From positions 1-42,450 of IMG/VR virus record IMGVR_UViG_3300049629_000649: DNA of 42,450 nt; one strand, 5' to 3'. This DNA is from a virus. Of the stretch, positions 1-42,450 are shown piece after piece; positions within the stretch are counted from its first letter, which is position 1, and each line of letters starts with the position of its first letter. The position numbers and the translations under genes were made by a program. The notes under the pieces are model-generated. The model saw nothing but the letters and a program-made list of their open reading frames with translations, did no database searches and was not told the DNA's origin.

Positions 1-342
1 GCATTGCACATGACTCTTGTTGAAAGAGTTGTTGATACAAAGATTGCACTTGGCTATGAGCAAGTTGAGGACCGTGAAAAGCTAATTGCTGACCACGTAG
101 CTAGAACAGCTTCATCATTGGCAGATACTCTTAGAGATCTAGCTAAAACACCGGTGAAATTAGCTAAAAGAATTTCAAACTTTATAGGTATGCCACAGGT
201 TACCTCAGAAGCTGAAGTTACAGAAGCTGAAGAAAATGTATTAACAGTTGGCAAAGAGGATGTAGTTGAACAAACTGCACCAGTTGCCGATTCTTTCGAG
301 CAAGTTTTAGTTGATGCCCTAATGGGTAGACGTAAACTCTGA
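1..342 (+). CDS. C-terminal part of an upstream head-assembly gene (protease or scaffold candidate), cut by window start
   Basis: The frame is open from base 1 and ends at the TGA at 340-342, immediately followed by a second stop (TAA). No ribosome binding site precedes the TTG at 4 or the ATG at 10, so I read this as the last 113 codons of a longer gene. The visible part is helical and charged (RDLAKTPVKLAKRI), then an acidic stretch rich in Glu (about residues 68-90), and ends in VDALMGRRKL. There is no recognisable catalytic motif. Its place directly before a capsid-associated protein and the major capsid protein fits a prohead protease or scaffold C-terminus. That is inference from gene order only. 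The downstream gap is 20 bases and holds the AAGGAG site of the next gene. Confidence 0.5.
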   Translation, partial: ALHMTLVERVVDTKIALGYEQVEDREKLIADHVARTASSLADTLRDLAKTPVKLAKRISNFIGMPQVTSEAEVTEAEENVLTVGKEDVVEQTAPVADSFEQVLVDALMGRRKL

Positions 343-362
343 TAAGTTAAGGAGAATAAACA

Positions 363-1136
363 ATGAGTTTAGCAAAATTCCGCAAGGTACATAGTAAGAC
401 TGGTGCTGGAAGGTTTGTAGTTTCTGAGGGAGTTGCTCCCGCAGCCTACTTGCTTCCACATCCAGGTCTTCCAACTTGGTATTTAGATAGTGAAGATGAT
501 CGCTTTGAGATTGTCATTCCTAAGGGTACCATTCTTTCAGTCGTAGCTGATTCCAATGGCGACGCAAGAGTAGTTCCCGCTAACGGAACTAGCTCAAGCA
601 AGTCCTGGGGCGATTCAATGCCCACAACTTGGGATCCGCTAGACGGTGCAACACCAAACTATAGCTCAGGAGCTACTGACACAATTTCAGTCCCTGCTCG
701 CTCAATTCCAATTGGTTGCGCACAGTATGATCTTTACAGACCATTCGATAAGGGCACATCTCAGGGTGCTGGCTTTATTACGCATGGTTATGTAGAGTAT
801 CCCATGGTTAGCGGATTGAACAATGACGTAACAGTTGGTTCCGTCGTTCGCTCCGATGTTATGGGACGCCCAGTATTGGCTGCAGCAACTGACTTCTATG
901 ATAGCTCAGCTGCCTACGCATACTTGCAAGTTGGTAAGGTTGTCGAAGTAGAGAAGTTTGCTACAAACTTTGATGACGGCCTCCTTAGCTACATGCAGCT
1001 TCCATCAGATCCAGGCGCTTTAAAGACTGTTTACGAGCTTACTCGTGCCGGTACTTTTAGCGGTAAGCTTGGCATTCGGGCGAACCTGGACGTAAATAAT
1101 GTCATTGGCGCATTCCGCGTTAATTTGACACTCTGA
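363..1136 (+). CDS. Putative capsid-associated (decoration or head fibre) protein
   Basis: A 257-residue protein starting at ATG 363 with AAGGAG at 350-355, and ending in TGA TAA. It is rich in Gly, Ser, Thr and aromatic residues, has no membrane segment or coiled coil, and looks like an all-beta structural protein. The segment FEIVIPKGTILSVVAD near residues 48-63 resembles the beta-barrel edges of small capsid decoration proteins, but I do not recognise the family with certainty. It lies directly upstream of the major capsid gene, a usual place for protease, scaffold or decoration genes. Its length and beta character argue against a scaffold, which is normally helical. It uses CGC/CGT arginine codons more often than genes further downstream, like the capsid gene, which suggests high expression. 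Virion structural role is likely; the exact role is inference. Confidence 0.55.
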   Translation: MSLAKFRKVHSKTGAGRFVVSEGVAPAAYLLPHPGLPTWYLDSEDDRFEIVIPKGTILSVVADSNGDARVVPANGTSSSKSWGDSMPTTWDPLDGATPNYSSGATDTISVPARSIPIGCAQYDLYRPFDKGTSQGAGFITHGYVEYPMVSGLNNDVTVGSVVRSDVMGRPVLAAATDFYDSSAAYAYLQVGKVVEVEKFATNFDDGLLSYMQLPSDPGALKTVYELTRAGTFSGKLGIRANLDVNNVIGAFRVNLTL

Positions 1137-1174
1137 TAAATAGAAAACAATAGCACAGGAGGAATAATCCTAAG

Positions 1175-2239
1175 ATGAGTAAGACAATCCAAGAGCTCCT
1201 CTCGGGTCTCCCAGCTTGGGAGGCTGCACTGACTGAGGACGGGTATATAGACGCAGATAATAGAGTAACCATTAAGGAAGCATTTGCATCTTCTGATGCA
1301 GCTGCCCTTTTCCCCAAGGTTCTCTCTCGCACTCTGCGTGAGGCTGCGGAGCCACAATTGCTGGTTACGCCGCTTCTCTCTACAGTTCGCCTCGGCAAGG
1401 GGCGCTCTTTGGAGTTCCCAGCAGTCAATGCAATCCAAGCAGCAGAGATCCCAGAAGGACAAGAGTATCCAGAGCAAGCACTCGCATTTGCAAAGCAGGT
1501 AGAGGGCAAAGTTTCAAAGAAGGGCGTTAAGCTCGCCTTTACAGAAGAGGTAATTGCCGATTCACTTTGGGACATTGTTGGCCTACATGTTCGTGCAGCT
1601 GGGCGTGCCATGGCTCGTTTGAAAGAGCAAATTGCACTTAGCCGATTCAAAGACGCAGCTACTATCGTATTTGATAACGATAGCGGTTCATACGATGACA
1701 CCACAGGTCGCGACATTGATGGCACAGCCAACAAGACCGTGACATGGGATGACATCATTGACATGGCTGCTGTTCTTATGGCTGAAAACCATATTCCAAC
1801 AGACTTTATCCTACACCCCTTGATGTGGTCAGTGTTCCTTAAGGACGCTATTTTCCACGCCGGTGGTGCAGCTTCAGGTGTTGGAAGTAGCTGGGGATAT
1901 CGTCCTCAGTCAGCCGAAGGCGCTCTAAATGCAACAGCACCCATGGGTCTCAATGTGCTTGTTTCACCATTCGTTAGCTTTACTGCTAAGAGTGGCGCAA
2001 CAGCTGCTAAGTCAGACCTCTTCCTCATTGATCGCAATGAGGTCGGCTCACTTCTAGTGAAGGATGATATGAGTACAGATCAGTTTGATGATCCAAGTCG
2101 TGACATTCGCTCACTTAAAATGAAGGAGCGGTATGATATCGTAATGTTAGGTGATGGTGAAGGTATCACTGTTGCTAAGAACGTAAGACTCAGCCGCAAC
2201 TACGAAGTTCAGGTTACAAACGACGTAGCTTTGAGCTGA
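1175..2239 (+). CDS. Major capsid protein, HK97-fold
   Basis: A 354-residue protein starting at ATG 1175 behind a full AGGAGG at 1157-1162. The order of segments fits an HK97-type capsid subunit: a helical N-arm (about 1-60), an E-loop-like beta segment with SLEFPAVNAIQAAEIPEGQEYP (about 80-100), a spine region with VSKKGVKLAFTEEVIADS and a long helix (about 112-160), then an A-domain with VTWDDIIDMAAVLMAENHIPTDFILHP, a form widely seen in phage capsid proteins (the WDDI..A segment and xxDFILHP). The C-terminus (about 300-350) has MSTDQFDDPSRDIRSLKMKERYDIVMLGDGEGI, typical of the final P-domain strand. It is followed by a strong hairpin, as expected for a very highly expressed gene. Codon use (many CGC/CGT and CTC codons) differs from the AT-rich tail genes. 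Family assignment is by pattern recognition, without a search. Confidence 0.85.
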   Translation: MSKTIQELLSGLPAWEAALTEDGYIDADNRVTIKEAFASSDAAALFPKVLSRTLREAAEPQLLVTPLLSTVRLGKGRSLEFPAVNAIQAAEIPEGQEYPEQALAFAKQVEGKVSKKGVKLAFTEEVIADSLWDIVGLHVRAAGRAMARLKEQIALSRFKDAATIVFDNDSGSYDDTTGRDIDGTANKTVTWDDIIDMAAVLMAENHIPTDFILHPLMWSVFLKDAIFHAGGAASGVGSSWGYRPQSAEGALNATAPMGLNVLVSPFVSFTAKSGATAAKSDLFLIDRNEVGSLLVKDDMSTDQFDDPSRDIRSLKMKERYDIVMLGDGEGITVAKNVRLSRNYEVQVTNDVALS

Positions 2240-2245
2240 TAAACC

Positions 2246-2317
2246 TTAGGGTTGCTATAGTTACGAATTAGCCCTAAAGCTAGGGGACGGTGGAATAAAT
2301 CTACCGTCCCCTATGCT
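2246..2317 (+). terminator. Hairpin cluster ending in a strong stem behind the capsid gene
   Basis: Starting 7 bases after the capsid stop, TAGGGGACGGT (2281-2291) pairs perfectly with ACCGTCCCCTA (2303-2313) around an 11-base loop. The stem can be lengthened by AGC/GCT around one bulged T. The tail is only moderately T-rich, so the terminator may be leaky. Just upstream, TTAGGG (2246-2251) can pair with CCCTAA (2272-2277). The same CCCTA (2272-2276) can instead pair with TAGGG (2281-2285), giving competing structures. A transcription stop or 3' end stabiliser for capsid mRNA is the simplest reading. Confidence 0.7.
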
Positions 2318-2331
2318 ATTAATTGCATTAA

Positions 2332-2348
2332 TTTGTTACTATTAAAAT
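2332..2348 (+). promoter_or_regulatory. AT-rich intergenic motif TTTGTTACTAT, possible late promoter element
   Basis: The 11-mer TTTGTTACTAT at 2332-2342, followed by TAAAAT, lies between the capsid hairpin and the next gene. The identical 11-mer occurs at 9856-9866, in the only other spacer longer than 100 bases, directly before the main sheath gene. Both follow a hairpin and precede a structural gene, so a shared promoter or regulatory element is possible. It does not clearly match a standard -35/-10 pair with correct spacing relative to the start, so the assignment is tentative. Confidence 0.3.
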
Positions 2349-2373
2349 AGATGCGTATTATGGAGTGTGTAAA

Positions 2374-3147
2374 GTGGCACTATATTTGATTGATAATGCA
2401 ACTGTAACAGTAAATACAGTTAACATTAAGTTTGGAAGAACTATTAAGATATCTTCGATAGTAGATGCCAATTTTACTGTAAATACAGATACCGCAACAC
2501 CAGTTCAACTAGTTTCTCCATTTAAGGTAATAAATACAATAACTGACTATAATCAGATTAGTAGAACTTTAACTTTATATTGGGATATAGTATTACAGCC
2601 AAACACAGATTATGTTCTTAAAATAACAAATTTATTAGACTCTTCAGGTTTTATAATTCCAGAAGAAAAAATAACCTTTACAAGCCAGACTAGCGCAGCG
2701 ACACCTTCGATTCTTACTGACAGTAAAGCTACAGTTCTTAATGAAGTTTTAATAGAAGATAAGTCTGTTAGAGCAGATATTGAAACTGGATATCAAATAT
2801 TAGCAAAAAACCCAGATTTTTATATAATATCAACTAATCCAACGGCTGGAGATTTTTATCTAGCAAATGATGAGAATAATGGTAGGGTAACAATTACATT
2901 TAGTTCTCGACCAGCTTCAAACTTTTTGATCTCTAAATACTTTAAAGCGCAGCGCAAAAAGATACAAAAGACTCCATCAAGATGGGAAAATGTAGATACA
3001 AATATATCAATGCACTCATGGAAACCAGATGTATATGTAGATTTCCCATCTACAGACGCTACACCCGTTTTCTATATTGATGATAAAACTTATTTCGAAA
3101 AAGGCTATAAATATAGAGTTATTGTCTCTTCGGAAGTTGGCATATAA
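2374..3147 (+). CDS. Ig-like (SbsA/Big_5-type) virion structural protein
   Basis: I choose GTG 2374 rather than GTG 2365, because GGAG at 2362-2365 sits 8 bases before 2374 and overlaps the earlier candidate. The product is then 257 residues, starting VALYLID with Met as first residue. Residues about 20-105 read as a beta-sandwich: a short strand FTVNTDTATPVQ, a strand-rich middle, then LQPNTDYVLKITNLLDSSGFIIPE and an ending FTSQT. This is the pattern of SbsA-type bacterial Ig-like domains (..L.p.t.Y.v.i.....D..Gn....). The C-terminal half is beta-rich and unassigned, with ITFSSRPASNFLISKYFKAQRKKI near residue 175. The stop TAA shares a base with the next ATG (TAATG), suggesting translational coupling. 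It probably forms part of a fibre or surface module. No enzymatic motif is seen. Confidence 0.55.
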   Translation: MALYLIDNATVTVNTVNIKFGRTIKISSIVDANFTVNTDTATPVQLVSPFKVINTITDYNQISRTLTLYWDIVLQPNTDYVLKITNLLDSSGFIIPEEKITFTSQTSAATPSILTDSKATVLNEVLIEDKSVRADIETGYQILAKNPDFYIISTNPTAGDFYLANDENNGRVTITFSSRPASNFLISKYFKAQRKKIQKTPSRWENVDTNISMHSWKPDVYVDFPSTDATPVFYIDDKTYFEKGYKYRVIVSSEVGI

Positions 3148-3557
3148 TGGCAAATGCACTATATGCAAAAGGGAAAGAAGGCCTACTAGAGGGTTTATTT
3201 GACCTGACTGACAATAACTTAAAAATTGCATTAGTAAAAAATACTTATACAGTAAATTTAAGTACACATGAATTCTTATCAAGCATTAGTGAAGATTCAG
3301 TCGCAGCAACTACTAGTTTATTAAGCGGAAAAACAACAGCATCTGGTGTCTTTGATGCTGATAATATTACAATAGAAGATTACGGGACTAGCGGTTTTGC
3401 CTATCTAGTTTTATATAAAGATACTGGAGTTAGATCTACATCAAGACTTTTAGCCTACATAGATACAGCTACTGGACTTCCAGTATCTTCTAGTGCTAGT
3501 CCTATCTCCATCACAATTAATTGGAGTAACGAACAATATAAAATATTTAGTTTATAA
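3147..3557 (+). CDS. Conserved small phage structural protein (fibre-locus family)
   Basis: A 136-residue protein that begins at ATG 3147, overlapping the preceding stop by one base. The opening MANALYAKGKEGLLEGLFDLTDNNLKIALV..YTVNLSTHEFLSSI follows a pattern I recognise from many tailed phages (MANxLYxxGrexxLxGxIDxxxDxIKvaLVDxxxYTvnlxxHefLxdI). These proteins are found near tail-fibre or neck genes and are annotated only as structural or hypothetical. The rest is a beta-rich domain with an ordered YLVLYKDTG segment. No signal, membrane segment or catalytic motif is present. It sits between an Ig-like protein and fibre genes, so a role as a fibre component, adaptor or surface-displayed subunit is reasonable. 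The family resemblance is from memory and the role is inferred from context. Confidence 0.55.
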   Translation: MANALYAKGKEGLLEGLFDLTDNNLKIALVKNTYTVNLSTHEFLSSISEDSVAATTSLLSGKTTASGVFDADNITIEDYGTSGFAYLVLYKDTGVRSTSRLLAYIDTATGLPVSSSASPISITINWSNEQYKIFSL

Positions 3558-3566
3558 AGGATTTTT

Positions 3567-3905
3567 ATGACCACCCAGTATCCCGCAGCATTGGACGTAT
3601 TGATCAATCCTACATCATCTGATGCGCTTAATTCAGTAACGGTACCTCACCATCAACAGCACGCTAATGCAAATGACGCCATTGAGGCCATGCAGACGGT
3701 TATCGGATTAAATCCAGCGGGCAGTCATTTAACAGTTAAAGATAGAATAATATCTGCAGAAACTGCAATTACTACACAATCCGTTTTAAATGGTTTAACC
3801 GATGTTACTATATCAACAGTTAATCCTGGTGATGTTTTACGTTACAATGGCTCAGTTTGGGTTAATTATAATGAAGAAAATCTTGTTGATGGAGGAAACT
3901 TTTAA
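3567..3905 (+). CDS. Short tail or head fibre protein
   Basis: A 112-residue protein, ATG 3567 with AAAGGA at 3556-3561. Residues about 27-62 contain HHQQHANANDAIEAMQTVIG followed by NPAGSHLTVKDRI, a helical segment common in phage fibre proteins (H..hHaNandAIeAiq..lG.nPaG...TVkdRi) that typically forms a trimeric coiled coil. The C-terminal 45 residues (VLRYNGSVWVNYNEENLVDGGNF) resemble the small beta modules that end many marine and environmental phage fibres (G.VL.ynGs.W). It ends with DGGNF, like the DGGTF end of the neighbouring long fibre. The last codons (GAT GGA GGA) also supply the GGAGG site of the next gene at 3891-3895. It likely assembles as a trimer with the adjacent fibre; whether it sits on head, neck or tail is unknown. 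Confidence 0.6.
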   Translation: MTTQYPAALDVLINPTSSDALNSVTVPHHQQHANANDAIEAMQTVIGLNPAGSHLTVKDRIISAETAITTQSVLNGLTDVTISTVNPGDVLRYNGSVWVNYNEENLVDGGNF

Positions 3906-3907
3906 CA

Positions 3908-5665
3908 ATGGCTAATACAATCAGAATTAAAAGAAGGGCATCAGGAGCTTCTGGTGCACCAAGCAGTCTGGAAAATGCAGAACTCGCATATAATGAAGTA
4001 GATGATACCCTTTATTATGGTAAGGGAACTGGTGGAGTTGGTGGAATTGCGACTACCGTTGAAGCAATCGGTGGTAAAGGCGCATATGTCGACCTCACTG
4101 GGACTCAAACTATTACTGGAAATAAAACATTTTCTGGAACAGTAGCCTTAGGATCTTCTGCAACTGCAACAACACAAACAGCCGGGGACAATAGCACTAA
4201 AGTTGCAACAACAGGATATGTGGATGCAGCTGTCGTAGCTGCTACATATAACTTTACTTTAGCAGGTGATTCTGGAACATCGCAGACAATTGACGACGCG
4301 GAGACTGTAACCATATCAGGTGGAACTGGGCTTTCATCAATAGCATCATCTACAAATACCATAACACTAAATCTTGACAATACAACAGTTACTGCTGGTT
4401 CATACGGCGGTGCTGCCTCAGTCGGTAGCTTCACGGTTGACGCCCAGGGTCGTTTAATCGCAGCAAGTTCTACAACTATAGAAATTGCGCTTGGAACTAA
4501 TACTTCAGGAAACTATGTAGCAACAATAACTGGTGGAACTGGTGTTACTTCTTCTGCAGCAACAACAGGTGAGGGGACAACTCACTCACTGTCCATTGGT
4601 CAAGATGTAGCAACCTCTGCAAGCGTAACATTTGCAGGACTTACACTTAATAGTGGAAGCATGGTTTTTGAAGGTGCAACTGCAAATGACTTTGAAACAA
4701 CTCTTGCAGTCACAGATCCAACTGCAGACCGCACTATCACTCTGCCAGACGCAACTGGTACAGTAGCTCTTACTGCAGATAAGCTTTCAGCTTTTGCAGC
4801 GACTTCATCATCAGAACTTGCTGGAATTATATCTGACGAAACTGGTACTGGTGCTCTAGTATTTGCTAATACGCCAACACTTGTAACTCCAAACATTGGT
4901 GCTGCCACTGGCACCTCCCTTGTCCTTTCGGGCGATCTAACAGTTAACGGCACAACAACTACAATCAATTCAACTACTATAACTATTGACGATAAGAACA
5001 TTGAACTTGGCTCAAGCGCCTCTCCGACAGACGCAGGTGCTGATGGTGGTGGAATCACTCTTAAGGGTGATACAGACAAGACTTTTAACTGGGTTGATGC
5101 AACTGACGCATGGACTTCTTCAGAAAATCTTAATCTTCTGACAGGCAAGTCATTGTTGATTGCGGGAACTTCTGTACTCTCTGGCTCAACTCTTGGCTCA
5201 GGAGTAACTGCCTCAAGCCTTACTTCAGTTGGAACAATTGCAACTGGTACCTGGAATGGTACAGTAATCGGTTCAACTTATGGTGGAACCGGAGTAAATA
5301 ATGGAGCTAGTACCATTACTCTTGGTGGCAACCTTGTTACATCTGGAGCTAATGCAATAACTTTCACCTCGACTGGAACAACAGGCGTAACTCTTCCAAC
5401 ATCTGGAACTCTTGCCACTTTAGCTGGATCTGAAAGTCTTACAAATAAGACAATTGATTCGTCCAATATAGGCGCAACAACTAAAGGCACAGGAGCTTTC
5501 ACTACCTTAACCTCAAACGGTGCCACAACATTTACTGCAGCAACTGCGTCATCATCTTATACAACTGGCACCTTAGTTGTAACTGGTGGAATCGGAGTCT
5601 CAGGCGCATTGTACGGAAATAGCAGTACATTAAGTGGTTTCTCCATTGATGGTGGAACATTCTAA
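3908..5665 (+). CDS. Long repetitive fibre protein with Mtd-type N-terminal domain
   Basis: A 585-residue protein, ATG 3908 with GGAGG at 3891-3895 inside the previous gene. Residues 1-55 (IRIKRRASGASGAPSSLEN, AELAYNEVDDTLYYGKGTG) match the pattern of the major tropism determinant N-terminal domain, used to attach fibres to the virion. After this come low-complexity, Ser/Thr/Gly/Ala-rich modules typical of environmental phage fibres: LTGTQTITGNKTFSGTV, KVATTGYVDAAV, TADRTITLPDATGTVALT, SVGTIATGTWNGTVIGSTYGGTGV, GSESLTNKTIDSSNIG and VTGGIGVSGALYGNSSTLSG. Such repeats form triple beta-helical shafts. It ends in DGGTF. No intramolecular chaperone (S74-like) or enzymatic tip is visible, so this protein may be mostly shaft. 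Receptor binding is a reasonable guess. Its placement between capsid and neck genes leaves open a head-fibre or neck-whisker role. Confidence 0.75.
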   Translation: MANTIRIKRRASGASGAPSSLENAELAYNEVDDTLYYGKGTGGVGGIATTVEAIGGKGAYVDLTGTQTITGNKTFSGTVALGSSATATTQTAGDNSTKVATTGYVDAAVVAATYNFTLAGDSGTSQTIDDAETVTISGGTGLSSIASSTNTITLNLDNTTVTAGSYGGAASVGSFTVDAQGRLIAASSTTIEIALGTNTSGNYVATITGGTGVTSSAATTGEGTTHSLSIGQDVATSASVTFAGLTLNSGSMVFEGATANDFETTLAVTDPTADRTITLPDATGTVALTADKLSAFAATSSSELAGIISDETGTGALVFANTPTLVTPNIGAATGTSLVLSGDLTVNGTTTTINSTTITIDDKNIELGSSASPTDAGADGGGITLKGDTDKTFNWVDATDAWTSSENLNLLTGKSLLIAGTSVLSGSTLGSGVTASSLTSVGTIATGTWNGTVIGSTYGGTGVNNGASTITLGGNLVTSGANAITFTSTGTTGVTLPTSGTLATLAGSESLTNKTIDSSNIGATTKGTGAFTTLTSNGATTFTAATASSSYTTGTLVVTGGIGVSGALYGNSSTLSGFSIDGGTF

Positions 5666-5678
5666 TTAAAGGATGTAG

Positions 5679-6131
5679 ATGCTCTACAATGGAGATATAG
5701 CCTATAATCAAGATCATTTCAATTACAGTGGTGTATATGTAGTTTCTCCTCAGTCTTTTGGATTAACTACTAATTTTGGTGGCCTAAAAGTATTAGGCGT
5801 TATCGTCATATCACCACCGTCTGTAAATAGCACATTAGTTTTTGTAGATACTCATAACATAATAGGCTCTACTGGGATAGTAGAGAATAGTGAAACGATC
5901 TCTACGATCTCATTTGCTCAGTTTGATGGCTATGGGTCTTCTGAGATAAATAAAATTAATGCAGATGCGTTTGCATTAGCAAGTGTGGGTAGTCAGGAAT
6001 CATACAGCGCCGGTGTCTTTGCCATATCAGTTAATAAAAATGACGTATATGCAATCTCCAACGCAGAAAGTATTATCTTAGAGAATAACTCAGCAGGCAC
6101 AGTAAACGTTACTATTATATCTAACGCATGA
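5679..6131 (+). CDS. Unknown beta-rich structural protein
   Basis: A 150-residue protein, ATG 5679 with AAAGGA at 5668-5673. I do not recognise its family. It is rich in Ser, Val, Ile and Asn with alternating hydrophobic positions (LKVLGVIVISPPSVNSTLVFVDT, VNVTIISNA at the C-terminus), indicating beta-structure. It has no Cys, no signal peptide and no convincing membrane helix. It follows the long fibre gene by 13 bases and precedes the neck connector by 14 bases. It could be a fibre tip, fibre chaperone or small decoration protein. The absence of charged helical segments argues against a chaperone, and its size suits a distal binding module supplied in trans. Confidence 0.4.
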   Translation: MLYNGDIAYNQDHFNYSGVYVVSPQSFGLTTNFGGLKVLGVIVISPPSVNSTLVFVDTHNIIGSTGIVENSETISTISFAQFDGYGSSEINKINADAFALASVGSQESYSAGVFAISVNKNDVYAISNAESIILENNSAGTVNVTIISNA

Positions 6132-6145
6132 ACTAAGAGGTAAAA

Positions 6146-7033
6146 ATGTCAACAGATAGAGTTGTAGTTAGTGATACGGTTAGAGTAACTGTAAAATTTA
6201 AAGATATAGATTCCAATGGACTAGAAGTTGAGTTGTCGCCCAGCACTGTCAGCGTAACTATTAAAAACTCAAGTGGAACAACAATAGTTGCAACTAATGC
6301 AACTCAATCAACCTCATCAATATTTTACTATGACTATACACCAAGTTTAGCTGATACATATACTGTTAAATTTACTGGAACTTTATCTTCTGGAAATAAT
6401 GTAGTTGTTGAGCAAAAACTATATGTTAGTTCTGTCAGCGAAGAATATCAACCAACTATTATATTAAAAAATGAAGAAACAATTATTTTTGCCCCAAATG
6501 TAGATCCATTATATCTTGATCCCGAAACATTAATTCCATATTTTCCAGACGCGTCTTTATTGGAAATAGGAGAAATTATACATAATTACTCAAATGAAAT
6601 TAAATCATTATATGGTCTTTTGGATGAAGAAGATGGAACTAATTTATCTTTTACAGTTTTAGAATACATAAAAGCGGCAACTGCATGTGAGTTAAGTAGA
6701 ACTTATGGATTTGGTGGAGATGATGAAGTTTCGCTAAGATTGGGTGATTTTAATATTACAAATAGATCACTTCCTAGAAGAGTGGTAACTAGGGATAATG
6801 CAACGACATGGTGTCAGATAGCAACAGCTTTAAGAAAAGAAATTTTAGCAAATAAAGTCTCACCAAGATCATTTACGCCAAAAAATTTACCAAGTGTTTC
6901 AACTGGTACAAATATAGATCCATTAACTGGAAAAACAATATATCTATCAGATAAAGAATTATATGGCCCAGGAACAACCATAATATCTAAAGATGACCCT
7001 ATGCCAAAGAGGGGGTTGAAGAGCTATGATTGA
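6146..7033 (+). CDS. Neck connector (head-tail adaptor) with N-terminal Ig-like domain
   Basis: A 295-residue protein, ATG 6146 with AGAGG at 6136-6140. Two parts can be seen. Residues 1-95 form an Ig-like beta-sandwich (VVVSDTVRVTVKFKDIDSNG, FYYDYTPSLADTYTVKFTGTL, VEQKLYVS), of the type found at the N-terminus of phage BppU-like proteins. Residues about 115-235 are helical, with LLEIGEIIHNYSNEIKSLYG, EYIKAATACELSRTYGFGG, LGDFNITNRS and ATTWCQIATALRKEIL. This pattern resembles gp6/gp15-type adaptor proteins that dock on the portal, including the short beta element before the last helix. The C-terminal 60 residues look extended. The 8-base overlap with the next gene (ATG at 7026 inside the TGA context) suggests coupled translation with the head-closure candidate. 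The connector call is from fold pattern and gene order. Confidence 0.5.
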   Translation: MSTDRVVVSDTVRVTVKFKDIDSNGLEVELSPSTVSVTIKNSSGTTIVATNATQSTSSIFYYDYTPSLADTYTVKFTGTLSSGNNVVVEQKLYVSSVSEEYQPTIILKNEETIIFAPNVDPLYLDPETLIPYFPDASLLEIGEIIHNYSNEIKSLYGLLDEEDGTNLSFTVLEYIKAATACELSRTYGFGGDDEVSLRLGDFNITNRSLPRRVVTRDNATTWCQIATALRKEILANKVSPRSFTPKNLPSVSTGTNIDPLTGKTIYLSDKELYGPGTTIISKDDPMPKRGLKSYD

Positions 7034-7397
7034 CGCTAAGCGAGCATTTAGAAAAGTAATGCGCGAGTGGGGACATGATATTTATTTTCAGCGAATGTTA
7101 TCAAATGGAAATCATTCTGATCAATTTGAAAGAGTAACAACTCGTCAAGTTGGACAGTCAGGTATGACAAACGCTAACTCTACACAAGAAATGCCCGAAG
7201 GGATAGTATCAAACTATGATGCAGTCTATTACTTCGAAAAGCATATATCACCTAAAGAAGGTGATAGAATATATGAAAATTATTCTTTAAAAGTAAATAA
7301 AAATTATACTGTCTTTAAGATAGATACAGTTTCCGCTATTAGAGGTAGACTAGGTGAAATTAACTATTGGGTAGTTGGAGCTACAAGAGAGAAGTGA
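7026..7397 (+). CDS. Head-closure (stopper) protein candidate
   Basis: A 123-residue protein. ATG 7026 overlaps the end of the connector gene by 8 bases, with a G-rich site (GAGGGGG) near 7009-7015. The N-terminal helix (DAKRAFRKVMREWGHDIYFQR) is followed by a flexible segment and a beta-barrel-like end: YDAVYYFEKHISPKEGDRIYE, YTVFKIDTVSAIRGRLGEINYWVVGATRE. The pattern of a small barrel with a hydrophilic loop, a KEGDRI turn and a final strand with W.V.G fits SPP1 gp16-type stopper or closure proteins (..i...D.i......y.V..v......g...y..v.l.r). Its place right after the adaptor agrees with the common order adaptor, closure, tail completion. Next gene starts one base after the stop. Confidence 0.5.
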   Translation: MIDAKRAFRKVMREWGHDIYFQRMLSNGNHSDQFERVTTRQVGQSGMTNANSTQEMPEGIVSNYDAVYYFEKHISPKEGDRIYENYSLKVNKNYTVFKIDTVSAIRGRLGEINYWVVGATREK

Positions 7398-7398
7398 A

Positions 7399-8994
7399 AT
7401 GCTAGTATTACAAAGAGGTCAATTAGTTAAATTTAAATTTATATTTACCTCTAGAGGTTTACCGTACGATCCAACCTCAGTTGCAAGTCCATCAGATTTG
7501 TATATAACAATCCTTAGAGGGGCAGATGGTTCTGGACCAGTAATAGATGGCCCATATTCATACTGGAGTCAAAACTCTACACCAAATACTGACGCATACA
7601 TTGAAAAATCAAACACATACGAATTTACATTTAATTATAGAATTCCCAGTACATTATTTAATGGTACATATACTGTATTAGCCAGAACTTCAGACTCAGC
7701 TTCACAACTTGTAGTTACATCTAATTTTGAAGTAAAAGGTGATCCAATTACTTTATCTCCAGTTATAGTTAACTCTGAAAAAAGTACTGTTATAAATTAT
7801 CAACCACGATATGCACAACTGTCAGCAGGAAATACGTCAACTATTTTATTAATCGGGCATGCAAATAATATAGAATTAAATGTACCAGTTGAAATAAAAA
7901 CAGTTCAACAAGCGGTAGATCTTTTAGGCGCAGACTTAAAGTCTCCTCTACTAAGAGGCGTTTTTGACGCATACGCAGCAGGAGCTAGAGATATAATGAT
8001 TTGTGCGGCAGCCCCTATGTTAGAGTATGTCGAAAAATTTTATGAAAAAAATATTCCAACTACAATATTTGATCTACAAAATGCGACACCTTCTTCATAT
8101 ACTTTTTATGAAAAATATTATGAAAGATTAGAGGAAACATATTCAATAATTAAAGATCTTGATTTTGTAGATATAATTGTTCCCTTAGAAACTTCAATAC
8201 TAAAAACTAATGGTGTTGATTTTATTACACAATTAGCAGATTACTGCGCGGACTTTCATAATACAACAGGATATGTCCAGATGGGTATAATTGGTTCTAG
8301 ATCCGGTGGCGTCAATTCAGTGGATATTGACTTTTTAGAAGCAGATGAAATAATTACAGATAAGCTTACAGAGTACAATATAGACAATACTGTCCTATCA
8401 GACAATGGACGGTTTGTCATTCCAGTATATGGTGAAGGTGTCTTTCAACACTCACAAATAAATAGTTCCTATATATCAAATATGGCAGCAGCCTACGCTG
8501 GACTATTGGCTAGTAATCCATTAAACAGATCTCTAATAAGAGCTAGGGTGCCAGGATTAATGTCTTTATATGGTTCAGATTTATCTCAACAGGATTTTAG
8601 AAGATTAGAAAATATTGGGATCAATACAATATATCGTGGCAAAAAAACTAAAAGATCAATACCGTTTGAGGTATATCTAACAAATGATTATACAATGGCA
8701 AAGTCAAATAGCACACTCCAAAAAGCTGCACAAATGAGATTAGTAGGCTATGTGGTTAATATGGCTAAAGACTACGCGTATGAAAGTATAGGTAAGTTTG
8801 GTCATGATGTATTTATGGATAAACTTAATAAATTATTACGTTCAATGAAATCTGATAATATAATTTTGGATTTTTCACTTAATAGACAAGTAGCAGTTAA
8901 TGATCCTGGAAAAATGTTTGTATACATAGAACTACTATCTGCGCTTGGACTTAAAAAAATCGATTTTAGAATAGCTGCAGGACCCGGTGCATAA
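7399..8994 (+). CDS. Sheath-like protein 1, with N-terminal Ig-like domain
   Basis: I take ATG 7399 (532 residues), one base after the previous stop, rather than TTG 7375, which lies inside the closure gene. Residues 1-115 form an Ig-like domain (LVLQRGQLVKFKFIFTSRGL, YRIPSTLFNGTYTVLARTSD, LVVTSNFEVKGD). From about 140 the protein reads as a contractile-tail sheath: NTSTILLIGHANNIELNVPV, VQQAVDLLGADLKSPLLRGV, FDAYAAGARDIMICAAAP, then VAAYAGLLA-type helix (NMAAAYAGLLASNPLNRS) and the conserved C-terminal domain with LSQQDFRRLENIGINTIYRG, LVGYVVNMAKDYAYESIGKFG and DPGKMFVYIELLSALGLKKIDFRI. The next sheath gene is only about 920 bases downstream, so this is a paralogue. It may form a specialised collar-end or baseplate-end ring. 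The 1-base overlap with the next start suggests coupling. The fold call is confident, the specialised role is inference. Confidence 0.7.
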   Translation: MLVLQRGQLVKFKFIFTSRGLPYDPTSVASPSDLYITILRGADGSGPVIDGPYSYWSQNSTPNTDAYIEKSNTYEFTFNYRIPSTLFNGTYTVLARTSDSASQLVVTSNFEVKGDPITLSPVIVNSEKSTVINYQPRYAQLSAGNTSTILLIGHANNIELNVPVEIKTVQQAVDLLGADLKSPLLRGVFDAYAAGARDIMICAAAPMLEYVEKFYEKNIPTTIFDLQNATPSSYTFYEKYYERLEETYSIIKDLDFVDIIVPLETSILKTNGVDFITQLADYCADFHNTTGYVQMGIIGSRSGGVNSVDIDFLEADEIITDKLTEYNIDNTVLSDNGRFVIPVYGEGVFQHSQINSSYISNMAAAYAGLLASNPLNRSLIRARVPGLMSLYGSDLSQQDFRRLENIGINTIYRGKKTKRSIPFEVYLTNDYTMAKSNSTLQKAAQMRLVGYVVNMAKDYAYESIGKFGHDVFMDKLNKLLRSMKSDNIILDFSLNRQVAVNDPGKMFVYIELLSALGLKKIDFRIAAGPGA

Positions 8995-9803
8995 TGGTAT
9001 ATTATAATAGAGTTTTTCCAACTAGTTCAATTTCCTCAAGATGGGAAGGCGTTCCTGGTCAAGCACATTTGCAATCTCCAGGAATTAGATTAAATATTGG
9101 TGGAGTAGAAGAATTATATCCAGGTTCTCTAAACTATTTGCAATTTATATCTTTAGTTAAAAAAGTATGGGAAGAAAGTCATCCTTCTATTCCGGTTGTT
9201 CCAGTTGGGGTTAATTTAGATACATTCTCACAGCAGGTTAATGGAAAAGATATTACATCAATTATAGGATATGCATTAGAATTAAGAAAAACTCATACAG
9301 TAGAACCTAAACCAAGAATGCGTCAAAACGTAGAAAATAATAGGTATACTATATATGGGCAAAAATATCAAAATATAGTCTCATTTTCTCCTATGATGAG
9401 AATTACCACTCTTCAGGGTAGCAATCCAGGAATTACATCCGACGACATGGATGCTGCAGTCATGTGTGATCAAATTACTGAAGCTTTTGAAGATTTTATG
9501 CTTGAGTACACACCAATATTTAAGGCAGCTGGAGCTTCCGAATTAGTCTACTCTAGGCGTTTAGCTGATTCTGAAATAAATCGAGATGGATCAGATATTC
9601 ATAAAAGAACTGTTACCTATATGTTAACTACAGAAAAAACCTTTGCAATTGAAAATGCGAGAATTAGTAGCATTTTAGTAGATATACGAAATTGGATGGC
9701 TTATGAATCTGAGTACGTTAACTCTTTAGCTACTCCAAATTATGAAAATGTATCAGTAAACATTGTAGATTTAAGCAAAACAGCAACTCCAAATTCACAG
9801 TAA
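8994..9803 (+). CDS. Tail completion or terminator protein candidate
   Basis: A 269-residue protein. Its ATG shares a base with the stop of sheath-like protein 1 (TAATG). The middle (about 85-240) is a mixed alpha/beta domain: KIVSFSPMMRITTLQGSN-like strand region (QNIVSFSPMMRITTLQGSN), a helix DDMDAAVMCDQITEAFEDFMLEYTPIF, then GASELVYSRRLADSEI, RTVTYMLTTEKTFAIENARIS. A helix between strands with a beta end is the arrangement seen in tail-terminator and tail-completion proteins that cap the tube, and the position immediately before the main sheath and tube agrees. The N-terminal 75 residues (PGIRLNIGGVEELYPGSLNYLQF) are extra and unassigned. No enzymatic motifs are present. Followed by a 116-base spacer with hairpin and motif. 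Confidence 0.4.
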   Translation: MVYYNRVFPTSSISSRWEGVPGQAHLQSPGIRLNIGGVEELYPGSLNYLQFISLVKKVWEESHPSIPVVPVGVNLDTFSQQVNGKDITSIIGYALELRKTHTVEPKPRMRQNVENNRYTIYGQKYQNIVSFSPMMRITTLQGSNPGITSDDMDAAVMCDQITEAFEDFMLEYTPIFKAAGASELVYSRRLADSEINRDGSDIHKRTVTYMLTTEKTFAIENARISSILVDIRNWMAYESEYVNSLATPNYENVSVNIVDLSKTATPNSQ

Positions 9804-9824
9804 CTTATATATATTATTTTAATC

Positions 9825-9847
9825 AACAAGTCTATCTAGTTGTTTTT
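9825..9847 (+). terminator. Weak hairpin with T-run behind the tail-completion gene
   Basis: AACAA (9825-9829) can pair with TTGTT (9840-9844), followed by more T residues to 9847 (TTTTTATAACTTTTTT). The stem is only 5 A/T-rich pairs, so this is at most a weak terminator. I list it because it lies in one of the two longest spacers of the window and precedes the TTTGTTACTAT motif, just as the strong hairpin behind the capsid gene precedes the other copy. Confidence 0.25.
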
Positions 9848-9855
9848 ATAACTTT

Positions 9856-9870
9856 TTTGTTACTATAAAT
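9856..9870 (+). promoter_or_regulatory. TTTGTTACTATAAAT, possible promoter for sheath and tube genes
   Basis: TTTGTTACTAT at 9856-9866 is identical to 2332-2342 and continues as AAAT. TATAAA (9864-9869) could be a -10 element with TTGTTT (9840-9845) as a weak -35 at 18 bases. It also resembles a T4-type late element (TATAAAT). The main sheath start is 50 bases downstream, leaving room for a leader with the GGAGG site at 9903-9907. Sequence similarity only; no transcript evidence. Confidence 0.35.
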
Positions 9871-9919
9871 GAAGATTTAATTCTAAGATTTTCCATTTAG
9901 CCGGAGGTTAAAAGTCAAC

Positions 9920-11185
9920 ATGAGTATACCTGGAGTAACTACTAAAATTAGAGATCGATTCTATAGCGTAACAAGAAACGATACACCATCTGGTCCAAGA
10001 GTTGTCGCTATAGCTCGCCGTAGTACAGCTGATGGGACTGGTGGCATAGCAGATCTTGATGTCGTTAGAGCCTCAAATGAAGCTGATGTAATATCAATTT
10101 TTGGAGAAGGCTCAGACGCACATAAAGCCTTTATTGAATTAATTATTGCGGGAGCAGAAAGAATATATTTAGTTCCACTACCAAGCAATACAGCATTTAA
10201 TCATACTACAGGCTCCTTAACAAGTGGTGGGATTAGTGTATTTCAAGAAGCGTTTGATGCAGCAGAGGCAGCACTTCCTGATATCATTATTCCTTGGGGC
10301 AGAGGTGGAAATGATAGTGACTGGGAGATTCCAACTGCTACACCATCAGATTCGGATGAGTTTGGATTCCACGCAGACAATAGCACTACACTAACCTATA
10401 GCTGGACATATAAAGTTGCAAATGCCGTTAAGTCAATTTCTGAAAATAGCAATCCATGCATTGCCGTAATGGGAGTCAAGCCATACATTGCAGCCGCAGA
10501 AAAAATGACACCAGGTCAAGTAGCTGCGCATCTTGCTGTATCAGGCCTTGCCGATAGAGATGGTAGTGGCACATATGATAACGTAAATGAAATTTACCAG
10601 AAGGAACTAGGACCATATGTTACTGTAGTTGCAACGGAACTTAAGCCGGTAAATTATACTAGTGGTGGCACTGATTTTGGTTATTCTAATGGCGCATCAT
10701 TTTTAGCAGGAACATTAAGCAGACTTTCTTCATATAGCTCATTAGTTAATAAGCCAGTCTTTAATGTTCAATCACTAAGATACGCTCCAACTAGAAGTCA
10801 GCAGTCGGCACTAGCTATAAAGGGCGTAAACACAGTGGTTCTTAACTTTAATAAGATCGCTGTATTTGGAGAAAGTTTAACATTCGCTCAGTCAACATCA
10901 GATTATACTCGTTTGTCAACTAAGAGAATTATAGACGAAGCAGTTATGCTCGTCAGACAAGTGTGTCAGAGTTTTGTTGGAGAACCATCAAGTATTCAAA
11001 CAAGAAATTCGATGGAAACAGCAATTACTTCAGCACTAAGAGGAATGCAACTATTAGGAGCTATATTAGGCAGTGACTTCTCAGTATCATATGTCCCTGC
11101 TCAAAATAAAGCGATTGTTGACCTCGTATTAACACCTGCCTTCGAGTTGAGAAATATCGAAGTACAGGTAGCTATCAACCTATAA
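9920..11185 (+). CDS. Main contractile tail sheath protein
   Basis: A 421-residue protein, ATG 9920 with GGAGG at 9903-9907. It opens with SIPGVTTKIRDRFYSV, the typical sheath start (..PGVy...id.s), followed by PSGPRVVAIARRSTADGTGGIADLDVVRASNEADVISIFGEGS and DAHKAFIELIIAGAERIYLVPL, the conserved ring-forming N-terminal pattern. The C-terminal domain has YAPTRSQQSALAIKGVNTVVLNFNKIAVFGESLTFAQSTSDYTRLSTKRIIDEAVMLVR-like order (DYTRLSTKRIIDEAVMLVR), then SIQTRNSMETAITSALRGMQ, and a final strand ELRNIEVQVAINL, as expected for the C-terminal arm that links neighbouring subunits. It sits directly before the tube gene with a 25-base gap, the usual sheath-tube order. It lacks the Ig-like N-terminal domain of sheath-like protein 1. 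High expression is expected from its own spacer and candidate promoter. Confidence 0.8.
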   Translation: MSIPGVTTKIRDRFYSVTRNDTPSGPRVVAIARRSTADGTGGIADLDVVRASNEADVISIFGEGSDAHKAFIELIIAGAERIYLVPLPSNTAFNHTTGSLTSGGISVFQEAFDAAEAALPDIIIPWGRGGNDSDWEIPTATPSDSDEFGFHADNSTTLTYSWTYKVANAVKSISENSNPCIAVMGVKPYIAAAEKMTPGQVAAHLAVSGLADRDGSGTYDNVNEIYQKELGPYVTVVATELKPVNYTSGGTDFGYSNGASFLAGTLSRLSSYSSLVNKPVFNVQSLRYAPTRSQQSALAIKGVNTVVLNFNKIAVFGESLTFAQSTSDYTRLSTKRIIDEAVMLVRQVCQSFVGEPSSIQTRNSMETAITSALRGMQLLGAILGSDFSVSYVPAQNKAIVDLVLTPAFELRNIEVQVAINL

Positions 11186-11187
11186 AA

Positions 11188-11205
11188 TTACCGAATGGAG
11201 GGTAA
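11188..11205 (+). promoter_or_regulatory. Small hairpin enclosing the tube gene ribosome binding site
   Basis: TTACC (11188-11192) can pair with GGTAA (11201-11205) around an 8-base loop. The GGAGGG site (11197-11202) lies partly in the loop and partly in the stem, 8 bases before ATG 11211. The stem is short, so any control of tube translation would be weak. It is read directly from sequence; function is inference. Confidence 0.3.
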
Positions 11206-11210
11206 CCTAG

Positions 11211-11912
11211 ATGGCATTAGAAGATAACTATAACGATTATTCACCCACTAGTTCGTCTAAATATTTACAAACATATACCACATTTTCTGGAGCAGATATT
11301 GTTGCTACGTTTGGCGGTATAGAAATTGGCGCACTATCAGGAATTACATTCTCTGTAACTAGAGAAAAAGCTCCCATTTATACAATGGGATCCCCTAATC
11401 CTCGTTCTTTTTCTAGAGGAAAAAGAGGTATTGCTGGATCATTAATATTTACAGTTTTTGATCGTCCAGCTCTATATACAATGTTGGACAAAAATAGAAA
11501 TAATTCAAACGTTGTTCAGCAACAATTCTTCACAAGAGCCCACAACGCACTACCCGGTGATACAGCCTATAAAAACCGCGGAATTGCAGATGTAAATGAT
11601 CAGGGTTCAAGTGTTGTAAAGAAGGTCCCATACTACGCTGACCAAATCCCCCCATTTGATATTACAATTACATTTGTAAACGAATATGGTCAAGCAGCTG
11701 TAAGATCAATTTATGGCGTTGAACTCTTAAATGAAGGATCTGGCGCATCAATGGACGATATTGTCATAGAAGAAACAATGACCTATGTTGCTCGTGAACT
11801 TGGTCCCATGTATTCAATAAAGACAGATCCATTGATCGATAACGATGATCCTACAATGTCTGATTTCGTAAGAAATATTAAGAATCTTAATACAGACATT
11901 ATCAGACCATAA
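11211..11912 (+). CDS. Tail tube protein (tube paralogue 1)
   Basis: A 233-residue protein, ATG 11211 with GGAGGG at 11197-11202. Its placement right behind the sheath and its single-domain beta plan fit the gp19-like tube fold. Signature segments: FSGADIVATFGGIEIGALSG (about 24-43), ITFSVTREKAPIYTMGSPNPRSFSRGKRGIAGSLIFTVFD (about 44-83), a loop, then QIPPFDITITFVNEYGQAAVRSIYGVELLNEGSGASMDDIVIEETMTYVARELGPM (about 143-200). Two further proteins downstream share the same segments in the same order, so this is one of three paralogues. As the shortest and closest to the sheath, it is the best candidate for the main tube subunit. A strong terminator follows directly, consistent with very high expression of the sheath-tube pair. 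Confidence 0.7.
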   Translation: MALEDNYNDYSPTSSSKYLQTYTTFSGADIVATFGGIEIGALSGITFSVTREKAPIYTMGSPNPRSFSRGKRGIAGSLIFTVFDRPALYTMLDKNRNNSNVVQQQFFTRAHNALPGDTAYKNRGIADVNDQGSSVVKKVPYYADQIPPFDITITFVNEYGQAAVRSIYGVELLNEGSGASMDDIVIEETMTYVARELGPMYSIKTDPLIDNDDPTMSDFVRNIKNLNTDIIRP

Positions 11913-11930
11913 TTTATAAAATTATCTGCA

Positions 11931-11972
11931 ATATAGGCACGGGCATTAATTAGCTCGTGCCTATATTTATTT
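11931..11972 (+). terminator. Strong intrinsic terminator behind the tube gene
   Basis: ATATAGGCACGGGC (11931-11944) pairs with GCTCGTGCCTATAT (11953-11966) over 14 positions, with one G-T wobble, around the 8-base loop ATTAATTA. A T-rich tail (TTATTT) follows. The AAGGAG of the next gene begins at 11973, so the hairpin ends just before the leader. It would separate the abundant sheath-tube transcript from minor tail genes. Confidence 0.85.
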
Positions 11973-11982
11973 AAGGAGCAAT

Positions 11983-12753
11983 ATGTCAACAGTATATAAT
12001 ACATTTAATGAGGCGAATGCGCAGACAACAAATGCAACAACTGACGCTCCAAATAAAGTTAATTATGATCAAAACTATACTCTTCAAAATATTTCATTTA
12101 GCGGAGCAGATGCAGTAGCTACATTGATTGTTCCCATTATTGGTCCAGATAATAAGCCAGTTGGTTCAGACATTATTGAACTTGGTGAACTACAAACAAT
12201 ATCATATTCTATACATAGAGAAAATTCTCCAGTTAGAACACTGGGTCATGTTAATACAAGAGGCTTTGTTAAAGGTGCTAGAACAATAGCTGGAAGCCTT
12301 ATTTTTGCAGTATTTAATGAATACGCATTTTATAGACTTAGTCAATATAGACAAATGTTATACCGTGGCAATGGTTTCTTCGCACCTTTAGCAGATATGT
12401 TGCCACCATTTGATATAATTATTACATTAGTTAACGAATATGGCCAGTACGCTAAGATGAAAATATTTGGAGTAACAATTATAGACGAAGGTCAAACATT
12501 ATCTATAGATGACCTATTTATAGAGCAAACATATACATTTATGGCTAGAGGCATACAGCCATTAATTAAGATGAGTAAAGAGCAAGATCCAAATTCAACC
12601 ACAAGCGCAGAAGTGTCGGCAAGAAATATCCAGATATCACAGAATGTATTTGGTGACGTGGTTACTAGTCAGTACGCCCAGCTACTAGATGAATATTACG
12701 ATGAAGCACTAGATGCAAGCATCAATCCAACAGAAACTATAGCGAGGCCTTAA
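11983..12753 (+). CDS. Tube-fold paralogue 2 (tube initiator or tube-end candidate)
   Basis: A 256-residue protein, ATG 11983 with AAGGAG at 11973-11978. It shares the full pattern of the tube protein: FSGADAVATLIVPIIGPDNK, then IIELGELQTISYSIHRENSP, VRTLGHVNTRGFVKGARTIAGSLIFAVFNEYAF, MLPPFDIIITLVNEYGQYAKMKIFGVTIIDEGQ, LSIDDLFIEQTYTFMARGIQPL. It differs by an insert (PDNKPVGSD) near residue 55 and a longer acidic C-terminal tail (QYAQLLDEYYDEALDASINP). Since it is separated from the main tube gene by a strong terminator, it is probably made in smaller amounts. In T4, gp48 and gp54 are tube-fold proteins that start the tube on the baseplate, and a similar role is possible here. Next gene starts 2 bases after its stop. 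Confidence 0.6.
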   Translation: MSTVYNTFNEANAQTTNATTDAPNKVNYDQNYTLQNISFSGADAVATLIVPIIGPDNKPVGSDIIELGELQTISYSIHRENSPVRTLGHVNTRGFVKGARTIAGSLIFAVFNEYAFYRLSQYRQMLYRGNGFFAPLADMLPPFDIIITLVNEYGQYAKMKIFGVTIIDEGQTLSIDDLFIEQTYTFMARGIQPLIKMSKEQDPNSTTSAEVSARNIQISQNVFGDVVTSQYAQLLDEYYDEALDASINPTETIARP

Positions 12754-12755
12754 AT

Positions 12756-14237
12756 ATGACTTCACAAAGAAGACCATTATTATTTGATCCACTTTCCGAC
12801 AGAGATTCTAATATAGATAGAATATGGGCCGGTCAATCTTCTGATTCTAGTAAAAATTTTAGTAATTATTATGACTATTATTTTAGCGGTGAAGATATAA
12901 AAGTTTATATAGATGGTCTTTTTGGCGCAGAAAATGAACTAGATATAGCCACATTTGCATACTCCATAAGGCAAGAAAAGCAACCGTTATATGGATTTTG
13001 GTCATATAACTACGATAATGTGATGTTGGGCACAAGAATAATCAGCGGTGAAATTACATTATTCACTAGATACCCAAGAAGAATGACTGATCTATTAGAA
13101 CAGGCAGCTACAGCTAGAGCAACACTTCCAGCTGAAAGAGCTCCTCAAAATATGATAGTGTCAAACTTGTATTCAAATAATGGACAAATTTTGGGTTCAA
13201 CTCAAGATGAAAGAAATATACAAAAATATTGGGCCTATAGTCAATTAGATAGAATAACTTCAGATCCAGCAATGTCTGAAGCTAGCAATAAAAGTATCTT
13301 TAGCGCACATCCACCATTTAATTTTGTTATTCTTTATGGTATAGAAGAAGTTTCTTCTAGTCCATTTCCTACACCTTCTCCAGACACCGGTGCAACTGAT
13401 AATGTAAATCTAAAAATAGAAAATAACTTAGACAGAATGATGTATACAGACATTAATCAAAGGACAATGAAAGCCGACGCCGCATCATCTCCGATGAAAA
13501 TCATACTACAAGAAGTTCAATTAATGAATATGTCTACCGTATATACTCCTGGTGGTCAGCCAGTCGCAGAGAGTTATCAATTTATAGCTAGAGATTATTA
13601 CTTCACACAAGCTGATCTTAGCTTTATTAAGAGACTATCTACATCTGTAACATCAGACGAAACTGTAGCAGAACCAACTAACCCAAATCCAATTCCAGAA
13701 GAAACGATAACAGGAGGAAATGGATCAAATACACCTGGCCCAGATATCGGTGGATCATATGGGTATCCTGGTTATGAATTAACTTTTGGAACACCGCAAA
13801 ATGCATACATTGGAATAATTCAAGAAAAATTAGGTATTTATCCAATTAATGGAAGATTTAGCGGTGAACTAGCTGAAGCTGTTGCTGAATTCCAACTTTC
13901 AGTAGGAATAACTCCAGCTAATGGAATAGTCAATAGGCAAACATATGAATCTATACTTAATATATTTGAACCTGGAGTTCCAGATACACTGACCTTAGTT
14001 TGGCCTGGCCCAATTCAATATGGGTATGAAAGTGAATACGTAAAGTGGATTCAAAGAAAACTAGGCTTTAAGCCTAGTGGACCTCCTGACAGCGATCCAG
14101 CAATTGGAATTGCAGAATTTGGAACGTTTGGTTCAGTAACCTTAGAGGCTGTTATTAATTTTCAGGCTGCAAATGGAATATCACCAGCCAATGGCATTGT
14201 AGATGCTCAAACGTGGCAACTAATTTTTTCTATTTAG
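12756..14237 (+). CDS. Tube-fold paralogue 3 fused to two peptidoglycan-binding domains
   Basis: A 493-residue protein, ATG 12756, two bases after the previous stop. The first 290 residues repeat the tube-family order with insertions: YYFSGEDIKVYIDGLFGAEN, IATFAYSIRQEKQPLYGFWS, GTRIISGEITLFTRYPRRM, FSAHPPFNFVILYGIEEV, MKIILQEVQLMNMSTVYTPGG and SYQFIARDYYF. A Pro/Gly/Asn-rich linker (about 305-340) follows. Residues about 345-400 (IGIIQEKLGIYPINGRFSG, ELAEAVAEFQLSVGITPANG, IVNRQTYESIL) and about 424-493 (EYVKWIQRKLGFKPSG, FGTFGSVTLEAVINFQAANG, IVDAQTWQLIF) are two PG_binding_1-type repeats. These bind peptidoglycan in cell-wall hydrolases, but no catalytic domain is present here. It probably sits near the tail tip and anchors it to the wall; position in the virion is inferred. 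Confidence 0.7.
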   Translation: MTSQRRPLLFDPLSDRDSNIDRIWAGQSSDSSKNFSNYYDYYFSGEDIKVYIDGLFGAENELDIATFAYSIRQEKQPLYGFWSYNYDNVMLGTRIISGEITLFTRYPRRMTDLLEQAATARATLPAERAPQNMIVSNLYSNNGQILGSTQDERNIQKYWAYSQLDRITSDPAMSEASNKSIFSAHPPFNFVILYGIEEVSSSPFPTPSPDTGATDNVNLKIENNLDRMMYTDINQRTMKADAASSPMKIILQEVQLMNMSTVYTPGGQPVAESYQFIARDYYFTQADLSFIKRLSTSVTSDETVAEPTNPNPIPEETITGGNGSNTPGPDIGGSYGYPGYELTFGTPQNAYIGIIQEKLGIYPINGRFSGELAEAVAEFQLSVGITPANGIVNRQTYESILNIFEPGVPDTLTLVWPGPIQYGYESEYVKWIQRKLGFKPSGPPDSDPAIGIAEFGTFGSVTLEAVINFQAANGISPANGIVDAQTWQLIFSI

Positions 14238-14264
14238 TTATTTGTAGAAATGTTTTCAGTATTA

Positions 14265-14273
14265 TGGTATAAT
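14265..14273 (+). promoter_or_regulatory. Extended -10 promoter before the tail-chaperone genes
   Basis: TGGTATAAT at 14265-14273 is a full extended -10 element (TGnTATAAT). No good -35 is seen at 16-18 bases, which extended -10 promoters do not need. It lies in a 64-base spacer, about 29 bases before the chaperone start at 14302, with AAGGAG at 14288-14293 in a suitable leader. This looks like a host sigma-70-type promoter driving chaperone and tape-measure genes separately from sheath and tube. Confidence 0.5.
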
Positions 14274-14301
14274 GAGATATTAAAAATAAGGAGATTAAAT
14301 A

Positions 14302-14826
14302 ATGTCAAATGAAAGAAAAGTAGTAATTAAAAGTGAATCACAAGATATTGATTCTTTAGAAGATATTGTCACTATAGAAATGTCAGATGATCCAGATGAT
14401 GTAGATATTTTAGAATTTAATAATTCATTATCAGATGAAGAATATAAATCAGTAGAAGATCTTGAGGATTCAGAACACATTTGGGAAGGTGGACCTACAG
14501 CTGGCCAAATTAAAGAGTGGAAAGAACAATATGGTGAAGTTTACGTAACATCAATTACCTACGATAAGCATATTGTGTGGCGCGTATTAAATAGAGTTGA
14601 GTATAAGCATATTGTTAAGAAAATGGAGCAGCTTATGCAGTCAGGGCAGTTATCTTCCGCTGAGGCTAATATGTGGAATGAAGAGACAATTTCTGAAATG
14701 TGTATTCTATTCCCAGTCTATGACAGAAAACAGGCAACAGGTATGATGGCCGGAGTCCCATCCCTCATCGCTCAAGAAGTACTTGAAGCGTCTGGATTTG
14801 TTGCCCTAGAGGTTAGACAGCTCTAA
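14302..14826 (+). CDS. Tail assembly chaperone 1
   Basis: A 174-residue protein, ATG 14302 behind AAGGAG. Residues 1-60 are acidic and probably disordered (SDDPDDVDILEFNNSLSDEE). Residues about 67-170 form a compact helical domain with GQIKEWKEQYGEVYVTSITY, HIVWRVLNRVEYKHIVKKME, EETISEMCILFPVYD and VPSLIAQEVLEASGF. This order (I..WK..YG.V....., .i.wr.l.r.Ey......, ...E..I...C.lfP, ....l...il..SGF) is typical of tail assembly chaperones of large myophages, and the gene lies directly before tape-measure-sized genes. It ends TAA TAA, then ATG of the second chaperone in the same frame. Many phages instead make two forms by a programmed frameshift; none is needed or possible here by simple slippage, as both genes share a frame. 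Confidence 0.7.
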   Translation: MSNERKVVIKSESQDIDSLEDIVTIEMSDDPDDVDILEFNNSLSDEEYKSVEDLEDSEHIWEGGPTAGQIKEWKEQYGEVYVTSITYDKHIVWRVLNRVEYKHIVKKMEQLMQSGQLSSAEANMWNEETISEMCILFPVYDRKQATGMMAGVPSLIAQEVLEASGFVALEVRQL

Positions 14827-14829
14827 TAA

Positions 14830-15456
14830 ATGTTGGATTCTCAATTAATTTTTGAATTAAAAAATAAATATGGAAATATTTATAGTGTAAAAATTAAAGA
14901 TATTATTCTTATCTTTAGAGAATTAACATTCAAGGAACATAGTAAAATTCTCTCATATAGAGATTTAAATGACTTTTCTTCTGCTGATCTTGAAGATATA
15001 ATTCTTGAATATACAATTGTTTTTCCAGAGAATTATGATACATTAAAAATTCCTCCCGGCAATGTCACGTCATTGGCAAATGAAATATTAGATATATCTG
15101 GTTTTTCCTCTGCCAAAATTGCTAAACAAACGCTTGACAATAAAAGACTTAATGCAAATGAAGTAAAAAATTTAATGAAAGCCTTTGTTCTAGCTACTAT
15201 AAATACATATTCTCCAGAACAATTAGATGAATGTACATTTTCTCAATTAGCAGAAAAAGTTGCACTCGCAGAGAAGATTATAGAAATCAAACAGGGCATT
15301 AATGGTATAGAACCAACTAATCTAAGACTGCAACTAATTGATCCGGAAGAAGAAGAAGAAAAAGAAAAAGCTAGAGCTGCAAAACATAATCTATCTAAAC
15401 CAACAGGTGCAGCAACGTATGATGACCCAATTGCAAGAAAACTATGGGGTTCATAA
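14830..15456 (+). CDS. Tail assembly chaperone 2
   Basis: A 208-residue protein, ATG 14830, three bases after the TAA that ends chaperone 1 (its stop is doubled). No good ribosome binding site lies within 15 bases, so translation probably depends on coupling to chaperone 1. The first 100 residues repeat the chaperone domain: LIFELKNKYGNIYSVKIKDI, ILIFRELTFKEHSKILSYRD, ADLEDIILEYTIVFP, NVTSLANEILDISGFSS. The helical C-terminal half (about 100-175: VKNLMKAFVLATINTYSPEQ, FSQLAEKVALAEKIIEIKQG) is not in chaperone 1. This corresponds in place to the T extension that binds the tape measure in gpG/gpGT systems. It ends with a charged Glu/Lys stretch and ARKLWGS. A tandem paralogue replacing the frameshift product is the most likely reading. 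Confidence 0.65.
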   Translation: MLDSQLIFELKNKYGNIYSVKIKDIILIFRELTFKEHSKILSYRDLNDFSSADLEDIILEYTIVFPENYDTLKIPPGNVTSLANEILDISGFSSAKIAKQTLDNKRLNANEVKNLMKAFVLATINTYSPEQLDECTFSQLAEKVALAEKIIEIKQGINGIEPTNLRLQLIDPEEEEEKEKARAAKHNLSKPTGAATYDDPIARKLWGS

Positions 15457-15474
15457 CTTAAGTTAGGAGCTTAA

Positions 15475-18400
15475 TTGATACGCGATCCAGGACCAATACA
15501 TAATTTAGGTTACAGCGTAACTTCTCGTGATCTCCCAATTAATGAGGGAGACAAAGAAGGTATTTCTCATAATTCAGGAGTTATTAGTAAAGCTTTAAAT
15601 AGTCATCCAATAATTAGATTTTTTGCAACGACTGCTGCAACAATTGGTGGGACATTTGTCGCTTCAAAATTAACTAAATCTGGTGGAATAAAACTCGCTA
15701 AGCATCTTCAAAAAAGATCTGAAACTTCTCCAATTGCGACTAGATTAATTAAGTCTGTTACAGAAATCAGAAGAGAATTAGATGAACTTCAAGGAGTAGC
15801 TCGTCAGATAGATGGGGACGATCCTTATTCTAAATTAATTTTTCAACAGGATGGCAAATATACTACCGGCTATCAGGGAATGAAAAGTGAAAGATTTGGA
15901 TATAGATTTTTAAATGATCAAGAAAAAAGACAAGCTGGATTTGGTTTAACTAGAGAGCCAGCTGGAGTCTGGTCTTGGAGAGAAGAACTTCAGGTCAGAC
16001 TAGTTAGAGCTGGAAGGAGAATGCCGTATGAATTGCCAGCTCTGTATGGCGCCCAAAGAGGGCTAACAGATCCTATTTTTGGCAGAAGAGAAGAAGGCGA
16101 AAGAAAAGTCAAGTGGTATAATCCAGCAGATGTAATGGCTGATTTTACTAAGCAATCTTTAAGTAATATTGCAACAATGATTCTTCCATTTGAATTTGCT
16201 GGAGCTGCAACGTCTGCTGGCAGATCATCGCTACAAACATTAAGGTATTCACTTAATGATATGGCCAACCTAACACCAAGACAGGCTAAGTTTCATAATG
16301 CATTCGTAGACTTAAGTGAAGTATTATCTGAAGTTGGCCATGACTTTGCAACACTAACTAATAAATTTCTAAAAGTGTCTGCTCAAACTTCTGGCGGATT
16401 TAGTTCTGCAGTTGACGTATATAAGACAGAGGGGCAAAGAGGTTTTGTGCAGAATCTGCATAATCTTCGTCAAGGCATTACCGCCGCAGAGCAGCAAGCA
16501 GTTGCTCGCCAGGCAAGTAGAGATGAAATAAAAAAGGTTAAATTTGAAACCCTTATTAAAGGATTTAAAGGAACCTCTACTGGCCCAAATGGATTAAAGA
16601 CAACAGAAAACTATAATTCAATATTAGATATAGTTCCATCATTTCGTGGAGTTAGAGCAGCTTACGAAGCTGGTGCTAAAGAGTTTAAGCTACTAGGGAA
16701 AGCATATGATGCTATGGAAAATTCTATAGCATTTAATAAAGTTCTTTCTCAAATGACTTCTGTTGATAGAAGCTTTCAGGCAAACACCTTAGAGGGAGCC
16801 ATAAGAAAGATACAGTCACAGCACTCTAGTAGGCTGTCATCATTAGCTACTGGCTTAACGGTTCTTGGTGGAGGTGGACCTGGCGATAAAGCCTTTACTT
16901 CAAGTGACTTCTATAGAGGTAGGCAACAGGACGCATTTAAAGGTGTCTTAACGCAGCAGTTAATTGCAAGAGGAATTGATAAAAAGCAGGCTGGTCAATT
17001 TGTTGATTATCTAAACGTACGTGCACCAAGAAGTAATATGAACGCAAGTAATATTATTACAATTGGTAAAAATAAAATAATTCAAGACGGCGATACCGCA
17101 ATAGATATTGAGGATGATTTTTTTTCTAAAATTCTAAAAAGATATAGAGGAATTAAAGGTGGTAAAACTCTATCAGAAGCTTTGGAAAAATCTGGCTCGC
17201 TAAACAATACACCACAATCTTCAAGTCAAGTATTAAATAATGCAGTCAAAGATGCACGAGATATATTTGCCTCAAGAGAATTCCAAAAAAATCTTAATTT
17301 AAATATCAAAAAAAATTGGAACACATTTTACTCTGATCACCTATCAACAATAGGTGGATCTTTATTAAAACCTAAAAAAGCTCAATATCAAGATTTTGTT
17401 GGCCCATTAACTTTATCGAAGCAAGAATTTTTACAAAGAAAAACAGCAGAAGTTTTGGGTATTAAATTATTAGACGATTCTGGAAGAGAAGTCTCAAATA
17501 ATATAGTTAACAACGCCCTAAGAAAGCAGGGGTTTGATCCAACTAAATTTACAGATTTAAGAGCTTTTTTAATTAAAAATAAACAAATGACGTCAGGTAT
17601 TTTTAATGGTGGTTTTAATTTATTTGGACTACAGCCATTAACAATTGACGAAGCAAGAAATGCAGGAAGATTTAATTATTTAGGCGAGTCAGAAAGAAAA
17701 ACTATAAACGACCTTGCTGTAAGAATGGCAGTTAATGACCCTGTATCAAAATCAATAGGCTTTAGTAAACTTGATGGAGTATATAAAACTAAAGCAGGAG
17801 AAATTCTTGACTTTAGTGCTATTAAAACTACATTTAAAGATACAGCAGACTTTTTTATGGGGCAATTCAAAATACCCGTATTAGGTTTTAATCCATTTGA
17901 TTTATTTGGATATAGATCTTTTGCAGAAATGGCAAAAAGATCTCCAATACAATATGTTTCTTCTAGAAGCGCGCAGCCATTTTTAAATAAAGGTACTTCC
18001 GAGAAAGATTTTTATTTATGGTATAAAACAAAGGGCTCTAGAGGAAAGGTTATGGGTTTTGAAACTGACTCGTTAGCAGACAAAGTTTATGGAGAATCTT
18101 TACCTGGCACATATAGACCTATTCCTACTGCAAGTAGTGATTTACTAACTAGGCAAACACGCCTAGCATCAGGTATGTCAGGGGAGACTACTGATGAAAT
18201 CAATAGAACATCTGGTTCAAGATTTCTAAATAAAATATTAGGTGGGGAACAGCGCGCTCTAAAATTTAAGAGAGCCATGAGTATGGCTCCAGATCAGCCA
18301 AACTCCCTATTTGGATTAGCTAAAAGATTTAGCGGAAGAAAAACTGATATTCAAAATAAATCAGTGATCGCAAAACTAGTTGCTGGAGAAGAAATAGATT

Positions 18401-21400
18401 ACACTATTGGTGGGGCATCTACAAGGATTAAATTAAACTCAAGTACAATGAGAGTCGTAGATAGCTCTGGAAAAGCTATTGATGAATTTAGTCAATCTGA
18501 TATATTAAAAGCTTACGAATCATTAAGAAAACAGTCTTTTCAATATGGTACAAATCCAGTAGTAATGAGGCAGTTAGAGGAGCTCCACCCAGAGTTATTT
18601 ACAATGGGAGGCAAAAGGGTTAGCAGTATGTCTAGCGGCCAAGAAATGGCAGAGTTTGCCCAAGGACTTCTTCGTGGGCAAAAATTGTTGGGCCTTGAAC
18701 TTAAAGGATTAGGTGTAGATCCACAATTTTTAACAACCTCTGGATCTAGATTACAGTATTTACTTAATAATGGAAACTTAAATGCCATTTCTCAAATGTC
18801 TCAAAAGTCTCCAACTATTACAACTAGATTAGATCAATTAAGAAATGAAATATTTAGATACATTTCTCAAGTTAATCAAGTCAAATTAGGAGCTTCAAAT
18901 CAAGGCGAAGTATTCATTCAAATACAAAAAGCAATTGATGATTTGGTAAAAATAGGAAAAATATCTCCATCACAAAGAACTGAAGCACAGGCAGCAGCAC
19001 TTGGAACAATGTTTAACATAAGTGCTTTTACAACATTCAAGCATGGCCTAACGGGGCAACAAAATATGCTCGCGGCAGCAAAGCAAATGCTAACTACAGT
19101 AAGATCAAGCACAGAGACAAAAAGGCTATTAGAACCTTTTTCTAGTGGAAGAATAGCTGAAGTAAATTCTAGTGGAATCCAAACAAAATTTTCTCCAATA
19201 ACAACACCACTAAAAAGAAAGTTTGGAATAGCACAACATCAGACTGATGATTTAACTGTTGATCCATTAGGTACTGGGCAATCTGTTACATTAGTTCCGA
19301 CTTTTGGCACAGTCTTTGGAAATGATCCAATGGGAGCAATTAAAAGCGCGATAGGTCTAACTACATATTCCGATCCTCAATCCTTCTCAACTGGAAGTAT
19401 GCCCATGTCGCACTCAGTTGAAAGATTAAATAGATATTTCGGAACACTAGGAATGCAATTAGATACTTCAGATTTTGGTGGACCACTTTCTTTATATACC
19501 AAAGGAATGATAGGCAAAAGAGTGTTGCCAATATATGCAGCAGGAACAACCGCTCTTACCGTAGACAGAACTTTAGGTGGAATGACCTCAGAAGAGGATG
19601 CAAGAGGCGAAAAAGTATATAGACCATTGGTTCTTGGCCAAGTTGCAAAAGCAGCCGTAGAAGGTCAAGCCTTAATGAGCGGAATAATGCCAGGCGGAAT
19701 GAACTACCAAGACAAGCGTGAGCAGCTAGTTGAAGGAGAAGTGCCAATTCGTCAAGGTAGATTTTGGCCACTTGGAAATACTCCATTTAAAGGTGGAAAG
19801 ATTATGTACCACCGTCCATCTTGGTATCAAAAACTCCAAGGAGGAGCAGGATTTACTTCCGACTTATACGGCAGCCCAATGGAAAAGTTTTTATTCTATA
19901 ATGATATATCACCATTACGACCACTTGATCCTTATAGATTTGAAAGAAAGCACTACGAGGATAGACCGTACCCTGTTACTGGAGAATACTTTAGTGGCCC
20001 ATTTGGGCCATTAACTCCATTCCTAAATATGACTGTTGGGAAAATACTTAAGCCTCAAAAAATGATGCACGAACAAGAGGTTGCTGCCGGCCTTGCATCA
20101 TATGCACCAGCTGGTCAATCAGGAGCCTATGATACTTTGGCATATGCGCCTCAGACACTATCTAGAGTAACATCTGGAGTCTCTGGTTCAATGGGTTTTG
20201 GAGGGGCAGTTCAATCCCCAAGAGGGCAAAGTGGCTATGCGGCTCCAATTGCTAATTATAATACGCAAATGGCTTCAATGGCAGGAGCAATGAATACTGC
20301 AGGAATGGCAACTGCAAATACTATTGGAAATATTAACCAGAGTTACCTTAATGCAGCCTATGGTCCTCCGAAAGTTTCTGGAGTAATGCAGCCACGAGTA
20401 GTTGGAGCAGGAAGTCCACTAAAGCCATCTCATTTGAATTATCAATTAACAGAGTTTGGTTATAAAATGCAAGAAATGGCTGGTATTTATGGATTTGCGT
20501 TCGGTACTTTTAGGGAAAAATTTGGTTTTGGTCAAAGTGATTTTGAGCCACAAAGATCAGTTCTACAGTCAGCACAAAAAGCTTATGGAACAACTAGAGC
20601 TTTCTGGGATCTAAATTTAGGTGGACTTGGTGACGTTCCAATACCTAGTCGAGAGGCAATTGGTAATATTGAATTTTCTGAAATTGTAAGAAGATTCATT
20701 CCAAAAGAAAGAACTGGCGTAGATTATATTAATCCAATTCAAAATCTAATGGGACAACAGTATCCATTTTTGCCAGGGCCAGAATATTATACAGATTTTA
20801 CAAGAGGAGATCCATTTTCTAAAATACAAGAAGGTGAAATAAGACTTCCTGGAGTTGGTTACGAAAGATTTAATAAGCTATATCCAGATCAAACAGGTGA
20901 ATATGGTTTAATTAATCAACTTGATATATTAGGTGATGTAGCCCCATATTCTAAGCAATTTAAAAATGTTAATAGAATGATAGATAAACAGCCGTTAACA
21001 GCAGAAGAAAGAATTAGAGTAGCAGAGATTAGAAATCAAGTTGAACAAACAACTAAAAAATATGAGTTCTCAGATTATAAATATTCAGATATATCTACAC
21101 CGGAAAATATAAAAATGGCAACGACACAGCCATTTAAATTTTCTATGACAAGATTAGGGGAATCTATTGTCCATTCTGATAACTTTTTAATAGCTAAAAC
21201 TATAGGTAAAAGAAGTGCAGTAGAAGATTGGGAAAGAAGAAATGTTTACGGAACAACTTTCCCAGAATGGTCTAGGCCATACGAAAGTTATATAAAACCA
21301 ATGTTAAACAAATCTACACAAGAAAATCCAATAAGTGCCGCAGCCACTTTAGGGTTTGTAGGCAGTATGTTTGGAGCTACACCTGGGGCAAAACTTTTTG

Positions 21401-22146
21401 GTACAACAGCAGGAATAATGGCTGGTGGTGGAAGCTCTATTTTCGGCAACGCCTATGAATTAATTACTGGCGATAGGTTTATTCCTCAAGAGCGTAAAAA
21501 AGAATTAGCTCTTGAAGAATATTCCGATATTCTTAGTTATGTAAAAAATACAAGATTAGCAAATATGTCTAAGCAATCTGGAGATATGGCGTCTGCAAAT
21601 CAATTTAAAATGGCAGCTAAAAGAACTATGTATGGTGCAGATTTATATGGTTCAGATGTTGAAACATTATCATTAGCTGTACCCAAGAGAAAAAGAGAAC
21701 ATTTTAAAGCAATGATCAGTGCCCCAGTATCTGAAAGAGAAAAAATTCTTTCCACTTCTGGAAGACTTGAAAGAAGATTATATGAATCAGCTTGGGGGAT
21801 GAAAGTTGAGAAACGTCCAGAACTAGAAGATTATTTTGCAAGGCATGAGCTACCAGACGCTAGCTGGGAAGGTTGGCATCCAAATACAAATATAGACGCA
21901 GTTAAAATTAAAATGGGCCAATCAATGGGTCTGGAAATGTCCCAAATGGGTTACTATCCACAACAGATAAAAGAAGCAAATTTGGTAAATCCAAGCTACC
22001 CAAATTTTAATTACAATAATGATAGACAAGACGTAGTGTATAAGCTAAGGTCACTGATGTCTGGAATGGGTTTATCTGGTTCTGTAAATGTTTCATCTAA
22101 TCCATTTGGTTCTAATAATTTTAATGTATCTGCGGGAGTGAGATAA
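15475..22146 (+). CDS. Giant tail protein 1, tape measure candidate (2223 residues)
   Basis: The start is TTG 15475: GGAG at 15466-15469 precedes it by 5 bases, a TAA lies directly upstream in frame, and the first in-frame ATG is more than 130 codons inside. The product is mostly helical with many basic residues. A hydrophobic segment lies near residues 44-64 (HPIIRFFATTAATIGGTFVA) and a longer Gly/Ala-rich one at about 1953-1997 (ISAAATLGFVGSMFGATPGA, GTTAGIMAGGGSSIFGNAYE), the type of membrane-active segment expected in tape measure proteins. A Tyr/Pro-rich stretch at about 1490-1525 (YGSPMEKFLFYNDISPLRPL, YEDRPYPVTGEYFSGPFGPL) is distinctive and not tape-measure-like. No hydrolase motif is visible. 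Being directly behind the chaperones is the main support for a tape measure role. By the rule of about 0.15 nm per residue, a full-length helix would span about 330 nm. The next gene overlaps by one base (TAATG). Confidence 0.55.
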   Translation: MIRDPGPIHNLGYSVTSRDLPINEGDKEGISHNSGVISKALNSHPIIRFFATTAATIGGTFVASKLTKSGGIKLAKHLQKRSETSPIATRLIKSVTEIRRELDELQGVARQIDGDDPYSKLIFQQDGKYTTGYQGMKSERFGYRFLNDQEKRQAGFGLTREPAGVWSWREELQVRLVRAGRRMPYELPALYGAQRGLTDPIFGRREEGERKVKWYNPADVMADFTKQSLSNIATMILPFEFAGAATSAGRSSLQTLRYSLNDMANLTPRQAKFHNAFVDLSEVLSEVGHDFATLTNKFLKVSAQTSGGFSSAVDVYKTEGQRGFVQNLHNLRQGITAAEQQAVARQASRDEIKKVKFETLIKGFKGTSTGPNGLKTTENYNSILDIVPSFRGVRAAYEAGAKEFKLLGKAYDAMENSIAFNKVLSQMTSVDRSFQANTLEGAIRKIQSQHSSRLSSLATGLTVLGGGGPGDKAFTSSDFYRGRQQDAFKGVLTQQLIARGIDKKQAGQFVDYLNVRAPRSNMNASNIITIGKNKIIQDGDTAIDIEDDFFSKILKRYRGIKGGKTLSEALEKSGSLNNTPQSSSQVLNNAVKDARDIFASREFQKNLNLNIKKNWNTFYSDHLSTIGGSLLKPKKAQYQDFVGPLTLSKQEFLQRKTAEVLGIKLLDDSGREVSNNIVNNALRKQGFDPTKFTDLRAFLIKNKQMTSGIFNGGFNLFGLQPLTIDEARNAGRFNYLGESERKTINDLAVRMAVNDPVSKSIGFSKLDGVYKTKAGEILDFSAIKTTFKDTADFFMGQFKIPVLGFNPFDLFGYRSFAEMAKRSPIQYVSSRSAQPFLNKGTSEKDFYLWYKTKGSRGKVMGFETDSLADKVYGESLPGTYRPIPTASSDLLTRQTRLASGMSGETTDEINRTSGSRFLNKILGGEQRALKFKRAMSMAPDQPNSLFGLAKRFSGRKTDIQNKSVIAKLVAGEEIDYTIGGASTRIKLNSSTMRVVDSSGKAIDEFSQSDILKAYESLRKQSFQYGTNPVVMRQLEELHPELFTMGGKRVSSMSSGQEMAEFAQGLLRGQKLLGLELKGLGVDPQFLTTSGSRLQYLLNNGNLNAISQMSQKSPTITTRLDQLRNEIFRYISQVNQVKLGASNQGEVFIQIQKAIDDLVKIGKISPSQRTEAQAAALGTMFNISAFTTFKHGLTGQQNMLAAAKQMLTTVRSSTETKRLLEPFSSGRIAEVNSSGIQTKFSPITTPLKRKFGIAQHQTDDLTVDPLGTGQSVTLVPTFGTVFGNDPMGAIKSAIGLTTYSDPQSFSTGSMPMSHSVERLNRYFGTLGMQLDTSDFGGPLSLYTKGMIGKRVLPIYAAGTTALTVDRTLGGMTSEEDARGEKVYRPLVLGQVAKAAVEGQALMSGIMPGGMNYQDKREQLVEGEVPIRQGRFWPLGNTPFKGGKIMYHRPSWYQKLQGGAGFTSDLYGSPMEKFLFYNDISPLRPLDPYRFERKHYEDRPYPVTGEYFSGPFGPLTPFLNMTVGKILKPQKMMHEQEVAAGLASYAPAGQSGAYDTLAYAPQTLSRVTSGVSGSMGFGGAVQSPRGQSGYAAPIANYNTQMASMAGAMNTAGMATANTIGNINQSYLNAAYGPPKVSGVMQPRVVGAGSPLKPSHLNYQLTEFGYKMQEMAGIYGFAFGTFREKFGFGQSDFEPQRSVLQSAQKAYGTTRAFWDLNLGGLGDVPIPSREAIGNIEFSEIVRRFIPKERTGVDYINPIQNLMGQQYPFLPGPEYYTDFTRGDPFSKIQEGEIRLPGVGYERFNKLYPDQTGEYGLINQLDILGDVAPYSKQFKNVNRMIDKQPLTAEERIRVAEIRNQVEQTTKKYEFSDYKYSDISTPENIKMATTQPFKFSMTRLGESIVHSDNFLIAKTIGKRSAVEDWERRNVYGTTFPEWSRPYESYIKPMLNKSTQENPISAAATLGFVGSMFGATPGAKLFGTTAGIMAGGGSSIFGNAYELITGDRFIPQERKKELALEEYSDILSYVKNTRLANMSKQSGDMASANQFKMAAKRTMYGADLYGSDVETLSLAVPKRKREHFKAMISAPVSEREKILSTSGRLERRLYESAWGMKVEKRPELEDYFARHELPDASWEGWHPNTNIDAVKIKMGQSMGLEMSQMGYYPQQIKEANLVNPSYPNFNYNNDRQDVVYKLRSLMSGMGLSGSVNVSSNPFGSNNFNVSAGVR

Positions 22147-25100
22147 TGCCCAATCCAATTAGTTATCATAAATCAAATTTTGATTTTGGTGTATATAAGA
22201 CAACAGCAGAAAAAGTTATGGCAGCAAGAGCTGCGTTAAGAAAAACTGTATATGGATTAGGTAAAGTTATTGAAGTTGTTCCAGATGGTGACAATATTAA
22301 ATATGTCATATCAGGAACCGGAGAAGAATTTGACTCTATGGCTCCAGCTATAGGTAGGGCATCAACTTTATTTGTTACTCAAAATTTATCTGTAACAGAC
22401 CCTATGATAGGTAATAAAGTTTCTGGTTTAGGAGCGATTCTAAAAGATATAACTAATAAAAATTATACAGCCAATCAGATAAAGGCATTAGAGGCTGCAG
22501 GAATTGATATACCAAACCTACGTGATTTAAAAATGGACATTCAAATAATGTCAGGTGGCAAAGGTGATGCTAAAAGCATAGTTAAGAGACTTAAGACCCT
22601 TAGGGAAAGGGGCGAAATACATGGAATATCTGTAATGGACGACCAGGGGGCAAGAGTTCTTAATTTTAGAATGGGAGGAAAATCTCTAACAGCTTTACAG
22701 TCCCACTTACTGCTCTCTGTCTCTGGGCATAACTTAGCAGATCCGGATGTATTTAATAAAATATTTAAAGATGGAGATTCAAATGTTCTTGGTGATAAAT
22801 TATTAAAACTATCTAAAAGAGTAAGAACATTAACATCAGAAAGAGAAGTAGCAGTAGCTGGAGCAGATCTTTCATCTATTCTAGGCGGAAAAACTTTAAA
22901 ACAAAGTTCTTTCATTAGCGACTTTCAGTATGAGATAATGAAAAAATTTGCGCACGAAAAAGTAAATGGTGGAGAATATAAATTTGGATCTAGTGTACTC
23001 AGAAGGAGTTCTAGAGTCTCAGAGGAGTCATTAAGGAGTATGGCCGCTTATAAGGGCTTAAAAGTTGAAGACTATATAGGTACATATATTGGCAGATTAA
23101 GTAATGATCAAAGCACTCTTCTAGCTGAAGCAATTAATAGCTATAGCCCCGGAAAAGGTGTTGGCGGAAAAAATATTAAAAATTTAGCAGATCATGTAAA
23201 AAGATACATTGAAGGTTCAAGTGTAAGTACTGCTGCTAAAGAAAATATATTAAAACAATTTAATGATGGAGCATCAAGTGCAAAAAGCGCAGTTGACGGA
23301 AGTTCATTACTTAATTCAAGATTTCTAACTTCTTACAAAAAAGAACTAAAGTCTAGGATGCAAGGCCTTAAGGCAACAATTGACAATATGGGTCTTCCCG
23401 CAGATCAAAGAGAAATTGCAAGAAATGAGTTTAATAATTTAAAAAATATTTTTGATCAAATAAAAGGTTCAAATTTAGATGACATAATTGGTAGAGGTTA
23501 TGTAGCTGGAATCGGAGATATAAAATCATCATTTACAGTGGGTAGAGACGCATTTAATGTTTCGGTAGATATTGTTAAGGATGTTAAATCTGTAGAAAAA
23601 ATGATACAAAAAGAATTAAAAAGATTAGAAGGCTTCCAAACAATTGGCTCCATAACATCAACTCAACAAAAAGCAATGGCTATGTTATCTGGAAGACTGC
23701 AGCGAATAAAAACAGCTGCCTCAGCTAAAGATGAAATTGCAGCAGAACAAGAAATAAGAAAACTAGATAGGTACTTTAAGAAAGAGCTTGGGCGTAATGA
23801 AGGAACAGTTAAAACAGTTAAGCCTTTAAAAAATTTAGCAGCCATACTTAGCACAGAAGATATTAAGACTGAATCAGGGCTTGCTAGAGGAGTTGATCAA
23901 GTCTTACTGGCAGGTTTTGGCCATCCAAGAAATGAAGTTTTTCTAGATCCAATTTCTGCAGCAGTACATTCAGATATATTTTCTGATGAAGCTACTTTAA
24001 GCGCAATGAGAAATAGAGGGATAACTAAGCTTAATGAATTAGAGGACGTATTACGAGCAAATATTCTTCCACAAAGATTAAAGAAAACACTAGAACAGAT
24101 GGTAGATCAAGATATAGAAGCTCTACCGAATGAATTAAGAGCTTCTAGGCTTCGCGCTAAACAATTAGCTCAATCAATTTTGGAATTACATCAAAGTGGC
24201 GTTGGGCCAATGGAAAGTCCCAAAATGATGAATATGCTAGTGAAGCTATATTCAACGCAAGTACTCAGGGAAAGAGATGGAATAATTCAACCAGTAATTC
24301 CTGAAGCTATGCGATTCTCAGTAAGTACCGAAGCAAGAATTCCGGGAGATAAAAGAGTATTAGGAAAAGGCTTTACTGGTCAGGGATCTCCAGTTAAAAA
24401 CTTGTATACAGATTATATTGATGAATCTGGCAATGCGAAGCAACTATCAGAAGAACTTGTATCTTTTAGAATAAAAGGTAAAACAATGCTTTTTGGCGGA
24501 GAAGCTGTTGGAAGAATTAAAGACGCATTAGGTGGATTCGACTTAGACGACAAAGGAATCATCAAGATGATTCGCTACCAGGATGATAAGGGTAGAAGTA
24601 GGGTTGGATTTAATATGATACGTCAGCCTACAGCTATAGAGGAAAGATTATTTGCTAGGGCATATTTTGATGAGGATACTCTTACTGGCATGTTTAAAAA
24701 GCAAGATTATTTTAAATCAGCAGCAGAAGATATAAAATACGGAATTAGAAAAATGGTAGATGTAGAATCGTCAGATTTTGATAATGTGTTTTTACGTGGC
24801 CAAACAGCAACATCTAGAGAAGCACAGCGCGCCGCTGTTTTAGCATTAGAAAATGTTATATATGGTGGCCAATCTCTTGACAAAGCTTTTCAAGATTTTG
24901 GATTCGCCGGGATTAGTACTGGCAATGTGTTAACTAGAACAGAAGATATAGCCAAAAGAAGAAGAAGCTTAATCGAAAGTACAATAGATACAGTATATCG
25001 CCAAATGGAATCTGCAGGATCTACAACAGTAGTCAATCTAACAAACGCTGATAAAATAAGAATTGCAAGAGAAGGAATGGGCTCATTAGTTACAACTAGC

Positions 25101-27395
25101 CCAACAGCTCAGCCTCGATACACAACTCCAAATATTTTCCGTGTATTTACAACATTCAAAGACGAAAAAGCTTTTGATATGAGCACACAGATTGAAGAAA
25201 TAATGCAGTCAGAAGAAGTAAATAATTTCTTAAATAAATATAAAGGTGGCGCAAGATTTAGGAGAGAAATAAAACAAGCTGGTGGAGATTTTGAAGAAGT
25301 AATGAAAGTTTTTGGTAGAAGCGACTCAGCATTTCAGGCACTTTTTGGAGCAGCATTTCAAAGAAAGCAAGAGGATGTCATTGAAGCTGGTGGAGATATT
25401 TTAGGTGTCTACATTAATAGATCTACAGCAATTAGTTCAACAATGAGGCAATATCGAGATTTTCTAACAAAAGCTGGACAAAATGATAAAAATATAACTA
25501 AGTATTTACTTGAGAATTTTCAAATAGGAATGCTGTCTGCTGAATCAGTTATTGACTTAGCAACAAATCCTGTTGGAATCCAACAGGCAATTGATACTGC
25601 AATGTCAACACAAATTGCAATAACAGATCAGATAGCTAAAGCTGATTTTCTTAATCAAGAAGGTGTTAATAGGGCTATAGCTAGACTAATGGGCTATCAA
25701 GGGGCAAATGCCGGAAGAATAACAGCAGATGAAATTGGACAACAGGGTATTGAAAATCTAGGAAAATTAATTGGTTTTAGCAGAGTGGCTGGCGAGCATC
25801 TTGGCATGGACCAAGAGCTCATGCTAGGAATAGATGAATATGTATTTACCAAAAGAGTGGCAGACAAGGATAAACAAATCTTACTAAAGGGTGTCATTGA
25901 TGAGATGAAAAGATCTCAAAATTTTTTTGGTGTTAATAGCTTTACCGCAAGAATAGAAGAACTTCAAAAAGCATATGACACACAGGACGCTACAGTTATG
26001 GCAGAAGCTCTAAAACCATTTTTGCTAAAAGCGAGCCACAAATATTCATCTCAAGCAAAAAACGCGCAAGTGGGCGAAGAACTATTTGGTTTTTTTGAAG
26101 TTACAAGAAAAGCTAATTTAGCAAATATAGATGATGTAATTAGAAGAACTTCAATTGTATCTGAAGATTCAATGAAGTTAGCACAGGCTTTCTTGGAGTC
26201 CAATAGAGATAAATTAGATTATATTTTTGGTACAAACCAAGAAGATCGAGCAGCATTTTCTGAACTGCAAAAAGCAAACTTCTACGCCAGATCAGATTTT
26301 TTGCAAGAAGATTTATTAAAGCAAATTGATGAAGCGTCACAATTAAAAAATATATCTATGGAAGAATTTACTAATGCAGTAGATAAATTAACACTAGGTA
26401 GTAGAGTTGATATTGCTACACTTGAATCAGTTACAGAAAATCAAAGGTTAGTTGACGCAGCACAAAATTTAAAAAATGCGAGAAGACTAAGAAACATTAA
26501 AGCTCTTGAAGAATTTGATCCTGCCATGGCTCAAGAACTAACAGACGAAATATTAAATAAAATTCAAGCAAAAAGGAAACTAACAACACGTCCAGCTCCA
26601 GCAACTTATAATGAGTTTGCAGAATTAATAGAAGAATTATACAGGAATGAGTTTGGAAATATAGCCTATCCAGGCATGATGCAGGATAGAAGTCTAATAG
26701 AAGCTACACAGCTTGCAATTGCTGGCGAAGCAAATGTGGACAGAATACCTAGCGAAACACTTAGGAATGAAGCTAATTTACAAGCTAGAATAATTAAGTC
26801 ACAGTTTGACAGAAGTGAGCTTCAGACTCAATTTGACATATTGGAACAACGTGGTACAGCATCTTCGGTTAAAGAATTGGAAGATCTTCTGTCTGGTGGC
26901 TCTGATGGCTCAAGATCAATATCGGATGATATGATTAGATCCGTACTAGATGAGGAGCCAGATGCTCCAATAACTAAAGTAAAATTTAAGAGATTTTCAC
27001 AGAAAATTAAAGATGGAGAATTTACAAAATTATTTAAAGAGCCAATGATAAAGAATAGCGTCCTTGCTATCGGTGCCCTTGCAGTAGGCAGTTTAGCTTA
27101 TTCCTCATACAAGGATAGAACAGTTGACGATATGACTGGCCCACCCCTACTGCCAGGTGGTTCCCCATATGAATCCAATTATCCAACAAGAATCCCTCAG
27201 ATCCCTAATATGTCTAATAGTGGATATGAGACTGGAAATAATTATGATATAAACATAAATGGATCACCTGAAGATGTTGAAAAATTTAATCAGTTGGCGT
27301 CAAGCTTATCTAATGGGAAAATTCGCACTACTATATTTAACAGAATTGCAAATGTTGCAGAGGACCCATATGGGTCAATAGCCTCGTCTTACTAG
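22146..27395 (+). CDS. Giant tail protein 2, tape-measure-like or ejected protein (1749 residues)
   Basis: A 1749-residue protein whose ATG shares a base with the stop of giant protein 1. It is mostly helical with many Lys, Glu, Ala and Gln residues. Long amphipathic stretches occur, for example around 400-560 (MQGLKATIDNMGLPADQREI, KSVEKMIQKELKRLEGFQTI) and 1350-1500. One clear hydrophobic segment is near the C-terminus, about 1634-1655 (NSVLAIGALAVGSLAYSSYK), followed by a Pro/Asn-rich end. I recognise no enzyme family. Two open readings: a second tape-measure chain working with giant protein 1, or an internal protein carried in the tail and ejected into the cell. Tight coupling to the upstream gene suggests similar amounts of both proteins. 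The exact role is unknown. Confidence 0.5.
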   Translation: MPNPISYHKSNFDFGVYKTTAEKVMAARAALRKTVYGLGKVIEVVPDGDNIKYVISGTGEEFDSMAPAIGRASTLFVTQNLSVTDPMIGNKVSGLGAILKDITNKNYTANQIKALEAAGIDIPNLRDLKMDIQIMSGGKGDAKSIVKRLKTLRERGEIHGISVMDDQGARVLNFRMGGKSLTALQSHLLLSVSGHNLADPDVFNKIFKDGDSNVLGDKLLKLSKRVRTLTSEREVAVAGADLSSILGGKTLKQSSFISDFQYEIMKKFAHEKVNGGEYKFGSSVLRRSSRVSEESLRSMAAYKGLKVEDYIGTYIGRLSNDQSTLLAEAINSYSPGKGVGGKNIKNLADHVKRYIEGSSVSTAAKENILKQFNDGASSAKSAVDGSSLLNSRFLTSYKKELKSRMQGLKATIDNMGLPADQREIARNEFNNLKNIFDQIKGSNLDDIIGRGYVAGIGDIKSSFTVGRDAFNVSVDIVKDVKSVEKMIQKELKRLEGFQTIGSITSTQQKAMAMLSGRLQRIKTAASAKDEIAAEQEIRKLDRYFKKELGRNEGTVKTVKPLKNLAAILSTEDIKTESGLARGVDQVLLAGFGHPRNEVFLDPISAAVHSDIFSDEATLSAMRNRGITKLNELEDVLRANILPQRLKKTLEQMVDQDIEALPNELRASRLRAKQLAQSILELHQSGVGPMESPKMMNMLVKLYSTQVLRERDGIIQPVIPEAMRFSVSTEARIPGDKRVLGKGFTGQGSPVKNLYTDYIDESGNAKQLSEELVSFRIKGKTMLFGGEAVGRIKDALGGFDLDDKGIIKMIRYQDDKGRSRVGFNMIRQPTAIEERLFARAYFDEDTLTGMFKKQDYFKSAAEDIKYGIRKMVDVESSDFDNVFLRGQTATSREAQRAAVLALENVIYGGQSLDKAFQDFGFAGISTGNVLTRTEDIAKRRRSLIESTIDTVYRQMESAGSTTVVNLTNADKIRIAREGMGSLVTTSPTAQPRYTTPNIFRVFTTFKDEKAFDMSTQIEEIMQSEEVNNFLNKYKGGARFRREIKQAGGDFEEVMKVFGRSDSAFQALFGAAFQRKQEDVIEAGGDILGVYINRSTAISSTMRQYRDFLTKAGQNDKNITKYLLENFQIGMLSAESVIDLATNPVGIQQAIDTAMSTQIAITDQIAKADFLNQEGVNRAIARLMGYQGANAGRITADEIGQQGIENLGKLIGFSRVAGEHLGMDQELMLGIDEYVFTKRVADKDKQILLKGVIDEMKRSQNFFGVNSFTARIEELQKAYDTQDATVMAEALKPFLLKASHKYSSQAKNAQVGEELFGFFEVTRKANLANIDDVIRRTSIVSEDSMKLAQAFLESNRDKLDYIFGTNQEDRAAFSELQKANFYARSDFLQEDLLKQIDEASQLKNISMEEFTNAVDKLTLGSRVDIATLESVTENQRLVDAAQNLKNARRLRNIKALEEFDPAMAQELTDEILNKIQAKRKLTTRPAPATYNEFAELIEELYRNEFGNIAYPGMMQDRSLIEATQLAIAGEANVDRIPSETLRNEANLQARIIKSQFDRSELQTQFDILEQRGTASSVKELEDLLSGGSDGSRSISDDMIRSVLDEEPDAPITKVKFKRFSQKIKDGEFTKLFKEPMIKNSVLAIGALAVGSLAYSSYKDRTVDDMTGPPLLPGGSPYESNYPTRIPQIPNMSNSGYETGNNYDININGSPEDVEKFNQLASSLSNGKIRTTIFNRIANVAEDPYGSIASSY

Positions 27396-27406
27396 GGTAA
27401 TGAACT

Positions 27407-27847
27407 ATGATCTTTGGTGCACGTAAACAAAATAGCACGCTATCTGCTGCTGGAAAAATAACTAAAGATACATCCTATAGAACAGAGAGTGCAAATAAAG
27501 TATCTGCCAAGGTAGTATCTGATAAGAATACTCTATCAAAAGAACCAACTAAACCAATTGAGACTGTAAAAAACGTAGGTGCAGATAAACAAAAGGGGTC
27601 CTACGAGGGCCTAATGCACAGCTCATCAACTGTAATACAGCCAAAAAATGTTGGTTATGATAATAAAAATCTACAAAAAGCTAGATATGATAAAAATGTA
27701 AATTTTTTAAATAAAACTAATATTAATAATATGTCTAACACTAGCTCTGGTTATAGTATAATGGATAACTATAGTAAATTAAAAATAGTAAAAAATTCTA
27801 GTAGTATGATTAATAATATAGTTAAAAACAATATGAGATTTAATTAA
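27407..27847 (+). CDS. Small low-complexity protein, unknown
   Basis: A 146-residue protein, ATG 27407, 11 bases after the previous stop, with GGG at 27395-27397 as a weak ribosome binding site. It is rich in Lys, Asn and Ser, strongly basic (KIVKNSSSMINNIVKNNMRF at the C-terminus) and has no predicted hydrophobic core, so most of it is probably disordered. I do not recognise the family. It lies between the giant tail proteins and the giant baseplate hub gene with 8 bases to the next start. A linker, assembly factor or baseplate-tape measure adaptor are possible. Its compact spacing within the operon, rather than domain evidence, supports that it is a real gene. Confidence 0.5.
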   Translation: MIFGARKQNSTLSAAGKITKDTSYRTESANKVSAKVVSDKNTLSKEPTKPIETVKNVGADKQKGSYEGLMHSSSTVIQPKNVGYDNKNLQKARYDKNVNFLNKTNINNMSNTSSGYSIMDNYSKLKIVKNSSSMINNIVKNNMRFN

Positions 27848-27855
27848 GGTAAACT

Positions 27856-30800
27856 ATGGCACTAAATGCAGTCACCAAACAGGCTCTTCAGACTCTTTCT
27901 GATAATAATAAAATTGATGAGTTAGTTAATATTCTAGACATATTATTGGAGCCGAGTAAAGTTACGCTAGAAGATGATAATGATGGATCAGCTGACAATT
28001 GGAAATATTTATATAATACATTATATGGTAAACTTTCACCAGAACTTGCTGGCGTAATTACATCTTTTATATTTTATGGTGAAATTTATCAAAAACCATC
28101 GCATCCATTTTACGATTTAGAATTACCAGAGTATGATCTGGTATGTAGAAATCTATTAGAGTATGATGAAAACGATCCATATTCTGTTAACAGTTTCAAT
28201 AGAGTTATAGCTGCCTACATAACAAAAATTGATGGCGCAATCTTTGATGATACAATCTTTTCGCAATACAAAGAAAAGCGAAATTTAGATTCAGATACCA
28301 GCGACTCTGAAGTAAGACAAGATTTTTTAAATGAAATATTTAATGATGATAATCTTGGAGTAAATGAACTAGACAGATGGCCTGCTATCGTTAGAACGTA
28401 TATTTCATTAGTCAAAGCTAGAATTGACAATTTTATTGGCTCTAACTATGATGTTGATATATTAGAGTCATTAGAAGAGACAATTAGCTCAGAAGACGAT
28501 GCTCTACCTGGAACTTCAACGCTCCAAAGTATATATGAATTTTATAATTTACAATACGAATATACAGCTTTAATAGCTAATATATTTTCCGGCAGACCCA
28601 GTCCGCTATCTGCTGATATTAATGGTGAGGTTAATGAAAGATTTAATTCAGTTTTTACCAAAATTGATACTACTCAAATAACCCAATTAGACAGTAAAGC
28701 TTTTACAAGTTTAATGAATAGAATCGAAAGGTCAGGATTATTAACCTTAGCCTCATACGCGTATGAAATATCCGAATTTGCTAAAAGAAGACTTCAATCC
28801 AAATTTAGTGTTATTCGGTCTGCGAGTGAATTTGTAGACCCTAAAGTGGACGTAGGATGGTTAACTCTTGCACAGCAGGTAACTGCAAACTTGACAACAG
28901 ATCCACTTCTATTAGCTACAGTTGATTATTATTTTCCTAGCCTAATTCAATTTTTCATAGAAGCAATAGCTATCCAAGGTGATTATTCTAATGGTGGATA
29001 CGGTGGTTCAGAAGACGATCCATTAAATAATCCAGAAGAAATGCTAAGAAGCTTGCTGGCGGCATTCGGTGTGAACGAAAGAGGTGAGCCCATTTTTGAA
29101 TGGGCATCAACTAGAAATACTAGTTCAAGAATTAAAGAAATAATTACAAAATCCCCTTACTTTAGAAGTAATATTCAACCGAATAATCCAGATATATTTC
29201 ACTTAAGAATAGGAGCTGCTAATTTTTACGTTCCTCCTATAACTATAGATATAAATACAACATTTAAAACTGGTAGCTTAACTGGATCAGCAATAAGACA
29301 AAAGAATAGTCCTAAATTCAATTCTGGCTATAAAGAAACTTCAATTAGAATGAGATTATTCTTTCCAAATTATGAAGAAATATGGGGATTAAATATAGAG
29401 GACGTATCGGCAATAGATCTAAATCAAGATATGAAAATAGATTTTAGATATGGTGGTGACTCTGAAATTAAAATAGATAAATTTTTATCATCACTTAGAG
29501 GCTTTATAGCCGCATTTAAATATTCGCCAATTCTTCCAATTAAGAATCAGTATCTTAATTCAATCCATGGAATAACAGCAGTTGCATTGGCTGGAATGAG
29601 TATATCTACAATTCCAAATTTCCCATTTGCCCTAGCAGTGGATTTAGAGTTATTAAATTTCAACCATGAACCATTTCTTCCAATGGTAAAAGATTTTAAT
29701 CAGGCAGTGCACTGGGGTAAATATCGCCAATATATGGGTAAGGCAGCAGGAGCAATGCATCAGTATGTTAACGAAGAATTTTTGATAAAGTCTTCTGACG
29801 CAAAAGATGCCAATACGGAAATAGTTACATCGTCCTCTTCTGGATCGCGGCCAACTGGATCACCAGATTCAATAGAAAGAGGAATATTGAACGGTGATAT
29901 TTCTCCATATGAAACTCAAACAGAAAATGAAGGCTTAGATGTACTTACTTATAATATTTTTGAAGAATGGAGAAATGGAAATCATTTAACGATATATACA
30001 CCAGCTGAAACACAAACAAAAATATTCCTACCAAGTACAGCATCTTTTAGATCTGCGGAAGAAAAAATCCTTCCTGATTTATCAGAAGACCTTTGGGCTG
30101 GATTCTTGAGAAGAGTTGGTATAGATATTAATCAAGTAGATGGTTATGGAATTTCATTAAGTGAAACTATAGATATCTCAAGAAATAATAATTATTCAAT
30201 GTCTACAAAAAACTTGCTAAAGTATTCTATTGATTTATTAACAGCTGGATTGAACGCAAGCTCAGAATCTGCTCAGGCATACTCATATTTGGCAACAAAC
30301 TTTATTCAAGAAAACTCAAATAAATCCATTTTCAATGGAGATGGTGGACAATCAGTAAAAGATTGGTTTAAACAATATAGCTCCCTTCTGGAAGAAGACG
30401 CAGATTATATTGCCCCTCCAGACGTTGGAGGACTTGACACATTAGATATTTGGACTTTTCAAGGCCAAAAAATTAGTGACGTATCGTTAACTTCAATGAA
30501 ATCTAGACTTATTGAAATAGCTAGAGATCCATCAATATTATTAGATTATATTGTAAGCGGAAAATCTGAAGCGCTTAGAAGGTCAACTGGCGTTCAGCCA
30601 GATGAAGAAAAATTAAAACAAGAAGTTAAGACAGCATTTAATGTTTTAGTTTATGAAAGATTTTTTGCAAGTGGACCCATTCAAGCACTTCTTGAAGCAT
30701 CACGTTTGAGAAGTGGAAATTACCATTTTAATGAATGGGAAGTTCCAATGTTGAGAGTTGATTTAGATCCATCATCAGTAATCATAAATGGTGTTACAGT

Positions 30801-33800
30801 AAGCATGCAAAACACTTTTGCAAAACTGCAAGTCCAAATGCACGATGAACCAACTTATCAGCATATTGGTGGTGGCGATACAAATATTAATATATCAATG
30901 ACTGTTGTTGGTGAAAAAGAATTAATAAAATTAAGAAATATATTTAATCATGTATCTGGATTAGCTAGATTAGAGCACGCTACTGGCGTAATTGGTTTTC
31001 TTGGTATCAAAAATATTATAACAGCATTATGTGGTGTCAAATATGTTCTTCCATTAAATTATTCTGTTAATACAATTCCCAATTTTCCGCACACATATCA
31101 AGTTCAATTAACTCTAACTGACTTTGATATTTTTCAGCAAAAAAGAGAAAAATTATCTTCAAAACAACAAGAAGATATGGTTAAGCATTTTCAAACTAAG
31201 AAAAATCCATTTCTTAGAATAAAACAATTATGGGGTGCATTTAACGCATATCCAGATTTTCCATTAGATGTAAAAAACGAATCTGGGGAAACGGTTGGTC
31301 ATTTAGATCCAGATTTCTATTTTAGAAGCTTTGAAATATTTGACAGAGACGTTGTTAATAGTTTTTCTAATGAGCAACCAAGAATTCAAGAATATAATTT
31401 TAATAACAATATTGATGAAGCCGACCTTTTAAATGAAGCTGGCAAGGCACAAAAAGTTCTCGATTTCATGAGACTATATAGGGATTCAACAGATATACCT
31501 GGTAGTAATTATATTACTAAAACTGAATTAGTGGAACAAATGAATGACTTCATAAAAGATAAAAATATGACAAGATCAGAATTTGTTCATTTAATAAGAC
31601 TTGTTTCTTCCTCTGAAACAACATATGACGCAGAAATGAAAATAAACTTTTTAACAGACTATATTTCAATCAGCGCAGAAGCTAATGAAAATAACCCATT
31701 CTTAGAAGCATTAGATCCTGCTCCATTTGTTCAGGGTGAGATTAGCCCAAATAGTATATCTCAACGAGTAGCAATAGAAGCAGCTCTTTCCGGTGATTAT
31801 AGTCTTTATGAAGAAAATGATGAAGGTAATTTGGTTAAGGAAAAATATGTAAGTTTTCATCCAGATGAAGTTGATTTTCATAAACAAATATTTACATGGC
31901 CAGCATCTAGTAGTGAGGACATAGAGTCCAATAGAATACCCGCAATGCTGCAAACAGCAATCGGTACACATTATGGATATGTAGAAAGAGATACTGGTAG
32001 ATTCTACTTAACAAGTGGTGGAGAAAATGTTCAAATAGATTCTGGAAGAGTAACTCTTAGAAATAATTATGTCGTAGATTCTCAAATTCCAGAATACGGA
32101 AACACAACAGTAAACAGTATGGTTCCTGGTGCTGTGTCATTAGATAAATATCAAAAAGCATATACTGGAGATGTTTATACTCACTGGGAAACCATGATGG
32201 TTGACTCAGCATATAGAGATGTTTCCGGACGTATGTTACGGGCATTTCCCACCTACATGCTATGGCTTATAGATGAAGGTGGATATTTTGCTGGCGTTAA
32301 ATTATTTGATAACTTTTATGGACTACAATCAATTATAGATTTCTCAGTAGTATCTTCCGAAGATCTACTGGGTGATACTCTTATTTTTAGATTATCTAAT
32401 CTATATGGTAAATTAACAACCAAAGAGTCTGACAAAATATTTAATCCAAACGTAGAAGAGCTAGATGAGGAGATGTCTTTAACTGAGGGCCTATCTTCTA
32501 TAATTGATCGAACATTAAATATATCTAGAAATATTCTTTCTGGAATGAGAAATGAATATATAGTAGATATAAATAATATTAGATTAAAGCCAGGAGTAAG
32601 AGTTCACCTAAGAGCTGGTTATGGTTCTAATCCAAATTCTCTTCAAACAATATTCAATGGCGTTATTACCAATGTTGAACAAGGTGAGATAGTTACAGTA
32701 ACTGCGCAGTCTGATGCAATTGAGCTTGGTGCAGTTGTTAACTCAGTTAATAAAAATGGCCATAGTGGTAAAATTGATGGCGGTATAGATACTGGAATGT
32801 ATTTGTCTGAGCCAAGAGATTTAATGGTTAGACTTTTATCTATGGGTTCATCTAGAACAAGAGAAGCTTTAGCTAGAGCAACAAATGGAACTATATTTTC
32901 CGAGAATCGCTTTGGAATAAGACACTTTGGAATGATACTTTATGAACCACTTACTGAGACTGAATCACAAAGAGCAGACGCTATGCGGGCAAGTATTCAA
33001 GGTGCGGCAACTATCGTTGGAAGTGGAGGAGGCGCATTAAATGCCGCAGGAGGTATAGCTTCAGGATTCTCCTTCAACTATAGAGGAAATACTCTAAGCG
33101 CTATGTGGCAGTTATGGTCAAACTTTGCATCTGAGGTTGACTTAGAAATATTCAAAAGAAATATATATCCAGGAAATGGAACTGGAATGGCACAGTTCTT
33201 GGGAGGAGACCTAGATGATGGTTGGTCTACAGCAGCCTCTCTTGTTCCGGCAGATATGCAAAATGAAAGATTAGGTTATACAAAACGCTTAACAGATTTT
33301 GCATGGAATAGGTTAGTTATTGAAAGTCAAAATAATACACCAGGTTCCAATTTATCTATAGAAAATTTAGTTGAAGACAACAAATTAATCCAATCAACAG
33401 CAAGAGGTAATTTTGTAAGAGGCAGCTTGTCTCTAGGTCTAATGGGCGTAGGTTTAGCTTTTGGTGGACCTGTGACAGGAACATTATTAACTGGCCTAGG
33501 TTTAACAGGTATATTATCTGGTAGAGGCGGAACAAATTTATTTAGAACTTTAGGAATTATTTCCCAAAATCCAGATGATGACTTAAAGGGATTTGATGAA
33601 GTATCATTTAGGGCGCAAACCTATATGAGAACTGTTTGGGATATCTTTCAGACATGCGCTAGATTACTACCAAACTATATAGTTGCTGTAAGACCATTCG
33701 AGGATAGATCAACAGTTTTCTACGGAAAGCCGCACTGGTTATACACATCTGGTGTAGTTCCTGTAACAATGGGTTTTCCTGGTCAAGAAAAAGCTGAAGA

Positions 33801-36800
33801 ATTAGGTATTATACTTCCACAGGAAAGAAATGCCGACAGTGATCTTATTAGTATCTTAGATAGAGTTAACAGAGAAAGTAACTCCTACGCAGATTACTCC
33901 GCATTTTTTGCTGCAGCAGAACCAGATGAAACGCTAGAAATGCTAACAGTAGATTTATTAGAGTCTACTGGCATATATGCACCAAGCCAAACTCTTGCAG
34001 GTAAAGTCTTAAACTTTTATTCACAACAAGCAAGTACATATAGAAGTACACAATACTCTGATGAAGGCCCAAACGTAATACTTGCAAAAATTCCAGTAAC
34101 AAAAGGTTTTGCAAACGTTGGGTTACACTTACCAATTGATATAAACAATAACGGTTCTACGGCAGCAAGAATTGGTGATATATTTAGTGTACATAAACAA
34201 ATTAACAACCTAACACCAAGATACTCATTCCCATATTTTATTGCAACAAGTAAAAAATTGCTAGAAAACTCTTCGACTATTAACAGTGAGCTAGATGAAC
34301 TCTTTGGAGATATGGTGTTCGATGATTCACCTGATGAGGATTCATATAACAATCTAGCGCAGTTAGCCGCATATGAATTTAATTTTTTTCTTGAGACAAA
34401 ACAAACATTGATACCTTCAGAGGGTAGTGTAAATTATGAAAATATCCTTAATCTTTTTGACTTAAATCAAGCTGCAATAGAAAGTAGTCTAGCTAACGGA
34501 ATAGATGCGACTACTGAATTGATAAGAATGCCCCTGCCAAATATAGGAACAGCTGGCGGAATAGTGCCAAATGCAGATGAGGAAGATTTAAGCTTTGAAT
34601 ATGATCCTGAAATATTTGGTAAGCTGACATATCAAGAATGGGGAAGTCCAAAAACCGTAGAAGATGAGCAATTCTATATTGCCATGAGATGGCCATATAA
34701 TCCCCCTACAAGTTCTGGTGATACCACAACATTGGCTAAGTTTAAAGAAGAATATGGTTTTGAAAACTTGTATGGAAGCGCTGAAGACTATAAAAATAGA
34801 AAAATTTTAGTATACAACCCAGTGAATAGAAGGTCGGTAATATGTAGGCCAGCTTATTTTTTGTGGGGAGAAGAAATAGGGGACATACCTGACGTAAATG
34901 CAGACCTCAATGTAGATGCAATAGTTTCGCCAGACGCAGCTTTTTATTTAGGTATTATTACAAGAGCTTCATCGGATTCTAGTGATGTAGAAATGGGTAC
35001 TGATGATATATTTGCAGTCTTTGCTACAAGTGGATACAGAGTAACACCACTTGCACAAGAGTGCCTATTCGCTTTTGTGCCAGATAATACTCCGCTAGGA
35101 GTAGTGTCACCCTCTATAGCGCCAGCTATCAATTTTAAATTGAAAGACAAAAATGGCCTAGATATAGATGATGACTTCCATTATACAATTGGATTTGGAA
35201 CATTCACCTCCGATAACGCAGATTCTGCATTAATTGCACAAGAAAAAGTTGAAATAATACCTAGTCAGGATGGATCTGTTTCTCCAGGTGCTGGAGGTCG
35301 GGCAGTTTATGGGTTAAACAACTCATTGTCTAATTTGACTCTATATGGAACAACATATGTTGATAGTATAGAAGGATATGAATTTGGTGGCAACATATTA
35401 AAGAACACAAACGCCAAAACCTATTTTCAAGCAGTCTTAGACGCAGAGTATGAAACTCTTGAAAGAAGAAAATTATGGGAGATACTTGACGCCGAAAAAT
35501 CATCGACTGATGGAAATTCAAACAATAATAATAGAGTTTCCTTTGCTCCAGCATGGGATCCAGCCGATTTAATCGGCATAAAAGCAAGATCATATTATGA
35601 TGAGAATTATGATCCAAGTGTTTCCGTAATAGCAGGTGATGGTAGAACTCTAAATCAAGCTACTGATATTTGGGATCAATTTAGGTTTGGATATCATACC
35701 TACGAAAGTGTAAAGCAAATATTTTTTGATACTTTTGGACTAAACGCTGATGACGACACTCCATTCCCCGCATATCTAAAAACATTAATAAATCCAAATT
35801 CATTATCAAATGAAGAACCAATTGAATATTTTAAATCTATAAAATCTGGAGACAACAATGCCATAGATGAATTTGCAATTTTACTTGGATCTGATTATTA
35901 CCCAACGCTTTCTACGGAAGAAGGTTTTATGGGAATAGCTAACTTAACAGCAAAAGGGGCATATGAAGAGGCGGTAGAGTATATTAGAAAAGGATGGATA
36001 GACGCTGGCTTAGACGAGGGTGGATTAATTAATTACTTTAATACATCAATAACTAGGTCATTAAAAGCTTTTGGCGAAATGTTTTTCTCTGGTCAATCAA
36101 TACAAGATATATTCAAATTCAGTTTAAGTTTAGAAGATGATGAAAGTTTAGAACAAATTTTAAGAGAAAAAGTAACAAGCCCAAAACAACTGTTTTTAAT
36201 TTTAGTTGGACTATTCCGTCAAAGATTATGGGAAGAAGCCTATGGTAGAGCTTGGCTTGTTCTAAAGCCAGACAGAAAAAAAACTGGAGCAGAAGACGAA
36301 GGGCAATGGAGCTTTAGGCCAGTTGATAAAGTGTTCAGGGCATTTATTAATCCATATACAGCATTAGCTAAATCAAGTAATGGGGCTAAATTTACGCAAC
36401 TACTTGTGTCAACTAGAGGTGAAGGTAGCAGTACTACTAATATCTTTGGAGATATTGCAAATGGGGTATCCGATTTCTGGAATGACAATATAGGACCAAT
36501 ATTTACAGCGATTGGCGATGGTCTAGGCGCACTAATGTCCATGTTCCAGTTATCTATGCAGCAATTAGGTTTTGCCCTAGGTGAAGTTGGAAACTTTAAA
36601 AAACAAGCCCATATTCTAAATAAAGTTTTAAACGATTCAATTTATTATTCATTAGGGCAAGAAGGCTCACTGCTTAGAGCAGTAGATAATCCATTTACTC
36701 GAGAGTATGGCGAACCAGTTATTGAGATTAGAGAACCATTCCAAAGAATACATTATATTAGTTCATTTTCTCATATTATTTCAAATCAAATACAAGAAAA

Positions 36801-42450: not shown

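Follow-up and report, generated by a model that had tools for sequence, protein, structure and literature searches.

In the contractile phage tails described in the literature covered here, a single sheath protein forms all rings of the sheath, and the terminator and the baseplate deal with the end rings. A tail cluster with two sheath-like genes raises the question of whether both encode genuine sheath proteins and, if so, whether the two proteins are equivalent. In this study, we analyzed the IMG/VR virus record IMGVR_UViG_3300049629_000649 over positions 1 to 42,450; this whole stretch of 42,450 bases is called the window. The first-pass annotation had placed two sheath-like genes at 7399-8994 and 9920-11185, separated by a tail-completion candidate. 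These coordinates proved right, and the gene between them (8994-9803) is a tail-terminator candidate.

Gene map and identity of the two sheath proteins

The window has the look of a structural module from a large myovirus: capsid and neck genes are followed by two sheath genes and then by three tube-like genes, and very long genes lie further downstream. The major capsid gene is located at 1175-2239, and the features mapped after it are all on the + strand. Two neck genes, with roles assigned from gene order, precede the sheath genes. The adaptor candidate (6146-7033; 295 aa) has an Ig-like N-terminal domain and a helical C-terminal part, matches head-tail adaptor PHROGs with an E-value of 0.1 at best, and is kept immediately upstream in relatives. 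The head-tail stopper candidate (7026-7397; 123 aa) matches the virion structural protein phrog_38102 (2e-5) and, by profile, the gene at the same position in MTATph1 (probability 82%). They are followed by the upstream sheath paralogue S1 (7399-8994; 531 aa), the terminator candidate TT (8994-9803; 269 aa) and the downstream sheath gene S2 (9920-11185; 421 aa). TT is proposed from its position and its conserved strand-like C-terminal end; it matches the virion structural protein phrog_20284 (3.5e-9) and has orthologues at the same position in MTATph1, KLEB27-3, plasmids and ME3. The candidate for the major tail-tube protein, T1 (11211-11912), is 53% identical to the 'tail tube' of KLEB27-3 and 48% to its MTATph1 counterpart. 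A second tube-like paralogue, T2 (11983-12753), shares 35% identity with T1 and matches phrog_9206 (3.6e-43), as T1 does, and a third, diverged tube-like protein, T3 (12756-14237), matches this family at 0.005 and carries two stretches of peptidoglycan-binding repeats at its C-terminus (PF01471, 7.5e-17).

The S1 coding region begins with the ATG at 7399, the same methionine being used by relatives; a TTG at 7375 was rejected as the start since it is not the conserved one. S1 of the window matches the 'tail sheath' families phrog_279 (2.1e-6) and phrog_10244 (8.4e-5), and the family of 26 relatives matches four sheath PHROGs (best 3.9e-14) and Pfam Phage_sheath_1 (best 1.9e-6). A search of PDB sequences with the profile of the window S1 alignment gave no match; a wider set of upstream copies matched the phage 812 sheath at 3.2e-7. 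An AlphaFold model computed from the 26-sequence alignment (mean pLDDT 66.7) was used for two structural searches, both of which were topped by solved sheaths (best Foldseek E-value 9e-13). The sheath fold, on which the first-pass annotation had made its claim depend, was recovered by VIA, which aligned 319 residues both to the Streptomyces CIS sheath (Z 25.8) and to T4 gp18 (Z 22.8). Judged by sequence families and predicted fold, S1 is a tail-sheath protein of the gp18 superfamily with a sheath-fold core at residues ~147-531 (7837-8994); the VIA alignment covers residues ~140-520 and the PHROG match residues 277-522.

In front of this core, the model backs the extra Ig-like domain that had been proposed for S1. 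Residues ~1-112 (7399-7734) are predicted as an all-beta sandwich with pLDDT 75-89; in Pfam, Big_13 alone was matched, with an E-value of 0.1, and Foldseek rows of ~121 columns liken this N-terminal part to transglutaminases, probably to their beta-sandwich domains. In all 50 solved entries among the matches listed, the alignment to S1 begins at most 34 residues into the chain numbering, so a folded domain ahead of the sheath core is unusual. Homology of this sandwich to the Ig-like domain of the 6146-7033 product was not supported, the score being no better than that of a reversed control. The description of S1 as AT-rich holds relative to S2 (33.1% GC, with GC3 18.2%, against 40.2%) and fails relative to the neighbouring genes (32-34%); foreign codon use of S1 was rejected, as its composition resembles these neighbours.

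For S2, identification comes from sequence comparison. The protein matches phrog_16991 (2.7e-27) and phrog_10244 (1.1e-11) and is 31-34% identical over ~230 residues (E ~1e-23) to annotated sheaths of Bacillus and Cytobacillus plasmids. Its model is poor (pLDDT 44.7), and a fold search with it gave nothing meaningful. In a profile search of PDB sequences, Afp3 was the sole match of S2 alone (0.32) and was matched by the downstream copies as a set at 3.3e-5. On these similarities S2 is a tail-sheath protein, and both sheath genes proposed for the cluster can be regarded as genuine, S1 by PHROG, Pfam and fold and S2 by sequence.

Conservation of the arrangement in phages and plasmids

S1 and the intervening gene were found upstream of S2 in 197 of 197 fetched S2 loci, a number that includes repeat fetches of some contigs; in the subset of 80 distinct IMG/VR contigs carrying S2, S1 is present at the same position in every one. 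Conversely, S2 is present in all 181 S1 loci with sufficient downstream sequence. Six large relatives (170-216 kb) have one S1 and one S2 each, one of them, a record with overlapping ends, being excepted. In close pairs, dN/dS is 0.02-0.11 for S1 and 0.06-0.16 for S2; both genes are under strong purifying selection, and their pairing is no accident. The assumption of the first-pass annotation that a single sheath gene is normal is a fair rule with exceptions in the PaBG group, in Afp/PVC and in the Bacteroidales injection systems (BIS); in the phage lineage of the window, two sheaths are the rule.

The two proteins are far apart in sequence. Their direct profile match is weak (P 0.027), and S1 is matched by a wider profile of downstream, S2-type copies (E 1.5e-19, 280 columns) as well as by the profile of upstream copies (E 1.6e-13, 347 columns). 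A tree with one clade for all upstream copies gave an AU p of 0.29, so that a single origin is neither shown nor rejected.

The order upstream sheath, terminator, downstream sheath and tube also occurs in MTATph1, KLEB27-3 and phage-like plasmids of Bacillus and Paenibacillus. In vB_BauM_KLEB27-3 of Bacillus (gp23 and gp25) and MTATph1 of Moorella (CDS17 and CDS19), two 'tail sheath' genes flank one gene and precede two to three tube-like genes, as in the window. Homologous capsid (43% identity to KLEB27-3 and 40% to MTATph1) and tube proteins, together with gene order, place the window with the structural lineage of these phages. Unlike S1, their upstream copy lacks the N-terminal beta-sandwich, and sequence identity is very low. 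Five plasmids of 200-240 kb from Bacillus, Cytobacillus and Paenibacillus carry at the upstream position a gene annotated as hypothetical that matches sheath PHROGs with E-values from 3.8e-5 to 4e-19; it is followed by a phrog_20284 gene where tested, and then by the main sheath and the tube. In a sixth plasmid, pAD3 of B. velezensis, the upstream gene is split into two pieces. Upstream copies of other lineages comprise 346-621 aa, and their sheath core begins within ~30 residues. As they lack the beta-sandwich, this domain cannot explain why the arrangement is shared. When bacterial genome contigs were searched with the KLEB27-3 sheath, no relative was found.

Acinetobacter phage vB_AbaM_ME3 shares the capsid, tube and terminator lineage with the window but has one sheath gene only, as judged from searches with two sheath profiles. 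The BFVD entries A7KUR1 (530 aa) and A7KUR3 may, as we presume, represent the corresponding pair of Bacillus phage 0305phi8-36. This phage is tied to the KLEB27-3/MTATph1 structural lineage through ME3 only (PMC5000817).

Expression context of the two sheath genes

In most relatives, the stopper gene and S1 are separated by 0-6 nt; the distance between S1 and TT is 1 or -1 nt, while S2 is preceded by a gap of 100-117 nt. An alignment of 19 relatives revealed in this gap a conserved 29-bp element, GTTRTTTTTATRA-N7-GTTACTATA (9839-9867), which may act as a promoter of S2 and the tube gene. It occurs exactly in 40 of 65 unique S2 upstream regions, always at offset 20. Five large relatives contain it exactly once per genome, and the record with overlapping ends contains it twice. 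The GTTACTATA half was absent from the 150 bp preceding S1, TT and T1. S2 has the ribosome binding site GGAGG with a duplex energy of -10.2 kcal/mol; the medians are -3.2 kcal/mol for S1, -10.2 for S2 and -9.8 for T1 (S1 versus S2, p 3e-7). Downstream of T1, a hairpin of 15 pairs (11930-11967; z -7.65), presumably a terminator or 3'-end stem, shows changes on both sides in 11 of 17 pairs among 15 relatives, and terminator-like hairpins are present at this position in MTATph1 and KLEB27-3. In a generic promoter and terminator scan, promoter-like sites were no more frequent than expected by chance, and the T1 hairpin was not picked up. With the upstream element, the strong ribosome binding site and the covarying hairpin, S2 appears to form an insulated unit with the tube gene.

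The two sheaths also differ in their arms. A PG[VIF] signature is found at the start of all 25 S2 relatives and of 8 of 8 other downstream sheaths from two-sheath genomes; neither the arm of any of the 26 S1 relatives nor the start of the other upstream copies has it. The sheath of ME3, the single-sheath phage, has VGI in its place. To our knowledge, the phage 812 sheath is also devoid of the PG signature, which is no universal rule for trunk sheaths.

Since ribosome binding sites, operon context and arm signature differ, S1 and S2 are not interchangeable, and S2 is probably the bulk sheath. The cluster encodes two distinct sheath proteins. One, presumably strongly expressed, probably builds the contractile tail; the other, presumably weakly expressed and with its gene among those of the neck, probably builds a specialized end ring.

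These differences also bear on the suggestion that both proteins co-assemble along the tail into a heteropolymeric trunk. Two-component phage sheaths have been described, and such a trunk was proposed for the Lupandier-group Pseudomonas jumbo phage PaBG, which like the window has two sheath genes and contains both proteins in its virions (PMC7412058); by analogy, mixed sheaths may occur in phages. Afp2 and Afp3 appear to co-assemble as well, Afp3 is found alike in PDB entries of the helical sheath, the baseplate and the cap, and S1 has retained the full sheath core. However, the PaBG pair is 38% identical, arose by duplication within its group and is encoded by the distant genes 76 and 213 (PMC7412058). 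S1 and S2 are adjacent around the terminator gene and much more diverged than these readily alignable paralogues. Given also their strong differences in ribosome-site strength and operon context and their unlike arm signatures, we consider a mixed trunk unlikely.

Proposed position of S1 in the virion

The first-pass annotation had offered two kinds of role for the first sheath, a specialized ring at one end of the tail (neck or baseplate) or a part of a heteropolymer. The order of the genes, the structure of the operon and the strength of the ribosome sites favour a specialized low-copy ring, placed at the neck rather than at the baseplate. We give an even chance to the reading that S2 is the trunk sheath made in bulk and that S1 forms a specialized sheath ring of few copies, most likely at the neck; the small number of S1 copies, their placement in a ring and the use of the arms are what we infer. 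The insulated two-gene unit would yield abundant S2 along with the tube protein, and S2 would polymerize around the tube. S1, an anciently diverged sheath paralogue, would be a minor product of the neck operon and, with its added domain and its gene between the stopper and terminator candidates, would fit best as the head-proximal ring. In solved tails, the head-proximal ring, whether terminator or sheath, contributes its C-terminal strand to the disc that follows (PMC12886913, PMC10491603), as in Milano and pyocin (PMC10491603). Gene order in general is only a guide to virion position.

The main rival to the neck position is the baseplate, where S1 would form the proximal ring, or sheath starter, and S2 the rest of the sheath. 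Afp and PVC provide an analogy, as each of these machines contains multiple sheath paralogues, some of them specific to a position; their third sheath protein is thought to act in this way. Low expression would suit a single ring. By VIA, the best matches of the S1 model include baseplate-map sheath chains of PVC (6j0n_V, Z 25.3) and Afp (6rao_E, Z 25.1); the trunk sheaths of these two machines rank lower (6j0b_A, Z 21.5; 6rbn_C, Z 19.9). The Streptomyces CIS trunk sheath 8bl4_A, however, scores as high (Z 25.3), so the ranking by Z does not discriminate baseplate from trunk. Moreover, S1 or its counterpart sits among the neck genes, distant from the baseplate genes, in every relative examined. 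A baseplate ring appears fairly unlikely. The Afp/PVC clusters also differ in organization: they are headless, with three adjacent sheath genes (PMC9230969) and no terminator gene between them, whereas the window has a capsid gene and one copy each of S1 and S2. A BIS cluster of architecture 1 has two genes for the sheath and two for the tube (PMC7394362), but these are headless injection systems too.

The location among the neck genes and the additional beta-sandwich would suit a collar or neck-covering protein that reuses the sheath fold and takes no part in contraction, and the neck of Milano has a sheath-like collar made of its own protein gp13 (PMC10491603). S1, however, retains both a conserved sheath core and a conserved C-terminal strand, which makes such a role very unlikely.

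Two sheath genes per phage are already known, from PaBG and from two-copy phages mentioned in PMC9230969, and the public annotations of KLEB27-3 and MTATph1 call both genes tail sheath. Within the open-licence literature, we found no study of the KLEB27-3/MTATph1 pair or of two sheaths arranged around a terminator gene. The non-equivalence of the two sheaths, their long conservation flanking the terminator gene and the apparently separate expression unit for trunk sheath and tube appear to be undescribed there. Preferring the neck ring, we tentatively propose an undescribed standard virion part of this jumbo-phage lineage, in which a head-proximal sheath ring from the neck operon, and not the terminator alone, would anchor the sheath. 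For annotators, two 'tail sheath' calls per cluster can be real and non-equivalent. If the lineage always has a second, specialized sheath encoded among the neck genes, it would provide a natural system for studying sheath anchoring at the head and the passage of strain to the neck during contraction.

Conserved element upstream of the probable trunk sheath gene

A strongly conserved 29-bp element, GTTRTTTTTATRA-N7-GTTACTATA, lies 5′ of the gene for the downstream (probable trunk) tail sheath S2 at positions 9839–9867. In the large relatives G002–G006 (170–210 kb each) it was found as a single site per genome, and a general late promoter was therefore ruled out as its identity. In a further relative, G001 (216,024 bp; the record of locus L037), each terminus of the record carries the upstream sheath paralogue S1 and the S2 element. 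An overlap of roughly 8.6 kb is shared by the two contig ends, suggesting a genome size of about 207 kb.

Variation of the upstream sheath gene and phage-plasmids

The N-terminus is the variable part of S1 (7399–8994): relatives of this protein in loci L042 and L045 carry ~90 additional residues near the N-terminus, giving 624 aa in total (homologue start 7252). The same virion module is present on 200–240 kb plasmids of Bacillus, Cytobacillus and Paenibacillus (L211–L216), i.e., phage-plasmids, whose tail genes are mostly annotated as hypothetical. On one of these, pAD3 of B. velezensis, the upstream sheath gene is split in two in differing reading frames (L212, 3066–4564), whereas the downstream sheath is intact; the split reflects either a broken gene or a sequencing error.

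Tube-like paralogues and hairpins

Three consecutive tube-like paralogues occupy positions 11211–14237, the third with peptidoglycan-binding repeats at its C-terminus; Bacillus phage KLEB27-3 likewise has three annotated tube genes in a row. Strong hairpins are located 3′ of the major tube gene (11930–11967) and 3′ of the major capsid gene (about 2278–2317), giving the impression that those proteins present in greatest abundance in the virion have transcript ends of their own.
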